Source: Leptolyngbya iicbica LK (lineage in GTDB: Bacteria; Cyanobacteriota; Cyanobacteriia; Phormidesmidales; Phormidesmidaceae). From it: a DNA stretch of 64,000 nucleotides. The DNA lies in assembly GCF_004212215.1 (NCBI RefSeq), contig NZ_QVFV01000001.1:1386155-1450154 (forward strand). Reading direction: 5' to 3'. Shown here one piece after another: positions 1-64,000 of this stretch (positions are counted from its first letter, which is position 1; each line of letters starts with the position of its first letter). Position numbers and translations under genes: made by a program. The notes below the pieces were generated by a model. The model searched no databases. It was not told the origin of the DNA and saw only the letters and a list, made by a program, of their open reading frames with translations.

Positions 1-94
1 CAACTTAGTCTATACAATCACCGCTAGCTTCTGCTAAACGAGGTGTCTGCGATTCTCTGATAGGCTCGTACAAAACCCCTACAGGATTAGCCTC

Positions 95-167
95 AGGAGG
101 GGTGGCCGAAGGACGGGGTGGGTGCTGTCAGTGGCTTACCCACCCCATCAGCCCCTCCTAAGAGGGG
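95..167. other. Nested hairpins in gene-free left end (1-406)
   Basis: No gene was seen in 1-406. The stretch contains a strong nested stem-loop. The outer arms AGGAGGGG (95-102) and CCCCTCCT (152-159) enclose perfect inner arms GGGGTGGGT (115-123) and ACCCACCCC (138-146). An alternative hairpin, CCCCTC/GAGGGG (152-167), would compete with the outer stem. This could be the terminator or attenuator of a gene left of the window, or a structured leader for the gene at 407. No T-run follows, so the role is undecided. Confidence 0.4.
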
Positions 168-406
168 AAAGTAAAGGGTTTTGGCTTAACCCGAACTGAC
201 GTAGTTTAGCGTCGCTGACCAGTCCCCGCGATCGCCCAGCAGACCGGCAACCCGTTAGCTACAAACATGTCAGGCCATCTACGCCATCAGGGGGAATCTG
301 GGGTTTGGTAAGCTTGCGAACTGTCATAAGTGAGAGTTTGCCTTACGCTGAAACTCTGAGGACGTGTGGGCGATTGTGACGCCTGCTGCTGTGAGCGGGG
401 AAATTC

Positions 407-841
407 ATGTTAGTGACATTGTTGTTACTGTTGGCGCTGACCTGTGGTGCCGCGATCGCCCTCGGCTTGTTGATTGTGGGCTTATTCGAAGCACCCTGGC
501 TGTTTCTCTTAGTCTTGCTGGGTTTGGGGCTTTGGGGGTTGCAACGAGTTGCCGTCTACGCCACCGCCGAGGATGAACCGACCTCAGAGGAGGCCCCCAC
601 CGAGCCCTCAGCTCAGCCAGCGTCACCCATCCATGACGGCCCCACCTTCACCTATCGCGGCGTCAAATACAACGCCCCATCACCAGAAAAGTCGCAAGGT
701 GAGTCGGCCCAAGTGACCGAAGGCGTTTATCGGGGTCAGCGCTGGCGGCGCACCAATAATGCCGATACCTCAGAGTCAGCCCCGTCCTCAGCCCAACCTC
801 GACCCGAGATGAAATATCGCGGCCACACTGTGCAGCAGTAA
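407..841 (+). CDS. DUF4278 protein with N-terminal membrane hairpin
   Basis: This is a 144-residue protein. Residues about 2-26 and 30-47 are strongly hydrophobic and probably form two membrane segments. A Glu/Pro-rich linker follows, then three copies of the short Y-R-G motif typical of DUF4278 (TYRGVKY, VYRGQRW, KYRGHTV). DUF4278 is a small cyanobacterial family of unknown function, usually found as free proteins of about 60 residues like the two further along this window. Here the motif is tripled and tethered to a membrane. A GGGG stretch lies just upstream of the ATG. The family call is fairly safe; the function is unknown. Confidence 0.75.
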   Translation: MLVTLLLLLALTCGAAIALGLLIVGLFEAPWLFLLVLLGLGLWGLQRVAVYATAEDEPTSEEAPTEPSAQPASPIHDGPTFTYRGVKYNAPSPEKSQGESAQVTEGVYRGQRWRRTNNADTSESAPSSAQPRPEMKYRGHTVQQ

Positions 842-876
842 CGGCATTCGCGGTGTCGTCGTTGCGGCACCGGCCG

Positions 877-1098
877 CTAGTCCTCGACCAGTGATTCCAG
901 TTCGGTTTTGAGACGCACCCGTTGGAGCAGGTCGGGCGTCATGTGAACCACAATGTCGATGTCGCTGTTGGGAGTCGCTTTACCACGGGCAACAGAGCCA
1001 AAAATGCCGATGCGAGTTACCCCATAGCGTTCTTGAAACTCAGCCTGGTGCTGTTTTAACTGCTGCAAAATCTCGGCTTGGGTGGTGGCGTCACTCAT
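877..1098 (-). CDS. MNT-type nucleotidyltransferase (MntA-like), short C-terminus
   Basis: This small nucleotidyltransferase-fold protein carries the signature GSVARGKATPNSDIDIVV (GS-x-x-RG...SD-x-D). That motif defines minimal MNT proteins, which in HEPN-MNT toxin-antitoxin systems AMPylate and neutralise a HEPN RNase. The protein has about 73 residues from the ATG at 1096-1098 (a GTG three codons upstream is possible) and stops shortly after the helix following the active site. Typical MNT proteins are near 95-100 residues, so the C-terminus looks cut. No HEPN partner is visible on either side. It is probably an orphan or decaying antitoxin at the edge of the toxin-antitoxin cluster. Confidence 0.7.
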   Translation of the reverse strand: MSDATTQAEILQQLKQHQAEFQERYGVTRIGIFGSVARGKATPNSDIDIVVHMTPDLLQRVRLKTELESLVED

Positions 1099-1146
1099 AA
1101 CAGGCACAGGCGATCGCTGTTCCTATCTTACTGAAAGGCTCTGTGG

Positions 1147-1548
1147 TTACTGAGGTGAGAGTGCGGTGGTCAGGCCCAAGTGCTGCACAAAGGGAATGAA
1201 GTCGCGATCGCTGAACAGCAATGTGTGATTTGCTTCGATGCAAAAGGTCGCAATGATGACATCAATTGTTTTTCTCACCGTGATGCCACGCTTTCTCAAG
1301 GTGCGGAAGTTTTCAGCACTTTTGATCGCCAACTCAGGATTGCTCAGTTGAAAGACCGTCAGGGATGTCATCAACTGCTTGGCGGTTTCGTAATCAGCAT
1401 CTTGCCGAAACCCCTGCAAGACTTCAGTGAGAATGATGTCACCGATCGCTAGGGGGTGAGTGTCTAAAAGCTGGTCGAGGAGTTCTACCTGGGGCGTGTT
1501 TTGACCATTGAAGTAGTCAATCCACACGCTGGAATCCACGAGAATCAT
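1147..1548 (-). CDS. vapC: PIN-domain RNase toxin (VapC family)
   Basis: This 133-residue PIN-domain protein matches the usual VapC length. The acidic metal-binding residues of the family are visible: Asp5 in ILVDSSVWID, Glu42 in TEVLQG, Asp96 in TIDVIIA and Asp114/Asp116 near FSDRDF. VapC toxins are Mg-dependent RNases that cut tRNA or rRNA when their antitoxin is lost. The start codon overlaps the stop of the upstream antitoxin gene by four bases (ATGA), the standard coupled layout of vapBC. The RNA target cannot be told from sequence. Confidence 0.88.
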   Translation of the reverse strand: MILVDSSVWIDYFNGQNTPQVELLDQLLDTHPLAIGDIILTEVLQGFRQDADYETAKQLMTSLTVFQLSNPELAIKSAENFRTLRKRGITVRKTIDVIIATFCIEANHTLLFSDRDFIPFVQHLGLTTALSPQ

Positions 1549-1739
1549 GCATTCGTTCTCATAGCATCTAGATCACCTTCCCAGGCCAACTTGCCTCGAA
1601 AGCCTTTGATGGCTTCCTGACGTTTGATTTGCAAGAGCATTTTTAGCGCGAGTTCAATAACCTGGTCAGTGGTATCGAGTCCAGTTACTTTGAGGGCATC
1701 AGCGATCAAGGCGTCATCGACTTCAACATTGGTTTTCAT
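1545..1739 (-). CDS. vapB: VapB-type antitoxin
   Basis: This 64-residue protein begins MKTNVEVDDALIADALKVTG, the ribbon-helix-helix-like N-terminus of VapB antitoxins that pair with PIN toxins (the 'type II toxin-antitoxin VapB' / DUF2191 group). The C-terminal part (FRGKLAWEGDLDAMR) is the expected toxin-wrapping tail. It is first in a two-gene operon and overlaps vapC by ATGA. Such antitoxins normally bind their own promoter and repress the pair; no operator was assigned here. Confidence 0.85.
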   Translation of the reverse strand: MKTNVEVDDALIADALKVTGLDTTDQVIELALKMLLQIKRQEAIKGFRGKLAWEGDLDAMRTNA

Positions 1740-1837
1740 GGTTTCTGATGGAATACATTCTATTGATTGTTAGCGTAGCCCATCCTAAACTCGATATCCC
1801 TTGCGGATAATGTCTTGCTGGGTATTCATGTTGATGT

Positions 1838-2083
1838 TTAAAGACTTTTGATCGGGACTTGCAGATACTCGTCAGGTTTAGCTTGATTGTTCTGAATGTC
1901 AAAAAACTGCTGCTCGATCGCTTTTAAGACGGTCGCGCTGTAGTAGGCGGTGCCGCAGTCAGTGCAAATCTCGACTGGGGTATTTGGCACAATCAGGTAT
2001 TGGCCTTTATGACTGTAGAGATAAGTGGTCTGTCGTTCTTCGTAGTGAGTGCTGCCGCAGGTGTTACATCGTTTGGCTGACAT
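1838..2083 (-). CDS. YgiT-type zinc-finger protein
   Basis: This 81-residue protein has two CxxC pairs, CNTCG near residue 7 and CTDCG near residue 40. Around them is the YgiT/MqsA-N pattern (PVEICTDCGTAYYS). In cyanobacteria such proteins are often the antitoxin-like partner of a small DUF4258 toxin encoded immediately upstream. The upstream neighbour here is instead a PIN toxin on the same strand, 61 bases away, so the DUF4258 partner seems to be missing. Zinc binding is predicted from the four cysteines. Whether it regulates a neighbour is unknown. Confidence 0.75.
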   Translation of the reverse strand: MSAKRCNTCGSTHYEERQTTYLYSHKGQYLIVPNTPVEICTDCGTAYYSATVLKAIEQQFFDIQNNQAKPDEYLQVPIKSL

Positions 2084-2144
2084 GGTGTTTATGTCCTCGT
2101 TTCAGGATCGATGAATTTAGGTGAGCCTTAAATGTAGAAACACT

Positions 2145-2531
2145 TCACACCCACAGCCTTTCTACTGCGTAGAGATCAAAATGCGAATCTTTGCTGACAA
2201 TAACGAGGGCGTTATTGAGGGCTTGGGCAATTAACATGCGATCAAACGGATCGCGGTGATGCAAAGGCAGTTGACGCACTTGCACCGTATCTTCAAAGGT
2301 AATGGGTAACAGAAGAATATCGGAAGCGGCAAGCTCAATCCCGATCGCTTCATAGGGTTGATTGAGGGCAAGTTTGCCCAATTGAACCTTGATGGCAATC
2401 TCCCAGAGACTCGCAATGCTGAGATAGACGGTGTCTGCTTTATCAATCCGATCTTTCAGGGGTTGGGGCAGGTTGGAGTGGTTTTCACTCAACCAGATGA
2501 ATGCGTGCGTATCCAGAAGAAAAGCGGTCAC
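2145..2531 (-). CDS. PIN-domain RNase toxin (second VapC-like)
   Basis: This 128-residue PIN protein belongs to the subgroup starting LLDTHAFIW. Candidate catalytic acids are Asp7, Glu44 (SLWEIAIK), Asp94 and Asp97 (HRDPFDRML), with Asp115 in VSKD. This subgroup is usually paired with Phd- or DUF2281-type antitoxins, and the gene overlaps an upstream DUF2281-like gene by ATGA, which fits. It is clearly different in sequence from the VapC at 1147-1548, so the two pairs were acquired separately rather than by local duplication. Confidence 0.88.
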   Translation of the reverse strand: MTAFLLDTHAFIWLSENHSNLPQPLKDRIDKADTVYLSIASLWEIAIKVQLGKLALNQPYEAIGIELAASDILLLPITFEDTVQVRQLPLHHRDPFDRMLIAQALNNALVIVSKDSHFDLYAVERLWV

Positions 2532-2758
2532 GACATATAGTCCTGAAAGTCTTCTAAAGGCTCATCAAAATCATCAGGTAGAGGCAAGACAAAGGTGCCT
2601 TGTAAAATGCCGGAACGTCGCTTGAGAGGCTGTGACCCCTGACCAGAATTATCTTTGGCGTAATTGGCAATTAAGTATTCGGCATAGTGCAGTAGCTCAT
2701 GCTTCAAGTTATCCGGCATGTGCTCTAGCGCTTGGACAATTTGGGTATCAATGGTCAT
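2528..2758 (-). CDS. DUF2281-family antitoxin
   Basis: This 76-residue protein has an N-terminal helix (LEHMPDNLKHELLHYAEYL) typical of DUF2281, and an acidic C-terminus (LPDDFDEPLEDFQDYM). DUF2281 proteins are the usual antitoxin partners of LLDTH-type PIN toxins in cyanobacteria. The stop codon overlaps the start of the toxin gene by four bases. The acidic tail probably occupies the toxin active site; this is inferred from the family and was not tested. Confidence 0.8.
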   Translation of the reverse strand: MTIDTQIVQALEHMPDNLKHELLHYAEYLIANYAKDNSGQGSQPLKRRSGILQGTFVLPLPDDFDEPLEDFQDYMS

Positions 2759-2787
2759 CGCCTCGCCTCCAGATGCTGAGTTCCATT

Positions 2788-2907
2788 CTAAGGGCGCGGA
2801 AAGGGCATGCGGGGTGGGGCGGTCTGACCCATGAGGTCGATTTCTTCGGGGGTGAGGCCGTAGGCTTGGTTGACGAGGCTAGAGATGCGGTGCTCTAGGG
2901 TGGAGTC
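2788..2907 (-). pseudogene. Relic: 3' end of a Type IIG restriction-modification gene
   Basis: On the minus strand this segment reads through about 37 codons ending NQAYGLTPEEIDLM...APPRMPFPRP and a stop (cta, 2788-2790). It closely matches the C-terminus of the intact enzyme at 4626-7964 (NQAYGLTPEEIDLM...APPRMPFNRP). The DNA match runs for about 105 bases and is high but imperfect; substitutions include changed residues (Gly-Gln against Trp-Lys) and an indel just before the stop. No upstream coding region survives. It is the tail of a diverged second copy or of an allele left by recombination, placed on the far side of the pentapeptide gene. Confidence 0.75.
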
Positions 2908-2979
2908 TCGCAACTCTGCGACGAGGGGGCAACGGTGCAACGTGGGGCAAGCGAGAAGGCTTAGGCGGTGGACTTGGGA

Positions 2980-4476
2980 CTATTCAATCCCGAGCTGTTG
3001 CTTCAGTTCTTTGGAGATATTCCTGGCTTTGGCGACTTCTTCAGCGGCGGGCCATTGGGTAGATTCGTTCCATTTTATTTTGCTAAGGTCGACACCGCTG
3101 AGGTCGGCACCGTCGAGACTGGCATCGCTGAGGTCAGCCCCGCTGAGGTTGGTGCCGCTGAGGTTGGTATCGCTGAGGTCGACACCGCTGAGGATGGTAC
3201 CGCTGAGGTCAGCGAAGTCGAGATTGGCTCCACTGAGATTAGTTCTGTTTAAGAGGCCATCGTAGCCAAGGTTGGCTTCCTTGAGGTCGGTACAGCTGAG
3301 CTGGGCCCCGCTGAGGTTAGCACCGCTGAGGTCGACACCGCTGAGGATGGTACCGCTGAGGTCGGCACCGCTAAGATCAGCCCCGCTGAGGTTGCCACTC
3401 TTGAGGATGGCCTGCCTGAGGTTAGCATTGCAGAAACTTGCATTGCAGTAGCGGTCACGGCCGAAGACGGCACCGCTGAGGTCGGCACCGCTGAGGTCGG
3501 CACCGCTGAAGTTGGTATCTTCGAGGTTAGCCTCCTTGAGGTTAGCACTACGGATGTGAGCTTCTTCGAGGTTGGCCCCGCTGAGGTCAGCCCCGCTGAG
3601 GTCAGCCCCGCTGAGGTCGGTACCGCTGAGGTCGGCACCATAGAGGCTAGCACCGTAGAGGTAGGCCTCTTTAAGGTTACCTCCCCTAAGGTAGGCCTCT
3701 TCGAGATTGATATCGTTGAGATAGGTTCCACTGAGGTTGGCCCTGCTGAGGTTGGCCCCGCTGAGGTTGGCCCTGCTGAGGTTGGCCCTGCTGAGGTCGG
3801 CACCACTAAGGTTGGTATTTTGGCGGTTGATAGTGTCGTGGATCAAGGCGAGATAATCACTCTCGATACCGTCAACGTGACAGTTTGGGTATTGATTTTT
3901 AGTGCCACCAATATCAAACAGATTGGCACCGCTAAGATCAGCACGATGGAGGTTGGCTTCTTCGAGGTTGGTACCACGGAGCCACGTATTTCTGAGGTTT
4001 GCCTTCCTGAGGTCGGCACCGCTAAGATCGGCACCGCTAAGATCGGCACCGCTGAGGTCGTCACCGTGGAGGTTGGCATTCCTGAGATCAGCACCACTGA
4101 GGTTAATGGTTTGTAAATCTGCTTTTGGAATATCTATCTCATAAAACGAAATATTGTCTTCATATAAATCTTCTATTGCTTTTCTGCGTGCATAGCTCGT
4201 TTCAATACCGTGAGCATTGTCAATGGTCTGCCATGCTTCATAATGTCGCTGCTTTTTTCGTTCGGGAATTTCCTTGAAGTAAAGGACTACCGCTGAAGCG
4301 ATTGCAATTGACTCTGCACTATCAAATATTACTTTTGCAGGATTGACTGATTTGTCGGGTTCAAGGACGATTGCGAGACCAGCCAAAATGACGACAACTT
4401 CTGTGATTAACCGCCATGTAGGAATTGACAGTAGTTGCTCCTCAATATTATTAAATGTTTTTTTTGCCTTCATCAC
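2980..4476 (-). CDS. Membrane-anchored pentapeptide-repeat protein
   Basis: This 498-residue protein has two hydrophobic segments near the N-terminus (about 21-39 and 49-67) and then a conserved-looking linker ([13 protein letters not shown]). From about residue 117 to 465 it is an almost continuous run of A(D/N)LSG-type pentapeptide repeats, which fold as a right-handed quadrilateral beta-helix. One interruption near 195-225 contains [10 protein letters not shown]. The tail ([11 protein letters not shown]) is helical. The HYEAWQ...A.G linker recurs in cyanobacterial pentapeptide membrane proteins; the biochemical role is unknown. It sits between a restriction enzyme gene and a relic of that gene's 3' end, so a defence-linked or hitch-hiking origin is possible. 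Very repetitive DNA gives long mirror-frame ORFs that are not genes. Confidence 0.85.
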
Positions 4477-4625
4477 GACTCAACCAAATTTGTTGTCACT
4501 TTGCCAAAGGCAAATCGATAACTGACAAGTCCTTACCGCGATTGAATTTGTTCTGACTGCTGAGTGGGTGCCCTTGCCTTTCAGCGTAGGATTAGCGCTT
4601 TGGAAACGTTCACGGTCTTGGAGAC

Positions 4626-7600
4626 TTATGGCCGATTGAAAGGCATGCGGGGTGGGGCGGTCTTCCACATGAGGTCGATTTCTTCGGGGGTAAGGCCGTA
4701 GGCTTGGTTGACCAGATCAGAGATGCGGTGCTCTAGGGTGAGGCCCGCGTTGCGGCGCTGCTGAATGGGGTGGGCGTAGTCGCTGTAGGCTGCTTTGAGT
4801 TCTTTGAGGGGTTTGGGGCCGAGGCTACCGGCGGCTTTGGGGCGGCGTTTTTTGACTTCTTTGAGGAAGTCGTCAAGGGGCAGGCTGGCGAAGTCGCTGA
4901 GTTTGTTGCCGGGTTTTTCGATGCCGTGTTCGAGCTGGAGCCAGTCGAGGATATCGCGGGTAGCTTCCTGATTAGCTTTGGTGAATTCGATCAGTTGTTG
5001 GACGGCAGGTTCGACTTCGGCGCGGATTTCGTCTGTCGGTGGAGCAATGGGAAAGTTTTCGATTAATTCTCCTTTGGGGGTTAGTGCTTCATCTTTCATG
5101 TGAGGAAGATAACGCCAGTTGTGCCACCAACCAATCGGTGAATTCAAAACAGCTAGAGGAAACAGCTCCTCCGTGGCTAAAATGAAGCATTTGTTATTTG
5201 TGTAATACCCTTCAGTGTCGTAGCAATATGACGGGTGAAACTGGATTTCTTGATAAATTATTTTTGGTTTCTCGAATCTTTTATATTGTGCAGGCATAGA
5301 TTGAAGCTGCCACCATTCTTGTCTGCCTGCCCTGGAATCAAGTCTTTCTCGGTGTTGCTCAAGATGTTCTTTGACTCCAGGATATTGCTCTATTCTAATA
5401 TCGGGCGTAGTCATTATCATCCAAAGCTTTTGCCACTCTGAATTCCATCTGTTAATGTCCTGTCCTCTTAGATACGGTTTGATTATTTGCACTGATTGGG
5501 AGTCTTTAGAAACAATTTCATCTCTAGTCTCTTGGTCTATTAAAAATGCTTTGTTATAGCCTGTTTTTAAGCCGTATAGAGGAGGAGTTCCAAGGAAATC
5601 ATTCAGGCAAACGCCTACTACCTTGAGCTTATCCATGAGTTGTTCGACAGCAGGAGATTCTAAGCTCCACTCTTCCTTGCCATAGCGCGCCCAAGGAACC
5701 TCGTAACCTTCTTGGTTGATGTATTGAGGGAGGTTGATATTCTCTAGATGTTCCCTTGGCACTGGACACACCTGAACAGGGGCCGCCGCTTCCGGCTTCT
5801 CTATCTCTTTTGCTTCCACTGCCTCCGGCTTTCTCACTGAGACAATGCACGGAAACACATCGGCATCCTCAAAAATTGGGGCATGGCCGAAGTCGATGAT
5901 TTGCTCAAACACACTGTTCTCCGAAAAAAACTGCCGTAGCGGTTCCCCATAGCCCGCCCGCAGCCACTTGTTCGTCACGATGTACGACAAAATCCCATTG
6001 GGCCGCAGGATATTCAGCCCCTTTTCGTAGAAATAGACATAGATATCCGCCACACCGTCATAGGCCGCATAGTGCTCTTGCAGATAGGGCTTGAAGGGCG
6101 TCAGCAACTCCTGGCGCACATAGGGCGGGTTGCCAATCACCACATCAAACCCGCCACTGGCAAACACCACCGGAAACGCCGCTTCCCAGTCAAAGGCATA
6201 GGCCGGGTCAAACGCCGGGTCCGCAATGATGGAGTTGCCCACCTTGATGTTGTTGTCTAGATAGGTCAGCGTCTTGCCCCGCTCCGCCGTCTTCAGCCAG
6301 AGGGAGAGCTTAGTAATCTCCACCGACTCCGGCGATAGGTCTACCCCGTAAAGGTTCTGGTTGAGGATGGTCTTCGTCAGGTCAAACAGACTGCGCTGAC
6401 CGACAAACTCCCCCGACTCATCCTCCGTTTTGAGGGCGGCCAGCCGTTCATTCACTTCCTCATACTTGCGATTCAAAAAGTCAAAAGCCGCAATGAGAAA
6501 CGCGCCCGAACCGCAGGCCGGATCGATCACGCGGGTTTGGGTCAGCACCTCATCCCGGTAGCGCTCCCAAAACTGAATCTCGGCCCGCTGCCGCTGCCGC
6601 ACCGCATTGGCGCGAATCTGGTCAATGCCCATGGCTTCCCAGAGGGCATCTTTCTTGCGCTCCAGATATTCGCCCAGCGCCACCCCGACGATGTACTGCG
6701 TGATGAACGCCGGAGTGTAATAGACGCCCTGGGTCTTGCGGCGGCCCTGCTTCTGGTCGTATGCCTGGTGGGTCGCCTGGGCGCGCAGTTCCTCCAAATC
6801 GGAGACCGACTGCTCAAAGATGTGCCCCAGAATGTTGACCGAGACCTCTGACTCAAAATCGTAGGTGGTGAGCTGGTTGAGCTGGCTACAGAGAATGTCG
6901 GAGACCATCAATTGCTCATCGAGCAGCGGGTCGTGGGCAAAGAGACCGCCATTGTAGCCGGGAATCGAAAGGGCGCTGTTGCCCTTGTCCACCGCTTGAA
7001 AGACCGCCTTAAAGTTCTCCCAAATCGTGCGCGGACTGTAGGGATCTTGGTGGTCGTGGGCCTGTTGTAGCGTTTTCTCCGGCAGCAGCCCCCGGTCTTC
7101 GCAAAAGGCAATGAACAGGATGCGATCGAGCACCTTTTGGGCAGCGGCGATGAGGGTGATGTTGCGCTCGGACAGGTCGGCTGGCCCCATGTGGAGGAAA
7201 TGCTTGGCGATCGCCAGCCGCACCTTTTTGTAGTCCTGGTAGAGCGCTTTGGTGATGTCTTCATCGGCGTTGGCCGACTCGATGAGCAACTGGTCAATGC
7301 GGGATTTGGCTTTGGGGTCCGCCGAGGCGGGCAAAAAGTTGTTGCGACACAGCAGGAAATAGAACTGCTTGAAGGTGTCCAGGTCTTCCAGGTCTTCGAG
7401 CCGAAACCGCTCGTAATAAGCCGGGGTTTTACTGGTCTGGTAAAGCCGGATTTCGCGATAGTTCGACACGATCACCCAGCGGCAATCGGGGGTGTAATTG
7501 GCATAGCGCCAGCCCTGATCCACCGCTGATTCATGGCGACCCTTGACGGCGCGATCGAGGTCATTGGTGACGCCCTTGAGTTCAATCGGGGCCACCACCC

Positions 7601-7964
7601 GCCCCTGAAGCTTCACCTTGCCCGAATCTTCCGTCTTGGCATGGAATAGCCCGATCGCTCCGTCCGCTGAACCGCCGCCATCGGCAATGGTTTGTTCGGC
7701 GTGCAGCTCCCAGCGATCGCCCCCAATAATCGAGCGGTACCCTAACACCGTTTGAAAGATGTCGTTGAGAAACGGCCCGTGGAGCGAGACTTCCTTGACC
7801 TTGGCGAGCCTGCCCGACTTCAGCGAGGTGATCCACTCCTGTACCTTCTGATGGCGATCGGCCAGGTCTGGCGGAAACGTGAAGCCCTTCAGGGCATTCT
7901 CGACGGTCTTCTGGTTAAAGAGGGCACCAGCAGCTTTTCCGGTCATGGCGGAGCTTGGAGTCAT
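4626..7964 (-). CDS. Single-chain restriction-modification enzyme (Type IIG, Eco57I-like)
   Basis: This 1112-residue protein combines endonuclease, methyltransferase and specificity parts. The N-terminus shows a PD-(D/E)xK-like set: Asp101 in SADGAIG and Glu128-x-Lys130 in APIELKG. The N6-adenine methylase core has motif I, DPACGSGAFL, near residue 480 and motif IV, NPPYV, near 610. A TaqI-like target-recognition region follows (KPYLRGQDINRW, then PKIIYQEI) and the chain ends in a helical domain. These enzymes cut unmodified DNA and methylate one or both strands, so one gene can form a complete system. No separate methylase or S subunit is nearby. The recognition site cannot be read from sequence. 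All key motifs look intact. Confidence 0.88.
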   Translation of the reverse strand: MTPSSAMTGKAAGALFNQKTVENALKGFTFPPDLADRHQKVQEWITSLKSGRLAKVKEVSLHGPFLNDIFQTVLGYRSIIGGDRWELHAEQTIADGGGSADGAIGLFHAKTEDSGKVKLQGRVVAPIELKGVTNDLDRAVKGRHESAVDQGWRYANYTPDCRWVIVSNYREIRLYQTSKTPAYYERFRLEDLEDLDTFKQFYFLLCRNNFLPASADPKAKSRIDQLLIESANADEDITKALYQDYKKVRLAIAKHFLHMGPADLSERNITLIAAAQKVLDRILFIAFCEDRGLLPEKTLQQAHDHQDPYSPRTIWENFKAVFQAVDKGNSALSIPGYNGGLFAHDPLLDEQLMVSDILCSQLNQLTTYDFESEVSVNILGHIFEQSVSDLEELRAQATHQAYDQKQGRRKTQGVYYTPAFITQYIVGVALGEYLERKKDALWEAMGIDQIRANAVRQRQRAEIQFWERYRDEVLTQTRVIDPACGSGAFLIAAFDFLNRKYEEVNERLAALKTEDESGEFVGQRSLFDLTKTILNQNLYGVDLSPESVEITKLSLWLKTAERGKTLTYLDNNIKVGNSIIADPAFDPAYAFDWEAAFPVVFASGGFDVVIGNPPYVRQELLTPFKPYLQEHYAAYDGVADIYVYFYEKGLNILRPNGILSYIVTNKWLRAGYGEPLRQFFSENSVFEQIIDFGHAPIFEDADVFPCIVSVRKPEAVEAKEIEKPEAAAPVQVCPVPREHLENINLPQYINQEGYEVPWARYGKEEWSLESPAVEQLMDKLKVVGVCLNDFLGTPPLYGLKTGYNKAFLIDQETRDEIVSKDSQSVQIIKPYLRGQDINRWNSEWQKLWMIMTTPDIRIEQYPGVKEHLEQHRERLDSRAGRQEWWQLQSMPAQYKRFEKPKIIYQEIQFHPSYCYDTEGYYTNNKCFILATEELFPLAVLNSPIGWWHNWRYLPHMKDEALTPKGELIENFPIAPPTDEIRAEVEPAVQQLIEFTKANQEATRDILDWLQLEHGIEKPGNKLSDFASLPLDDFLKEVKKRRPKAAGSLGPKPLKELKAAYSDYAHPIQQRRNAGLTLEHRISDLVNQAYGLTPEEIDLMWKTAPPRMPFNRP

Positions 7965-8067
7965 CAGCGGGCGCGTCCATCATAGCGAAGCGGTCTAGAA
8001 AAGACTTCGGTGAGAGACCACCGTCGTCCGGCAGTGCTAGCAGGGCACTTTAGGGACAGCTTTCCCG

Positions 8068-8895
8068 ATGACTATGTCGCTACAACTCGCTGCCTTACCA
8101 AACTTAAGCATTCAGCACCTGGACCGCCTGCCCGATTGCCCCGCGATCTACTTTGCGATCGACGATCAGGGCCGCGTGCTCTATGTGGGGCGAGCCAAGA
8201 ACCTGGCCAACCGCTGGCGCGGCAAAGGGCATCATCGCACTGAGCAACTCAAGCGCATTCATCGGCGGCATCCGGTCACGCTGGCATGGCTCGATTGTGC
8301 AGACTGCTGCGAGCGCCTGAAGGAATTGGAAGATCAATACATCGAAGAGTTTCAGCCCCTGCTGAATGGGACCGAAGTCCCGGCGGTTAAAGTCATTCCT
8401 GCCGAAACCGTCTTGCAGCAAAGCCTGGAGAAAATTGCTAAGTACGTGGTGATTTTTGGTGTGGTTGAGCCCCCTGACGCAGAGTACCCCACCGTCATCC
8501 TCAAATATCTGGGCTGGCAAAGAGAAACCACCAATCTACGCCGCATTTTCAATGGCACAAACCGCAAGCCCTCATCGCTGTATTGGACTGAGTTTGTCCG
8601 ACGTAATCCAGGTGCTTGGTGGCGATCGCGATGCAATGGGGTGGCATTACAGCTCGGCCCCTGGATTGAGTTACCCGGTATGCCGATGCCCGTGACGGAG
8701 GCGATCGCCCGCGATCAGAACTTGCATCCTTTGGCTGGAATCCCACTCCTAACCCTGACGTCTGAAGTGCTGGAGCAGTTACTCCGAAGTGATCCCAATC
8801 TGGTGAAGAGCTATCCCAATCTGAAGCCTTATCAAGCCGACCCCATTCCGCTGGTGTGGAAAGACTTTGCAATGAAGCGGGGAAGGGATCAATGA
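8068..8895 (+). CDS. GIY-YIG nuclease-family protein
   Basis: This 275-residue protein has an N-terminal GIY-YIG fold: AIYFAI and VLYVGRAKNLANRW carry the two tyrosine motifs and the arginine, HH follows, and Glu lies in LKELEDQYI before FQPLLNG. These are the residues expected for a metal-dependent single-strand-cleaving nuclease. The C-terminal two-thirds is not a domain I recognise. It is transcribed divergently from the restriction enzyme with about 100 bases between them, so shared regulation is possible. It could be a stand-alone nuclease of the defence island or a homing-type relative. The in-frame ATG two codons downstream is an equally plausible start. Confidence 0.75.
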   Translation: MTMSLQLAALPNLSIQHLDRLPDCPAIYFAIDDQGRVLYVGRAKNLANRWRGKGHHRTEQLKRIHRRHPVTLAWLDCADCCERLKELEDQYIEEFQPLLNGTEVPAVKVIPAETVLQQSLEKIAKYVVIFGVVEPPDAEYPTVILKYLGWQRETTNLRRIFNGTNRKPSSLYWTEFVRRNPGAWWRSRCNGVALQLGPWIELPGMPMPVTEAIARDQNLHPLAGIPLLTLTSEVLEQLLRSDPNLVKSYPNLKPYQADPIPLVWKDFAMKRGRDQ

Positions 8896-9062
8896 TTTAC
8901 TCTTTCCGTTGTTTGAGCAACTCGGCGGTCGCCCCTCGCATCTACTGGCTCTTTCCAGAGATTCGTCGAGTGGCGTTGATTGCTGTTGCGAGATCGCCCC
9001 CGTGCAACGCTCCCGCTGTTGAGAATTTAGGTCTAGCTGCAACAAGCGCCAGCGCGATATCA

Positions 9063-9212
9063 CTGCGGTAACCCCGACCGCAGAGGATTCCTGCCATGAA
9101 CCCTACCGCTATCACCACCACCCGCCAAACCAACCACCAACGCCGCTTAAAAGCGATTCACCTCTGGTGAGGCTTCGCCAACGACTGCCTCAACGAACAC
9201 CTCACCACTTAA
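9063..9212 (+). other. Possible small ORF interrupted by an in-frame UGA, with leader hairpin
   Basis: The 8896-9447 stretch has no clear gene. Within it an ATG at 9096 has a good ribosome site (AGAGGA, 9084-9089) directly after a 7-bp hairpin CTGCGGT/ACCGCAG (9063-9083). The frame encodes 24 residues up to TGA at 9168-9170. It then continues in the same frame for 13 more codons (GFANDCLNEHLTT) to TAA at 9210-9212. A good terminator follows. The layout looks like a small expressed unit, but whether it is a peptide of 24 residues, a broken gene of 38, or a noncoding RNA cannot be settled. Confidence 0.3.
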
Positions 9213-9296
9213 CCCCAGTCTTGACAATCCGTCCCCAGAGTTTGGGCATTCTATAAACGCCATCTCTTGTAGATGGTCTCCTGAATGAAAGGTGGA

Positions 9297-9331
9297 GCCT
9301 CCTCAGCCGCGACAGTCTGGGGAGGCTTTTT
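9297..9331 (+). terminator. Rho-independent terminator
   Basis: The 10-bp stem GCCTCCTCAG/CTGGGGAGGC (9297-9306 and 9317-9326, one G-U pair) is followed by TTTTT. It would end transcripts from the small unit around 9096 and isolate the next DUF4278 gene. Confidence 0.75.
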
Positions 9332-9447
9332 AATGCCGCGTGCCATATCACCATTCCCCGTGGGCCAGGAAACACGTTTGGGCCAGGACGCTGTCCGTAA
9401 GCGGCTGTTTCCATAAATAACAACGCACCCACAACGGAGCCCCCACG

Positions 9448-9627
9448 ATGAAACTCTCTTTCCTTGGTCAGTCCTACGAAGCGTCCATCCATGCGGTTGA
9501 CGCCGTCGAGACCAGCGAAACTGCCATCTTCCTCGGCCAACCCTACGCCCGGAAACAGTACACCAACCGCCAACGCCAACAGCCCGCTTCTGAACTGACC
9601 TATCGCGGCATTAAGTACACCACTTAA
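9448..9627 (+). CDS. Small DUF4278 protein (copy A)
   Basis: This 59-residue protein starts MKLSFLGQSYE and ends with the family motif TYRGIKYT. It is a close paralogue of the protein at 14926-15105, with about three-quarters of residues identical. Both genes share leader elements: a CGGCTGTTTC-like stretch and the identical 14-mer AACAACGCACCCAC about 20 bases before the ATG, then GGAG. It is flanked by terminators on both sides, so it is monocistronic. DUF4278 has no established function; many members are small, abundant and stress-related in cyanobacteria. It is too short to appear in most ORF calls. Confidence 0.8.
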   Translation: MKLSFLGQSYEASIHAVDAVETSETAIFLGQPYARKQYTNRQRQQPASELTYRGIKYTT

Positions 9628-9673
9628 ACCATCAACTTATTTCTTTCCTGTTCAACCCCTATCAGACAACTCA

Positions 9674-9707
9674 AACCCCTGCACTCATCACGGCGCAGGG
9701 GTTTTTT
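9674..9707 (+). terminator. Rho-independent terminator after DUF4278 copy A
   Basis: The arms AACCCCTGC and GCAGGGGTT (9674-9682 and 9695-9703) run into TTTTTT. This is a strong intrinsic terminator 47 bases after the stop codon. Confidence 0.85.
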
Positions 9708-9784
9708 GTGGTTCTTTCACCGATCATGGCGCTCTAACCAGAGGAATATTCTGCTAGCGCAAATATTAAACAAAAGCAAATATG

Positions 9785-9823
9785 TTTACATTCTGTTACA
9801 GGTCTGTTACATTTATTTACATA
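9785..9823 (+). promoter_or_regulatory. Tandem HLR1 (RpaB-binding) boxes
   Basis: The HLR1 consensus is two (G/T)TTACA(T/A)(T/A) half-sites separated by 2 bases. Positions 9806-9823 match it exactly (GTTACATT, TA, TTTACATA). Positions 9785-9802 match except for a final GG (TTTACATT, CT, GTTACAGG). Four half-sites therefore lie within 40 bases, 33-71 bases before the ATG of the psb34-like gene. HLR1 is the known binding site of the redox/high-light response regulator RpaB, which either represses or activates photosynthesis genes depending on site position. The site match is direct; regulation of this unit is inferred. Confidence 0.75.
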
Positions 9824-9855
9824 GCAAGCGCATTTAACCCTTGGAGGTTTGGCTC

Positions 9856-10026
9856 ATGTACACCACACAACTAGACAACGGCGTTCTCAATGCATACGCA
9901 GTCGAAACAGAAGCTTATTTGGCGGAGTATCCCTCAACTGAGCAGCAGCAGCGTTACATGCTTCAAGGTGCGATGGCTAGTTTGCTTGTAACCGGTTTGT
10001 TCCTGGTGGCACTGGCGGTGAGCTAA
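9856..10026 (+). CDS. Small single-TM protein, Psb34-like photosystem II assembly factor
   Basis: This 56-residue protein has a polar N-terminal arm (LDNGVLNAYAVETEAYLAEY) and one C-terminal membrane helix (about 35-55, ending LFLVALAVS). The pattern G-x-LN-x-(F/Y)A...Y-x-AE-x-P...AVS resembles, from memory, the cyanobacterial Psb34 family, a one-helix protein bound to photosystem II assembly intermediates. The ATG at 9856 was chosen because GGAGG lies 8 bases upstream. The HLR1 boxes just upstream fit a high-light-controlled thylakoid protein. It is followed by pgr5 after 70 bases and a shared terminator, suggesting one transcript. The exact family name is less certain than the general class. 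Confidence 0.6.
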   Translation: MYTTQLDNGVLNAYAVETEAYLAEYPSTEQQQRYMLQGAMASLLVTGLFLVALAVS

Positions 10027-10096
10027 GCCCGGCTTGGCAATCATGACTCTCCTCTCCCACCGCTTCATCGTCATTTTGAATTAGAGGCTTATCCGA

Positions 10097-10294
10097 ATGT
10101 TTGCTCCTTTTATCGTCCTGACTCGTCAACTGATTGGTGACCGCAAGCTCAAGCAGATCCGTGGCCAAGCGATCGCGTTACATTCCAAAGTCATTACAAA
10201 CTTCTGCAACCGCGTCGGGATTCCTAGTAAAGAGCGGCAGGCGTTTATCCGCATGGCTCGGGACCACGGTAAGACGTTGGGGCTATTAGCCTAA
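10097..10294 (+). CDS. pgr5: PGR5-like protein of cyclic electron flow
   Basis: This 65-residue protein contains the diagnostic core RGQAIALHSKVITNFC and ends with RQAFIRMARDHGKTLGLLA. That is very similar to the end of plant PGR5, which carries the LHSQVITEFC and RQGLIRLAKKNGERLGFLA patterns. PGR5 supports antimycin-sensitive cyclic electron flow around photosystem I from ferredoxin to plastoquinone. Cyanobacterial homologues have the same compact length and no transit peptide. The site GAGG lies before the ATG. The link with a psb34-like gene and HLR1 boxes places it in a high-light unit. Confidence 0.85.
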   Translation: MFAPFIVLTRQLIGDRKLKQIRGQAIALHSKVITNFCNRVGIPSKERQAFIRMARDHGKTLGLLA

Positions 10295-10337
10295 AGCTTT
10301 CATTTTCTTCTCCTGGAGTTTGGTTTCTTGACTGTTT

Positions 10338-10373
10338 CCCCTTGCCGCGCGACAGCGGTGAGGGGATTTTTTT
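10338..10373 (+). terminator. Terminator of the psb34-like/pgr5 unit
   Basis: The arms CCCCTTGCCGC (10338-10348) and GCGGTGAGGGG (10355-10365) pair over 11 positions with two mismatch/wobble positions. They are followed by ATTTTTTT. Confidence 0.8.
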
Positions 10374-10511
10374 CTTATGTGCGCCGTATCACTCATCCTC
10401 AGAAAAACGCTGGTGAATCCTCAGACTTCTCAGGAAGCGATTAAGTCCAGCTCAGATGACGGTCAGGGGGGGCTCAGGTGGGGGGCCGACTATAGAACTC
10501 AAGATAAATCA

Positions 10512-10532
10512 GTCGCAGAAGCGACAAAGGAG
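10512..10532 (+). promoter_or_regulatory. Leader hairpin abutting the ribosome site
   Basis: GTCGC-AGAA-GCGAC (10512-10525) forms a tight stem directly joined to AAAGGAG (10526-10532), the ribosome site of the repeat protein at 10541. The stem may stabilise the mRNA 5' end or tune initiation. TATAGA at about 10490 is a possible -10 element. The function is inferred from layout only. Confidence 0.4.
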
Positions 10533-10540
10533 TTCAAACC

Positions 10541-11038
10541 ATGAAAGCTCTTGCTGTAACCCTGACCGCTCTGACCGCTGCAACGATCGCCATTGCTCCC
10601 GCGAGCTACGCTATCCCTGACTTCAGTGAATTGCGCGAAGAGAACCTGGACAAAGGCGCGATCGACTTTGATCAACTGCGTGAAGAGAACTTAGATAAAG
10701 GGGTCATCTACGAAGTAGCCGCTATTGACTTCGACGCTCTCCGCGAAGAGAACTTAGATAAAGGCGCGATCGACTTCGATGAACTTCGTGAAGAGAACTT
10801 GGATAAAGGGGCCATCTACGAAGTGGCCGCCATTGATTTTGACGCTCTCCGCGAAGAGAACCTGGACAAAGGCGCGATCGACTTCGATGAACTTCGTGAG
10901 GAGAACTTAGATAAAGGGGCCATCTACGAAGTGGCCGCCATTGATTTTGACGCTCTCCGCGAAGAGAACTTGGACAAAGGCGCGATCGACTTTGACCAAC
11001 TCCGCCAGGACAACCTTGAGAAAGATGCTGTGGCGTAA
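10541..11038 (+). CDS. Exported tandem-repeat protein (LREENLDKG repeats)
   Basis: This 165-residue protein has a clear Sec signal peptide (about 1-24, ending PASYA). The rest is eight units of the form IDFDxLREENLDKGA. Alternate units carry the extension IYEVAA, so lengths alternate 15 and 21 residues and the true period is 36 residues. Every unit is acidic and has identical spacing of charged residues, predicting a regular helical or solenoid rod. Unit 1 (IPDFSELREENLDKGA) and the last (QLRQDNLEKDAVA) are diverged caps. I do not recognise the family. The mature protein would lie in the periplasm, lumen or outside the cell. It has a strong ribosome site (AAAGGAG). The DNA of successive 108-bp periods is nearly identical, so the array is young or kept uniform. 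Confidence 0.8.
   Translation: MKALAVTLTALTAATIAIAPASYAIPDFSELREENLDKGAIDFDQLREENLDKGVIYEVAAIDFDALREENLDKGAIDFDELREENLDKGAIYEVAAIDFDALREENLDKGAIDFDELREENLDKGAIYEVAAIDFDALREENLDKGAIDFDQLRQDNLEKDAVA
10613..11023 (+). repeat. 108-bp coding tandem repeat (about 3.5 periods)
   Basis: Periods begin at about 10613, 10724, 10832 and 10940. Within each, two shorter subunits (45 and 63 bp) encode the same LREENLDKG core. Synonymous differences between periods are few, for example gacctggac/gacttagat variants. This is characteristic of expansion by replication slippage or unequal recombination. Confidence 0.9.
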
Positions 11039-11077
11039 TGGCTCGCCCGTTTGCTGTGGCGTAATGGCTCGCCCGTT
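11026..11077 (+). repeat. Perfect 26-bp tandem duplication across a stop codon
   Basis: Two exact 26-base copies (11026-11051 and 11052-11077) lie at the 3' end of the repeat-protein gene. Each contains TAATGG. In the first copy TAA is the real stop of that gene. In the second the overlapping ATG (11064) begins the next reading frame. Before duplication the two genes would have overlapped as TAATG. Confidence 0.9.
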
Positions 11078-11269
11078 AAAGCCGGAGATGGTGCGCTATC
11101 TTCACCTGCTCGATGAGCTCTGTGCTGAAGGGCGCAGCGACTCAACTCGCCACCCCACTCCCTCTAGGCCGTCGATGGCTTGGCCGCCCCCGACTCGCGA
11201 ATCGTCATCACCGACTGCTTAACGCCCACGGTGTTCCCTGCTCTACCCACAGCTTGCCAGCCCCCTTGA
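11064..11269 (+). pseudogene. Probable frameshifted small gene after the repeat protein
   Basis: The ATG at 11064 opens MARPLKPEMVRYLHLLDELC, which looks like ordinary protein, but the frame then becomes Pro/Ser/Arg-rich and ends at 11222. A second frame, shifted by two bases and following a TAG at 11165-11167, reads AVDGLAAPDSRIVITDCLTP and continues to TGA at 11267-11269. It too looks protein-like. Together they suggest a small gene of about 65-70 codons broken by an indel and a stop. I do not recognise the family. It was probably translationally coupled to the repeat-protein gene before the 26-bp duplication. Confidence 0.35.
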
Positions 11270-11294
11270 CGAACAGTCGTTAAGGGGGCTTTAT
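11259..11294 (+). terminator. Likely terminator
   Basis: AGCCCCCTT (11259-11267) pairs with AAGGGGGCT (11282-11290), and GAC/GTC pairs inside. The tail TTATTG is only weakly T-rich. It would end the repeat-protein transcript. Confidence 0.6.
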
Positions 11295-11392
11295 TGTGGT
11301 TGCATGTCTAGACTCTAGCGATCGCGCGACTTTGTGTTGCAGGGGTAAAACGTCCGCTATAGTTCTGAGAATCATGATCCAAAGACTCAGCA

Positions 11393-12484
11393 ATGGCTAA
11401 TTCTTCAGAAAAACGTGGCTTTGTGACTCTGCTGATTGGCCTCGCCAGTCTGGTACTCGTGATCGCTGGAATGCGGGCTGTTTCTGGCCTGCTCGGTCCC
11501 ATTTTGCTGTCGTTGTTTGTGGTGATGTTGACCAGTCCGTTGATGCAGTGGCTCAAAGCCCGCGGACTGCCCAATTGGCTCGCCTACACGTTAGTTCTGT
11601 TAGGGGTAATTTTTGTCGGCTTGGCACTGATTGTGTTTCTCGCGGCTTCGCTGGCGCAGCTTTCAGCCGAACTGCCCAGCTACCGCAACCGGATTGATAC
11701 CCAGATCACCGCATTTATCCAATGGCTGGATAGTATCGGCATCCAGGCCCGAGATATTCGAGATTTGGAATGGTTCCAGCCTGAGCGGATTTTGCAAGCG
11801 CTGTTTTACTTTATTTCGGCGTTGTTCGGTACGGTTTCTAATGTGGGCTTTACCCTGCTGATTTTCATCTACATGCTGGCGAGTGCGGCGAACTTTTCCA
11901 GCCGCTTGCGTTATGCATTAGCCACTACCAATCAGCCGATGCTCCAACGGTTTAGCTCTTTTTCTAGCAGCATCAGCACCTATCTCTTAATTAAGAGCTG
12001 GTTAGGCGCATTGACCGCCCTGTTGCAAGTGGTGCTCATGTGGATTTTGGGCATCGACTTTGCCGTTTTGTGGGGAGTTTTTTCCTTCCTGTTCAACTTT
12101 ATTCCCAATATCGGTTTCTATATTTCCTTGATTCCCCCCACGCTGATTGCGTTGCTGACTTTGGGCTGGGCTAAGGCTTTGATTTTTGCCGTGGGCTATA
12201 CCCTGATCAACAATTTCTTTGATATTGCGATCGCCCCTCGCTATCTCGGCAAAGGGCTGGATTTGTCGACGATTGTCACCTTTCTGGCGGTGGTCTTGTG
12301 GGCCTGGATTCTCGGTCCCATCGGGGCGTTTTTGGCGCTACCGCTCACGGTCATGGTGAAAATCTTGCTGCTGGAACCGTTTCCTGAAACCCAGCTGCTG
12401 GCGCAACTCATGGGGGCAGGAGAGGCAGGGGAGACGCCCGTTGTGGCTGTCGCCGACAGCGATCGCGAGGCTGACAACTCCTAA
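11393..12484 (+). CDS. AI-2E family (PerM-like) membrane transporter
   Basis: This 363-residue protein has about eight hydrophobic segments and the conserved AI-2E/PerM region FNFIPNIGFYISLIPP near residue 235, followed by two further helices ending near LPLTVMVKILLLEP. Family members (TqsA, YdiK, PerM) export or exchange small molecules; the substrate here is unknown and the AI-2 name should not be read literally. A soluble loop at about 90-130 (QLSAELPSYRNRIDTQI) is typical. The acidic C-terminal tail is variable. It stands alone, with a terminator before it and a convergent gene after it. Confidence 0.85.
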   Translation: MANSSEKRGFVTLLIGLASLVLVIAGMRAVSGLLGPILLSLFVVMLTSPLMQWLKARGLPNWLAYTLVLLGVIFVGLALIVFLAASLAQLSAELPSYRNRIDTQITAFIQWLDSIGIQARDIRDLEWFQPERILQALFYFISALFGTVSNVGFTLLIFIYMLASAANFSSRLRYALATTNQPMLQRFSSFSSSISTYLLIKSWLGALTALLQVVLMWILGIDFAVLWGVFSFLFNFIPNIGFYISLIPPTLIALLTLGWAKALIFAVGYTLINNFFDIAIAPRYLGKGLDLSTIVTFLAVVLWAWILGPIGAFLALPLTVMVKILLLEPFPETQLLAQLMGAGEAGETPVVAVADSDREADNS

Positions 12485-12548
12485 CGCTGGGCTCAAGTCG
12501 GTTGGCAACGGCATCCGCCGCAAAGCGTGGATGGTCGGCGGCGATGCT

Positions 12549-14456
12549 TTAGCGCTGGTAAACGAGGTGGCCGTTCATCCAGGTTTCTAAGATGGTGATC
12601 GCACTAATTTGGGAGGGCGTCACGCGCCGAGGATCGTTATCGAGGATGACGAAATCGGCGAACTTGCCGGGTTCCAGGCTGCCCACCTCATGGTCTGAGT
12701 GCAGTTGCCAGGCGGCTTCGGCAGTGACGGCCCGAATCGCCGACTCAACGGTGACGGCTTCCCAGGGGGCGAGGGCGTAGTCTGGCTCTTTTTGGGTGCG
12801 GCGGGTCACGGCCGTCTCGATCATCTGGAGGGGATTGGGATCGGTAACCATAAAGTCAGAATGGAGGGTAAAGCCCACCCCAGCGACTTCGCAACTGCGG
12901 GCGCGATCGAGCAGTTCGGCTTTTTCTTCGCCAAAAATCTCATCCCGGAAGGCAACGCCCCAGTAGTAGACATGGCCGATCAAAAAGCTAGCTGAAACGC
13001 CCAACTCCTTCATGCGGGCAATTTGCTCATCGTGGAGGATGGAACAATGCTCAATTCTGGGCCGCAGCGATCGCACGTCAATGCCCGTGGCTTGGACGGC
13101 TTCCAGGGTATCCAACACATTGTCAATGGCGCGATCGCCGTTAGCGTGAATCGCCAGTTGCCAGCCCTGTTGCGATCGCTTCGTGGCCAACCGGGTGAGC
13201 TCTTCCGGCTCGGTGTAGGCCAGGCCATAGTTGTCGGTGTTCAGGTACGGTTCTCGCTGCAGTCCGGTGTAGCCCTGGTTTGAGCCATCCGACACCAGCT
13301 TGTAACCCGCAATGCGGGCGATCGCATCCCCAGTCTGCGGCTGCAAACCCATCTCATCCCACGCATCGTCATAGGTATAAAACGGATACGCCCGAATCCG
13401 AGCCGTCAAATTGCCGGTGGCGGCGGTGGCGTTTAACACCTCTAAATCTGCTGGCCCCAGGCTAAATTCACTCATCGTCGTTAGCCCCACCTGGTTAAAC
13501 CGCGCCGCGAGATTCAGCAACGCGGCGACCGGGTCCGCATCCGCCAGGGCCGGATATCGGAACAAGACTTGCCCAAAGGCCACATTGTTTTTCATCACCC
13601 CGTTCAGGTTGCCCTCAGCATCCCGCACAAATTCTGCACCGGGCGGGTTTGCCACATCGGGAGGAATTTCCGCCGCCGCAAATGCCGCCGAGTTGGCGTA
13701 GGCCAAATGGCCCGACGCATTCAGCACAAAAATTGGGTGCTCTGTTGACACGGCATCCAGTTCGGCAAAGGTTAAGGCCTCGGGGCCAGCCTGCACCGAC
13801 GGATCAAAGTTGCGCGCCACGATCCAGTCGCCGGGGGCGGTGACCGCCGCCTGCTCGCGGAGAAAGTTCAACACTTCCTCAGTTGTGGTGAACCGAGCAA
13901 TGCCCACATACTCCATCAAGCCGGAAATGAGGGCGCCGGTCACCGCATGCACATGGGGATCGACAAACCCAGGCAACACCGTTTTACCGGCTAAATCAAC
14001 CTGCGTGGCCTGGTCGCCCGCTAACTGAAGCACCGCCTCCTGCGTCCCCACCGCCAGGATTTGATCGCCCCGGATGGCCATGGCCTCAACCACCGAAAAC
14101 TCAGCATCCACCGTGAGAATCGTGCCATTGACAAACACCGTGGTGGCGTCTGGGCTGGGGGAAACGATGGACCCCGGTGTGCTGCTGGTTGTTTCGGTCG
14201 GGGTAGATTGCGCGTGAGCAAAGGATTTGGGGCCAAAGGCCGCCGCCGCCCCGACGAGAAAGGCCCCCGATCGCATTAAATTGCGGCGACTGATGCGATC
14301 GCCCAGGGTCGAGATGTGCCCAAACACTTCATTCGTAAATGCCGTCTCTCTCGCATATTTGACCCAGGCATTCAGAGAGATGCCGCAACACCCACAGTTC
14401 AAACTGGGACGGGGCGACTGGGGATTGGACGAGGCGCTAGGTCGAGAGTGAGTCAT
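12549..14456 (-). CDS. Tat-exported amidohydrolase (YtcJ-like, amidohydrolase 3)
   Basis: This 635-residue protein has a long N-terminal lead with CGCC near residues 22-25, then a twin-arginine signal (SRRNLMRSGAFLVGAAAAF, about 56-74). The amidohydrolase domain then begins at FVNGTILTVD. The metal-binding entry motif is DPHVHA, and EHCS and the final SLEPGKFADFVILD are typical of the YtcJ group. These enzymes hydrolyse amide or formamide bonds, but substrates are rarely known. The Tat motif is unusually far from the Met; either the first 50 residues are an N-region extension or translation begins at MRSG or another internal Met. The start is therefore uncertain. Confidence 0.82.
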   Translation of the reverse strand: MTHSRPSASSNPQSPRPSLNCGCCGISLNAWVKYARETAFTNEVFGHISTLGDRISRRNLMRSGAFLVGAAAAFGPKSFAHAQSTPTETTSSTPGSIVSPSPDATTVFVNGTILTVDAEFSVVEAMAIRGDQILAVGTQEAVLQLAGDQATQVDLAGKTVLPGFVDPHVHAVTGALISGLMEYVGIARFTTTEEVLNFLREQAAVTAPGDWIVARNFDPSVQAGPEALTFAELDAVSTEHPIFVLNASGHLAYANSAAFAAAEIPPDVANPPGAEFVRDAEGNLNGVMKNNVAFGQVLFRYPALADADPVAALLNLAARFNQVGLTTMSEFSLGPADLEVLNATAATGNLTARIRAYPFYTYDDAWDEMGLQPQTGDAIARIAGYKLVSDGSNQGYTGLQREPYLNTDNYGLAYTEPEELTRLATKRSQQGWQLAIHANGDRAIDNVLDTLEAVQATGIDVRSLRPRIEHCSILHDEQIARMKELGVSASFLIGHVYYWGVAFRDEIFGEEKAELLDRARSCEVAGVGFTLHSDFMVTDPNPLQMIETAVTRRTQKEPDYALAPWEAVTVESAIRAVTAEAAWQLHSDHEVGSLEPGKFADFVILDNDPRRVTPSQISAITILETWMNGHLVYQR

Positions 14457-14925
14457 GGTTACTGGGCCTGCCGTTCAGGCTCTTGAGACGGTGGTTGTTT
14501 CGGAGATGCGATTCTCGATTAAACCAAATCGTGGTCTATCCGGTCGCAAGATTATTCACGATGTTTACAAATCGGCCTGTCCAGATAAGTCGTCGGAGCG
14601 GGTCCCCAGGGACGGCGCGATCGCTCCCTCCAGGACGCGATCGCGTCCTCCCTACCGACGCTAAGATCCGCTGTTCGTTGTATTTCGGACAGCGCTGGTG
14701 CAGACAATCTGAGAGAAGGGTAGCCAGCAGTGATGGTTGCGTGCTTCAAGCGATCGCGCCCCTGCTGGGAATGCTGACCTAACGCCTGCCATCCCTAATC
14801 AGACCACGGGCGGTTGAAACCAATATCACACTGCCCGGTGAGCAAGAACACACTTTTGTGCCAGCAAGCTGGCGGAAAGCCGCTGTTTCTATCCTTAACA
14901 ACGCACCCACTAAGGAGCTACCACA
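14457..14925. other. Gene-free stretch with palindrome and DUF4278 leader
   Basis: No gene was seen. It holds a 16-bp perfect palindrome, GGACGCGATCGCGTCC (14633-14648), built around a HIP1 core, with other HIP1 octamers close by. Its right end (about 14869-14925) is the leader of DUF4278 copy B and matches that of copy A, including the 14-mer AACAACGCACCCAC. Confidence 0.5.
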
Positions 14926-15105
14926 ATGAAACTTTCCTTCCTCGGCCAATCCTACGAAACCTCCATCCATGCGGTTGACGCCGTCGAGACTAGCGAAACC
15001 GCCACCTTCCTCGGCAAGCCTTATCACCGCAAGCAATACACCGTTAACCAACGCCATCAGCCCAGCACCGAAATGACCTATCGCGGTGTCCGCTACACCG
15101 CTTAG
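14926..15105 (+). CDS. Small DUF4278 protein (copy B)
   Basis: This 59-residue protein (MKLSFLGQSYE...TYRGVRYTA) is a paralogue of the protein at 9448-9627 and has the same length and similar leader and downstream terminator. Conservation covers the N-terminal 30 residues almost completely (IHAVDAVETSETA is identical). The two loci therefore arose by duplication of a whole transcription unit about 5.5 kb apart. The function is unknown. GGAG lies 9 bases before the ATG. It is too short for standard ORF cut-offs but well supported by the paralogue. Confidence 0.8.
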   Translation: MKLSFLGQSYETSIHAVDAVETSETATFLGKPYHRKQYTVNQRHQPSTEMTYRGVRYTA

Positions 15106-15151
15106 ATCCAGCTTTTTTGCTTTCCTCCTGCTCAACATAACCAGACAACTC

Positions 15152-15186
15152 ACGCCCCTCTCCAGTCACGGAAAGGGGCGTTTTTT
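15152..15186 (+). terminator. Terminator after DUF4278 copy B
   Basis: ACGCCCCT (15152-15159) pairs with AGGGGCGT (15174-15181) and runs into a T6 tract. Confidence 0.85.
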
Positions 15187-16129
15187 CCGGGTATCGTTCG
15201 GTTCTTTTCTCGGTTGCCAGGGTCAATTTCTATCATGGCCACCCAGGACATAAAAAGGGCACATCTTCTCGTAAAGCTTAGAAGATGCGCCGCCATGCTG
15301 AATCGATTATGTTGAAGAACAATCAGATCAAAACAAGAATATTTCCAGATCTAAAAATAATTATTTCTTTAAAACGACAACAGCACCCAGAGCGGTTCCC
15401 TTGAGTGATCTCCCATCATTAGTCGAGCCTATATGGAGCCGTTTCGATAATCTTTTCGGTGACCTCACGCCCCGTCTTACCGATGACTTAGCTCCCTGCT
15501 ACAAAACAGAAGAGATATCAAAAACCTGATTGGATGCTGTTGCCTTTGATGACGTTTCAGACGTTAAATCGATAACAAACCTCCTATTTAACGTGGACTG
15601 AACGGTCATTTGAAATTGAAGCTCATCGCTTCTTGTTATTAGAATAGCCTCTCGGGGATCAGATCTTTCAGTCTGCAACCAAAGTTCATTTTTAAGTGAG
15701 TTGTACTGTCAGGGCACGGTCTTCTTCAAAAGTGACGCTTCGCATCTATCTGCAGTAAAGCTGCTGTAGGCCAATGAATGGCATCTATTGTCAGAGTGAA
15801 CTAGCAGTGGGCAAAGTCCAGTGATGGGAGTTGATCGACGACCTCAACACCACGATGCCAAGCAGTTAAAGAGATGACGGCGGACCTGGAATGTGCAGCG
15901 ATTAATTCACCACTGGGTATGCCCCATTGGAATTTGGGCATTGGAGTTTGGGTCAACAAACGACGCCAGCGATGAAGCTGGGGGTCATTAACCGGCCAGT
16001 CAGGAGCTCTGAATTAATTTTATCCAGGGGATTTGAGTTCATCACTCTGGAACAGAACAGGGCCGAGATTGCCGATCCCGAACTGACGTTCAATATTCAA
16101 AGGATGGCCGTCTGAGAGTCTCTAACGGG
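15187..16129. other. Decayed, largely gene-free region
   Basis: No intact gene was found in about 940 bases, and the left half is more AT-rich than its surroundings. It contains a hairpin, CATCTTCT/AGAAGATG (15262-15269 and 15280-15287), without a T-run, and on the minus strand several short frames that look protein-like but are broken. The plus-strand frame at 15927-16115 shows no recognisable features. It probably represents remnants of one or more lost genes. Confidence 0.5.
15499..15708 (-). pseudogene. Relic coding frame, family not recognised
   Basis: This minus-strand frame is open for 69 codons. It contains the protein-like stretches AILITRSDELQFQMTVQ, RRFVIDLTSETSS and the ending NQVFDISSVL before TAG (15499-15501). 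Upstream a TGA (15709-15711) interrupts the same frame, which then stays open for another 40 or so codons to a further TGA. No start codon or ribosome site is evident. The composition looks like the C-terminal part of a lost gene. I cannot assign a family. Confidence 0.35.
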
Positions 16130-17137
16130 TTAGCGGGTCTGGAAGATATTTTGCACCATTTGCTTATCGCTGCGTCTGACCGCATTGTCGAGTTCTAGCA
16201 CTTCGCCCGCATCAAGCCGCCAGCCCAACGCACCTGTGTTTTGCTGCGCCTGGACCAATGTTTTAGCTCCAGGAATGGGAATGAATCCCTTGCAAAGACA
16301 CCAGTTCAACGCAATTTGGGCCATCGTTTTTTCCCGAAAGATGGCGATCGCGTTCAGCGTATCCAAAATTGGCTGTACCCCCGGCAGTAATTGGCGAAAC
16401 ACGAAACCGCGTAAACCACTGGGCAACTTACCACCGATTTCATATTTGCCAGTGAGAATGCCCAATGCTAAAGGACTGTAGGCAATCAGCCGAATTCCCA
16501 ACTCATCGCACACGTCTCGAATGCCCAACTCGGTGACGGGATAGGTTGATAGCAAGGAATATTGCACTTGCAGGGTGGTGACGGGGATGCCGCGATCGCG
16601 AAAGCGAGGATAGATTTTTTGCAGTCGTTGCGGCCCAAAGTTCGACAGGCCAATGCCTTTGACCTGACCTTGTTCTACGAGATCCGCCAGCCCGTCTAGT
16701 AGAGCGCCCTCTTGCCAGGGGGCATAGTTCGCGGTTGACCAGTGCAGTTGCGCCAAATCGACGGGGCGGCCCAGTCGCTGGGCTGATGCCGCGCAGGCTT
16801 GGTGCATTGCCCCCCGAGTCAGTCGCCAGGGATAGGCAGCGAGTTTGGTCGCCAGACAGAGGCGATCGCGATTGGCCCCCTCATAGGCGCTGGCAAATTG
16901 CCCCAGCAACGCCTCGCTGCGGCCATTGAGACGGCCCGTACCGTAAGAATCACCTGTATCAAACAGCGTGACACCAGCGCTCACACAATGATTAAAGACG
17001 GCCTGCAACTGCTCATCCATCTCTGGCGAGTAACCCCACAGCAGTCGATTGCCCCAAGCCCAAGTCCCACAGCCCATCTCTGGTAGCGCGATCGCCGACG
17101 ATTGAGCCACTTCTGTCGTTTGCGCCATGGGTGTCAT
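16130..17137 (-). CDS. Aldo/keto reductase
   Basis: This 335-residue protein has the full AKR catalytic tetrad: Asp60 and Tyr65 (FDTGDSYGTG), Lys98 (ATKL) and His132 (QLHWS). The NAD(P)H-binding C-terminal segment IPIPGAKTLVQAQQN is also present. It reduces aldehydes or ketones, or oxidises the reverse, with NADPH; the substrate is unknown. The closest pattern is the cyanobacterial/plastid group annotated as 'aldo/keto reductase' or pyridoxal-reductase-like (LGIRLIAYSPLALGILTGKY). Translation may begin at Met4 instead of Met1. It is monocistronic, bordered by decayed DNA downstream. Confidence 0.88.
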   Translation of the reverse strand: MTPMAQTTEVAQSSAIALPEMGCGTWAWGNRLLWGYSPEMDEQLQAVFNHCVSAGVTLFDTGDSYGTGRLNGRSEALLGQFASAYEGANRDRLCLATKLAAYPWRLTRGAMHQACAASAQRLGRPVDLAQLHWSTANYAPWQEGALLDGLADLVEQGQVKGIGLSNFGPQRLQKIYPRFRDRGIPVTTLQVQYSLLSTYPVTELGIRDVCDELGIRLIAYSPLALGILTGKYEIGGKLPSGLRGFVFRQLLPGVQPILDTLNAIAIFREKTMAQIALNWCLCKGFIPIPGAKTLVQAQQNTGALGWRLDAGEVLELDNAVRRSDKQMVQNIFQTR

Positions 17138-17323
17138 TCTCCCAACAACCTCTCTGGCAAGTAGGATAGGCGATCGCCGACCAGACTAACTCCGTAGTGG
17201 CCCGAACTGAACTGAGAGGATGCGGGAGAGTCCAGATCCATCAAAGCCAAATTTTCTCCCAGATCAATCCAGTGCCCGACGGTGAAGTGCCGAGACGGCG
17301 GTTCCCACTAACAATCCACATTT

Positions 17324-17755
17324 TTAAGCAGTTTGAAAATGCTGATCGAGCTGCTGGGTTAACAGGTCGTGAACTCTAGCCAACGTCGGTTCGTCTGGGC
17401 GGTGTGACAGCATCTCAGCCATGCACTGAACAAAGTCCCAGTTAATCGCTGCCCCGTCTCGAATCGTTTTACTCGCGGCATAATAGGCGACTTCTGGGGG
17501 TACATCCAGTTCTTCTGTTTCCCCGGTAGTCAGGGCTTGCGTCGGTTTACCAGAGACCACTTTACCCCGCAGGGTAATCTGAAACCACGAGATCGCCTCA
17601 TCCTGCAGATCGACGGTGACATCAAAATAGGATTCTTGGCCTTGATACCAAAGCCGCTTGGTTGGGGGGCTCTTGGCTGAGGCCTTGATCGAGTTAGTGT
17701 TGACCAGGCGTAGAGACTTGCCCAAGGCCTCTAACTCAGACTTTTGGATTTTCAT
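17324..17755 (-). CDS. Conserved-looking hypothetical protein
   Basis: This 143-residue soluble protein has no signal peptide or membrane segment. The middle (WYQGQESYFDVTVDLQDEAISWFQITLRGK) reads as alternating beta strands and the C-terminus (FVQCMAEMLSHRPDEPTLARVHDLL) as helices. I do not recognise a family. Codon use and the G+C level match the neighbouring housekeeping genes, so it is probably a native gene. It lies downstream of mreBCD on the same strand but after a 140-base gap. Confidence 0.6.
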   Translation of the reverse strand: MKIQKSELEALGKSLRLVNTNSIKASAKSPPTKRLWYQGQESYFDVTVDLQDEAISWFQITLRGKVVSGKPTQALTTGETEELDVPPEVAYYAASKTIRDGAAINWDFVQCMAEMLSHRPDEPTLARVHDLLTQQLDQHFQTA

Positions 17756-17895
17756 GGGGAATGCTGTAGACCGGCGACATCAACAACTTAGCTTTACGGC
17801 TACGTTGTGCCTACCTCCGGAGGCGCAATCTCTAAACCGTCCACGATCGAGCAATACTTGACCGAGGGAAACGATGATATCTCCCTGCTTTACCC

Positions 17896-18480
17896 CTAGC
17901 TACTCGGCGGCGACATGATCTGCTCGTAATGCGCCCACCAGCGACTCAGGGGATAGTAAATCGCTGGCGCCCACAGGCTACTCAAAATAGCGGAACTCAG
18001 CGCAATGCGCTGATGCTGTAGCCAAATGGCAGGCACACCCGGATAGGGAGAGCTGCTGATCACGAGCTGATGAGCCGTGATTTGTAGCGCCATCACGGTC
18101 TGGGCAATGACGGTCATGCCAAAGACAATAATCGCGACAGAAATAAAGTCTTCCTGAATGAAGCGTTGCTTTTGGATGCGCGCCGTTAGAAAACCCACCA
18201 GGGTTAGCCCCAAAGTATGGGTGGGAAAATATCCCGTCAGACCGTCATGCACAAGTCCCAAAATGAAGCCCGCGATCGCCCCTTCGACACCAGTGCGTTG
18301 CACACTCCAAGCGACCAACCACACCAGCAACCAACTGGGCCCTACCCCGAGCAGCACCATCCCTGGTAACCGCATGGGCAACAGCAAAGTACAGACGAGG
18401 GCTGAGCCAATGACAACACCAATATTGATCCAGCGATAACGACGACGCTGGGCCAAACTCACGGGGCGACTGGTGGTCAT
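17896..18480 (-). CDS. mreD: Rod-shape-determining protein MreD
   Basis: This 194-residue, highly hydrophobic protein has about five membrane segments and the MreD-like stretch IAGFILGLVHDGLTGYFP. It is the last gene of mreBCD, with its start overlapping the mreC stop (ATGA). MreD is an inner-membrane scaffold that links MreB filaments, MreC and the peptidoglycan elongation machinery. Position and hydrophobic profile carry most of the evidence, as MreD is poorly conserved. Confidence 0.85.
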   Translation of the reverse strand: MTTSRPVSLAQRRRYRWINIGVVIGSALVCTLLLPMRLPGMVLLGVGPSWLLVWLVAWSVQRTGVEGAIAGFILGLVHDGLTGYFPTHTLGLTLVGFLTARIQKQRFIQEDFISVAIIVFGMTVIAQTVMALQITAHQLVISSSPYPGVPAIWLQHQRIALSSAILSSLWAPAIYYPLSRWWAHYEQIMSPPSS

Positions 18481-19310
18481 GGCGTGCGATCGCCCTCCGC
18501 CTCATTTTCCTCTTGCCGATTAGGAATCACCTCTTGCAGGGTATCTCGCGCCTCTGGAATCGTAATGTCTTTCGGGGCAAAGGGAATGACCTCGACCCAT
18601 TCGACAATACTCAACGGCGCGGTGAGTTCCACCGTCACTTCGGGAGCTGGGCTTTTGGCTAAATCGAGTGCCACTACCCGCCCAATCGGAATGTCTTGGG
18701 GGAACAGCTTGCTGTAAGCAGACGTGGTGACCACATCTCCCACCTTGACATCGGGATCTTTGTCAAAAAATTCCAATACGACCTGTTGTCCCATCGTGCC
18801 CTGAATGTAGCCAGTGGCGCGACTGCGACTAATCCGTGCGCCCACCCGACTGGTGGGATCACTGACCAACAACACCCGACTACTATTCGGCGAGACCGCA
18901 ATCACGCGGCCCACGAGGCCACCCGGCCCTGTCACCACGTCATCAAGCGTAATCCCATCTTGTTCACCACGGCTGATGATGATTTGCTGCCACCAATCAC
19001 CCGCACTGCGGCCAATGACAGCAGCAGAGACGCCCTCAGCAGGCAGTGAGCTTTCACCTTCGACAATTTGTCGGAGCGATCGATTTTGACTTTCGAGTTC
19101 TACCAAGCGCTGCTGCAATTCTTGCGCATAACTCGATTGCAACATGGCCTCACGAGATGGCCCGGGATGAAAGGGGCGCGTGACCCAGCGATACATTTCA
19201 TAGATCACAGCACCACCGCTGTCACGCATCCCTAACGCCGCGACAATCACCAAGACCACTAATCCGGTCTTGAGGGCATATTGATTCCACCAGCGCCGCA
19301 GGGCAAACAT
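18477..19310 (-). CDS. mreC: Rod-shape-determining protein MreC
   Basis: This 277-residue protein has one N-terminal membrane anchor (about 13-30, TGLVVLVIVAALGM) and a coiled coil at about 60-80 (QELQQRLVELESQNRSLRQ). Two beta-barrel domains follow, with the conserved MreC stretch VVTGPGGLVGRVIAVSPNSS and DIPIGRV. It sits in the periplasm, anchored by one helix, and organises the cell-wall elongasome. It starts 16 bases after mreB and overlaps mreD. The C-terminus beyond about 250 (EARDTLQEVIPNRQEENEAEGD) is acidic and lineage-specific. Confidence 0.92.
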   Translation of the reverse strand: MFALRRWWNQYALKTGLVVLVIVAALGMRDSGGAVIYEMYRWVTRPFHPGPSREAMLQSSYAQELQQRLVELESQNRSLRQIVEGESSLPAEGVSAAVIGRSAGDWWQQIIISRGEQDGITLDDVVTGPGGLVGRVIAVSPNSSRVLLVSDPTSRVGARISRSRATGYIQGTMGQQVVLEFFDKDPDVKVGDVVTTSAYSKLFPQDIPIGRVVALDLAKSPAPEVTVELTAPLSIVEWVEVIPFAPKDITIPEARDTLQEVIPNRQEENEAEGDRTP

Positions 19311-19326
19311 GGCTATTCAACCTACC

Positions 19327-20367
19327 TTAAATACCGGAACTACCGCTGAAGACTCGACCCATCTGACTGAAGTTTTCGAGCACTCGTCCAGTGCCCAGAA
19401 CAACACAGCTCAATGGATCGGCCGCCACATGAACGACAATGCCCGTCTCATGGCTGAGCAAAGTATCCAGTCCCTGTAACAGCGCTCCACCACCGGCCAA
19501 CATGATGCCGCGATCGATAATATCGGCGGCCAGTTCGGGCGGCGTGCGTTCCAGCGTCCGCTTCACAGCTTCGACGATCACAGCTAAGGGCTCAGCCATG
19601 CTCTCGCGAATCTCACCCGCTTTGACGGTGACAGTGCGGGGCAAACCAGATAACAAGTGGAGTCCTCGCACATCCATGATGAGCTCATTGTCATCAGCAC
19701 TGGGATAGGCTGAGCCGATCTTGATTTTGATTTCTTCAGCGGTGCGCTCACCCACCACCAAGTTGTGGACTTTTTTGAGATATTGCGTGATGGAATCACT
19801 GAGTTCATCGCCCGCGACTCGCACAGACTCACTGAGTACAGTGCCTTGCAAGCTCAAGACTGCGACTTCGGTGGTGCCGCCGCCAATGTCAATGACCAGG
19901 TTGCCTGTCGGTTCGGCCACCGGCAAGCCAGCGCCGATCGCAGCCGCCACAGGTTCATCAATCAAATAAACCGTGCGCGCCCCGGCCTGTTGTGCGGCAT
20001 CCATTACCGCGCGACGCTCAACGCCAGTTACCCCACTGGGAATGCCAATAACGATGCGCGGCGAGACGAGGGTGCGGCCCTCATGCACCTGCCGGATGAA
20101 ATGCTTCAGCATTAATTCGGCAGTATCAAAGTCAGCAATTACCCCATCCCGCAGAGGCCGGAGTGCTGCCACGTTGCCAGGGGTACGCCCGAGCATGCGC
20201 TTAGCTTCTTCGCCCACGGCTAAAGGTTTCTTTTCTACCTGGTCAATGGCAACCACCGAGGGCTCTTGTAGAACCACTCCTTTGCCCGAAACATACACCA
20301 GCGTATTCGCGGTGCCCAGATCAATACCCATGTCTCGGGAGAGTGAAAAACGGTCGAACAACGCCAC
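19327..20367 (-). CDS. mreB: Actin-like rod-shape protein MreB
   Basis: This 346-residue protein has the actin-fold nucleotide motifs [13 protein letters not shown] (phosphate 1), [13 protein letters not shown] (phosphate 2) and [12 protein letters not shown] (adenosine). MreB polymerises on the inner membrane and positions wall synthesis, which matches a rod-shaped or filamentous cyanobacterium. It is the first gene of mreBCD; 519 bases separate it from the divergent ssb, and its promoter must lie there. Length and motifs are all normal. Confidence 0.97.
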
Positions 20368-20886
20368 GAGACTTAGCCCCCAAACGAACGAAATGGACGG
20401 TTACATATAAACTCGCCGAACTTAATGCTAGGCCATAGATGGCCGATTGGTATTGGAACCACTATTTGCCGAGACACTAATTCAGGGAACGTCTGTTGCA
20501 GTTGCAGTACAGACGAAGTGGATTCTATTACGTTTCGTATCAATGCGTCTAGCGGGTGATTGTCCTCAGTCGAAGTAAAATTGCCGCCGTTGTGATGTGA
20601 AATGTGGCCGACGCGGGCATCCCACACTGACAAAATTGAGGCCAGCCGGGGTAACTCAGCCACGATCGCAGGCCGTCTTTTTAGCTGTCCTCAGTCTTCC
20701 GGTAGCGATCGCCCATTTCAGGAGAAAAGTACGTCCGCTATTGTAAATTTGCGGCACACTGAACGAAGGCATAGTCGCTGGCGGCCAAGGCTGCGGAAAC
20801 TCGCGAGAGCTTTGGTACAGTGAGCGACGAGGCGCATGCGGCGAGCCATTCCACTGCGTAGACAAAATCAGGAGACAGTCTGACTT
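20368..20886. other. Divergent intergenic region mreB/ssb
   Basis: About 520 bases without a supported gene separate mreB (minus) from ssb (plus), and both promoters must lie here. A minus-strand frame of 96 codons (20373-20663) has no recognisable features and would overlap the mreB promoter, so it is not called. Two HIP1-type octamers are present. Confidence 0.5.
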
Positions 20887-21252
20887 ATGAGCATCAATTC
20901 TGTAACCCTTGTGGGCCGAGCAGGACGTGACCCCGATGTGAAATATTTTGAGTCGGGCAGTGTGGTCTGTAAGTTTTCCCTGGCCGTCAACCGCCGCACG
21001 CGCAATTCTGACCAACCCGACTGGTTCAATTTGGAGATGTGGGGACGCACCGCCGAGATCGCCGCGAACTACGTGCGGAAAGGCAGCCTGATTGGCGTAA
21101 GCGGAGCCCTCAAACTCGATCAGTGGAACGATCGCTCCACCGGAGCCTTACGGACGTCTCCCGTCATCCGGGTTGAGCGCTTGGAACTGTTAGGCTCGAA
21201 GCGAGACAACGAAGCCGCCATGGATGCCAATTACGCTGACGACGAGTTTTAA
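20887..21252 (+). CDS. ssb: Single-stranded DNA-binding protein
   Basis: This 121-residue OB-fold protein starts MSINSVTLVGRAGRDPDVKYF and contains FSLAVNRRTRN and the DWFNLEMWG strand, all typical of SSB. It ends with an acidic tip (NYADDEF), a variant of the DDDIPF-like tail that recruits repair and replication partners. It is short because the flexible linker is nearly absent, which is usual for one of the cyanobacterial SSBs. It is monocistronic, facing the fni gene. Confidence 0.9.
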   Translation: MSINSVTLVGRAGRDPDVKYFESGSVVCKFSLAVNRRTRNSDQPDWFNLEMWGRTAEIAANYVRKGSLIGVSGALKLDQWNDRSTGALRTSPVIRVERLELLGSKRDNEAAMDANYADDEF

Positions 21253-21338
21253 CGGACCATCAGCGTGACCTCCATGGCCTGCCACAGCATGGTGAGCCCG
21301 GTGTCAGGAGGATTTTTATGAATCAGTTCCTCGATATT

Positions 21339-22412
21339 TCAAACGAGTTTTAGGGAGTTTGATTGCCGGAGTGCGGTGAAGTCAGGGTTGCCCGTGCAGA
21401 GCAACACGGTGCGCAACTCTTCTAGCAAGCACTCGGCAAGCAAAGCCACACTCTCTTCGGAGTCGTTGGCCGCGAGCAAAAACGGATGTGCTAGACCCAC
21501 TAAGTCCGCTCCGAGGGCGATCGCTTTAGCAACCTGCAAGCCGTTGCGAATGCCGCCTGAGGCAATCAAAGGAATCTCTAGAGCGACGGCGCGGATCTGG
21601 GTCACACACGCTGCCGTGGGTAGGCCCCAATCGGCAAAGGTTTGCCCCAGTCGTCGCTGACGCGGATCGGTAGCCCGACCGCCCTCCACCTTGGCCCATG
21701 AGGTGCCCCCCGCCCCGGCGACATCAATAGCGGCAACTCCAGCATTAATGAGTTTTTGGGCCATCGCTGCTGAAATGCCGTTGCCCACTTCCTTGGCAAT
21801 GATCGGCACGGGCAATCGCTGACACAGGGTGGCAATTTTGTTCAACAGGCCGTGAAAGTTGCGATCGCCCCGCGTTTGCACGCTTTCTTGCAGGGGATTC
21901 AAATGCAGAATCAGCGCGTCCGCTTCGAGGCCATCCACCACCCGCTGACACTCCGCCAAGCCGTAGCCATAGTTGAGCTGCACGGCGCCCAAATTGGCAA
22001 ACAGCAGGGCATCCGGAGCGTACCGCCGGATGGCAAAGGTTTCCATCACGTCCGGCGCTTCTACGGCCACCCGCTGAGAGCCGACGCCCATCGCGAAGCC
22101 AAAGGTTTGGGCCGCGATCGCGAGCCGCGTGTTAATCAGCCGCGCTTGCTCTGTGCCCCCCGTCATGGAAGAAATCAATAAGGGAGCGCCTAATGACTTG
22201 CCCAAAAACTGGCTCGATACGTTCAGCCTGTCCCAGTCCAGCTCGGGCAGGCAGCAGTGCTCAAAGCGATACTTTTCTAATCCAGTAGTAATTTGCTGGC
22301 ACTGCACATCTTGCTCTAAGCAGACGCGAATGTGATCGGCTTTGCGCTGTTGGGTTTCGGGGGCCGCTGCTACGAGATCATTGGCAACAGAAGTCAAGGA
22401 GGAAGCAGTCAT
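21339..22412 (-). CDS. fni: Type 2 isopentenyl-diphosphate delta-isomerase
   Basis: This 357-residue FMN-dependent isomerase interconverts IPP and DMAPP and is the form used by cyanobacteria. Visible family signatures are [11 protein letters not shown], the SSMTGG loop, [10 protein letters not shown], the NPLQE motif with the metal-binding glutamine, and the FMN-phosphate glycines GGIRNG and [10 protein letters not shown]. It works downstream of the MEP pathway, whose first enzyme (dxs) is also in this window. It stands alone, convergent with ssb. Confidence 0.93.
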
Positions 22413-22532
22413 AAATCCAGATAAATGCCATGCAACTCAGGCTCGGTCTGATGCGCGACGACAGAGTATTCGCCCTCAGAGCCCAGCTCTGAAGTAGTGT
22501 CCCACAGGATCTTGTCGGGTTTCTCCGTCCGG

Positions 22533-24020
22533 TTAGAAGTCGAAATAAATGTATGAAAGGGTCTCACTGGGAGCAAGTTGCCACGCCGTGAAGAGCATCA
22601 GCGGCACCAGCAGTAACTTAACCGGCCAGTTGAGCTGGAGCTTGAACTCGCGCTGCGCAAAATAGAGGAACATCATCACGCCGACCAGCAGCCAGAGCAG
22701 GCTCCAGAGCTGGGGCGCAGTTAAACCCAGGGATTCGACATAGACCTTTTGGGCAAATTGCGCGTCACTGTTGACGCCCCACAGCTTTTGCAGCGCCAGG
22801 GTAAATTGCCGGGGTTCTGGCAGGCGGAAAAAGAGCCAGCTAAAGAACACCAGAAATTGGGTCGCGGCCCAGGCGGTGACCACTCCCCAAGGTTGCTGCC
22901 AAAATTGCTGCAAGGGCTGCCAACCTTGAGCGATCGCGTGATTCAGCCGATGCACGATGAGCGCCAGACCGTGAATACCGCCCCAGATCACAAAGCCCCA
23001 GGTATTGCCATGCCACACGCCAGCAATCAACATCACAATCATCAGGTTGATAGCCGTTCTGGATAACCCCTTGCGAGAGCCGCCGAGCGGGAAATACAGG
23101 TAATTACGCAACCAATCACCCAGGGTCATGTGCCACCGTCGCCAAAAGTCGGCGATGCTGGTGGTCATGTAGGGAAAATTGAAGTTTTGCGGCAGGTTAA
23201 TGCCCATTAGCAAGGCGCTGCCGCGCGCGACATCCACATAGCCGCTGAAATCGAGATAGAGCTGCAAGCCATAAGCAAAGATGGCGAGCCAGAGATCCCA
23301 ACTCCCGGCCCGTTCCAAATTATCCAAACTCAGGTTGACGAGGGTACCGATGTGATCCGCAATGAGGACTTTTTTCACCGCCCCGATGCCGATGAGCCAC
23401 AGCCCTTCCACCGCCCAACTAAAATTCAGGCTGGGTTGGCTGGTCAACTGGCTGGTAAAGCTGTGGAAGCGGGTAATCGGCCCAGAGATCAGTTTGGGAA
23501 AGTACAGCTTGTAAGCGGCAAACTCCGGCAGGCTATTGGTGGCAGGGGCACCGCGATAGACATCGACCAGGTAAGCGATGCATTCAAAGGTGAAAAAGCT
23601 GAGGCCGAGCGGAAAGGCGATCGCGAGCCAACTACCATCCGCCACGTCAGGATTAAAGCCCTCGGGCACGAGCCATTTGAGCCAGGTTTCCACATATTTG
23701 AACCCCAGGAGCAGCAACACATTGAGGCCGACACCAAAGGTCAGCCAATAACGCCGTCGCCGATACCACTGCTGCTCGGCCATTTGCCACTGCTCGTTGG
23801 AGACGCGCCAGTCGGCGGGCATTTGCAATATTCGTCCTAGCCAAAAGTTGATCGCCACCAGGGCGAGCATTAGCGGCACGTAGTGAACTTGCAGCGAGGT
23901 GTAAAATACGATGCTGGCAATCAGCAACAGCCACGTCCGCAGCGATCGTCGGGCTAGCGCCCAATACAGACCCACGACGCTGAGCAAAAATAGGCCATAC
24001 AGAATCGAAGGTAAGGTCAT
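22533..24020 (-). CDS. MBOAT-family O-acyltransferase (AlgI/PatA-like)
   Basis: This 495-residue membrane protein has about ten or more hydrophobic segments. The MBOAT core contains the conserved WHGNTWGFVIWGGIHG, with the putative catalytic histidine in GGIHG, and the entry motif SGYVDVARGSALLMG. AlgI-like proteins move acetyl groups across the membrane to a periplasmic partner that acylates polysaccharide. Its start overlaps the end of the upstream DUF1574 gene by ATGA, so the two are translated together and probably work together. The acceptor polymer is unknown. Confidence 0.88.
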   Translation of the reverse strand: MTLPSILYGLFLLSVVGLYWALARRSLRTWLLLIASIVFYTSLQVHYVPLMLALVAINFWLGRILQMPADWRVSNEQWQMAEQQWYRRRRYWLTFGVGLNVLLLLGFKYVETWLKWLVPEGFNPDVADGSWLAIAFPLGLSFFTFECIAYLVDVYRGAPATNSLPEFAAYKLYFPKLISGPITRFHSFTSQLTSQPSLNFSWAVEGLWLIGIGAVKKVLIADHIGTLVNLSLDNLERAGSWDLWLAIFAYGLQLYLDFSGYVDVARGSALLMGINLPQNFNFPYMTTSIADFWRRWHMTLGDWLRNYLYFPLGGSRKGLSRTAINLMIVMLIAGVWHGNTWGFVIWGGIHGLALIVHRLNHAIAQGWQPLQQFWQQPWGVVTAWAATQFLVFFSWLFFRLPEPRQFTLALQKLWGVNSDAQFAQKVYVESLGLTAPQLWSLLWLLVGVMMFLYFAQREFKLQLNWPVKLLLVPLMLFTAWQLAPSETLSYIYFDF

Positions 24021-27000
24021 GGCGACAGACGATCAGGATTAGCAGCAGACAAATCACGGGCACGGGGCCAGGGGATCATGGGATCCTGAGCCAACCGCAA
24101 CGATACCTGATAAGCCCCATAGCGATTCAAATGGCTGGGATCAGAGAAGTAATCGTAACGATTGGTCCAGACTTGCCCCAGATCACGGAAGATGAAATCC
24201 TCTTCGGTGGCGGAATAGCGCAGCATGAGTCGCTGAAAATCCTCTTCGGCATCGCTGCGATAGCCATCCAAATATTCGTCAGTCAGCGGCGTATTCACGA
24301 AAATGACGGGAATGTTTCGCTGCTGGGTATAGTCCAGCAATTGCTCAAAGGCAGCGGTTTGTTTGCCTTCCAAGGCAAAGTCTTCGTAGTCGCTATCGTA
24401 AGCACCCGCCACCCGGGCATACAGCTGAAAATAGGTAGCAGGGTTGAACCGCACGTCCAAGGCCAGGAAACCGTCAAAGTCGATTTGGCTCCCTTCGGGA
24501 ATGGCGAGGTCAGAGGTATTGGGACTGGAAGCCGCATCGGGCGAGGAGCTGATAGAAGCGGTCAGGGGGGTCAGCAGGCGATCGCGGACAAAGGCTTTCA
24601 ATTCGTCACGGTCTGGATAAATGGCAGAGCGCTCTCCCAGTTGGTCACTCAAGGTCTGATCAAGCGCCTGGTAACTACCTCGCAGCGCCTCCCCAATGGC
24701 TTGGGGTTCGTCATCAGTCACATTGACTACCGCATCGGGATCATCAGCATTAGCGGTGACCACTTCGGGATTGCGGCGACCCAGTTCGCGATAGCCGTCT
24801 GAAGCTTCGATCGCATTGAACGTGATATCCGTGCGACCACTGTTAAACGCCCGCGCCCCATCGGCCCAAATGATGATGCGCGGCAGTTGATCAGGCTTCA
24901 GTACACGGCGAATCGTCAGATCCACAACTTGAGCAGTGGAGCCATTGACCCCGAAATTGAACACGCTCAGTTCGCCCTGCCCTAAAGCGGCCAACTCGCG
25001 CTGCAACGCCGCCGGATCAACCCCGCGCAAAGCCCGTGAACTGCCAATCACTAGCACATCAGGCGGCCCGGACTCCGCCAAAAGCTGATGGTACAGCGCC
25101 AGCTTTTCATCCATCTGCTGACTGCGGAAGGAGGGATACGGGGAGTGAGACAGGAGATCGGTAGTGGGAGCCAGGGAGCGATCGGGACTCGCAACCAACT
25201 GTTCATCGTTGAAAACCGAATCCGTGGCTGCCGTTGATTCATCGGCGTCCGGTCCAGGGAGTGCCGGTAACTGCTGCTCGGCCAACCAGTCTTGGCGTTC
25301 CCATGCATCATCGGTCAGGGCATCGTTAGCCGCCGTGTTGACCACCGACTCGCTGGTTTCAGCCGCACTCGCGGCGTTCCGGTTATCAGCCACTGGCCCT
25401 GGCTTCACCAACTGCCCAAACACCCAATCAACTTGTAAGGCCAACAAGATGCCGACAGTCGCCCACACCAGACCGATTTTGACGGCATCCTGGCTGTCTT
25501 CGGCGGTCAGGGGGGTCGGCGTGCGGGTCAACTCTTGTTGGGGCACCACGAGCTGCGTGTCGTACAAAAATTGGCGTACCTGATCGCGGCCCTGCTGCCA
25601 AGCAGTTTGGAAGGCACGAGCGATCGCTCGCGACTCGGCTTCGGCATTGGACTCATCCCCTTCAGACGGCGACAGCAAATCGCCCACATATTGATCGGAG
25701 ACCGCAAACATCGACTCGGCCTTGGGAACGATCGCCGGTCGGGCCTCCAAGTCTTTGCCAAAACTCCAGGCGGGACGCTGTTGCCCGGCGCGCCGACCGT
25801 ATAACCGCAACCCCTTGATGTCGGACAGATTAACGACTTCTAGAAAATCTAGAATTTGCGGCACCACTTGTCGCCGGGTTGGACAAATCGGCGCATCGGC
25901 CATGATGTGGAGTAGCTGATCGCGCTGCAACGCCTGAATACGAATGCCCCCAGTCGCGAGTTGGGCCTCCAAGTCAGGATTTAACAAGCGCGTCAACAAA
26001 TATGCTAACGCTGCTAAATTGCCCTGTTTCGCCAACTCGGTCGGCGCGATCGCCAGGTCAGGATGCTCCAAAGCCGGTAGGTTCAGGCAGCGGACCCAAT
26101 CAGGGGTGTCGGCGTCCGGGGCCTGACCGTACACCATGAGTCGATGCACCCCTTGGGGAGCCAACTCTTCCAACAACGGCGCAATCGCCGCCATGACAGC
26201 CGCTTCATCGGGAATCGCGGGCGGCTCTGCGGTGAGCCGCGATCGCATGATGCAGTGCAGACTCTCATCCTTGCGCTCCATCGTGACGGCTGCTGCCTGC
26301 TCCCGGAGGGCAGCGTCGAGCAATCGGGCAATGGCCCCTTCGTCTCCCCAACGCGCCCATTCCCGCAACATCTCATCAGCCGGCGTCAAGTCAACACGCA
26401 GACTCCAATCTGGCGTATCTTCGCCATGCACCTGAATGACAATGGCCGCATCTTTGAACTGCGACAATTCGAGCTGCCGCAGTCGTTCCGTCACGGGTTC
26501 CGCAATCAACAGCGGGTCAGGGCTATACGCCGCCTCGCACCACACCCAGAGCCGTTGGCGATCGCTGGCACTCTCCTCGGCATGCGCTTCTGTGTCAGTG
26601 GTCGCGTCAGGATGTCCTGGCACGGGGCGCGACGCCGCCCGCACACTCACCCAAACCCCCACATCGAGGGAGCTCAAGACTTCGCTGAGGTACCAAGCGA
26701 TCGCGTCGGCATCGCCCTGCTTAGCCAGACTTAAATGCGACAGCACAATGGCAGTGGTCGAGTCATCGGGTAACGGGTCGTTCACCCCAGACGGGACGCC
26801 ATTAGGGGCAGCCCCATCGTGTTGCACCGCATCCGCAATTTTGAGCGACGCCCCGGCCTGCTGCTGCAGCTGCACCTGATGGTGCTCTAAACGATTGAGA
26901 TAAATCGGTGCTGTCCAGTCGGGCTGCGAGTGACCGCGACGGCGACTGTAAATGTAGAGCTGATAAGCCTGGGGATAAACCGTGGTAATGACGTCCGTGC

Positions 27001-27208
27001 CAGCCGGATGATGCATGAGGGCATCGACCAATCGCGTCACCGCTCCCGACTGATGTAAGCGATGGGGCGTTTCAGTCAAGACATGCAAGACATTACCCCG
27101 CAGCCGCATTTGGACACGGGCATTCGAGGCAAACAGGTGAGCAATCCAGTCATTGAGGGATTGCTCAGCATTGGGCATCGGCGGCTTGGTAAACGGCTTG
27201 GCAGTCAT
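24017..27208 (-). CDS. DUF1574 SGNH-like protein, probable acylation partner
   Basis: This 1063-residue protein carries several copies of a cytoplasmic module in its N-terminal half. Signature lines such as VLHVLTETPH, LHCIMRSRL and LLHIMADAP, each ending LYIYSRRRG, LMVYGQAP or LRLYGRRAG, repeat at intervals of about 100-200 residues. One membrane helix follows near 560-585 (GLVWATVGILLALQV). The outer half has a SGNH-like motif VLVIGSSRALRGVDP near residue 715-730, the NFGVNGS block, and a late DPSHLNRYGA that supplies Asp/His. This is the DUF1574 family commonly paired with MBOAT proteins. I infer it accepts acyl groups from the MBOAT and transfers them to envelope glycans. Confidence 0.82.
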   Translation of the reverse strand: MTAKPFTKPPMPNAEQSLNDWIAHLFASNARVQMRLRGNVLHVLTETPHRLHQSGAVTRLVDALMHHPAGTDVITTVYPQAYQLYIYSRRRGHSQPDWTAPIYLNRLEHHQVQLQQQAGASLKIADAVQHDGAAPNGVPSGVNDPLPDDSTTAIVLSHLSLAKQGDADAIAWYLSEVLSSLDVGVWVSVRAASRPVPGHPDATTDTEAHAEESASDRQRLWVWCEAAYSPDPLLIAEPVTERLRQLELSQFKDAAIVIQVHGEDTPDWSLRVDLTPADEMLREWARWGDEGAIARLLDAALREQAAAVTMERKDESLHCIMRSRLTAEPPAIPDEAAVMAAIAPLLEELAPQGVHRLMVYGQAPDADTPDWVRCLNLPALEHPDLAIAPTELAKQGNLAALAYLLTRLLNPDLEAQLATGGIRIQALQRDQLLHIMADAPICPTRRQVVPQILDFLEVVNLSDIKGLRLYGRRAGQQRPAWSFGKDLEARPAIVPKAESMFAVSDQYVGDLLSPSEGDESNAEAESRAIARAFQTAWQQGRDQVRQFLYDTQLVVPQQELTRTPTPLTAEDSQDAVKIGLVWATVGILLALQVDWVFGQLVKPGPVADNRNAASAAETSESVVNTAANDALTDDAWERQDWLAEQQLPALPGPDADESTAATDSVFNDEQLVASPDRSLAPTTDLLSHSPYPSFRSQQMDEKLALYHQLLAESGPPDVLVIGSSRALRGVDPAALQRELAALGQGELSVFNFGVNGSTAQVVDLTIRRVLKPDQLPRIIIWADGARAFNSGRTDITFNAIEASDGYRELGRRNPEVVTANADDPDAVVNVTDDEPQAIGEALRGSYQALDQTLSDQLGERSAIYPDRDELKAFVRDRLLTPLTASISSSPDAASSPNTSDLAIPEGSQIDFDGFLALDVRFNPATYFQLYARVAGAYDSDYEDFALEGKQTAAFEQLLDYTQQRNIPVIFVNTPLTDEYLDGYRSDAEEDFQRLMLRYSATEEDFIFRDLGQVWTNRYDYFSDPSHLNRYGAYQVSLRLAQDPMIPWPRARDLSAANPDRLSP

Positions 27209-27758
27209 AAAACCGGACTACGTTAGATCGAGCGGCAGCATGGAGCCACAACCCTCAAAATATAGCTGTGAAGGATATCGCAGTCTGCCGAATCTCACCA
27301 GTCAATCCGCAAAAAAAAGCAGATCTTTGCATTTTTCCCAAAGGTTGACAAGTGCACCAGCTTAGGGGTTGCGTTAGCCACACCCAGACTGGGGGCCGTC
27401 TGGCTAACTCACATCCCAGCGATCGCGGTTGATTACACCTTAGCGCTGGCGTTTTGCTTTGTGGAGCCTGCGAGTACCGCCACCTCTGATCATTCATCTC
27501 AGAACGGGGAGTCAGCACCCCCCTGACGGCTATGGTAGACACGGTCAAGAATTAGTTAGGTTTTCGTCAGTGATTATCAAAATCCGGCTAGATCCGGCCA
27601 CGATTGCCCCAGCGCAGGAAAACTAACGCCGCTGCCCTCCCCAAAGCCACAATCTAAAGCCGCAATCTACCGTGACACGCCGAAATCTACCGTGATGGGA
27701 CGAGATATCGGATGCCGAACTGATTCACGTCTCATTCCTTAGGAATGGGAATTTGATT
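27209..27758. other. Gene-free stretch between two minus-strand genes
   Basis: No supported gene was seen. Near 27640-27700 a short motif recurs: AATCTACCGTGA at 27664-27675 and again at 27684-27695 (20-base period), with a partial copy before. The promoter of the DUF1574-MBOAT operon must lie at the low-coordinate end. The right end joins the palindromic repeat element. Confidence 0.45.
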
Positions 27759-27837
27759 AAGTGTGAACAGCCGTCTCGGCTGTTCAAGCGCAGGCAAGAT
27801 GCCTGGCCCGACAAAACTTGGATTTTATAAAATCCTA
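27759..27837 (+). repeat. Dispersed palindromic element, copy 1 (partial)
   Basis: Three dyads lie in order: GAACAGCCG-TCT-CGGCTGTTC (27765-27785), CAGGCA-AGA-TGCCTG (27791-27805) and the perfect palindrome GGATTTTATAAAATCC (27820-27835) preceded by CGACAAAACT. The reverse complement of 42584-42672 has the same order and near-identical sequence. This copy lacks the closing AGTTTTGTCG arm, so it is truncated where it meets the TPR gene's stop codon. It may act as a 3' RNA structure or terminator for neighbours. Confidence 0.85.
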
Positions 27838-27842
27838 ATTCC

Positions 27843-28919
27843 TTAGTATTGGCGGCTCTGAACCACCTGCTGAGCGTAGTACCCGGCGATCGCCGGATGG
27901 CCGGCCTTGCTGTACAGCTCACTCAAGCGCTGCCAAATCACAATTTCAGGTGCCACGAACGGCAGCGTTTGGTAAATGGCTAGCGCTGACTGCAGGTAGG
28001 CGATCGCCAGATAGAAATGCCGGGTTTGTTCGCACAAATTAGCGATCTGCATCAGCAAGGCAGCAGCGTCTGGACGCACATCTTGATCAGTCGAGAGATC
28101 ATTTAGGACATCGATCGCCGCTTCAAAACTGCCTAACGCCAGCCAAGCATCGCCCTGTTGGGCATAGACGCGGCCTAAATAATCCAGCGTCAGGGCCAGC
28201 CCCAGACAATCATCGTCGTTTTGCTGCCACAGCTCTAGCGCTGCCTGAAAGTGGGTTTGGGCATGCTGATGCTGTCCCTGGTGATAATAAGCCAGGCCCA
28301 AATTGTGATGCACGATCGCCCGCGGGTGAGACACTGGCACTTCTTCCAGCACAGCGATCGCCGCCCGAAATCGCGTTTCTGCTCGCGCAAATTGCTGCTG
28401 ATCAAAATAGATCAAGCCCAAACCATTCAAACACCGACCCATCGCCAAACGATGACCAGCTTGGGTGGCAAAGCTCAACACCTGCTGATATGCCTGAATC
28501 GCGGCCTGCCAGTCGCCCTGGGTATGCAGCACCGCCGCCCGGTTGCACTGTTCAGCAGCCTCAATATCCTGTGGCGTTAGCGGCTGATGGTCAGCGTTTG
28601 AGGTGTTAATAGCCATTTTCGATAACGCCGCGATCGCTTGCTCAGCGGCAATCATCCAACCTTGATGACCGATTTCACGTCCCATGCCTAACAACTCCTG
28701 AAATGCTCGCTGCGCCCCAACCAGTTGTCCCTGTGCCTGATGCTGCCAACCCTGCACATACAGCCGCGAGCAAGGAGACAAATGAAACAACTGCCACCAT
28801 CGCGCGACTGCGGTTGCGCCCTGACGTTCACCAAGGCGAGGATACGTTGACACCGCTGGGCTAGAACACATTGCAACTTGGGTCTGAGCAGAAGAGAACA
28901 ACATTGGTGGGGGCTCCAT
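27843..28919 (-). CDS. TPR-repeat protein
   Basis: This 358-residue protein consists largely of tetratricopeptide repeats. Recognisable units include AAIQAYQQVLSFATQAGHRLAMGRCLNGLG, ARAETRFRAAIAVLEEV, AQTHFQAALELWQ and ALGSFEAAIDVLND. They extend from about residue 120 to 350. No catalytic domain, signal peptide or membrane segment is evident, and the first 100 residues are a divergent TPR-like or linker region. TPR arrays mediate protein-protein contacts; the partner is unknown. A palindromic element abuts its stop codon. Translation could also begin at Met6. Confidence 0.78.
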   Translation of the reverse strand: MEPPPMLFSSAQTQVAMCSSPAVSTYPRLGERQGATAVARWWQLFHLSPCSRLYVQGWQHQAQGQLVGAQRAFQELLGMGREIGHQGWMIAAEQAIAALSKMAINTSNADHQPLTPQDIEAAEQCNRAAVLHTQGDWQAAIQAYQQVLSFATQAGHRLAMGRCLNGLGLIYFDQQQFARAETRFRAAIAVLEEVPVSHPRAIVHHNLGLAYYHQGQHQHAQTHFQAALELWQQNDDDCLGLALTLDYLGRVYAQQGDAWLALGSFEAAIDVLNDLSTDQDVRPDAAALLMQIANLCEQTRHFYLAIAYLQSALAIYQTLPFVAPEIVIWQRLSELYSKAGHPAIAGYYAQQVVQSRQY

Positions 28920-29173
28920 CTCGTTAATTAGCAGTATGTAAGACGCCCACTATTAAAGGGATTCAGCTTCCAGACAAGTGCTTGGCAGTTTTCGGCAAAG
29001 CTGCCAAAACAACCCGATCAACAGCACGCTCCCAGCCGCACTGCTGCCCCATAGCGGCCAGCCCGTCCCTGCGCCAACCCCCGATCCATCCCCGACCCTC
29101 ACAAATTGCGATCCTGTCCCTTAAATTGAAGTGAGAACAGTCGGCCACCCGCAGGACTTCAAAATTGGTTGCT

Positions 29174-29431
29174 ATGACTTCGACACCTAAAGATTTTCAA
29201 CAAAATCCCGAGAGATCTCAGCGAGTGAACAGTACAGGCGTCTCAAGTGTGGTAATAAGCCTCATGACAGGGCCTTTTTTGGTCACCCTCATGGGCGCTC
29301 GCACCCTGGCGGAAGCTTTAGAACAGATCGGCATTGTGAGCGAAGAACTCTTTCGCGGTGTTCGCTTGCCGAGCTTGCACGATATGGAAACGACTCGCGA
29401 GCGCACAATTGACGATACGGATAGTGAATAA
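29174..29431 (+). CDS. Small conserved hypothetical protein upstream of ppc
   Basis: This 85-residue protein has a hydrophobic centre (VVISLMTGPFLVTLMGAR), then a regular helix (LAEALEQIGIVSEELFRG) and an acidic tail. It starts at the ATG at 29174; the frame extends upstream without another ATG. It lies 72 bases ahead of ppc on the same strand and may share its promoter. I do not know its function. The central segment is too short and contains too many small residues to be sure of a membrane helix. Confidence 0.6.
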   Translation: MTSTPKDFQQNPERSQRVNSTGVSSVVISLMTGPFLVTLMGARTLAEALEQIGIVSEELFRGVRLPSLHDMETTRERTIDDTDSE

Positions 29432-29503
29432 TGCTCAAAACTCTTAAGTAAATTGGCTGCCCTGCTTTAGTTCTGACGTTTTACAGCGATACTCTAATAG
29501 TCT

Positions 29504-32500
29504 ATGACCTCCACTGTGCCGACTTCTTCTGAGAATATGCCAACTACCCGCGAAGCTATCGTCGAGTCCACAAGCAATGTGTCGATCACGCCGCCAGGGT
29601 CTGCCTATGGCTTGCGCGTGCAGCAACGCATCAAGGTCGTCGAGGATATATGGGAAGCCGTCTTACGCCACGAATGTGGCGATGAGCTGTTGACTCTGTT
29701 GCATCAGTTGCGCAGTCTGTGCTCCGTCGAAGGGCAGGCTCCGGCTGCACGCGCGGCGAGTGTACAAAAAGTGGTGCAGGTCGTCGAAGACTTAGAACTG
29801 CAAGATGCCATTCGGGCAGCTCGGGCCTTCGCCCTCTATTTTCAGTTAATTAACAGCGTTGAGCAGCATTACGAACAGCAGGGGCAACAGCGCCAATATC
29901 GGGCCGCCTATGGTGAGGTGGAACCGGCTTCCGCGATCGCGGGCTTAGCCACCATTCGGCCTCATCAAAACAGTGCGAGTACGCCCACCGAAGACGCCCA
30001 GCCGATCCAAAAGGCCAAGTCGACCTTTGACTATCAACTGCTGCCCACCAGCTATCGCGACGCAGGCACCTTTCACTGGCTTTTCCCAGCGCTCAAGCAG
30101 CTGAATGTTCCACCCCAACTCATTCAGCGCCTGATCGACAATTTGGACATTCGGCTGGTGTTTACAGCTCACCCGACGGAAATTGTGCGCCACACCATTC
30201 GCGACAAACAACGCCGGATTGCCTCGCTATTTCGCCGGATGGATCAGGCCGAAGATTCACTGCCCAGCATGAACGGCGTTTCCAACTGGGAAATTGACAC
30301 CCTTAAGGAGCAGCTCACCGAAGAAATTCGCCTGTGGTGGCGCACTGACGAGTTGCACCAGTTCAAGCCCTCGGTGTTGGATGAAGTCGATTACACCCTG
30401 CATTATTTTGACGTGGTGCTGTTTAATGCCCTACCGCAGCTTTATCAGCGCATTAAGCGATCGCTCCACAATACCTTTCCCACCTTGCGTCCACCCCAGC
30501 CCCAATTTTGCCGCTTTGGCTCGTGGGTGGGGGCCGATCGCGATGGCAACCCCTCCGTCACCCCCGACATCACCTGGAAAACCGCCTGCTACCAGCGCAA
30601 CCTGGTGATCGAAAAGTACATTGAATCCCTCGAGCACCTAACCAAGCTGCTGAGCCTCTCCCTACACTGGAGCGAAGTGCAGCCCGAACTCTTAGACTCC
30701 CTGGATCAAGACCAACAGGTCATGCCCGAACTGTACGAGCGCTGGGCCATTCGCTACCGCCAGGAACCCTATCGACTCAAGCTCGCCTACATGCAGCAGC
30801 GGCTCGAAAATACCCTACTGCGCAGCCAGCGACTCTATCAGGGCGACATCCTCAAAGAGGATCAGGGCGGCATTACCGAACTGCCGTTGTACCACTCCGG
30901 TGATGACTTCCTGGCTGACCTCCGCCTGATTCAGCGGGACTTAAACGCCACGGGCATGGTCTGTGGGGCGCTAGAGCAAATCATTTGCCAAGTAGAACTG
31001 TACGGTTTTGTGCTGGCTCAGCTCGACCTGCGACAAGAAAGCTCCCGCCATTCCGACTGTATCGACGAAATCACCGCCTATTTGCAGGTACTCCCCAAGT
31101 CTTACAACGACTTGTCTGAGGAAGAAAAAACGGCGTGGCTGATCCAAGAACTGCAAACCCGCCGTCCCCTCGTGCCCGCCGAACTGCCCTTCTCAGAAAC
31201 CGTTTGCGAAACCATCGAAACCTTCCGCATGGTGCGGCGCCTGCATCGCGAGTTTGGTCCCCAGATTTGCCGCAGCTACATCATCAGCATGAGCCACACC
31301 GTCAGCGACCTGCTAGAGGTGTTGCTACTCGCCAAAGAAGCGGGACTATTTGACCCCGCCACCTGGGAATCGAGCATTCAGCCGGTGCCACTGTTTGAGA
31401 CGGTGGAAGACTTGAAGCGGGCCCCCTCGGTCATGCGATCGGTGTTTGAACTGCCGCTTTACCGAGCGGTGACCCAAGGCGGTAAAACCGACGATGCGGC
31501 TGGGGAAAGTGCCATGGCTGAGGCGTCGTCAACTCAGCCCATTCAAGAAGTCATGCTGGGCTATTCAGACAGCAATAAAGACTCTGGCTTCCTCAGCAGC
31601 AATTGGGAAATTCACAAGGCTCAGCAAGCGTTACAAGCAACTGCCGACGACTTTGGCATTGCCCTGCGCATCTTCCACGGTCGTGGCGGCTCCGTCGGTC
31701 GCGGCGGTGGCCCTGCTTACGAAGCCATCTTGGCCCAGCCCGGTGCCAGCCTGAATGGCCGCATCAAAATTACCGAACAAGGGGAAGTGCTGGCCTCCAA
31801 GTACAACCTGCCCGACTTGGCACTGTACAACCTGGAAACGGTCGCGACAGCCGTGATCCAAGGCAGTTTGTTGCACAGCAGTGTGGATGAAATTGAGCCG
31901 TGGAACGAAATTATGGAAGAGTTGGCGGCCAGCTCTCGCCGCCATTACCGAGCGTTGATTTATGAACAGGCAGATTTTGTCGAGTTTTTCCATCAGGTCA
32001 CCCCGATCGAAGAAATCAGCCAGTTACAAATCAGTTCTCGCCCCGCCCGCCGGAAAGGCAAAAAGACCCTCGACAGCCTCCGAGCGATTCCCTGGGTCTT
32101 TAGCTGGACCCAAGCTCGCTTTTTGCTACCAGCCTGGTACGGTGTCGGCACCGCGCTAACGGACTTTTTAGCCGAAGATCCGGAAGAAAATTTGAAGCTG
32201 CTGCGCTACTTCTACCAAAAGTGGCCCTTCTTCAAAATGGTGATTTCTAAGGTAGAAATGACCCTGGCGAAGGTCGACTTGCAAATTGCTGAACACTATG
32301 TGCAAGAGCTGACCCAGCCCGAAGATCAAGAACGCTTCCACGTCTTGTTTGAGCAAATTTCAGACGAATTTCGTAAGACGACGGACATCATTCTGACGAT
32401 CACGGGCCATCGACGCCTGCTGGATGGCGATCCCGACTTGCAGCGCTCCGTCCATTTGCGCAATGGCACCATCGTGCCTTTGGGCTTCATTCAGGTCGCC

Positions 32501-32635
32501 TTATTGAAGCGGCTCCGGCATTATCGCAGCGCCATATCGGGCGTCATCAAATCTCGATATAGCCGCGAAGAACTACTCCGGGGGGCCTTACTAACGATCA
32601 ACGGGATCGCCGCTGGCATGAGGAATACAGGCTGA
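29504..32635 (+). CDS. ppc: Phosphoenolpyruvate carboxylase
   Basis: This 1043-residue enzyme carboxylates PEP with bicarbonate to oxaloacetate, feeding the incomplete TCA cycle and amino-acid synthesis. Family signatures are intact: [13 protein letters not shown] with the catalytic His, GGNP-equivalent [35 protein letters not shown] with the catalytic His and Arg, and the C-terminal RNTG. The 100 or so extra N-terminal residues before the core are normal for cyanobacterial PEPC. It is bordered downstream by an HLR1-like site and a hairpin. Confidence 0.97.
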
Positions 32636-32644
32636 TCCAGACAA

Positions 32645-32662
32645 TATGTAACGCTTTGTAAC
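32645..32662 (-). promoter_or_regulatory. HLR1-consensus site, inverted orientation
   Basis: Read on the minus strand, 32662-32645 is GTTACAAA-GC-GTTACATA. This matches the RpaB-binding HLR1 consensus at every defined position. It lies 10 bases after the ppc stop and 210 bases before the next gene, the barrel protein at 32873. If used, it could control that gene from an upstream position. Inverted placement and distance make it less certain than the site at 9785-9823. Confidence 0.45.
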
Positions 32663-32696
32663 GATTTGCTTGCGGATCTGAAGATCTACGCTTGAA

Positions 32697-32729
32697 TTAA
32701 GCCGTGAAGTATCTCTAGATACGGCTTAA
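32697..32729. other. Perfect hairpin downstream of ppc
   Basis: TTAAGCCGT (32697-32705) pairs with ACGGCTTAA (32721-32729), with an inner TATC/GATA pairing. No T-run follows, so it may be an RNA-stability element or a factor-binding dyad rather than a simple terminator. Confidence 0.5.
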
Positions 32730-32872
32730 AGTCCTTGTATGTCAAGGGTTTTCACGAACTGGAAAAGATGTTGTCTAGTCAATCTGCGAGTGAATGAGTT
32801 CGCAGTGTGACTTGTGTGTGGCGACGCTATCCATTGTGTTGATATTGCCTGCCTGAGGAGTGGTGTCGGAAA

Positions 32873-33412
32873 ATGAAGCAGATTAAACGTCGATTAATGC
32901 AGGCAGCGATCGCCGCTACACTCGGTGGAGCGATCGCCGGGGGTGCGGCTTTAGTGGATGCCCGTCCAGCAAATGCGCAAGCGGCGTATGGCAGCTATGT
33001 TGGCATTGGGGCTGGATTTAGCCTCACAGAAGAGGCCGAAACTGGCCGAGGCTCTGGCTTAGACATGGTGATTACAGGGCGCTATCGCTTTCTGCGGATG
33101 CCAGTATCGCTGCGCACGACCGCCTTTTTGTTTGACAACTTCACCTTAGTGCCGACCGTCTCCTACGACTATCCCCTCTCGTGGAACACCGATATCTACT
33201 TAGGGGCTGGCGCATCTTTCCCAATTGGGGATGATGACAACCCAGGGCCTTTGGGTAACCGTACCGCTTTTGTCTTGCAGCCAGGGATCGACTACGTGTT
33301 TCCCAATAGTCGTTGGACTGCTTTTGGTAGCGCCATCATTGCCTTCAATGCCTATCGCAATGGCGGCAATACAGCCGTGGCTTTGCAAACCGGCCTGGGC
33401 TATCGTTTCTAA
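32873..33412 (+). CDS. Probable outer-membrane beta-barrel protein
   Basis: This 179-residue protein has a signal peptide (about 1-36, cleavage near ANAQA). The mature part alternates hydrophobic and polar residues in about eight short strands (YVGIGAGFSL, MVITGRYRF, TAFLFDNFTLVPTVSYDY, IYLGAGASFPIG, ALQTGLGYRF). It ends in aromatic Phe, the classical C-terminal signal for the BAM complex. Size and pattern fit an eight-stranded OmpA/OmpW-like barrel. The ligand or role is unknown. It is preceded by a long leader with an HLR1-like site, so light or osmotic control is possible. Confidence 0.75.
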   Translation: MKQIKRRLMQAAIAATLGGAIAGGAALVDARPANAQAAYGSYVGIGAGFSLTEEAETGRGSGLDMVITGRYRFLRMPVSLRTTAFLFDNFTLVPTVSYDYPLSWNTDIYLGAGASFPIGDDDNPGPLGNRTAFVLQPGIDYVFPNSRWTAFGSAIIAFNAYRNGGNTAVALQTGLGYRF

Positions 33413-33543
33413 GAATTGGCTTCAGCGGTGTTTTGAGGCGTTGGGACGTTCAGCTCACTAGCATCTGCTCAGGAAATTGCCAACCGGCGACTTAAAACCA
33501 CTCCAGACAGCCTCTGAAGCATTGATGCAACAAGCTCAGCAGC

Positions 33544-33582
33544 CATGCTAGCCGCCCCCCCTAGGCAGGGACGGCTAGCATG
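33544..33582. other. Long perfect hairpin in convergent intergenic region
   Basis: The 33413-33745 interval holds no gene. It contains an 11-bp perfect stem, CATGCTAGCCG (33544-33554)/CGGCTAGCATG (33572-33582), around a C-rich loop. It lies between two convergent genes and may terminate or protect both transcripts, though neither side has a T-run. Confidence 0.55.
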
Positions 33583-33745
33583 GTCTCAGTCGCCCAAGTT
33601 CGCTTCTGATGTAGTGCTTGTAATTGCTATCCACTATTCAGGACAGGCTGCTTGAGCTGGCAATACTTGGACAGCGTAGGATTTGCAGCTTTGAATTGGG
33701 TCGTTCGCGGCCGACACAGCCAAGACGGTGATGATTTTAGACGGA

Positions 33746-34162
33746 TCAGGCTGAGGTGATCGGCGATAAGGTCTGCACGATCGCTACACGACCATAACGA
33801 GGATCGATTTCGATGCCCCAGATATTGAGGGTGCCGAGACCGAGAGCATAAGTGCCGACTTCACCAGGACTGAGGGTGAGGCAGGTTGCAAAAATCGCCC
33901 TGCGGTGTCCTAGAGGCAAAAACATCGTTTCGCCTTGGTTCAAGGCCGCTTCGTTTTGAAAGGAAAGGCGGCCCTCGTGATTGAGAATGCCCGCAGGGGT
34001 AGGGCAATGATCGCAAAAACTGACGGCCAGAAACCAACGAGCATCCGCGATGCGATCGAACACGCGCTCGGGACGAGGGTGCTGCAACACGCGATAGCCA
34101 CCCTCGACCGAAAGAATGGTGCCGCCTAAAAATCCGCAAACCATATTGGTATTGGGATCCAT
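33746..34162 (-). CDS. Hypothetical protein
   Basis: This 138-residue soluble protein has no signal peptide. It has scattered cysteines (CGFLGG, SFCDHCPTP, ATCLTL) and mostly beta-type hydrophobic patterning (TMFLPLGHRRAIFATCLTL, VGTYALGLGTLNIWGIEID). FCDHC is a CxxC pair that could bind metal or be redox-active. I do not recognise the family. A good ribosome site (AGAGGA) precedes the ATG, which supports its being a real gene. It is 54 bases downstream of nothing on its own strand, so probably monocistronic. Confidence 0.55.
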   Translation of the reverse strand: MDPNTNMVCGFLGGTILSVEGGYRVLQHPRPERVFDRIADARWFLAVSFCDHCPTPAGILNHEGRLSFQNEAALNQGETMFLPLGHRRAIFATCLTLSPGEVGTYALGLGTLNIWGIEIDPRYGRVAIVQTLSPITSA

Positions 34163-34216
34163 CGCTGTCCTCTGAGGTCTACAAGTAGTCGCAGTATGTC
34201 GGTGGAGTCGCCCCTG

Positions 34217-35068
34217 CTAGCGATCGCCGTCCTCGTTCAACTGGAGGGCGATCGCCGTGCGCCATACAAGATACCCCCGGTCATTCAAATGCAGACCGTC
34301 GGTGGTCAGGTCAGGCCGCAAAGCCCCCTCGCCATCGGCAAACAACGGATAGAGATTCAGGTAATCCACCCCTTCCGCCTCGGTCATCTGAGCGATCGCT
34401 GTGTTGACGGCTTGAATGCGATCGTTAGGGAGTTGCAGCAGGCGATCGCGGCCCTCCCAAGTCGCCCGTTCCGACCCGTGGGGCAAAATTGACTGCACGA
34501 TAATATGAGCGTCTGGATGCTGCTGCTTCAGATATTGAACGGTCTGTTCCAAATTTTGGGCAACGGCCTGCTCTGGCACTTGGGCGATCAAGTCATTAAT
34601 GCCCACCATGACAAAAATGGTGTCAGGTTGGGTGCCATCGAGAGCATCTAAGCGACGCAGCAGCATATCTGATTTTTCGCCAGAGATACCCTGATTGAGC
34701 CAAGTGCGGCGACCCGGCAGCAGTTCTTGGGGAAACCACAGGGAAATGGAATCGCCCAGCAACACCGTTAACCGGGGAGCATCAGCATGAGCACGCGCTT
34801 CCTGACGCACTAGCTCAACCCACTGTTGGTAGTTGAAATATTCGCGATCGCCCACCGCAGTGACGAGTCCGTCTGTTGATTCAGCCGCCTCACTAGCCAT
34901 TGATGCCTTGGCTTGAGGCAGCACCGAAGTGGTCGGTGTGGAATCTTTGGGAGTGCGATCGCCTTCCCAAGTCAGCGACACCGCCATCAATAACAGGCAG
35001 TTCATCGCCAGCGAGAGCAGTGCCCAATAGGGCGCTTTTTCCAGTCGTTCCAGCACTTTCATGAACAT
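34217..35068 (-). CDS. Membrane-anchored SGNH/GDSL hydrolase
   Basis: This 283-residue protein has one N-terminal hydrophobic anchor (about 14-33). The GDSL hydrolase blocks are present: block I TVLLGDSISLWFP with nucleophile Ser107, block II glycine in NQGISG, block III MVGINDL and block V Asp257/His260 (TTDGLHLN). The enzyme probably acts outside the cytoplasmic membrane, de-esterifying lipids or glycans such as acetylated polysaccharide. The true substrate is unknown. A Ser/Thr/Ala-rich linker (about 40-70) joins the anchor to the catalytic domain. Confidence 0.85.
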   Translation of the reverse strand: MFMKVLERLEKAPYWALLSLAMNCLLLMAVSLTWEGDRTPKDSTPTTSVLPQAKASMASEAAESTDGLVTAVGDREYFNYQQWVELVRQEARAHADAPRLTVLLGDSISLWFPQELLPGRRTWLNQGISGEKSDMLLRRLDALDGTQPDTIFVMVGINDLIAQVPEQAVAQNLEQTVQYLKQQHPDAHIIVQSILPHGSERATWEGRDRLLQLPNDRIQAVNTAIAQMTEAEGVDYLNLYPLFADGEGALRPDLTTDGLHLNDRGYLVWRTAIALQLNEDGDR

Positions 35069-35170
35069 GGCGTCGTGGAGATTGGCTCAAATTGTATCAA
35101 GCCATTCCAGACTGCGCTGTATTCACAAACAATTCCTCAAAGTTTTGCGCTGGCGCTCGGGTCATCCCAC

Positions 35171-36262
35171 TTACACATTGAAGCGGAACAGCATCACGTC
35201 CCCTTCTTGTACGACATAATCCTTACCTTCACTGCGCAGTTGGCCCTTTTCTTTGACTCCATTCATCGAACCCGCATCGACTAAATCCTGATACGAAACC
35301 GTTTCTGCCCGAATGAAGCCGCGCTCAAAGTCGGTGTGAATTACTCCAGCGGCTTGCGGCGCTGACATGCCAGCTTTAATCGTCCACGCCCGCGTTTCTT
35401 TCGGGCCGGTAGTGAAGTAAGTTTGCAAGCCGAGCAGCTCGTAAGTGGCGCGGATAAGGGACTGTAAACCGCCTTCTTCGACACCGAGGGATTCGAGGAA
35501 ATCGGCTCGGTCTTCCTCGGGCAACTCGATCAGCTCTGACTCTACCTGGGCTGAAATGACCACGACCTCAGCGCCCTCGGCAGCTGCGATCGCCTTCACC
35601 TGTTCCACGTAGTCGTTCCCAGTTGCCAAGTCGTCTTCGTTGACGTTGGTGGCATAGATGACGGGCTTACGGGTCAGCAGCCCCAGCGGCTTGATGAGCA
35701 ATTCTTCTTCAGGCGTCAAGTCAACCGTGCGGGCAGTTTTGCCTTCGTTTAGCACGGGCAGCAACTTATCAAGGACATCGACTTCCGCCTGAATTTCTTT
35801 ATCTTTTTTGGCTTGTTTACGAGCGCGCTCCAGCCGCTTTTCGACCTGGGCTAAGTCAGAAAGCGTCAGCTCTAAATTAATAATCTCAGCGTCTCGCGCC
35901 GGATCAATCGAGCCAGAGACGTGAATAATGTCGTCGTTTTGGAAACAGCGAACGACGTGAACGATCGCATCCACTTCGCGAATATTGGCAAGAAACTGGT
36001 TGCCGAGTCCCTCGCCTTTGCTGGCCCCTTCCACCAGACCCGCAATATCTACAAATTCCACCCGCGCCGGAACAATCTCCGCTGACTCAGAAATTTTGGC
36101 CAGCACTTCCAACCGCGGATCGGGCACGGCGACCACACCAACGTTAGGCTCAATGGTGCAAAACGGAAAATTTGCCGCTTGCGCTTTGGCATTGGCCACT
36201 ACAGCGTTAAATAGAGTGGATTTTCCGACGTTGGGCAGCCCGACAATTCCGGCTCTGAGCAT
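35171..36262 (-). CDS. ychF: Redox-responsive ATPase YchF
   Basis: This 363-residue OBG-family P-loop protein has G1 [14 protein letters not shown] at the N-terminus, the [20 protein letters not shown] switch and a NxxE (NVNE) in place of NKxD, which gives ATP rather than GTP specificity. The C-terminal TGS domain ends [10 protein letters not shown]. YchF/OLA1 associates with ribosomes and is linked to oxidative-stress responses. All features are canonical. The gene stands alone. Confidence 0.96.
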
Positions 36263-36407
36263 AGCGATCGCACGAGTATTTCAAATAAACCTTTACCAGC
36301 ATAGAGGATGAAGGATGAGTCAGCGATGTGAGTCACCCGTTGGAGCTAGATAGACGGTTCGGTGGCCGACCTGGCGGATTCATCGTCATCATTCGGTCAA
36401 CCCAGGC

Positions 36408-37103
36408 TCAACTTGACAAGTGGAGCTGCTGCGCAATGGTAGCGACGGCATCTTTGAGGTTATCCACAATGAAATCGGGGTCGTAGGTAGATAGCCGATG
36501 GCGATCGCGAATGCCACTCAGCACCGCTACAACAGGCAAATCATGGGCTCGCGCCGCCGCAATATCGGCCTCAGTATCGCCAATCATCCAGGTTTCAGCC
36601 GCGGTAGGCAATTCGGCGAGGGCTTTTTCCATCAGGCGAGTTTTCTCCACCACGTCGTGGGTCTTGACATAGACATCTGGCAGGCAATAACGCACCGCTG
36701 GCGGAAAAAAGTGGGTCAGGTCAAATTGTTCTAAAGCAAAGTCCAGTGCTTGCTGTCGCCGCATGGTCACCACAGCCAAATCACCTTTGAGCGTTTGGAT
36801 ATGCTGCAACGCGGTGATCGCATAGGGCACCGGACAGTCATATTTCAGATAGGCATGGTTATGCACCGTCTCTCGCCGCAGCAAAGCAAAGCGACGGGCC
36901 TGATCATCATGTAGGCCAGAGTAAGCGCCGATTTGCCGCTCCGGCACTTGCGCCCGTTTCAGTCGCCAAAACTCTTGTTTTGACAAACAAGTTACTGGCT
37001 GATCGGGCTCTTTCGCTTCTTCCAGACAGTATTGATAAACCTGGTAATACCGTTCCGACACATCCATGATAGGACCGTCAAAATCGGTGAAAATGCGCAA
37101 CAT
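36408..37103 (-). CDS. HAD-superfamily hydrolase
   Basis: This protein of about 231 residues has HAD motif I DFDGPIMDVS (nucleophile Asp in DFDGP), motif II in AVVTMRR and motif IV GDTEADIAAARAHDLPVVAVLSG. The cap region is helical, as in phosphoglycolate-phosphatase-like enzymes. The ATG at 37103 (MLRIFTDFDG) is preferred over an upstream TTG because the HAD motif should lie near the N-terminus. The substrate is unknown. It is separated from its neighbours by about 150-300 bases. Confidence 0.82.
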   Translation of the reverse strand: MLRIFTDFDGPIMDVSERYYQVYQYCLEEAKEPDQPVTCLSKQEFWRLKRAQVPERQIGAYSGLHDDQARRFALLRRETVHNHAYLKYDCPVPYAITALQHIQTLKGDLAVVTMRRQQALDFALEQFDLTHFFPPAVRYCLPDVYVKTHDVVEKTRLMEKALAELPTAAETWMIGDTEADIAAARAHDLPVVAVLSGIRDRHRLSTYDPDFIVDNLKDAVATIAQQLHLSS

Positions 37104-37410
37104 CGTGGGCAACTAACCTCAGAGCGGCAAGCGGTTAACAATCATCAGTATCAATATCATCAATGAAGAATTATTAAGTGAAAACCTTCTGTTCATTCTG
37201 ACATCTCATTGATCCGCCTTCATCGTCAATTTTGATTGAGTTGGGACGTTCTTAGGCTGGTGCTCTAGCGATCGCTCAGTTTGATACAGGTGTCGGGGCT
37301 GCTAATGAAGGATTCACGGCGATCGCTCCCAGCTCCCCTCCTCACCTTCTTCCCAAAACTGCTAAGCAGAACGATACAATTCATTAAAGTTAAGTCCGAG
37401 AAAAATCAGT

Positions 37411-37983
37411 ATGTTACGGAAAACGTCCCTCGGGAATGTGTTGCTTGTGGTCGGTGGCATCCTCACTATTGTTGGGTTTATCGCCTACTTTCAAGAAAAT
37501 GCAACCCTCAACTTGGCTGGTTTTTTCTACGGGATTCCCGTATTACTGGGGGGCTTAGCGTTGCGGGCAGCGGAGTTAGAACCGACTCAGTATTCCCACG
37601 AAACAACGCCAGAGGTGCTGACCCTGCGGGAACAACAGGCGACACCGACCCAAAATCAAGTGCGTAGCGATGTGACTCGCTATCGTTACGGCCAAGAAGC
37701 CCATTTAGATGAAGTGCTAGAACGGTTGGGGTTGGCCCCGACTGACGAAGAGCGGCCAGTATTGGCGGCGGTGCGCGAGGAATCGATCGACGGCGCTTAT
37801 GCCCTGGTGTTGGAATTTGACTCGCCATTCATTGGGCTCAGCAAGTGGCTGGAGAAGCAGACCAAGATTGAAACGTTTTTTGGCCCAAACATCCGGGCGG
37901 AAATGACGGCACCGCAAGAAAACAAAGTCGACCTGGCGTTAATTGCAGTAGCGACCCCGGAGCCAGCGGAAGTGGTTTCCTAG
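37411..37983 (+). CDS. DUF2854 membrane protein
   Basis: This 190-residue protein starts MLRKTSLGNVLLVVGGILTIVGF and has two N-terminal hydrophobic segments (about 9-27 and 32-51, FFYGIPVLLGGLALRA). A soluble domain follows with FDSPFIGLSKW and KIETFFGPNIRAE. This is the DUF2854 family shared by cyanobacteria and chloroplasts, with no established biochemical role. It is probably a thylakoid or plasma-membrane protein. The exonuclease gene follows on the same strand after 64 bases. Confidence 0.8.
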   Translation: MLRKTSLGNVLLVVGGILTIVGFIAYFQENATLNLAGFFYGIPVLLGGLALRAAELEPTQYSHETTPEVLTLREQQATPTQNQVRSDVTRYRYGQEAHLDEVLERLGLAPTDEERPVLAAVREESIDGAYALVLEFDSPFIGLSKWLEKQTKIETFFGPNIRAEMTAPQENKVDLALIAVATPEPAEVVS

Positions 37984-38047
37984 TGCCAATTGTGAGTCTG
38001 GAGTTCTCGACCGCTCCGCTGTTGCGATCGCAGTGACTAATCAAACC

Positions 38048-39040
38048 ATGCCTCTAATTACCGTCCGCCCCGAAGGACTGTATTGCGAAGCCGGAAATTT
38101 TTACATCGATCCCTGGCGGCCAGTGGAAACAGCGCTGATCACCCATGCCCACGCCGACCACGCGCGCTCGGGGTCGGAACAGTATGTAGCGATGGCCAGC
38201 GCCGAGGGCATTTTACGCAAGCGGCTTGGGGCGAATATCGCGCTGCGAAATGTCGCGTATGGCGAAAAGCTGAAATACGGCGATACCTGGGTGTCGTTTC
38301 ACTCAGCGGGACATGTGCTGGGTTCGGCGCAAATTCGGGTGGAGCACAAGGATGAGGTCTGGGTCGTCTCGGGCGACTACAAGCGATGTGCAGACCCCAG
38401 TTGCGCCCCGTTTGAAGTGGTGCCTTGCGATACGTTTATTACCGAAGCGACGTTCGGCCTGCCGATTTACAAGTGGAATAGCGGTGCAGAAACAGCACGG
38501 CAAATCTATGACTGGTGGCAGTCCGACCGCGATCGCCCCTCGATTCTCTTTTGCTACGCCTTTGGCAAAGCCCAGCGGGTGCTGAGTGAACTGACGAACT
38601 TTACCGACCAGACCGTGTACGTGCACGGGGCGATCGCCGCCCTCAACGACATCTATCGCGCCCAAGGCGTCCAGATGGTGCCGACCGTCAACACCGCCGA
38701 TATGCCCAAAAACCATAAATACAAGGGAGACCTCGTGTTAGCGCCCCCTTCAGGTCATCGCTCTAGCTGGATGAAGCGCTTCAAATCTCCTCAAACAGCG
38801 TTTGCCTCCGGCTGGATGGCCGTGCGCGGGGCTCGACGGCGACGCGGCTACGAGCGGGGTTTTGTGCTGTCTGACCACGCGGACTGGTCGAGTCTCATTC
38901 GCACGATTCAAGAAACCGGAGCCCAGCAGGTCTACGTTACCCACGGGCAAAACGATGTGCTGTCTCGCTACCTACAAGAAGTGTGCAACATCAATGCCCA
39001 CCCCTTAGAGACCTTGTTTGAAGGGGAAGGCGACATTTAG
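38048..39040 (+). CDS. Ligase-associated DNA exonuclease (metallo-beta-lactamase fold)
   Basis: This protein of about 330 residues has the MBL-fold metal motif THAHADHARSG (HxHxDH), GHVLGSAQI, SGDYKR and a late beta-CASP-like SDHADW plus YVTHGQND. The overall pattern EGLYCEAGNFYIDPWRPVE matches the group annotated as 'ligase-associated DNA exonuclease'. That group is normally encoded beside an ATP-dependent DNA ligase and an Lhr-type helicase. Neither partner is in this window, so it is either an orphan here or split. A GTG at 38033 is an alternative start. Confidence 0.8.
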   Translation: MPLITVRPEGLYCEAGNFYIDPWRPVETALITHAHADHARSGSEQYVAMASAEGILRKRLGANIALRNVAYGEKLKYGDTWVSFHSAGHVLGSAQIRVEHKDEVWVVSGDYKRCADPSCAPFEVVPCDTFITEATFGLPIYKWNSGAETARQIYDWWQSDRDRPSILFCYAFGKAQRVLSELTNFTDQTVYVHGAIAALNDIYRAQGVQMVPTVNTADMPKNHKYKGDLVLAPPSGHRSSWMKRFKSPQTAFASGWMAVRGARRRRGYERGFVLSDHADWSSLIRTIQETGAQQVYVTHGQNDVLSRYLQEVCNINAHPLETLFEGEGDI

Positions 39041-39106
39041 CTTTGCCACGTTCAGTTTCAGGACTCGTTGCTGACTCTCAGTCAAGGGGTTCCAATCACT
39101 GTGAAA

Positions 39107-39598
39107 TTAAGGCTTGACTCGCATCAACGGTTGCCCAAATTCCACTGGTTGAGCGTTCTCCACCAGGATTTCGACAACCTCACCGGAAACTTCCGCTTCC
39201 AACTCGTTCATCAACTTCATCGCTTCGATAATGCAAACCGTTTGCCCGGTTTGGATGCGATCGCCAATTTCCACAAAAGACGGTTCTTCCGGTGCTGGAG
39301 CGCGATAAAACGTGCCGACCATCGGCGACGTAATTTCCAACAGATTGGAATCAGCAGAAGGCGGTGGCGTCGGAGGAGTCGCAGCTGGGGCCGTCTCAGG
39401 AGCAGGCATCGGAGCGACCGGAGCCGCAGCGGGCTGTTCTTGTGAAGACATCGCAACCATGGGAGCACTAACCGGAGCGATCGCCCCTTGCTTGCGCAGC
39501 GTCAGCTCAAAATCAGCCCCCTTCAGGATGAGTTCCGAGATATCGGTTTGGCTGAGTGTCGTCACCAGCTCCCGCAGTTCACTGAAATTTAGTTCCAC
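39107..39598 (-). CDS. accB: Biotin carboxyl carrier protein of acetyl-CoA carboxylase
   Basis: This 163-residue subunit has an N-terminal dimerisation helix ([22 protein letters not shown]), a Pro/Ala-rich linker at about 55-80, and a biotinyl domain with the biotinylated lysine in [10 protein letters not shown]. The GTG at 39598 is chosen as start because GGGAAGG precedes it and the family begins near LNFSELREL; a longer TTG-initiated form is unlikely. It lies directly downstream of efp, the usual cyanobacterial efp-accB arrangement. The product carries CO2 in the first step of fatty-acid synthesis. Confidence 0.95.
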
Positions 39599-39669
39599 TA
39601 TCGCCTTCCCTACCAACAAGATACAGTTGCCCCAGACGGAGGACGGGTGAGAGCCTCCCGACTCTGGCC

Positions 39670-40230
39670 CTAATTCTCCCGCCCTAAATAAGAGTCGTTG
39701 CGGGTATCAACCTTGATTTTTTCGCCAATCGAAATAAACAAGGGCACCATCACTTGGGCGCCAGTCTCGACGATGGCGGGTTTCGTGCCCCCCGTGGCGG
39801 TATCACCTTTGACGCCGGGGTCAGTTTCAGTCACTTCGAGCACAACCGAAGTCGGCAGTTCCACTTCCAGAATCTGCTCATTCCATCGCACCACGCTCAC
39901 TTCCATCTCTTCTTTGAGATACTTAACGCGATCGCCCACTTGATCTTCAGTCATGCGCACTTCTTCATAAGTCTCCATATCCATGAAGACCAAATCTTCA
40001 CCATCTCGATAGGTGTGCTGCATCACCTTTTTCTCGAGATTGGCTTGGGGCACTGTCTCACCAGCGCGAAACGTTTTTTCCACCGTGTTCCCGGTTTGGA
40101 CGTTTTTCAGCTTCGTGCGGACAAAAGCAGATCCCTTGCCTGGCTTGACATGCAGGAACTCGGTGACCTTCCAAACTGACCCATCCAGTTCAATACTGAC
40201 GCCCGTACGAAAGTCGTTGCTGGAAATCAT
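39670..40230 (-). CDS. efp: Translation elongation factor P
   Basis: This 186-residue factor relieves ribosome stalling at polyproline. It starts [17 protein letters not shown] and contains the KOW-domain loop [10 protein letters not shown] with the conserved Lys/Arg-tip position, followed by two OB-like domains. The ATG at 40230 matches the normal family length; the upstream extension in frame ([12 protein letters not shown]) is rejected. It forms an operon with accB 71 bases downstream. Confidence 0.95.
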
Positions 40231-40372
40231 AACGCTCGCTACCCGTGGCTCTTTGAATATCGGCACCTCATTTTACCGCTCAGCCGCCAACTTTCTAGAA
40301 TGCTTCTGGAGATGCCCGCACTATGGCAAGATCGAAACGTCTGCTGAATATGACGCTTTGCTAGCCTTACTT

Positions 40373-41494
40373 ATGCATTTATTTAATCGATGGTTGCTTT
40401 GCCTGGTTTTAGGCGTGGTGTTTTGGGGTGGCGGACTCATCGCCACTGTGCCCCCCAATGCGGTGGCTACCCCTATGCCAACCTCACCGCTAGTGGCTTA
40501 TTTACCCCCAGGTAATGCTGTAACAGATGGGCGCGCCCTATTGCGCTACTCCCTGCCCATCGACAACCAAGATATTCGAACCATTCAAAAAGATTTAGAA
40601 GGACTGTCAGAGTGGCTACGCAGCAAGCGCTGGGGACCGATCATCCGCGACGCCAAGAAAATTGATAAGTTAATCGGCCGCCGTCGCGACGCCATCTTGG
40701 GGGATATACCCTCTGAGCGTCAGACTTTGGCAGCACAATATCTCGATGAGATTCGCGCGGGGTTAGAGCCGCTGATCGCTGGGGCCGAAGCCAAAAATCG
40801 CGAGACGGTTTGGGTACAACGCGGCGACCTCCTCGAAAAAGTCGGCGCCATTGAAGAAATGATGGTCACCGAATTTCCGTTTGAGGTGCCTGAGGAATAT
40901 AGCCACTTGCCGCAGCTCAAGGGTCGCGCCACCGTTGAGTTTGAAACCAACAAAGGGACGATGCTCGCGGTGATCGACGGCTACACCGCGCCAGTGACCG
41001 GGGGCAACTTTGTTGACCTGGTGCAGCGGGGCTTTTATGACGACATGCCTTTTATTCGGGCCGAAGACTTTTACGTGCTGCAAACAGGGGATCCGGCAGG
41101 GCCAGAAGAGGGCTTCATTGACCCCAAAACGGGCGAATACCGGGCAGTGCCCCTTGAAATCTTAGTCAAGGGGGACGAAGAGCCGATTTATGGAGCCACT
41201 TTAGAAGAATTGGGCCGCTATTTGGATGATCCGGTGCTGCCCTTTTCGGCCTTCGGGGTGATGGGGTTTGCCCGGCCTCCGAGTGATGTGAACGGCGGGT
41301 CTTCGCAATTTTTCTTCTTCCTGTTTGAACCGGAACTCACGCCAGCAGGACTCAACTTACTGGATGGTCGTTTTGCAGTGTTCGGCTGTGTGGTCGAAAA
41401 CAAAGAGCTGCTAGAAGAACTGGGCCAGGGCGATCGCATCGTTTCGGCGAAGGTGATCGACGGCTTGGAAAACCTCGTCCAACCCACTACTTAG
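40373..41494 (+). CDS. Lumenal cyclophilin-type peptidyl-prolyl isomerase (CYP38/TLP40-like)
   Basis: This 373-residue protein has a signal/anchor (about 5-30, WLLCLVLGVVFWGGGLIATV) and a helical domain at about 60-165 (IRTIQKDLEGLSEWLRSKRW). The C-terminal cyclophilin barrel (about 170-365) contains GGNFVDLVQRGFYDDMPF and NGGSSQFFFFLFEPELTPAGLN. This two-domain layout is that of plant CYP38/TLP40 and cyanobacterial homologues, which assist photosystem II assembly in the lumen. The ATG at 40373 is preferred over the open frame extending back to 40013, because that region is the antisense of efp and its upstream leader. thiL follows 12 bases later. Confidence 0.88.
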   Translation: MHLFNRWLLCLVLGVVFWGGGLIATVPPNAVATPMPTSPLVAYLPPGNAVTDGRALLRYSLPIDNQDIRTIQKDLEGLSEWLRSKRWGPIIRDAKKIDKLIGRRRDAILGDIPSERQTLAAQYLDEIRAGLEPLIAGAEAKNRETVWVQRGDLLEKVGAIEEMMVTEFPFEVPEEYSHLPQLKGRATVEFETNKGTMLAVIDGYTAPVTGGNFVDLVQRGFYDDMPFIRAEDFYVLQTGDPAGPEEGFIDPKTGEYRAVPLEILVKGDEEPIYGATLEELGRYLDDPVLPFSAFGVMGFARPPSDVNGGSSQFFFFLFEPELTPAGLNLLDGRFAVFGCVVENKELLEELGQGDRIVSAKVIDGLENLVQPTT

Positions 41495-41506
41495 GGAGAC
41501 TGATGC

Positions 41507-42505
41507 ATGAGTCAGCCAACTGTGGCTGAACTGGGTGAGCTGGAGTTGCTAAAGCGGCTCCAGCCTTTTTGTGAGTCCGCGTTGATCGGAGATGATGCGG
41601 CGGTATTGCCACCTCGATCGCAGGCCACGGTCATCACCACCGACATGCTGGTGGATGGGGTGCATTTTAGCGATCGCACTACGCCCCCTCAGGCGATCGG
41701 GTGGCGGGCGATCGCGGCCAATCTGTCTGACCTGGCGGCGATGGGCTCAGTCCCGACTGAAATCACCGTCGGACTGGCGCTCCCTGGTCACACCCCAGTC
41801 CATTGGGTCGAGCAGGTCTATGAGGGCATGGCCGCTTGCCTCCGGCAATATGGCGGCAAGATTGTCGGTGGCGATGTGGTGCGATCGCCTCAACCCGTTA
41901 TCGCCATCACTGCGTTGGGCACCGTGGCACCCCAGCGCGTCATCCGGCGCGATCGTGCCCAGCCGGGTCAGGTCATCCTCGCCACGGGTTGGCACGGAGC
42001 CTCACGGGCGGGGTTAGAGCTACTGTTGCAACCAGACTTGCAAACGCCGCTCTCAGCCAGCGATCGCCAAACATTTATTCAGGCCCACCAGTATCCAGTG
42101 CCACGGCTCGACATTGTGGAGTTGTTTGACGCTCTGGAAGATGACGAATTTGGGGCGATCGCGGGTATGGATAGCAGTGATGGTTTGGCCAATGCCGTGC
42201 TCTGGCTCTGCCAAGCGAGTGGCGTGGGGGCGCAGTTGATGCGATCGCGTTTACCGCTGCCCCAGGCTTTCACTCCCTGGCTCAGCGATGCCACCGCCCT
42301 CGACTGGTGCCTCTACGGCGGCGAAGACTTTGAGCTAGTGCTGTGTCTGCCTGCTGAAATTGCCTTGGAACTTTTGCCCGTGCTAGGTTCGCAAGCCAGC
42401 ATCATCGGCACGGTGGCAGCTAGCCCTGAAGTGTTGCTAATGGATGACGTGGGCGATCGTTCCCCGCTGACGCTCACCTGGGAGAGCTGTTTTCAGCATT
42501 TTTAA
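41507..42505 (+). CDS. thiL: Thiamine-monophosphate kinase
   Basis: This 332-residue protein of the PurM/ThiL family has the ATP/Mg-binding motifs IGDDAAVL, TTDMLVDGVHFSDR and GGDVVRSPQP, and later GMDSSDGLANAV. It makes thiamine diphosphate from thiamine monophosphate. The product is the cofactor of Dxs, encoded elsewhere in the window. It follows the cyclophilin gene after 12 bases, probably in the same operon. A palindromic element lies just after it. Confidence 0.95.
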   Translation: MSQPTVAELGELELLKRLQPFCESALIGDDAAVLPPRSQATVITTDMLVDGVHFSDRTTPPQAIGWRAIAANLSDLAAMGSVPTEITVGLALPGHTPVHWVEQVYEGMAACLRQYGGKIVGGDVVRSPQPVIAITALGTVAPQRVIRRDRAQPGQVILATGWHGASRAGLELLLQPDLQTPLSASDRQTFIQAHQYPVPRLDIVELFDALEDDEFGAIAGMDSSDGLANAVLWLCQASGVGAQLMRSRLPLPQAFTPWLSDATALDWCLYGGEDFELVLCLPAEIALELLPVLGSQASIIGTVAASPEVLLMDDVGDRSPLTLTWESCFQHF

Positions 42506-42583
42506 CCGAGTCAGGCCAGGTTACCGGAACCAGGTATCGCGGCGCAGATAGCTTCGCTCATCTCTTTGACAGAAAACGAGGGG

Positions 42584-42672
42584 CCGACAAAACTAGAATT
42601 TTATAAAATCCCAGTTTTGTCGCACAGGCAAGATGCCTGCGCCGGGACAGCCGAGACGGCTGTCCACACTTA
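42584..42672 (-). repeat. Dispersed palindromic element, copy 2 (complete)
   Basis: Three dyads are present: CGACAAAACT...AGTTTTGTCG around ATTTTATAAAAT (42585-42622), CAGGCA-AGA-TGCCTG (42625-42639) and GGACAGCCG-AGA-CGGCTGTCC (42645-42665). In reverse orientation it aligns with 27759-27837. The second base pair of the last hairpin is G-C here but A-T in copy 1, changed on both arms. It lies between convergent thiL and the response regulator, where it could terminate both. Confidence 0.88.
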
Positions 42673-42731
42673 GATTTAACATCCATGTTTTCAACTTTTG
42701 GACTCTCTGCACTTAACTGCGAATTTTTATA

Positions 42732-43427
42732 TCAGCTTTCGCGCAAGACGTAGCCCACGCCGCGCACCGTCTGAATGAGCCGTTTATCGTTATCGCTGTC
42801 AATTTTGAGTCGCAGGTAACGCACATACACCTCAATCACGTTGGACTCGCCAACAAAGTCATAGCCCCACACGTTTTCCAAAATTTGTTCCCGCGCCAGC
42901 ACCTCTCGCGGATGCTCCATCAGATATCGCAACAATTCAAATTCTTTGGTGGTCAATTCGATCAGACGGTTATTGCGGGATGCCGTGCGCGTGCCGACAT
43001 CGAGCGTGAGGTCAGCAAAGCGCAGTTGCTCGGCAGTGGTATCACCGGGTTGCAGGTAAATCTGCACAATCTTCAAAAAGGCATCCGCCTGATACGGTTT
43101 TAGGCAGTAATCGTCAGCCCCAGCTTCTAAACAAGCAATGCGATCGTCCAAGGTATCGCGGGCCATCAGCATCAACACTGGCATACAAAATTGCTCGCTG
43201 CGCAGCTTTTGACACACCGCCAGCCCTGATTCGCCATCCAACAAGCGATCGATGATGATGAGATCCGGACGCGATCGCTGCGCTTGGGCCAACCCGCGCT
43301 CCCCAGTGGTTGCCGTACTCACCCCATACCCCGCCTCGGCCAAGTCATGGCGCACCCGCTCGGTTAGATCAGCATTCGCGCAGATCAGTAAAACCTGTGG
43401 CACCGCGTCAATCGCATTACTGTCCAT
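42732..43427 (-). CDS. OmpR-type response regulator, NblR-like
   Basis: This 231-residue protein has a receiver domain (about 10-122) and a winged-helix DNA-binding domain (about 130-229, LTTKEFELLRYLMEH, WGYDFVGESNVIEVYVRYLR, TVRGVGYVL). The receiver has an aspartate at position 60 (IIIDRLLDG), but the usual acidic pair after strand 1 is absent (LLICANAD). The output loop ADDYCLKPY is kept. This combination resembles cyanobacterial NblR, the regulator of phycobilisome breakdown under nutrient stress, which is known to act without normal phosphorylation chemistry. Other OmpR regulators remain possible, so no symbol is assigned. Confidence 0.8.
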   Translation of the reverse strand: MDSNAIDAVPQVLLICANADLTERVRHDLAEAGYGVSTATTGERGLAQAQRSRPDLIIIDRLLDGESGLAVCQKLRSEQFCMPVLMLMARDTLDDRIACLEAGADDYCLKPYQADAFLKIVQIYLQPGDTTAEQLRFADLTLDVGTRTASRNNRLIELTTKEFELLRYLMEHPREVLAREQILENVWGYDFVGESNVIEVYVRYLRLKIDSDNDKRLIQTVRGVGYVLRES

Positions 43428-43596
43428 ACTGCTAGGACTCCCAACCCGGTCGGTAACGATAGTTCAACCTGTCATGTGGGCAAAGTGACCCCGCCTGCGC
43501 GGAGCATCGACGATTCAGCCATCCATAGTAGCTGAAGTAGCCAAGTTATGAACTCTATACCATGGGCGATCGCCCTACCAATGGCGCCCAACGCCC

Positions 43597-44514
43597 CTAA
43601 GGCAACTCCACCGAAGTCGGCTTGGCAATATGGGGCAATCCCCAGCCCAACTTTTCACGCAGCACGCGAAAGAACTCCGGCGATCCCAACCGAATGAACT
43701 TGGCAGGATAAGGCGAGGGCTCCGTCGCCACCCAATCTTCCGGCATCACATAAGAGCCCGCATTGCCATCCACTACCATGACCAGCGGGTCAGTATTTGC
43801 CGCCGTAATCTTGACCGGCTCCGAATCGGGGAAAACAATGCCCCGTGAGGCCAGCGAATGCGGACAGATGGGAATCAACTGCGTCACCGAAACCCCGGGC
43901 GTAATGACCGGACCACCGGCCGATAGCGAATAGGCCGTAGAGCCAGTGGGGGTTGAGATAATCACGCCATCCGCCGCGATATCCACCGGCGCATGATTGC
44001 CCACCGACACCTCAAAATGGCACATGCTGGTCAGTGGCTCCCGATGCAAGACCATCTCATTCAGACAGAGCGCTTCCCAGACCGTATTCTCACCATGGCA
44101 GACCTTGACCACAATCATCGAACGTTCTTCGACACGGTAATCGCCCGCCAGCACCTGCTCCATTGCTTTGGGCAACTGGTTCAGATACGCTTCCGTCAAA
44201 AAGCCCATGTGTCCGGTGTTGACGGTGAGCAGGGGAATGCCAGCTGGGGCCACCTGCCGAAATGCCGATAACACTGTGCCGTCGCCCCCTAACACCACCG
44301 CAAATGCCATGTCTTCGTCAAAGTGCGGGGGAATAAGACTGTCAACTGGCGTGTGACAGATGGGGCGGGTAGGACTGGAATAGCCCAACAACCCTCCCAA
44401 ACCATTAGCCATGTGCACTTCACAGCCTTGCACAGTCAATTTCTCACGCCAGAGAGCAGCCGCTTCTTGAGCGGCTGGCTTCATGTCATTGAAAATAATC
44501 CCAACCTTGGGCAC
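43597..44514 (-). CDS. nadK: NAD kinase
   Basis: This 305-residue enzyme phosphorylates NAD to NADP. The catalytic motif [11 protein letters not shown] (GGDGT at 76-80), [13 protein letters not shown] and [21 protein letters not shown] are intact. Cyanobacteria usually carry two nadK genes; this one has the longer form with an insertion around residues 44-65 ([20 protein letters not shown]), matching the second type. It is monocistronic, followed by a gene-free stretch on its upstream side. Confidence 0.93.
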
Positions 44515-44827
44515 GCGTCACGTCCAGAGGGTCTAAACAAAACTTGAGTGGCGACCTGTAGGTCCAGCCGCTCCGTTGGCAAAACTCAGCCACAATTCTG
44601 TCATTGCTGCCGAAATTTGCCTATCTCATTAGGCTACCGCCTTTTTTGCCTGGTTGCTAAGCGATGGCAAAATTCGTTTTGATGCCGATCCCCTCGCACC
44701 GGGTTCCCAAGCCTCACTGAGCACAAAAGCGTCAGAGCTCACACAATCCGGTTGTCTATGGCGGCATTAGGTTCAGGGGCGTTACAAGATCAGTCACCAC
44801 TCTTCCCAGCATCCCTGTATCGGTGGC
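44515..44827. other. Gene-free stretch upstream of nadK
   Basis: About 310 bases hold no supported gene and no strong hairpin. They must contain the promoter of nadK (minus strand), and the left side of the downstream rca terminator region is also here. No clear -10 or -35 element was assigned. Confidence 0.4.
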
Positions 44828-46141
44828 TCAAACGGCTCCCGCAGGCTCCCCTGGCCGTTGAATGATTTCTTCCAATACCCGTTGTCGATTTTTCGGATCG
44901 ACACCAATTAGCCGCACATACTCATCGGGGAAACTCACCAAACACTGCTCTAGCGCAGCGATCGCTTCGTCGGGATTCTGAGTATTGATTGTGGCGCAAC
45001 TCTGCCACGAGTTGGTACGAAAGCGACGCTGATCCACATGTTCGGTGCTGATACGGTAGCCCTGTTGCAACAGCGACTGCACATGGCGGACAGTCTCGGT
45101 TGATAACGCTGCCGTTGGCCCCGCAGGAGTTGGCGCTGATGGGGGCACCGACATCGTTGTTGGCGCATCCCCTGGTGCAGGAACCGGGGCAGCGGTTGCC
45201 TCATAAGCCCGGTAAAAATTGTCCGTTGGCATCGCCGCCGCCGTTTTGGCAGGCGATCGCTCCCGCAGTGCCCGATTATATTGATCGGCTAAACGCATTT
45301 CTTGCAGATGGCGCTGCTCGTTCACCATCTGCTGGCCGACCTCTAGCAGGTGCTCCAGGGAAAACTGCGGCTGGGGAAAATGGAGGGGTTCTGCTGCATT
45401 GACCACTCGACTCGATACCTTTTGAATGCCGACGGAGTGGATAAAGTCGCGCACCTGCTCGTCGTAAATTCGCGCCCGCAATGCGCCATAAAAATCAACC
45501 GCCTGCTGGGGAAACGTATCTACCAATTGCTCAATCGCCGCGGCCCCCAAATTGTCTGGCGCAAAAATCCCCCCCACAATGCCAATGCGATCGCGGCGAT
45601 CGGGCTGCCAGTAAAACTTTTCCATGCGGCCATCCCGCACGAGGGGTTCATACAGCGTGGCAAAGTCGTTGCCTGTGACGATGATCGGTACTCGCTGAAT
45701 GGGCTTATCGTCATAGCTGCCGGGCAACTGCACATTAGTCGGATTGTCGGCGATATTCATCAGCGTGTTATTCACCAACTGGGTGTTGACGGTATATTGC
45801 GTCATCGCATCAAACCGACCCGCACCCGCATCCAGATCGTTGATCATCAGGACGGCCATCACACCCCGCACTCGCACCAGTTCCGCCGCTTCGCGATAGC
45901 GCAGGCGGATGAGTCGCGCCGGATCGCCCGCATCAGGACTCTCCAACTCTCCGCCGGAAATGTGAACGACTTCAATGCCCATCTGCTCGTAAACCAGGTC
46001 ACACTGAAAGGTTTTGCCCTCGCCCTTACGTCCGTGGACGCCCAAAATGAGCGGTACTCTGACCCCATCCAGATTGAGATAGTTTTTAGTGATGTGAACC
46101 GCGAGTTTGTCTAAAAAGCGCGGTGAAATGTAGTAATCCAT
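44828..46141 (-). CDS. rca: RuBisCO activase with C-terminal SSUL domain
   Basis: This 437-residue AAA+ protein starts MDYYISPRFLDKLAVHITKN, the conserved cyanobacterial Rca N-terminus. An ATG at 46141 is chosen rather than the longer frame. Walker A is GRKGEGKTF (37-45), and the sensor/arginine region includes MEKFYWQPDRRDR. After about residue 290 there is a flexible Pro/Ala linker, then a RuBisCO small-subunit-like domain (VQSLLQQGYRISTEHVDQ, RRFRTNSW, FPDEYVRLIGVDP). SSUL domains bind RuBisCO and bring the activase into carboxysomes. The enzyme strips inhibitory sugar phosphates from RuBisCO using ATP. Confidence 0.92.
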   Translation of the reverse strand: MDYYISPRFLDKLAVHITKNYLNLDGVRVPLILGVHGRKGEGKTFQCDLVYEQMGIEVVHISGGELESPDAGDPARLIRLRYREAAELVRVRGVMAVLMINDLDAGAGRFDAMTQYTVNTQLVNNTLMNIADNPTNVQLPGSYDDKPIQRVPIIVTGNDFATLYEPLVRDGRMEKFYWQPDRRDRIGIVGGIFAPDNLGAAAIEQLVDTFPQQAVDFYGALRARIYDEQVRDFIHSVGIQKVSSRVVNAAEPLHFPQPQFSLEHLLEVGQQMVNEQRHLQEMRLADQYNRALRERSPAKTAAAMPTDNFYRAYEATAAPVPAPGDAPTTMSVPPSAPTPAGPTAALSTETVRHVQSLLQQGYRISTEHVDQRRFRTNSWQSCATINTQNPDEAIAALEQCLVSFPDEYVRLIGVDPKNRQRVLEEIIQRPGEPAGAV

Positions 46142-46254
46142 GAGCCGTTGAGAAGTCAGGCGATCGCCAACTGCTACGCAAATGCAGCAGCCTGATCCAT
46201 TATCCCGGGTGGACGCCACGCCGTGACCGATCATTACTGGAATTCAGCGATGAT

Positions 46255-46926
46255 TTATTCGACCAAGTGATGATCCATGGCAAACCGCACGAGTTCAGCC
46301 CGGTTGCTGGTGTCAGTTTTGCGTAGCAGATTGGTGACGTATTTTTCAATCGTGCGAGGACTGAGGAAGAGAGTAGCGGCGATTTGCGCGTTCGACATCC
46401 CCTCAGAGAGCAAGTCTAATACTGACTGCTCTCGATCAGTAAGTGAAAAATGGTCATCCAGCAGTGGTGCAGCCACCGACACTGAAGCGGCATGGGCGGC
46501 GACAGGGACCGGTTCTGGCACTTGCTGATATTGCAACCAGGCAGTTTGAATAAGCTGCGATCGCGCCAGCAGATTTTTGACGACAGCGCCAATTTCTGGC
46601 AGTTCAAACGGCTTCTCAATATACACATCACAGCCCGACTGATAGCCCTGCACCCGCTCTTGGGTTTGGGTCCGGGCTGTCAAAAAGATGACGGGCAATA
46701 ATCGCCAGGCAGGTTGCTGCCGCAGGCTTTTTAAGAATGCAAAGCCGTCGATGCGCGGCATACTAATGTCGGTAATGACGAGTTGCGGCTGACACTGACT
46801 AATCAGCTCCAACGCTTTCCAGCCATCTTCGGCTATGACGACGATATAGCCCTCTAGCTCGAGATAATCTTTGAGCGAGAGTCGGATACCCTCATCATCG
46901 TCTACTACTAAGATTGTGAGCGGCAT
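46255..46926 (-). CDS. LuxR/NarL-type response regulator
   Basis: This 223-residue protein has a receiver domain with acidic residues DDD at about 9-11 and phosphoacceptor Asp53 (VITDISMP), then a LuxR helix-turn-helix (about 160-220, LTDREQSVLDLLSEGMSNAQIA, SPRTIEKYVTNLLRK). The linker (about 130-158) is Pro/Ala-rich. The sequence is close to the plastid Ycf29 pattern, though that link is only suggested. The partner kinase is not in the neighbourhood. It lies upstream of rca on the same strand, 113 bases away. Confidence 0.88.
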   Translation of the reverse strand: MPLTILVVDDDEGIRLSLKDYLELEGYIVVIAEDGWKALELISQCQPQLVITDISMPRIDGFAFLKSLRQQPAWRLLPVIFLTARTQTQERVQGYQSGCDVYIEKPFELPEIGAVVKNLLARSQLIQTAWLQYQQVPEPVPVAAHAASVSVAAPLLDDHFSLTDREQSVLDLLSEGMSNAQIAATLFLSPRTIEKYVTNLLRKTDTSNRAELVRFAMDHHLVE

Positions 46927-47258
46927 AGGCTTGAGCAGCGCAGCAACAAATCGAACATTTAGATAACTTCTCTGTAACTACAGGCTAAAGGCTTCAGAGA
47001 AACTTATTGTGTATTTGTTGCTGAAGTTCAATAAACTTTTTGTGGCATGGTAAGCGCAGAGCGCTGTGGCGATCGCGATTCGCTCACCGCGACTTCAGAT
47101 CTCATTGGTTCATAGCTGACCAGCGCTATCATCCGTCTTCTCACCATGCAGGACAAGAAACCCATTGCTGGATGGGCGAAACGGTGACGATCCCACACGG
47201 GGAGAAAGTTTCTCTGGTGGGTGAGATCGCCTGCACAGCATCGACGCATGGATTATCG
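46927..47258. other. Gene-free stretch between ftsH and the LuxR regulator
   Basis: About 330 bases without a supported gene. It contains the promoter of the LuxR regulator near 46927-47040 (AT-rich, minus strand) and the 3' flank of ftsH. A plus-strand frame at 47040-47276 shows no recognisable features and overlaps the ftsH stop, so it is not called. Confidence 0.4.
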
Positions 47259-49175
47259 CTAAACAGCTGCCGGTGACTCCTGAGTTTGCTTTTTGGGAAT
47301 ATCCGTGTACTTTTCAACGATTTGACGGAATTCATCCCCATCCATCGTTTCAATCTCTAGTAGCCGATCCACCAGATAATCAATTAGTTCGCGATTGTCG
47401 CGCAACATGCCACGGGCGCGATTGTAAGCCTGTTGGGCAATTTCCCGAACTTGTTTATCAATCTTGGAAGCCAGCTCTTCCGAATATTCGGAGCGGGGCA
47501 TCATGTTGCGCCCCAAAAAGACTTCATTACCCATGCTTTCCAGAGCGACTGGCCCCAAATCCGACATGCCGTACAGGGTCACCATTTGTCGGGCCAGGTT
47601 AGTCACCTGCTTAATATCGCCGCCCGCTCCGGTGCTGATTTCTAAATCGCCAAACACTTCTGCCTCAGCCGCTAAGCCCCCCAGGGCAACCGTAATGCGA
47701 TCGAGTAGCCAGTTGCGCGTATACAGACCACTATCAATCACATCTTCATCCGGTAAGGACTGGGTGAAGCCTTCGACGCCGCCGGAACGAGGAATGATGG
47801 TGACTTTATTGAGAGCGTCGGCATGTTCTAACAGCGTCGTCAGCAGCGCGTGGCCGACTTCGTGATAGGCGGTCATTTTCTTGCGATTGCTATCCAGCAA
47901 CGGCGTGAGGCTCAAGCCAATGGTCAACCGATCAATGGCGTCTTCCACGTCCTGCATGGTGATGGCTTCTTTGCGACGACGGGCAGTGAGAATAGCCGCT
48001 TCGTTCAACAAGTTCGCCAGTTCTGCGCCCGAAAAGCCGGGGGTGCGGCGAGCGATCGCCTCCATCGACACTTCCTCGGCAATCTTTTTGTTGCGGGCAT
48101 GCACCTTCAAAATTTCCAGCCTGCCCCCGTAGGTCGGCAAATCGACAATCACCTGCCGGTCAAACCGCCCCGGTCGCATGAGGGCCATATCCAGCACATC
48201 CACCCGGTTGGTGGCGGCGATGACAATGACACCGCTATTGCCCTCAAAGCCATCCATCTCGGTCAGCAGCTGATTGAGAGTCTGTTCACGTTCATCATTA
48301 CCACCGCCGATGCCCGTGCCCCGCTGTCGTCCCACCGCGTCAATCTCATCAATAAAGACGATACAGGGTGCATTTTCTTTCGCTTTTTTGAACAGATCGC
48401 GCACTCGCGAAGCGCCGACCCCAACAAACATTTCCACAAATTCCGAACCAGAAATGCTGAAGAAGGGTACCGCTGCCTCGCCCGCGATCGCTTTCGCCAG
48501 CAGCGTTTTACCGGTGCCAGGAGGGCCAACTAGCAAGACTCCACGGGGAATTTTGGCCCCGATGGCCGTGAATTTCTCGGGATTCTTCAAAAACGAGACG
48601 ACTTCTTGCAGCTCTTCTTTGGCTTCTTCGATGCCTGCGACATCGTCAAACTGCACACCCGTTTTGGCTTCCATCTGGAACCGGGCACGCGATCGGCCAA
48701 AACTCATGGCTCCACCGGCATTGTTGGCCGTCCGGCGCAAAATCAACAGGAGGCCAAACAGCAGCAGCATGATCAGCAGCGTGTTGGTGGCAATCCAAGC
48801 GAGGGCGTTGCCGCCGCCCTCGGGCTCGATCTCAACATCAACGTCTTGAGCCCGCAACCGTTGAATCAGCTCTGGGTTGTTGGCATCCCCCTCAAATAAC
48901 ACCACTTCTTGGGGCGGATCATCTTCACCGTCGCTTTTCAGCACTACATCGGCTGTATTGGTATTGGGGTTGATATCAACCTGCTCAACCTGCCCCGAAT
49001 CAACCAACTCTAGAAATTCGCCGTAGGTCAGCTGGTCGTCTTCCTCAGTTTGAGCCAACACTGGCGGCAAAGCAGCCAAGCTTTGCATCAAAAACCAGGT
49101 CGTCGTCAACAGGCCAGAAGCCGTTACTTGAGCAGTCCGCCGGAAAAGAGAGGGTTGACGCAAACGGTTTGCCAT
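47259..49175 (-). CDS. ftsH: FtsH ATP-dependent zinc metalloprotease
   Basis: This 638-residue membrane protease has an N-terminal signal-like helix (about 14-42), a lumenal domain and a second helix (about 132-147, [15 protein letters not shown]). The AAA domain has Walker A GPPGTGKT near residue 214 and the [13 protein letters not shown] Walker B. The zinc motif is HEVGH starting at His438. FtsH heterohexamers in cyanobacteria degrade photodamaged D1 protein and misassembled membrane proteins. It resembles the DSGLYTRN-containing photosystem II-type group, but which of the four cyanobacterial FtsHs this is remains open. Confidence 0.94.
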
Positions 49176-49524
49176 AAAACGTGCCTTTAATCTTCGTATC
49201 TGCGAGAATCCGTCCGTCCCTTGAGCAAGGGGGAAATGATTGGTCAGGGCTCAGAAAGCCTGATCATCCCCTAGTGTAATCGGTCTGCTGGGGACTGTGT
49301 CGCCATCGGCGAGGTTAGAACTGGGCTCACTGACCACCGCTCTAAAATGAATCACGATTTCTGGCTAGGGGAACGAACGGTAAAGCTTTACCCAAACTTC
49401 ATGACAGTTCATCGTCCGTTCATAAATCCTTTATTCATAAAAATATTTGGATTTTGACTACCGACCGATAATAGAACGTAGACTGCGCAGTCACCATGAT
49501 GACTGGCACAGGAGCTGTCTAGCA
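49176..49524. other. Divergent intergenic region with palindrome
   Basis: About 350 bases separate ftsH (minus) and a small gene (plus). It contains the 14-bp perfect palindrome GGTAAAGCTTTACC (49379-49392), roughly midway, plus AT-rich DNA near 49430-49450 that could serve as a promoter for the small gene. No other gene was seen. Confidence 0.5.
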
Positions 49525-49677
49525 ATGAAACGATTGTTGGAAAAAGTTTGGCAGAAAATGATCGGCATAATTGCAGCGGAAGTGCCTACTGCGATCGCCA
49601 CCTGTGAATTTGACTGCCGAGCGCTAAGCTGTAACGCCCAGCATTGGGCCAATTGTCCCTATCGCCAATCCAAATAA
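49525..49677 (+). CDS. Small Cys-rich hypothetical protein
   Basis: This 50-residue protein starts MKRLLEKVWQKMIGIIAAEVP and contains four cysteines in TCEFDCRALSC and ANCPYR. The EFDCR...C...C arrangement recurs, as I recall, in short cyanobacterial proteins of unknown function and could bind a metal. The ATG at 49525 is preferred because AGGAG lies 9-14 bases upstream; the frame remains open further back without a ribosome site. It is below common ORF size limits. Confidence 0.6.
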   Translation: MKRLLEKVWQKMIGIIAAEVPTAIATCEFDCRALSCNAQHWANCPYRQSK

Positions 49678-49745
49678 GACGCGATCGCTCACTCGCCGCG
49701 CATTAAGCGATCGCGCTGATGGAGGCCCACAATGCCCTGTCTTCC

Positions 49746-51188
49746 CTAAACTGCCAGGTGTTGCCGCACCGCTGCCGCAATGTGATCTGTCCAATGATCG
49801 ACTAAGGGCTGCTGCTCCGCCTCGACCATGACCCGAATCAGCGGTTCAGTGCCCGATGGCCGCACCAACACGCGCCCTAGAGCGCCCATGTCGGCTTCTG
49901 CCTGAGCAATGGCCTGCACCACTGGATCACAAGCTTGCCAGTTTTTGCGGCGATCGCGATCTTCGACGCGAATATTGTCCAGACGTTGGGGATAGGTGGT
50001 GAAACTTTGATCCACCAAAGCCGCTAGAGACCCCCCGACTTTTTGCACCAAATCGGCCAGGTGCAGCGCCGTCAAAATACCATCGCCAGTGAGACTGTAA
50101 TGGTGGCAGAGAATATGGCCGGATTGTTCGCCTCCCAGTTTGGCGCCCCGGTCAACCATTTCGGCGTGAACGTGCTGGTCACCGACCTGGGTGCGCAACA
50201 GCTCACCACCGAGAGCGTTCCAAGCCCGCTCAAAACCGAGGTTAGCCATGACGGTGGAAATGATCAGGTTATTGGGCAGACGCTGTGAGTCTTTCAGCAG
50301 CTTGCCCCAGAAATAGAGGATGTAGTCGCCATCCACAATGCGCCCTTGACCATCGACGGCAATCACGCGATCAGCGTCGCCGTCAAAAGCAAAACCAATG
50401 TCGGCTTGATGCTCACGGACGGCAGCTTTCAGAGGCTCCAAGTGGGTGGAACCGCAATTAACATTGATGCGATCGCCGTCAGGCAACCCATGAATGCCAA
50501 TGACTTCTGCCTGAGTACTGTCAAACGCCTGCGTGGCAATGCCCGCCGCTGCGCCCCAGGCCATATCCAGCACAATCTTCAACCCGCTCAAATTCAGATT
50601 AGGCAACGGTTGCCGCAAAAAATCCAGATATTGCCCCACCAGTTCTGGGCGATGGTGCCACTGTCCCCAAGCCGTAACGAGCGTTGGGTGAGGGGCTTCT
50701 AACCCCCGGAGCGATCGCTCGATATGCTGCTGTACAGCCGTCGGCAATTTGGTGCCCTCGGGGCCAAAAAACTTGATGCCATTATCTTGAGGCGGGTTAT
50801 GGCTGGCCGAAATCATCACGCCCCCGATCGCCCCAACCGCTGGGGTCAGATTCGCCACAGCAGCGGTGGGACACAATCCTAAATTCCACACTTCCAACCC
50901 CGCCGAAGTGAGACCCGCCGCCAACGCTGATGACAGCATATGCCCAGAGTTGCGAGAATCTTGGCCCAGTAAAATGGGGCCCTGAGCGCCATAGTGCTGC
51001 TGCAACACCTGCCCCGCCCAGTAACCGATTTGGGTCGCTAGAGGCGCATTCAATAGCTCGCCGGCCTGCCCCCGGATACCATCGGTGCCAAATAATTGGG
51101 TCTGGGGCAAGTCGAGAGTCTGCCAACCCAAGCCTGGGGGCAACGAAAACTGTTGGCGACTCGCCGGTCGCGCTGGGGTGCTTACCAT
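49746..51188 (-). CDS. glmM: Phosphoglucosamine mutase
   Basis: This 480-residue enzyme converts glucosamine-6-phosphate to glucosamine-1-phosphate for UDP-GlcNAc, and so for peptidoglycan and LPS. Signatures are LFGTDGIRG near the N-terminus, the phosphoserine loop [16 protein letters not shown], the metal loop FDGDADRVI and the late [14 protein letters not shown]. It is slightly longer than the usual 445-450 residues, with the extra at the N-terminus. It is monocistronic. Confidence 0.95.
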
Positions 51189-51309
51189 AAAACTGACTCC
51201 TCACACACTCATCAGTGGAGAATACCACCTCTGCTTAACAATCTGTAGTTTGCTGGCAGAATGCTCGATCTGATCAGAGGATGAGAGGGCTCACCCATTG
51301 CATAGATCG

Positions 51310-51768
51310 ATGCCTTCAGAACCGCTACAGACTGACGATGCCCAACTACATACAGGTATCCAGCAATTCAATCAGGGCGATTACTATGCTTGTCATGACA
51401 CGCTGGAAGCCATTTGGATGGAGGCCGAAGTCCCTGAAAAGCCTTTTTTTCAAGGCATTTTGCAGCTAGCCGTCGCGCTCTACCATCTCGGCAACCAGAA
51501 TTGGCAAGGCACCGCTATCTTGCTCGGCGAGGGCATCAGACGGCTCGAACCCTTTGAGCCGCAGTATCGCGGCGTCGATGTCACCCCATTATTAGACTGT
51601 GCCAGTGCTTGGTTAGAGGCAGTGCAACAACTCGGCGTTGAGCAAGTGGGAAACCTGGCTACAGCCTTACAACACAGTCAACTGGGTCAAACCACGACGT
51701 TGGCGGCCATCTCCTTGCCGCAGTGGCAGATTCACTATGATCATCCTGCCGACTCGACGACAGATTGA
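51310..51768 (+). CDS. DUF309 protein
   Basis: This 152-residue helical protein contains the DUF309 pattern FNQGDYYACHDTLEAIWM, FFQGILQLAVALYHL and GEGIRRLEPFEPQY. The family is common in cyanobacteria and has no established function; the H-x-x-L-E-x-x-W residues are the most conserved. The ATG at 51310 is chosen over an upstream TTG. It lies 134 bases before lptA on the same strand and may be unrelated to it. Confidence 0.82.
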   Translation: MPSEPLQTDDAQLHTGIQQFNQGDYYACHDTLEAIWMEAEVPEKPFFQGILQLAVALYHLGNQNWQGTAILLGEGIRRLEPFEPQYRGVDVTPLLDCASAWLEAVQQLGVEQVGNLATALQHSQLGQTTTLAAISLPQWQIHYDHPADSTTD

Positions 51769-51902
51769 ATGTCATCAAGTGTCTACATAATTGGCAGAAT
51801 AGAGCAGCGATCGCACAAAAATTAATACGGATGCGCTGTCCTCAGCCGGAACTGAGAATAATGAGGTAGCGTCTTTAACCATTACTATTTGAGAGGCGAA
51901 GA

Positions 51903-52478
51903 ATGGTCGCTCAGGCCGGGATGTTAACCATGAGGCACAGACAATCATTGAAGCGGCGATGGCGATCGCTGGCGGCGGTTGCCACCCTAGGCGGGCTGGG
52001 ATTCTGGCTCGCGATCGCACCCGCTCCCCATCCCCGAGCTTTGGCACAGAGCGCCAATTCCGGGGTCATTACCTTGCGAGCCGACATTCAAGAGGCCAAT
52101 GCGAATACTGGAGTCATCGTGGCCCGCGGCAATGTGCGCATCGATTATCCCGCCCGGGATATTGTCGCAACCTCGGCACAAGCTCAATATTTCAGTAACG
52201 AAAACCGCATGATCCTCAGCGGCAACGTTGTGGTGCTGCAAGAGGGCAACCGCCTACAGGCCGAGGTGGTGACCTATCTGGTGGATGAGGGACGGTTTAT
52301 CGCGATGCCTCAACCGAACCAACAAGTTGAGACCACTTACATCATTCAAGACAACCCCACCACGCCGACGGGCGACAGTACAGAAGAGGATGCGGCAGCC
52401 ACGGCTGACGAGACAGCCCCAGACGAGACTCTCCTCATCGCGCCTTTAGAACAGCCTGCAATGCCGAATCCGGAGTAA
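51903..52478 (+). CDS. lptA: LptA/OstA-like periplasmic lipopolysaccharide-transport protein
   Basis: This 191-residue protein has a cleavable or anchoring N-terminus (about 10-48, Arg-rich, then LAAVATLGGLGFWLAIAPAP...ALAQ) and an OstA-fold domain (about 50-150). That domain has repeated strands such as NTGVIVARGNVRIDYPARDI, ATSAQAQYF and MILSGNVVVLQEGNRLQAE. LptA bridges LPS between the membranes. The C-terminal 40 residues are acidic and variable. GAGG lies just before the first ATG. lptB and lptF follow on the same strand. Confidence 0.85.
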   Translation: MVAQAGMLTMRHRQSLKRRWRSLAAVATLGGLGFWLAIAPAPHPRALAQSANSGVITLRADIQEANANTGVIVARGNVRIDYPARDIVATSAQAQYFSNENRMILSGNVVVLQEGNRLQAEVVTYLVDEGRFIAMPQPNQQVETTYIIQDNPTTPTGDSTEEDAAATADETAPDETLLIAPLEQPAMPNPE

Positions 52479-52781
52479 GGGAGCGATCGCATGGCAGCCT
52501 GCTTGCCGCTGGCTCAGTGAGCAGGCACGCTAGCTAGCCTCTTGCGGCTGTCAAGGTCACTCCCTTGATTGCAGAGGTACGGTGCATCAGGCAATGGGCG
52601 ATCGCACCCCCGTTATGATCCCGGTGACGGGTCTAGCCATCCCTGGTCATCCAAACCAGTCCCCTCGCCCCCGTACCTTTTACCAGAGTTGCCCCATAAC
52701 CCAACATTTCCCTCAACCAAAGGAAAGCGCTTTGATAAAATCGGAGCTAAGCCTTGATCATTCCACTGGATACCAAGTCCT
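52479..52781. other. Spacer between lptA and lptB
   Basis: About 300 bases hold no supported gene or strong terminator, so lptA and lptB may be transcribed together or have separate promoters. Short open frames at 52569-52785 overlap the lptB start and look spurious. Confidence 0.45.
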
Positions 52782-53510
52782 TTGAAAATCATTCTGGAAA
52801 ATGTAGAGAAGACTTACGGCAAGCGGCAAGTCGTTCACCAAGTTAGTTTGTCAGTGGGCCAAGGCGAAGTCGTGGGGTTATTGGGACCCAACGGCGCGGG
52901 CAAGACCACCACCTTTTATATGGCGACTGGACTGGAACGCCCGGATATGGGGCGAGTCTGTCTGGATCAAATTGATATTACTGACTTGCCCATGCACCAA
53001 CGAGCCCGCCTGGGCATTGGCTACTTAGCTCAAGAACCGAGTATTTTTCGTCACCTATCGGTGCAAGATAATTTGCTATTGGTCATGGAGCAAACGAGCG
53101 TCCCCTCGCATCTGTATCAAGCCAAGCTCAACAACTTGCTCAAAGAGTTTCGCTTAGAAACGGTCGCCAAAACTCAGGGTAATCTAGTGTCTGGCGGGGA
53201 GCGCCGCCGCACCGAACTGGCCCGCGCCCTGGCGGCGGGCGAAGAAGGTCCCCGATTCCTGTTTTTGGACGAACCCTTTGCCGGGGTTGACCCCATTGCA
53301 GTGACGGAAATTCAAGGGATGGTGGCGCAATTACGCGATCGCGGCATTGGCATTCTCATCACCGACCACAACGTGCGGGAAACCCTGCAAATCATTGATC
53401 GCGCCTACATCATGAGCGAAGGACGCATTCTCGCCTCGGGCACCGCCGAAGATCTCTACAACAATCCCCTAGTCCGGCAACATTATCTAGGAGAGGATTT
53501 CAAGCTCTAG
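52782..53510 (+). CDS. lptB: LPS-export ABC transporter ATP-binding protein LptB
   Basis: This 242-residue ATPase has Walker A GPNGAGKTT (35-43), the signature LVSGGERRRTELARAL and Walker B FLFLDEPFAGVDP followed by a switch His (ITDHNVRE). The only start available after the in-frame stop at 52755 is TTG at 52782, giving KIILENVEKTYG; this is an unusual start for a core gene and may lower translation. It drives LPS extraction with LptF/LptG permeases. Confidence 0.93.
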   Translation: MKIILENVEKTYGKRQVVHQVSLSVGQGEVVGLLGPNGAGKTTTFYMATGLERPDMGRVCLDQIDITDLPMHQRARLGIGYLAQEPSIFRHLSVQDNLLLVMEQTSVPSHLYQAKLNNLLKEFRLETVAKTQGNLVSGGERRRTELARALAAGEEGPRFLFLDEPFAGVDPIAVTEIQGMVAQLRDRGIGILITDHNVRETLQIIDRAYIMSEGRILASGTAEDLYNNPLVRQHYLGEDFKL

Positions 53511-53562
53511 ATTTGCCTGGTTTAGCCACAGCCGTTTAACTTGCATCCCTGCTAACTTCCCT

Positions 53563-54759
53563 ATGGACACGCCCCTTTCTAAATCCTCCGTGCCGCAGCC
53601 CGTGCGCAACCCGCTCGACTGGCTGCAAGTCTCCGTCATGGACGGATATATCGTGCGCGAGATTCTCATGCCATTTTTATTTGGCGTGGGGGCGTTTTCC
53701 TCCATTGGAATTTCCGTCGGGGCGCTGTTCGAACTCATTCGTCGGGTGACTGAGTCGGGGCTCTCCCTCGGGTTAGCCATGCAGATTTTTGTCTTAAAGC
53801 TGCCCGAGTTCATCGTTTTAGCGTTTCCGATGTCGACGCTGTTGGCAACGATGATGGCCTACAGCCGTCTCTCTGCCGATAGTGAACTCATTGCCCTGCG
53901 CGGCTGTGGCGTCAGTGTGCGGCGCATGATTGCCCCAGCGATCATTTTCAGCATCGCTGTTACCGGCGTCACGTTTGCCTTTAATGAATTGATCACACCC
54001 GCTGCTAACTACCAAGCCGATATCACCCTCGATCGCGCCCTCAATTCCGAGCGTCCCCCTTTTCGCGAACGCAACATTTTATACCGCGAGTTTGAAGATA
54101 TCGACGGCGATGGTGACGGTGACGACGATGAACAGCGCATGAGGCGGCTATTTTACGCTGAGAGTTTCGACGGCGAGCGCATGTATGAGGTCACCGTGCT
54201 CGACTATTCCCAAACGGGATTGAGTCAGATTGTGAGTGCCGACTCCGCTATTTTTAATGTCGACGAAAAAACTTGGGACTTTTATGACGGCACCCTGTAT
54301 GCAGTGTCGCCCGATGGCTCGTTTGGCCAAACCATCACCTTTGACACCCAAGAAATTCAGTTGCCCAGTACGCCGTTCGACATCGCCAACCGGACTAAAG
54401 GGGATGAAGAGATGAACATCGCCGAGGCCTCACGGTATCTCGACGAAGTCATTATGAAAACCGGCGATGAGAAAGAAATCCGTACGTTCAAGATCCGGAT
54501 TCAGCAAAAGTATTCGCTGCCGTTTGTCTGTGTAGTGTTTGGCTTAGTCGGAGCCTCGCTAGGGGTGCGCCCACAGCGCACTGGCAAAGCTACGAGCTTT
54601 GGTATTAGCGTCATTATCATTTTCAGCTATTACCTGATTGCCTTCATTTCCAATGCCATGGGTGAGGTGGGCATCTTCTCACCGGTGATTTCTGCCTGGC
54701 TACCGATCTTCCTGTTTCTCGGAGTTGGCGTACTCCTGCTCCAGCAAACCTCTAATTAA
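53563..54759 (+). CDS. LptF/LptG-family permease
   Basis: This 398-residue YjgP/YjgQ-family protein has about six membrane helices, three before and three after a large periplasmic domain (about 140-290). The start IVREILMPFLFGVGAFSSIG and the end ISAWLPIFLFLGVGVLLL are typical. The periplasmic domain contains an acidic insert, DIDGDGDGDDDEQ, near 185-197, which could bind calcium. With LptB it forms the inner-membrane LPS extractor. Cyanobacteria often have one such permease; whether it is F- or G-type cannot be decided. Confidence 0.88.
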   Translation: MDTPLSKSSVPQPVRNPLDWLQVSVMDGYIVREILMPFLFGVGAFSSIGISVGALFELIRRVTESGLSLGLAMQIFVLKLPEFIVLAFPMSTLLATMMAYSRLSADSELIALRGCGVSVRRMIAPAIIFSIAVTGVTFAFNELITPAANYQADITLDRALNSERPPFRERNILYREFEDIDGDGDGDDDEQRMRRLFYAESFDGERMYEVTVLDYSQTGLSQIVSADSAIFNVDEKTWDFYDGTLYAVSPDGSFGQTITFDTQEIQLPSTPFDIANRTKGDEEMNIAEASRYLDEVIMKTGDEKEIRTFKIRIQQKYSLPFVCVVFGLVGASLGVRPQRTGKATSFGISVIIIFSYYLIAFISNAMGEVGIFSPVISAWLPIFLFLGVGVLLLQQTSN

Positions 54760-54766
54760 TTAGAAA

Positions 54767-54808
54767 CTACCAGCGCTGCCAAGCGGATATGGCTGACAGC
54801 ACTGGTAG
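54767..54808. other. Convergent hairpin after lptF
   Basis: CTACCAG-c-GCTG (54767-54778) pairs with CAGC-a-CTGGTAG (54797-54808), with one mismatch. It lies between convergent genes and may terminate both. A perfect palindrome, TCTAATTAATTAGA (54751-54764), at the lptF stop adds further symmetry. Confidence 0.45.
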
Positions 54809-54827
54809 CATTGCCCATGCGATCGGA

Positions 54828-55364
54828 CTAATTCATTGGGATGTAAGTCGGGGCGACGTTTTCGGGCCGATATCCCGCCGCGATACAGGTCGCGAGCGAG
54901 TCTTCGGTGGCATACCCCAGCTCATCCGCAATACCGGTGACGCAGGCAGCATAACGCTCGGGCAAGATGGTGCGATGGCAATGGTCGAGCACCGATTGGG
55001 AATCAACCACGGTCAAATCACCGTGAATTGTGGCGACACAAGAGGCCACCTCGTCGGGGCGGCGATCGCGGCTACAAGCTGACAGCGCTGCCGTCGGCGT
55101 CACATCCGCCGCCGCCAGTACCCCAGCAACACAGCCAGAAACTTCGGTGGGACGATAGGCATTGGCACAAGCGATCGCGGCTGCCTCAGCGCTCACCCCA
55201 GCATCCAGCAATTCACTGGCGCAAGCCCCATAATTTTGGTCAGTAGCTTGGGCCTGGGCAGCCGTCGCCAAAAGGGGCACCGTCCCCGCAGAAAATAAAG
55301 CGCCAGCGACAAACGGTATCACGGGCCACTGGAAAAGTTGCACAGTCCGAGAAGAATGAATCAT
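54828..55364 (-). CDS. Exported Cys-repeat protein
   Basis: This 178-residue protein has a signal peptide (about 1-39, ending TAAQAQA). The mature part has repeated motifs of the type C-A-x-x-L...A-x-A-C-A-x-A and R-R/Y-x-x-E-V/N-x-x-C, at C-A-S-E-L, V-S-G-C-V-A-G-V, V-A-S-C-V-A-T-I and Y-A-A-C-V-T-G-I. Cysteines are regularly spaced, about 15-22 residues apart, and could form a disulfide ladder in the periplasm. I do not recognise the family or function. It is convergent with lptF. Confidence 0.65.
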   Translation of the reverse strand: MIHSSRTVQLFQWPVIPFVAGALFSAGTVPLLATAAQAQATDQNYGACASELLDAGVSAEAAAIACANAYRPTEVSGCVAGVLAAADVTPTAALSACSRDRRPDEVASCVATIHGDLTVVDSQSVLDHCHRTILPERYAACVTGIADELGYATEDSLATCIAAGYRPENVAPTYIPMN

Positions 55365-55524
55365 GACAGAAGATTAACGGTTTTATCAGTTGATTAACGG
55401 TTGAATTAAGCCCTGTCAGCAAAAATTAAGGCTAATTTACGATATTTGAGGTCTTCTGTTTCCAAAACCTCCCCCTTATTCCACCACAAACCGACCGTTT
55501 TGGAATGAGGGCGGCGACACTAAT

Positions 55525-55539
55525 CTTCTACAGTAGAAG
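55525..55539. promoter_or_regulatory. Perfect dyad upstream of dxs
   Basis: CTTCTAC-A-GTAGAAG is a 15-base perfect inverted repeat located 43 bases before the dxs start codon. It fits the footprint of a dimeric regulator or a short RNA hairpin in the leader. No factor can be named. Confidence 0.4.
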
Positions 55540-55581
55540 TTAGCTAACACGTTACCTACGTAAACCTGAGGGTATCTCGCT

Positions 55582-57504
55582 ATGCATTTGAGTGACGTAA
55601 CTCATCCAAACCAACTCCACGGTTTGTCCGTTCATCAACTAGAACAGATCGCGCGGCAAATTCGAGAGAAGCACCTAGAAACTGTCGCCACCAGTGGTGG
55701 ACATTTAGGGCCGGGTTTGGGAGTCGTCGAACTAACGTTGGCACTGTATCAAACGCTCGATCTAGACCACGACAAAGTCGTTTGGGATGTGGGCCATCAG
55801 GCTTATCCGCATAAGCTCATCACCGGACGCTACAACGATTTCCATACTCTGCGGCAAAAAGATGGAGTCGCGGGCTATCTCAAACTTTCCGAAAGTCCGT
55901 TTGACCACTTTGGGGCGGGCCACGCTTCAACGAGTATCTCTGCCGCCCTCGGCATGGCTCTGGCGCGTGACTTACAAGGCGATGATTTTAAGGTGGCGGC
56001 CATTATCGGTGACGGCGCTCTGACCGGCGGCATGGCCTTAGAAGCCATCAACCACGCGGGGCACCTGCCCAATACGCGCTTGCTGGTAGTGCTGAACGAC
56101 AATGAAATGTCGATTTCGCCCAATGTGGGAGCAATTCCGCGCTACTTAAATAAGATGCGCCTCAGCCCACCCATGCAGTTCCTCACTGATAATTTGGAAG
56201 AGCAATTTAAGCATCTGCCATTTGTCGGCGATTCCCTCACGCCGGAACTGAGCCGGGTGAAAGAAGGCATGAAGCGGCTCGCTGTGCCCAAAGTCGGAGC
56301 CGTTTTTGAAGAGCTGGGCTTTACCTACATGGGGCCAGTGGATGGGCACAACCTGGCGGAACTCATCAATACCTTTAACGAAGCGCACAAAATCGAAGGA
56401 CCAGTGCTGGTGCATGTGGCCACAGTGAAAGGCAAAGGGTATGCGATCGCCGAAGAAGATCAAGTCGGCTATCACGCCCAAAATCCTTTCGATTTAGCCA
56501 CGGGCAAAGCGAAGCCTTCGAACAAACCGAAGCCGCCCAAATATGCCAAAGTCTTTGGCAATACTCTGACCAAAATCGCGGAAGACAACCCCAAAGTTGT
56601 CGGCATTACCGCCGCTATGGCGACCGGGACGGGCTTGGATATCCTCGCGAAAAAGCTGCCCAAACAGTACATCGACGTGGGCATTGCCGAACAGCACGCC
56701 GTCACCCTTGCAGCTGGTCTCGCGGCTGAAGGCATGCGCCCTGTCGCCGCCATTTACTCCACCTTTTTGCAGCGGGCGTTTGACCAGATTATTCATGATG
56801 TCTGTATTCAGAAACTACCCGTCTTTTTCTGCCTTGACCGGGCGGGCATTGTGGGCGCTGATGGCCCCACCCACCAGGGCATGTACGACATTGCCTATCT
56901 GCGCTCCATCCCTAATATGGTGCTGATGGCACCGAAGGATGAAGCCGAACTTCAGCGCATGATGGTGACGGGCATCAACTACACCGCTGGCCCGATCGCA
57001 GTGCGATATCCGCGCGGCAATGGCGTTGGCGCCCCGCTGATGGAAGAAGGCTGGGAACCCCTGCCGATTGGTAAAGCCGAACGGCTGCGGAGCGGTGATG
57101 ACGTGCTGATTTTGGGCTACGGCTCGATGGTGTATCCCGCCATGCAAACCGCCGAAATCCTGAGTGAGCATGGCATTCAGGCAACCGTCGTGAATGCTCG
57201 CTTTGCTAAGCCCATTGATGAAGAGCTGATTTTGCCGTTGGCGAAACAGATTGGTCGCGTCGTCACCATGGAAGAAGGCTGCACCATCGGTGGTTTTGGT
57301 AGCGGGGTTGCGGAAGCCCTGTTGGATGCGCAGGTACCGGCCCAAGTCGTGCGCCTGGGAGTGCCTGATGTGCTGGTGGACCATGCCACGCCGGATCAGT
57401 CCAAAGCCACCTTGGGGCTGACGCCGTCACAAATGGCTAGCACCATTCTTGAAAAGTTCCAAATGGCGGAGCTATCAACCAACACGTTGCAGAAAGCTCA
57501 GTAA
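55582..57504 (+). CDS. dxs: 1-Deoxy-D-xylulose-5-phosphate synthase
   Basis: This 640-residue thiamine-diphosphate enzyme catalyses the first step of the MEP isoprenoid pathway. Signatures are [16 protein letters not shown], the TPP/Mg loop [13 protein letters not shown]...NDNEMS, the glutamate motif near [10 protein letters not shown], and the C-terminal transketolase domain ([23 protein letters not shown]). Length and motifs are normal. It is monocistronic, with its own terminator. Carotenoid, chlorophyll-phytol and quinone synthesis depend on it. Confidence 0.96.
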
Positions 57505-57552
57505 TGGGCGATCGCTAACCGCCCAACGCAAAACTACATCAATATTGAATCG

Positions 57553-57582
57553 GGGAGCGAAATGTTCGCTCCCTTATTTTTT
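57553..57582 (+). terminator. Terminator of dxs
   Basis: GGGAGCGAA (57553-57561) pairs with TTCGCTCCC (57565-57573) and is followed by TTATTTTTT. Confidence 0.9.
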
Positions 57583-57662
57583 GGCGCTGATGAGCGTCGC
57601 TCATGCCCCAAGTATCCCATTGCCCCAGCCAAGAGTCGGCTCCCAATAAAGGGGAACGCAGT

Positions 57663-58934
57663 CTAAGCCTGAGTAACGGGCAACGTCACTATAAACTCGG
57701 TGCCGGTGGCAACAGAGCTATGGAAGGTCAGAGTGCCATGGTGAACGTCCGTCACAATGCGGTAGCTCGTCGTTAGCCCCAGTCCTTTCGCTCCCACTGG
57801 CTTAGTACTAAAAAACGGCTCGTACACCCGAGTTTGAATTTCGTCAGGAATCCCGCCGCCAGTGTCAGCGATCGCAATTTGGACTTGGCTAGGATTGAGC
57901 TGCTGCGTACGGAGGGTGATAGAAGGAACGACACGCTCATCCTCCTCGGACAAAGGAGACGCCCATAAAACATCGATGCTGTCGATCGCATTTTCCAACA
58001 AATCTAAAAACACTTGCCCGATCAGTTTGGCCTCGCAAGCGACTGGAGACAGCGATTGATATTGACAATCCACCTTAATTTCTGGACGTTGATTGGTTTG
58101 CCGAAAACGCGGTTTTAGCAAGATTAATAGACTATCTAAGGTTTGCTGCAAGTCAATCTCTTTGACACCCGCTTCACCATGATGCGAGAAAGTTTTCAGT
58201 GCCTGCACAATCTTTTCAATGCGCTCTGCTCCCACCTGCATCGAATCCATCAAACTAGGAAAATCATCGAGCGTAAACTCAATCTCTTCGGCCACCTGAT
58301 CAGAAATGGTCGTGGGCGCAACGGTGCGATATTGCTGAATCGCCTGCTTTAACGTCTGAAAATAATCCTGCGCATGAGATAGGTTGCCGATAATAAAGCT
58401 GACCGGGTTATTAATCTCATGAGCAACCCCGGCGATCAAATTTTCTAACGCCGCCATCTTTTCTTGCTGGATGATCTCGGCTTGATTCTCTTTCCAATAT
58501 TGCAGCGCAGTCTCTAACACTTGGTTCTGATTAGCCAGCTGCTGATTCAGTTTGGCAATGGATAGCTGTGTGCGAATACGGCTGACAATTTCGGCCTGTG
58601 CAAAGGGTTTCGAAACGTAATCTACCGCCCCCAAGTCAAACGACTTAACCTTATCAGTCACATCATCCAGCGCACTCAAAAAGATGACGGGAATATTGCG
58701 GCTTGCTTCACAGTCTTTTAAGCGCCGACAGACTTCATAGCCATCCATTTCTGGCATGTTAATGTCGAGCAGAATCAAATCGGGCGGGTTAGCGGCGACC
58801 GACATTAAAGCCAGATTGCCGCTGACCGCTTGTCGCACGGCAAAACCTTCATCCTTTAGGATTTCAGACAACAAGCGAATGTTATCTGGCACGTCATCCA
58901 CAATTAAAATACTGTCTGCCGCGTTTCCTGACAT
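57663..58934 (-). CDS. REC-histidine kinase
   Basis: This 423-residue protein has an N-terminal receiver (phosphoacceptor Asp57, ILLDINMP), a coiled coil at about 125-165, a histidine-kinase domain with phospho-His172 (AGVAHEINNP), and an ATPase domain (DLLENAIDSI, ADTGGGIPDE, PFFSTKPVGAKGLGL). There is no membrane segment, so the kinase is cytoplasmic and controlled by phosphorylation of its own receiver, probably by an upstream kinase. It is the last gene of the signalling operon, 16 bases after the GGDEF-EAL gene. It could relay the signal to a further regulator not seen here. Confidence 0.92.
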   Translation of the reverse strand: MSGNAADSILIVDDVPDNIRLLSEILKDEGFAVRQAVSGNLALMSVAANPPDLILLDINMPEMDGYEVCRRLKDCEASRNIPVIFLSALDDVTDKVKSFDLGAVDYVSKPFAQAEIVSRIRTQLSIAKLNQQLANQNQVLETALQYWKENQAEIIQQEKMAALENLIAGVAHEINNPVSFIIGNLSHAQDYFQTLKQAIQQYRTVAPTTISDQVAEEIEFTLDDFPSLMDSMQVGAERIEKIVQALKTFSHHGEAGVKEIDLQQTLDSLLILLKPRFRQTNQRPEIKVDCQYQSLSPVACEAKLIGQVFLDLLENAIDSIDVLWASPLSEEDERVVPSITLRTQQLNPSQVQIAIADTGGGIPDEIQTRVYEPFFSTKPVGAKGLGLTTSYRIVTDVHHGTLTFHSSVATGTEFIVTLPVTQA

Positions 58935-58950
58935 CCTAATGAGTCAAACC

Positions 58951-60729
58951 TCAAAATCTTGCAATCTGTTGAATCACTTGCTCGGCAGATGCGGGTTTAC
59001 CAAACCAAAACCCTTGCCCTGAGTCGCAGCTTAAACTTTTCAGGAGTTGTAGCTGATCGGTCGTTTCAATGCCTTCTGACACAGTGGTCATATTCAAGCT
59101 GTTAGCCATACTGAGGATGGCGGCAATAATCTGGAAGTCACGATCTTTTTGCGAGAGTCGACTGATGAAAGAGCGATCGATCTTCAGCGTTTTGACGGGC
59201 AATTTATGCAGATAGCTGAAGGATGAATATCCGGTGCCAAAGTCATCAATGCAGAGGTGAAAACCCTGATCTGCCAAAGCTCGAATAACATCGGTTGCCA
59301 GAACATTATCTAATAAAGCAGTCTCGGTAATTTCGAGCCTTAGATGCTTGGGTAACAAGCCATAGCGATTCAAGAGTTGTGCTAACTCTTGGGGCAGAGT
59401 AGACTGCGTAATCTGCGAGACCGATAGGTTAAAAGCAAGGTAAAAATCTTCACCGACTTGGCCCTGCTGACGCCATTCGCACAGTTGTTGGCAGGCGGCT
59501 TCGAGCAGTTGTTTGCCAATTGGTAGCAGCAGACTGGTTTCCTCAGCCACAGACATAAATGTGTGGGGTAGGAGTAAGCCGCGCTCAGGGTGCTGCCAGC
59601 GCATGAGCACTTCGAAACCAATGGGCTGATCAGTGGCGAGGTCAACGATGGGTTGATAGTGGGGCTGAAACTCTTGGGCCGTGATGGCGCGGTTAAGGTC
59701 GGCTTCAATTTGCAACAGCTCGATGCTGGCCTGCTGCATGATGGGATTAAAAATGCTGTAACAGCCTTTGCCGTTGGCTTTAGCGTTATACATGGCGATA
59801 TCGGCATCGCGCAAAATGTGCTCGGGCTGCTGATGTTGCACAGGATTACTCAAGACAATGCCCACACTGAGGCTAATAAACGCTTCGCCGTGGGGTAGCT
59901 GGAAACCAGGGCGAATTACATTGATCAGTTTTTCGGCACAAGCGATCGCCGCCGCTTGGGACTCGACTTGTGACAGCAACACCACAAACTCATCGCCACT
60001 AAAGCGGGCCAAGACATCTTCTGGGCTCAACTCACGACTCAACCGCTCAGCGACTTGAATCAGCACTTGATCACCCACAAAATGGCCATACGAGTCGTTG
60101 ATGAGCTTGAAGCGATCGCAATCACAAAACAACACCGCAAACTGGTAGTCAGGATCCCCTTGGACGGCTTCTAACAGTCGCGTGATCGATTCCATCAGGA
60201 GCGATCGGTTCGCTAAACCGGTGAGTTGATCGTGATAAGCCGCCTGGGTCAATTGGGCATTCGCAAGTTGCAGCGCTTTAGTGCGATCTTTGATCACTTG
60301 CTCTAGGGTCAATAGGGTTTGTCGGGCAAGCACCTGATTGCGCACTCGCACCAAGACCTCGGCCATTTGAAAGGGCTTCGTAATGTAGTCAACGCCGCCC
60401 ACCTCAAAAGCTTTGACTTTATCGAACGCATCGCTGAGAGCACTGAGAAAAATGATCGGCACATCCGCGGTCACCTCATCGGCTTTCAGCTGTTTGCACA
60501 GGGTGTAGCCGTCCACTTCGGGCATACAGATATCAAGCAGGACAACGTCTGGCAACATGGCCTGAATTGCAGTTTTGGCCATTGCCGCATTGACGGCTTT
60601 GCGAACACTGTAGCCATTGGTTTCTAAAATTTCAGAAAGCAGGGCGATATTTTCGACAGTGTCATCAACGATCAAGATATCGGCCTGTAACGGGGCAGCC
60701 AGAGTCTTCTGCAGGGTAGTAGTCATCAA
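58951..60729 (-). CDS. REC-GGDEF-EAL cyclic-di-GMP enzyme
   Basis: This 592-residue protein has a receiver (Asp66, VVLLDICMP), a diguanylate cyclase domain with SGDEF near 242 and a phosphodiesterase domain from about 355 to 590. The GGDEF motif is SGDEF, a common active variant. The EAL motif is EVL, and the other PDE residues look present (NLS, LEITET, IDDFGTG, LKIDRSFI, SEGIET). The protein could make, break or both regulate c-di-GMP, depending on receiver phosphorylation. It is encoded 39 bases after the hybrid kinase and 16 bases before the REC-kinase. Confidence 0.93.
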   Translation of the reverse strand: MMTTTLQKTLAAPLQADILIVDDTVENIALLSEILETNGYSVRKAVNAAMAKTAIQAMLPDVVLLDICMPEVDGYTLCKQLKADEVTADVPIIFLSALSDAFDKVKAFEVGGVDYITKPFQMAEVLVRVRNQVLARQTLLTLEQVIKDRTKALQLANAQLTQAAYHDQLTGLANRSLLMESITRLLEAVQGDPDYQFAVLFCDCDRFKLINDSYGHFVGDQVLIQVAERLSRELSPEDVLARFSGDEFVVLLSQVESQAAAIACAEKLINVIRPGFQLPHGEAFISLSVGIVLSNPVQHQQPEHILRDADIAMYNAKANGKGCYSIFNPIMQQASIELLQIEADLNRAITAQEFQPHYQPIVDLATDQPIGFEVLMRWQHPERGLLLPHTFMSVAEETSLLLPIGKQLLEAACQQLCEWRQQGQVGEDFYLAFNLSVSQITQSTLPQELAQLLNRYGLLPKHLRLEITETALLDNVLATDVIRALADQGFHLCIDDFGTGYSSFSYLHKLPVKTLKIDRSFISRLSQKDRDFQIIAAILSMANSLNMTTVSEGIETTDQLQLLKSLSCDSGQGFWFGKPASAEQVIQQIARF

Positions 60730-60768
60730 CTTTGCTCGAGGCGAAAATTTAGAATCAGAGGAACGTCG

Positions 60769-63700
60769 CTATTTCACTTTCTCTTCAGATTCTTCTAGCA
60801 AGCCTAGAACTTGGTCGAATCTGAACACATCTGTAAGTTGGTAGAGTTTGTCAGCTAGCATCGAATAATCTGAATGAATTTGTTCGATCAGGGTGCGGAT
60901 TGCCGTATCGCTACAGCGGGTAGCCGCCTGCCGTAATTGCTCACGCCACTCTGGTGACATCGCAGCGAGGCTCTTGATGAGCGCATCGGTGTTAGTCGCC
61001 GCCGCTTCAGCAGGGGCAGAGATGGGGGCGTCAGTGACATAGCGATATTGCAAATTCAGATGCGTTTTCATCAAATTAAATAAATCCTTGGCCTGAAAGG
61101 GTTTGCGCAAAATCGCGTCGCAACCGGCAGCGATAATATCGGCATGGCTCTCTTCAAAGGCGGTGGCAGTGAGGGCCAAAATCACGGTAGGAGGGAGTTG
61201 ACGATCGCGCTCTAACTGACGAATGCGGCGGGTGGCGGCGTAACCATCCATCACGGGCATACGCATATCCATCCAGATCAGGTGGGGCTGCCAGTCTTGC
61301 CACAGGGCGATCGCTTCTTCCCCGTTGACGGCCTCACGAATCTCAAAATTGAGGGGGGTGAGCACATCCAGCAGCAGCACCCGGTTAATCGCGTTGTCTT
61401 CAACTACGAGGCAACGCAACCGGGGTTGTCCAGGGGCTAACCCCGTCACGTCATGATGGGCGATCGGTTCCTCTTCTAGGGCCGGGGTCATGGTTGGCGC
61501 GACCTGAATCGTGAACGAGAAGCGAGTGCCCTGACCTAACTCACTGGTGACCTGGAGTTCCCCCCCCATTTCTTGCACATATTGTTGACAGAGGGCGACG
61601 CCGAGCCCAGTGCCCTGGCCTGATTGCAGCCCCGATTGGGTTTGCTGAAACGGGGCAAACAAAGCGTCGATTTCTTCGGCAGAGATGCCCATGCCGGTGT
61701 CTTCGACGGTGAATTGTAAGACGATCGCTGCCGCCGGCTGCTCACGGGGGCGATCGTCCGCCACGACCGCCGCCTTGAGGCGCACATAGCCCGACTGTGT
61801 AAACTTGATGCCGTTGCTCAACAGATTGAGCAAAATTTGCCGCAATTTACCTTGGTCGGTCAGCACATACTGCGGTAAGTCGGGCGCAAGGATGAGCTCC
61901 AACTGCAAGCCTTTTTTTTCTGCCTTGACTCGGAGCATGTCTTGCAGCGTGTGGAGCAACCGCAACAAGTTAAATTCTTCAGGATTGAGTTGGAACTTGC
62001 CCGCCTCAATTTTGGACATTTCCAGCACGTTATTGATCAGGCCAAGCAGGTGTTCACCACTGTTGTTAATAATCTCGACGTAGTTTTGTTGACGGCTGGG
62101 CAAAGTGGAGTTGCGCTGGAGCAATTGTGAAAAACCGAGAATCGCATTCAGCGGGGTGCGCAATTCGTGACTCATATTGGCCAAAAATTCACTCTTCGCC
62201 TGATTGGCTCGCTCCGATTCTTCTTTGGCGATCCGTAACGCTTGCGCTTGTTGGTGCGTGCGGGCAAATAAATCGGCCTGTTTAATAGCGATGCCGAGCT
62301 GGGTGCCAATCCGCGCCAACATTTCACATTCGCCCATTTGCCATTGGCGCGGGCCATCGTTTTGATAGCAAGCCAACAATCCCCACAATTGGTCATTTAA
62401 GAAAATGGGCACGATGACATATGCGCGGGCCTGAATCGCTTTGAGCAGATTGAGATAGCAATTGTTAAAGCCCTGTGCATACACATCTTCAACGGCAATG
62501 TAGTCGATGCCCTGGGCATAAATGCCGCCCTGGTTTTCTTGCAGATAGGTATCGCGGATGATCGTGGCATCGACCGCGAGGCGACCAGGAACGCATTGAT
62601 CTTGCTGAAGCAGTTGCTCTTGCCAGGGACCCACACCCGTTTTTTGGAGGAGGGCTTGCCAGGGGACATCGACTGCCTCGGCGATGACTTCCCCACTCCA
62701 ATCTGGTTGAAAGCGATACACGATCGCGCGATCGCACCCAATGGCTTGGCGCACCTCTTTGACCGTACTGCGAAAAATCACGTCGAGTTTCATGCTGCGG
62801 CGCATTCGTTGCAGCACTAGCGAAGTCGCTCGTTCTTGCTGAGCCACTTGGGCCAGTTGTAAGTTGCGCTGGCTCAGTTCCTCTGTCCGCTGAGCCACCT
62901 GCTGTTCCATACCGGCATAGGTAGCGCGCAATTCGGCTTCGGCCTGTTGGCGTTGCAGTTCGGCGGTGGCTCGCGCGGCAAAAATGCTCATGATGGCTGC
63001 AGCCTCATCCGGGCGCTGCAAAGGGCGATCGTGCACCACACAGAGCGTTCCGATCGCCTGGCCAGTATCGGTCAGTAACGGCACTCCCAGATAGGATTCC
63101 GCCTTGGCCTCAGCAAGTAAGCGCGAGTCGGGAAACTCAGTCTGAACCGCCGCTGGTAAGTAATACTGCTGCCCCGTCGTAATCACCCGGCTACAAGCCG
63201 TACCGGGCAGCGCCACCTGAAAATTTTCACAGACTTTGCCCTCGCCCCACACGGCCAGCGCCTGAACCGTGTCAGTGTCTGCCTGATATTCCGACACAAA
63301 GGCATAGTTCACTTTGAGGGCCTGCGCCATGTTTTTGACTAACGCCGCGAAGAATGCCTCTCCAGTGGCCGACGCCGTGCCCTCGACCAGGCGCTGCAAC
63401 GTTTCTTGAGATTGTTGGCGGACAGTCATTTCAGCTTGTAATTGTTGATTGAGATCTTCTAGATCTTGGGGCGATCGCAGCGCCAAAAATTGCGGCATCC
63501 ACTCCACCAGCTTGAGCGCCGTGACGACGGAAATGAACGCGGTCAACGCTCGCTCTGTCCCAGCGACCCAGTAGTTGGGAAACCACAGCACCCAAATATC
63601 CAACAGGTGCCCCACCCCGCAAAACGCAATAAAGGCCCCAAACAATAGGAACACCTGCGTAAACGGCGTATCGTGGCGGCGGCGGACGAAGTAAACCAGC

Positions 63701-63867
63701 ATGATGGGGATCGAAAAATAGGCCAGCGCAATCAATACATCGCTCACCACATGCAACGTCACCAGAGGCGTTTGCCACAGATAGCAATGTCCATGGGGAA
63801 TATAGGAATTCTGCAATTGCCCCAGCCAAGCGATAGTGCTCACCGCGCTCGCAGCCGCCCCAGCCAT
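60769..63867 (-). CDS. Hybrid histidine kinase with ethylene-binding domain and two GAF domains
   Basis: This 1032-residue protein has an N-terminal membrane domain (about 20-125) with the ethylene-receptor signature. [15 protein letters not shown] has Asp43, and [15 protein letters not shown] has Cys83 and His87. The Asp-to-Cys distance of 40 and the Cys-to-His distance of 4 match plant ETR1 (Asp25, Cys65, His69). GAF1 (about 167-305) follows, then GAF2 (about 361-530) with the phytochrome-like [11 protein letters not shown] and Cys470, a HisKA (His567, [11 protein letters not shown]), an ATPase domain and a receiver (Asp867, IWMDMRMP). The layout resembles Synechocystis SynEtr1/UirS. It heads the operon. 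Confidence 0.92.
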
Positions 63868-64000
63868 ATGTTTCCAACCCTGTATGCAATAGTCTGGTCA
63901 TAGGTTGCCCATTTGTGATGCCAGAGCTTGAATGTTACGAGCTATACCATCAGCTTACTGAGAAATCGGGCACACCACACAAATCATCTAGACGTTTTAT

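Follow-up and report, generated by a model that had tools for sequence, protein, structure and literature searches.

Insertion with long target duplication is known for restriction-modification (R-M) genes (PMC3031569, citing Nobusato et al. 2000). In that arrangement, direct repeats of tens to hundreds of nt, here ~100 nt, surround the inserted genes at a restriction locus, and the cargo varies between relatives. The locus described here resembles it with three differences: the repeated sequence comes from the R-M gene's own 3' end, the gene enclosed by the two copies does not belong to an R-M system, and one of the repeats looks older and is tied to a VapBC module. Toxin-antitoxin (TA) modules that stabilize genomic islands (HipAB, PMC8978831; SGI1, PMC5006074) are reported as addiction modules that resist the loss of adjoining DNA, whereas in our locus the neighbor of the TA genes appears to have been lost, only its edge stays, and stabilization is hypothetical. 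Type IIG (Eco57I-like) enzymes are single large proteins that combine an Eco57I methylase with a TaqI-like specificity domain; the protein encoded here is an ordinary one of this type, and what is unusual is how often the 3' end of its gene occurs alone. Likewise, the TA genes follow the layout of type II VapBC modules with a DUF2281 protein as VapB, in which a DUF2281/NF050009 antitoxin gene is followed by an overlapping PIN gene, except that the leader of our module would start within an apparent restriction-gene remnant. None of the matches listed in our literature searches (DUF2281/PIN TA systems, long target duplication, R-M and TA remnants in cyanobacteria, and TA systems versus deletion) describes the 3' stub of an R-M gene retained in front of TA genes.

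The window, that is, the whole 64,000-nucleotide stretch analyzed, derives from the cyanobacterium Leptolyngbya iicbica LK. On its minus strand, a gene encoding a Type IIG restriction enzyme-methyltransferase of 1112 aa (positions 7964 to 4626) is followed after 149 nt by a pentapeptide-repeat gene of 498 aa (4476 to 2980), after a further 77 nt (2903 to 2979) by a second copy of the enzyme gene's 3' end (2902 to 2788; here, the stub), and after another 29 nt by genes for a VapB-type antitoxin (2758 to 2528), a VapC-like PIN-domain toxin (2531 to 2145), and an MqsA/YokU-like zinc-ribbon protein (2083 to 1838). Still further 3' lie another VapB/VapC-like pair (1739 to 1147; Pfam VapB_antitoxin, 4.1e-11, and PIN, 3.1e-9) and a nucleotidyltransferase-fold gene. 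The enzyme contains an Eco57I-type N6-adenine methylase domain (Pfam Eco57I PF07669, 8.4e-49) and a fused specificity domain (TaqI_C PF12950, 2.5e-9; 37.8 bits versus a cut-off of 26.5), and its residues 55 to 1099 match a full-length IIG model (PADLOC REase_MTase_IIG PDLC03609, 9.5e-145). A D..ELK motif recognized by eye in the N-terminal part (ADGAIG...APIELKG) is presumably the predicted nuclease motif. Translation may start at the second Met codon, at about 7946, where the homologue L059 begins. The pentapeptide gene is a single open frame, intact between the two tails as the first-pass annotation had it, and another locus of the same genome (L173) holds a relative with 70% identity. The 77-nt junction between its stop codon and the stub had no match among the comparison loci beyond the window's own DNA.

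The genes beside the stub constitute a putative VapBC pair. The product of the first matches DUF2281 (Pfam PF10047, 1.3e-20) and passes the test for VapB-family antitoxins (NCBIfam TA_VapB NF050009, 1.3e-22; 80 bits versus a cut-off of 60), and the PIN gene (Pfam PF01850, 1.8e-16) lies directly downstream, the two frames overlapping by 4 nt. For the zinc-ribbon gene, the Pfam matches to YokU (8.4e-6) and MqsA (2.8e-5) are both under the curated cut-offs. DUF2281 genes are uncommon: 59 genomes gave between 0 and 9 matches each, and of the three in L. iicbica only the stub-adjacent one exceeds the cut-off. Because the antitoxin gene starts only 29 nt past the stub's stop codon, a gap too short to hold a promoter, its promoter/operator would have to reach into the stub, unless the gene is read from upstream. 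A consensus scan of the minus strand near the stub found no sigma-70 promoter before VapB. By eye only, a TAGAAT sequence is seen at 2785 to 2790, where it overlaps the stub's stop codon.

A repeat of the enzyme gene's 3' end had already been noticed in the first-pass annotation, and it is real. A repeat search matched 2801 to 2902 with 4639 to 4740 (102 nt, 91% identity), the local alignment of the two tails scored 85 compared to at most 16 in 300 random pairs of equal dinucleotide composition, and blastn returned an E value of 7e-37. The layout then reported stands, while its coordinates (2800 to 2905 and 4637 to 4741) were a few bases off; the indel mentioned there is a single gap, which carries the alignment to 2911 when allowed. 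Both copies share the minus-strand frame LEHRIS.LVNQAYGLTPEEIDLM..TAPPRMPF.RP, and since this frame ends in a stop codon in both (2788 to 2790 in the second copy), the second copy spans 2788 to 2902 and covers the ~37 terminal codons of a Type IIG gene. The tails differ by 9% overall and by much more in the final 15 nt. We considered a diversity-generating retroelement and rejected it, as the differences include G/T, C/G, and C/T and so are not confined to template adenines. Neither a third tail copy (at the DNA level) nor a further enzyme copy of this Type IIG family was found in the L. iicbica genome.

Judging from its phylogeny and its surroundings, the second copy is unlikely to have been newly copied from its neighbor's end. 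In a tree built on a 71-column core, the stub forms a clade with the lone tail of G011, a member of another genus of the same family (support 95/94), and forcing the stub together with the neighboring enzyme is 10.3 log units worse and marginally rejected (p-AU 0.046). Another lone tail, that of G004 (same genus as the window; short contig of 3.2 kb), was not grouped with the stub by the tree itself, and neither a stub-G004-G011 group (p 0.30) nor a stub-G004 group (p 0.16) is rejected. The stub and the G011 tail read GGTCAG where the enzymes have TGG (Trp) and then a Lys or Arg codon, and G004 reads TGGCAG. A Gln codon in the second position is thus found in all three lone tails and in 0 of 29 enzyme frames; in the in-frame tail of every one of the 29, Trp precedes Lys or Arg (the W-K codons of G322, G053, and G275 were taken from the in-frame tails because the automatic reading used the wrong frame).

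Furthermore, the stub runs unbroken into a block (1831 to 2876; 88% DNA identity) common to the window and contig C226 of G004, in which the tail (71/86 identical positions), the spacer (29/32), VapB (206/231), and VapC (348/383) are collinear. The block ends with the MqsA-like gene, and the second VapB/VapC-like pair lies outside it. No enzyme precedes the single G004 tail, which has other neighbors on both sides; outside the block, the 3.2-kb contig showed no similarity to the window on either side, except to the enzyme's own tail. Given this collinearity and the clade with G011, the stub appears to belong to the TA block and not to the adjacent enzyme. The clade, the p-AU value, and the collinear block all speak against one insertion or allele-replacement event having copied the neighbor's 3' end; the first-pass annotation had seen a resemblance to insertion or allele replacement. 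Among the comparison genomes, all from other species, no true empty site for the pentapeptide gene was seen.

Lone tails also occur elsewhere in the class. A 37-residue tail query against 388 genomes of the class gave 48 matches in 44 genomes. They fall into 29 that form the end of an enzyme frame, 5 partial ones, and 14 lacking an enzyme body immediately upstream; two of these 14, in the window and in G068, have an intact enzyme further upstream. The partial cases, kept apart from the 29 enzymes and the 14 stubs, are near contig ends (G027, G122, and G362), carry an internal deletion (G023), or consist of the 3' part only (G159), while G099 was counted among the stubs despite its 5' piece. 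An internal 37-residue query of higher conservation gave 30 matches in 30 genomes and no short lone piece, the shortest matched frame having 353 aa (G177), and with a 69-residue 5' query, 5' pieces that stood alone or were truncated turned up in G023, G077, and G177. The latter query also gave weak matches (35 to 42%) to another protein family, mostly in frames of ~550 residues. Lone 3' pieces outnumber lone 5' or internal pieces by 14 to 2 in the 388 genomes (p 0.004), an excess that is suggestive only and that we do not rely on because the 5' query is partly blind: it missed the short 5' piece of G099, which was found by direct comparison with the nearest relatives. A profile search for further weak tails in all comparison loci yielded no new convincing one, and a 16-bit match in L169 was ignored. 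DNA-level constraint on the tail was considered and rejected, since same-codon use among the enzymes was 0.489 in the tail against an average of 0.476, which places the tail 40th among 132 windows.

At some sites, the fate of the enzyme can be followed directly. Genomes G066, G077, and G099 of genus g12 match each other on both sides of a single chromosomal site, whose downstream side is also found in G023. The enzyme is intact at this site in G066, where a VapBC module follows it, and gutted in the three others. In G099, a 5' piece is fused to the last ~50 codons, which are followed by the same VapBC as in G066; in G023, a 5' and a 3' piece are joined by an internal deletion, with an overlap of ~10 nt in the alignment, and a different antitoxin-like gene follows; and in G077, the 5' piece stands alone. 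In G252, from another family than g12, the tail precedes the same gene, which we take to be leuC from its protein sequence, as do the intact enzymes of G153, G370, and G376 (92 to 94% protein identity), and 133 nt of the enzyme's 5' flank are retained (85%). In G223_orph, the enzyme's 5' flank (84%) lies directly before the tail; this flank matched few comparison loci. In each of these reduced copies, the body of the enzyme was lost where it stood.

The cargo 3' of the enzyme differs between genomes, and no uniform layout is common to all relatives. Directly 3' of the enzyme, we found VapBC in G066, G068, and G099 and an "MNAHKI" antitoxin-like gene in G023, while G271 has two stacked TA modules, the post-tail spacer being repeated before the second. 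The suggestion that other cargo would occupy this position in relatives is thereby borne out. G068 is the closest parallel to the window: its enzyme tail is followed by VapBC, a second tail with spacer (81 nt, 88.9%), and then a Uma2 gene, and this distal tail is nearest to its own enzyme (88.9% versus 80 to 82% to others). Cargo after tails includes DUF2281/PIN pairs of two subtypes, a MazE-like/PIN pair (G219), and Phd/YoeB (G275). A PIN gene and a small partner gene follow both the G011 stub and the intact G107 enzyme (49 to 52% identical; the G011 PIN match is just under the cut-off). TA genes were counted after 6 of the 14 stubs and after 6 of 26 enzymes (the 29 minus 3 with too little downstream sequence), a difference that is not significant (Fisher p 0.28). 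In this count, the TA gene of the G079 stub is the second gene, and among the enzymes G324 was judged by eye from an unannotated VapB-like frame and a nucleotidyltransferase-like one. As the difference is not significant, we ascribe the TA genes to the surroundings of the enzyme in general rather than to stubs. No recognized TA genes were found downstream of the stubs of G216, G277, G358, G223_orph, and G063_orph.

We consider it probable, at roughly 0.6, that the second copy is a relic of an older enzyme copy, kept together with a TA block at a place where cargo changes. In the relatives, we observed in-place loss of enzyme bodies with 3' ends left behind, changing 3' cargo, and tails or spacers repeated around cargo. 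Against this reading, the tree comprises only 71 columns, its p value is barely below 0.05, and the G004 tail is not placed with the stub. An enzyme that arrived separately and landed 1.8 kb upstream in the same direction also needs a reason, stubs do not have significantly more TA neighbors than enzymes, several stubs have no recognized TA genes after them, and a promoter-like site was not seen near the stub. Finally, the distal tail of G068, being closest to its own enzyme, fits local duplication, which may have acted in the window too. The main rival is indeed a duplication of this kind: the pentapeptide gene may have entered an enzyme-tail-VapBC array at the enzyme's 3' end and duplicated ~100 nt of target, which would derive the two tails from a single enzyme. 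We consider this reading less probable. It accounts for a direct repeat of about 100 nt (102 nt, 91%) placed exactly around one gene and for the same layout around VapBC in G068, and long, variable target duplications are reported for R-M insertions (PMC3031569). However, in the cases reported there the R-M genes are inserted, whereas here the R-M gene would be the target. In addition, the two tails are not nearest kin in the core, by the marginal test given above, and they are 9% apart, with far more divergence in the last 15 nt.

Two full enzymes in tandem, the second reduced to its 3' end and the pentapeptide gene entering during or after the loss, would agree with the deletions in G099 and G023, which left the ends of the gene; this origin is unlikely, since the 1.7 kb upstream of the stub contain no enzyme 5' piece and none of the examined loci holds two full tandem copies of the family. 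That the tail is a small DNA element (an attachment site, a repeat, or a regulatory element) copied independently of the enzyme is very improbable. The 14-to-2 excess of lone tails and the tail or spacer copies before stacked modules in G068 and G271 would suit such an element, but the 5' query can miss short pieces, the tail is unremarkable in its same-codon use, and in-place deletion explains four of the lone or partial tails. A further reading is also of low probability, namely, that the final ~100 nt of the gene have become the leader and border of TA cassettes. The enzyme's 3' end would then carry the promoter/operator of the module, the stub would travel with the module between genera once the enzyme is gone (the window's stub, G004, and G011 have in common a change seen in none of the intact enzymes examined), and shared tail or spacer sequence would let modules stack, as in G068, G271, and the window.

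If the stub is a relic of an older enzyme, as we favor, positions 2788 to 2902 would preserve the final ~37 codons of a related but older Type IIG gene, formerly located before the VapB, VapC, and MqsA-like genes. In relatives, the bodies of such enzymes have been lost repeatedly, through internal deletions or removal of nearly the whole frame, with the 3' stub staying joined to the genes that follow, presumably because deletions into the antitoxin's leader would be harmful. The present enzyme and the pentapeptide gene would have been placed before the stub in this strain through another event, giving the order enzyme with tail, pentapeptide gene, old tail, and TA genes. Accessory genes appear to be exchanged and to accumulate in the region just 3' of this Type IIG family. 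If this reading is right, stubs would let genome comparisons date and count losses of large restriction genes, and the g12 site would offer a natural set of deletions at one orthologous position, with ends readable to the base. Were the antitoxin leader to lie within the stub, one could also test whether deletions in the adjoining DNA are limited by an addiction module.

The tail, formed by the last ~37 codons of the Type IIG restriction-methyltransferase gene in the window, is also carried by other enzymes. Two larger enzymes (loci L139 and L140, in genomes G219 and G289), encoded by 1331- and 1366-aa frames, end in the same tail, and their N-terminal part shares only 26 to 28% identity with the window's enzyme. 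A related Eco57I-type enzyme with a tail that is 85% identical exists on the mobilizable rhizobial plasmid pBel61 of Bradyrhizobium elkanii (L176). On its 5' side, the window's Type IIG gene lies back to back with a GIY-YIG gene. In another genome (G003, locus L169, 7744-9841), the GIY-YIG gene is conserved to within 2 nt of the start of the enzyme; there, in contrast to the window, it is faced by a different gene, of 347 aa.

The pentapeptide-repeat gene of the window (2980-4476, minus strand) has a relative in the same genome (contig C6, L173, 5453-7321), with 70% identity over the N-terminal part; this relative is interrupted by a 269-aa frame that looks transposase-like by eye. Repeats are present elsewhere in the window. 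When window positions 1-2980 were searched in five genomes of the same genus, the segment at 96-202 proved to be a dispersed repeat, with dozens of copies, mostly of 73 to 91% identity. The gene at 10541-11038 is made up of 108-nt direct repeats (LREENLDKGAIDFD units), and its 3' end carries a perfect 26-nt tandem duplication (11026-11077).

At five loci (L095, L096, L147, L152, and L091), found across two families, the tail is followed by a conserved spacer of ~66 nt that contains the palindrome GTGGGCAGTGCCCAC and separates the tail from differing antitoxin genes. In G023, whose enzyme is gutted by an internal deletion, a palindromic insert of ~95 nt lies in the last codons of that gene (L091, about 7163-7260), with a copy of the motif GCCGYCC on each side. 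In G011, a genome of another genus, the region upstream of the lone tail (L089, 835-4449) encodes a distinct Eco57I-type enzyme, together with a small gene pair; thus, this tail without its own enzyme body is likewise located downstream of a restriction-like gene.

What the first reader, a model, noticed from the sequence alone, without database searches (positions are those of the whole stretch)
10541..11038. Exported protein built from a 36-residue tandem repeat of unknown family
The signal peptide is followed by eight LREENLDKG units alternating 15 and 21 residues, with almost no sequence drift between 108-bp periods. The array ends with diverged caps and its gene has a hairpin-abutted ribosome site. 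No known repeat family was recognised. Regular acidic repeats outside the cytoplasm suggest a rod, adhesin, ion-binding or structural role near photosynthesis stress genes.
Basis: seen in the sequence. Interest (0 to 1): 0.65.

Follow-up and report, generated by a model that had tools for sequence, protein, structure and literature searches.

The report
Multicopy secreted repeat-peptide family with RNA brake
The repeat protein is one member of an undescribed family of secreted cyanobacterial peptides, present in up to about a dozen or more dispersed copies per genome, exported by two unrelated routes, and apparently controlled by its own shared promoter and, in relatives, by its own small antisense RNA.

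Summary
Window 10541-11038 encodes a 165-aa Sec-type exported protein with eight units spaced 15,21,15,21,15,21,15. The repeat matches no Pfam, NCBIfam, PHROGs or PDB family.

It is not an isolated protein. In 390 sampled class genomes the motif FDxLRRENLDKDAV occurs in 29, all in one family of filamentous cyanobacteria (7 genera), often in about ten dispersed copies per genome. Two export signals carry the same repeat. Most copies have a Sec signal. A second form has a double-glycine leader and is encoded beside an NHLM-type peptide-export operon at 11 loci. The common module is a pair of 15-mers.

Sec-type genes share a dedicated promoter: five TCAG/TTAA half-sites 11 bp apart plus TATAGAACTCAAGAT. 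In relatives a structured RNA not in Rfam lies downstream. Its loop is complementary to the 5' end and ribosome site of the family's mRNAs.

In this genome the window gene is the only intact copy. The second copy, after psbA, has a 16-bp frameshift; its RNA is degenerate, and pairing with the window leader is not above chance.

Most likely these are co-regulated secreted peptides working like EbfG matrix peptides. Secretion and regulation are well supported; the extracellular function is inferred.

The parts
10421..10496 (+). Promoter: TCAG at 10421 and 10430, TTAA at 10441, TCAG at 10452, 10463 and 10474 (11-bp steps from 10430), -10 element TATAGA at 10491
   Evidence: Sequence; 35 aligned family promoters hold TCAG at -70/-61/-28/-17 before TATAG in 34-35 of 35; the exact pattern occurs in this genome only at the two family genes
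10500..10540 (+). 5' leader with hairpin GTCGC-AGAA-GCGAC (10512-10525) directly before the ribosome site AAAGGAG (10527-10533); in relatives this leader is the target of the antisense RNA loop
10541..11038 (+). Gene of the secreted tandem-repeat protein, 165 aa
10541..10612 (+). Sec-type signal peptide MKALAVTLTALTAATIAIAPASYA (cleavage inferred after AxA)
   Evidence: sequence; signal conserved in about 45 relatives
10631..11035 (+). Repeat array: eight 9-residue cores in four pairs of 15-mers, pairs separated by 6-residue linkers (IYEVAA)
11026..11077 (+). 26-bp duplication around the stop codon, absent from the sister copy
11064..11222 (+). Small ORF MARPLKPEMVRYLHLL... (52 aa), conserved in the sister copy and in G004 only
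11259..11290 (+). Intrinsic terminator of the gene (14-pair stem, TTATT); in relatives the antisense RNA element follows here, in the window it is absent

Best explanation
The gene belongs to a lineage-specific family of secreted repeat peptides. SHOWN by sequence: the mature protein is only copies of a 15-residue motif grouped in pairs. The same pair is exported as a Sec-dependent concatemer (most copies, and the window) or, in other species, as a single or double pair behind a double-glycine leader next to an NHLM peptidase/ABC-transporter operon. The Sec genes share one dedicated promoter, and in relatives many have a downstream terminator-bearing RNA whose loop matches the family's own leaders. 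INFERRED: an OmpR/PhoB-type response regulator switches all copies on together. The downstream RNA, released by read-through or processing, caps the mRNA 5' end and ribosome site and damps translation of its own and sister genes. Outside the cytoplasm the repeated pair acts as a multivalent adhesive or matrix (public-good) peptide, as proposed for EbfG of Synechococcus elongatus. In the window's genome the family has shrunk to one intact gene and one frameshifted copy with a degenerate RNA, so the RNA brake is probably weak or lost there.
For: Family, multicopy and lineage-bound. Selection on the motif: pN/pS 0.10, motif invariant while linkers vary. Two export signals on one repeat. NHLM operon beside double-glycine forms: TIGR03796 at 1093 bits against a cut-off of 853, TIGR03896 at 194 against 161, partial TIGR03794 and TIGR03797; the operon's HlyD-like and TIGR03896-like neighbours recur at 11 loci. 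Pair as module: 29-30 residues after GG, 36 = 2x15+6 in Sec forms. Promoter array. RNA: 28 elements, 86% of cells paired against 74% when shuffled, 11 pairs with changes on both sides, 0 of 500 shuffles as high; not in Rfam. Leader/loop duplexes -18 to -33 kcal/mol against mean -8 to -16 for shuffled loops; own pairs beat permuted pairs (p 0.005 whole leader, 0.027 ribosome-site part). The target signature AGATGATT...AGGAGTTC falls only on family leaders, one orphan promoter, and the complement of the RNA itself in five genomes. RNA kept where the protein gene is dead: L154, L241, L242. EbfG precedent: PMC4997328, PMC9981879.
Against: No expression, secretion or phenotype data; the extracellular role rests on analogy. 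No Sec copy has a recurrent neighbour that names a pathway. The window genome has no NHLM transporter over cut-off and no double-glycine copy. The RNA is absent after the window gene, and the degenerate one at the sister copy pairs no better with the window leader than shuffled loops do (24% of shuffles as good). Several copies (L034, L035, L045, L048) have no downstream RNA, and in G012 two bases next to the ribosome site do not pair. In the counted alignment the stem around the loop is poorly aligned (58% of cells paired), so most counted covariation comes from the terminator stem.
Confidence: 0.5

Rival explanations
1. Bacteriocin- or signal-like peptide precursor: the two-unit 29-30-mer is the active peptide, cut from the leader by the NHLM C39 peptidase, and the Sec forms are multi-core precursors processed outside.
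For: Double-glycine leader LSDDQLKEVxGG and NHLM operon; a second GG element between pairs in L040, L065/L128 and L107; weak hits of the leader to CTB-family bacteriocin (NF038167, 21 bits, cut-off 32) and Lactococcin (14 bits, cut-off 23).
Against: No Cys and almost no Ser/Thr to modify; no modification enzyme among the nearest ORFs listed at the double-glycine loci (domains checked only at L133); no conserved protease site between units in Sec forms; the RR pair inside the motif is RE in the window.
Confidence: 0.22
2. Helical rod or surface-layer structural protein: 15-residue pentadecad repeats form a long helix or coiled coil in the periplasm or sheath, length set by unit number.
For: Strict 15-residue member L014 modelled as one 162-residue helix with pLDDT above 95 over most of it; regular spacing.
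Against: Single-sequence model of a charged repeat, which tends to come out as a helix; the window-type 15/21 protein gives pLDDT 37 and broken short helices; Gly and beta-prone linkers YEVAAI interrupt.
Confidence: 0.12
3. Selfish dispersed cassette, type I toxin-antitoxin-like: a secreted product with an antisense RNA against its ribosome site, spread as promoter-gene-RNA units.
For: Up to about 13-18 matches per genome, sharp 5' boundary of similarity near -120, dead copies that keep the RNA, loop-leader covariation.
Against: The boundary coincides with the outermost promoter half-site, so functional constraint explains it; no terminal inverted repeats or target duplications were noticed (no dedicated test was run); the product is hydrophilic after signal cleavage, unlike membrane-type toxins.
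Confidence: 0.1
4. Calcium- or metal-binding repeat (EF-hand-like loop LDKGAIDFDELRE).
For: Resemblance to EF-hand exit loop; Pfam EF-hand_1 at 16.6 bits, E 0.005; mature pI 4.05 in the window.
Against: Below cut-off (25.4); the 12-residue loop with ligands at 1, 3, 5 and 12 is not present; the 15-residue period is too short; a family member is basic.
Confidence: 0.05

Closest known systems
EbfG1-4 / PteB of Synechococcus elongatus PCC 7942 (PMC4997328, PMC9981879)
   Same: Small secreted cyanobacterial peptides in several co-regulated copies, double-glycine leaders, C39 peptidase transporter; repressed under some conditions
   Different: No sequence similarity was tested; EbfG has no reported tandem 15-mer repeats, no reported Sec-exported sister forms and no reported antisense RNA; the transporter here is NHLM type (TIGR03796)
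NHLM/NHLP bacteriocin export clusters of cyanobacteria (TIGR03794/03796/03797, TIGR03896; groups with a second ABC transporter in PMC3140520)
   Same: Operon content and adjacent GG-leader precursor
   Different: Precursor core is an unmodifiable repeat pair; the same pair also occurs in many Sec-exported genes away from any cluster
OppZ and CarZ, autoregulatory 3' UTR RNAs of Vibrio cholerae (PMC7398697)
   Same: RNA lies downstream of the gene's stop codon, bears its own terminator, complementary to its own mRNA's translation start region
   Different: One RNA family could act on about ten sister genes; here it follows a full first terminator; processing is not shown
Yfr1 and other conserved cyanobacterial sRNAs (PMC6778093)
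   Same: Two-hairpin RNA with exposed CTCC motif (recalled, not tested)
   Different: No Rfam match; lineage-bound and family-dedicated

Membership tests
NHLM-exported double-glycine peptides | Double-glycine leader | tested here: not met
   Window protein has a Sec-type signal; no GG copy in its genome. Met only by relatives L040, L065, L107, L111, L121, L123, L126, L128-L134, L136-L138, L243
NHLM-exported double-glycine peptides | Adjacent TIGR03796 transporter | tested here: not met
   Own genome: best 455 bits against cut-off 853. Met beside the GG-type copy at L133 (1093 bits); related operon genes at 11 loci
EF-hand | 12-residue loop with ligands at 1, 3, 5, 12 and score over Pfam cut-off | tested here: not met
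   16.6 bits against 25.4; period of 15 residues
ERM_C / other coiled-coil Pfam models | Score over cut-off and full domain architecture | tested here: not met
   Window: 17.6 against 23.4. L014 passes the score (50.5 bits) through several partial matches, read as charge-biased helix similarity
Pentapeptide MXKDX repeat (TIGR02953) | Curated score | tested here: not met
   14.6 against 41 bits
3' UTR-derived autoregulatory sRNA | Structured RNA downstream of the ORF with terminator | tested here: met
   In relatives: 28 elements, covarying helices. Window gene: absent
3' UTR-derived autoregulatory sRNA | Base-pairing to own mRNA translation start | tested here: inconclusive
   Predicted and supported in relatives; in the window's own genome not better than chance
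3' UTR-derived autoregulatory sRNA | RNase E-dependent release and repression in vivo | not testable with these tools
   Needs RNA-seq and reporter assays
EbfG-like matrix peptides | Required for biofilm or present in matrix | not testable with these tools
   No experiment available; analogy only

The most novel reading that the evidence does not exclude
A dedicated regulon made of one gene family: about ten secreted repeat-peptide genes with a private promoter and a private trans-acting antisense RNA family that is kept even where the protein gene has died, so that every copy dampens all others and total secreted peptide dose is set at RNA level, with a second, transporter-coupled form of the same peptide.
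Probability: 0.35. Interest if true: 0.8.

Novelty: new variant of a known kind. Interest (0 to 1): 0.62.

Why it matters
One motif on two unrelated export signals separates the functional peptide from its delivery and points to the two-unit module as the active part. The promoter and RNA give a ready handle to switch a whole multigene secreted family on and off in mat-forming cyanobacteria, where the peptides that hold filaments together or signal between them are mostly unknown. The RNA family is absent from Rfam, and the motif letters occur in none of the 5.39 million papers searched.

Tried and rejected
Known families: Pfam, NCBIfam, PHROGs and PDB gave only sub-threshold, composition-driven matches for the window protein. 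Phage or plasmid origin: no match. Photosynthesis-stress role from neighbours: rejected, other copies have no such neighbours. Transposable cassette: the sharp boundary near -120 coincides with the end of the promoter array. First RNA pattern with wrong spacing found one site and was replaced by a covariance model. Own-genome RNA hit at C10:3627 (26 bits): no family gene is adjacent, read as chance. AlphaFold on the window protein gave no fold, so no fold search was made. Second AlphaFold job on L014 gave a long helix, treated with caution. Halomicronema transcriptome paper (PMC11765580) does not mention such a gene in the passages read.

Full report
OBSERVATION. The ORF at 10541-11038 is real and open. 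It has a Sec-type signal, then eight units of LREENLDKG type spaced 15,21,15,21,15,21,15, seen by Tandem Repeats Finder as 3.3 copies of 108 bp at 92%. Synonymous drift between units is large and amino-acid drift small (pS 0.70, pN 0.067, ratio 0.10). The array is therefore held by selection on the protein rather than being fresh slippage, although recent exchange between periods is also likely (pS 0.36 between periods).

FAMILY. The window's genome (5.72 Mb, in the genus that holds Halomicronema sp. CCY15110; identity of genus inferred from matching contigs) has one more copy, 17 kb upstream of the window gene and just downstream of a psbA gene. It carries a 16-bp deletion in the signal peptide that shifts the frame, and has six units, so the window gene is the only intact one. 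Relatives of the same genus and family hold up to 13-18 matches each, including fragments and second matches within one gene. The named scan gave 67 loci, all in filamentous Leptolyngbya-like cyanobacteria: Halomicronema, Nodosilinea, Leptolyngbya, Phormidium tenue, Shackletoniella, Tildeniella and others. In a draw of 390 class genomes, 29 are positive, all in one family, 7 genera. The consensus is FDELRRENLDKDAV; the motif is nearly invariant while the linkers differ.

TWO EXPORT ROUTES. Most copies have MKRIALALTALTAVTIAIAPASYA-type signals. A second form reads ...LSDDQLKEVSGG|VDFDQLRRENLDKDASRLDEIRRENLEKD. At 11 loci it is divergent from an operon whose members in Nodosilinea nodulosa PCC 7104 (L133) are TIGR03896 (194 bits, cut-off 161), an HlyD-like protein (TIGR03794, partial), TIGR03796 (1093 bits, cut-off 853) and a partial TIGR03797. 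At the other ten loci membership rests on protein similarity to these. In L040, L128 and L107 a second GG element separates two pairs. The module common to both forms is the pair of units: 29-30 residues free, or 36 with its linker in the Sec concatemers. That two unrelated export signals carry the same module is the strongest evidence that it works outside the cytoplasm.

PROMOTER. Thirty-five promoters aligned on TATAG hold TCAG at -70, -61, -28 and -17 in 34-35 of 35, with TTAA at -50 and TTAT or TCAG at -39. That is five half-sites in exact 11-bp steps plus one outer TCAG. In the window these are 10430, 10441, 10452, 10463 and 10474, with TATAGA at 10491. Eleven-bp direct repeats running into the -35 region are the habit of OmpR/PhoB-type activators (general knowledge; the regulator is not identified). 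In eight genomes searched, the pattern occurred only at family genes and at one orphan promoter whose gene is gone.

ANTISENSE RNA IN RELATIVES. Downstream of many copies, after a first terminator, lies a 75-85-nt element: a stem (TGGTGCC/GGCACCA, TGATGCGG/CCGCATCA, TTGGTGTGT/ACACACCAA, GGTGCGTG/CACGCACC) around a loop CGAACTCC...TCAATCATCT, then a terminator hairpin. A covariance model finds it beside many Sec and several double-glycine copies at 31-85 bits. Pair counts on 28 elements: 86% of cells paired (shuffled 74%), 11 pairs changed on both sides, 0 of 500 shuffles as high. It is not in Rfam. The loop matches the leader in two arms, AGATGATTGA at the mRNA 5' end and the ribosome site AAGGAGTTC. 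Where the ribosome site reads AAGGAGCT (double-glycine forms), GGAGTC (L070) or GGAGC (L018), the loop reads AGCTCCTT, GACTCC or GCTCC. Own pairs are stronger than permuted pairs (p 0.005; sister sequences are related, so this is suggestive, not final). In five genomes the target signature falls on family leaders, one orphan promoter, and the complement of the RNA itself. Three loci keep the RNA while the protein gene is gone or decayed (L154, L241, L242). In the window's genome this layer is nearly lost: no element after the window gene, and a 22.7-bit remnant at the sister copy whose pairing with the window leader is not better than chance.

MECHANISM. Shown: sequence family, export signals, selection, promoter array, structured RNA in relatives. 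Inferred: joint activation by a response regulator, negative feedback by the RNA, and a matrix- or adhesion-like role of the multivalent pair outside the cell. EbfG1-4 of S. elongatus are the nearest functional analogue (PMC4997328, PMC9981879); OppZ and CarZ are the nearest regulatory analogue (PMC7398697). A released peptide (signal or bacteriocin-like) is the main rival.

STRUCTURE. The window protein with 22 relatives gave mean pLDDT 37 with eight short helices. The strict 15-residue member L014 gave one long helix at high pLDDT from a single sequence. The EF-hand resemblance (LDKGAIDFDELRE) fails the loop definition and the Pfam cut-off, and a basic member (pI 9.5) argues against a general ion-binding role.

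VERDICT. The neighbourhood-based idea is not supported. The interest lies in the family-wide system more than in the window copy, which is a reduced member of it.

Noticed in passing
11064-11222 (+); sister copy G000:C1:1378770-1378922(-); G004:C70:168-317: Small ORF of 51-52 aa (MARPLKPEMVRYL...DEL) directly downstream of the repeat gene, 64-71% identical in three places with no other good match among the relatives searched; in the sister copy and G004 its ATG overlaps the repeat gene's stop (TAATG), in the window a 26-bp duplication separates them.
   Followed up: partly
G000:C1:1378925-1379300 (L002/L248): Second copy of the repeat gene just downstream of psbA, broken by a 16-bp deletion in the signal peptide, with the rest of the frame intact.
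   Followed up: yes
L154, L241 (after pstB), L242: Antisense-RNA elements retained where the repeat gene is deleted or decayed.
   Followed up: partly
3082-4078: Long array of 15-bp units, probably a pentapeptide-repeat protein.
   Followed up: no
9202-9579 (-) and 14779-15153 (-): Two similar reading frames (GLDGVNRMDG.FVGL.EE..FH.G.S.VGAL) that also recur near other family loci; looks like the shadow frame of a dispersed repeat element.
   Followed up: no
4626-7964 (-) and 8068-8895 (+): Large Eco57I-like restriction-methylation enzyme (by eye) beside a GIY-YIG domain protein (Pfam).
   Followed up: no
L128:5131-5625, L129:6536-7036: Unnamed 165-167-aa protein encoded near the double-glycine locus in two genomes; no NCBIfam match.
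   Followed up: partly
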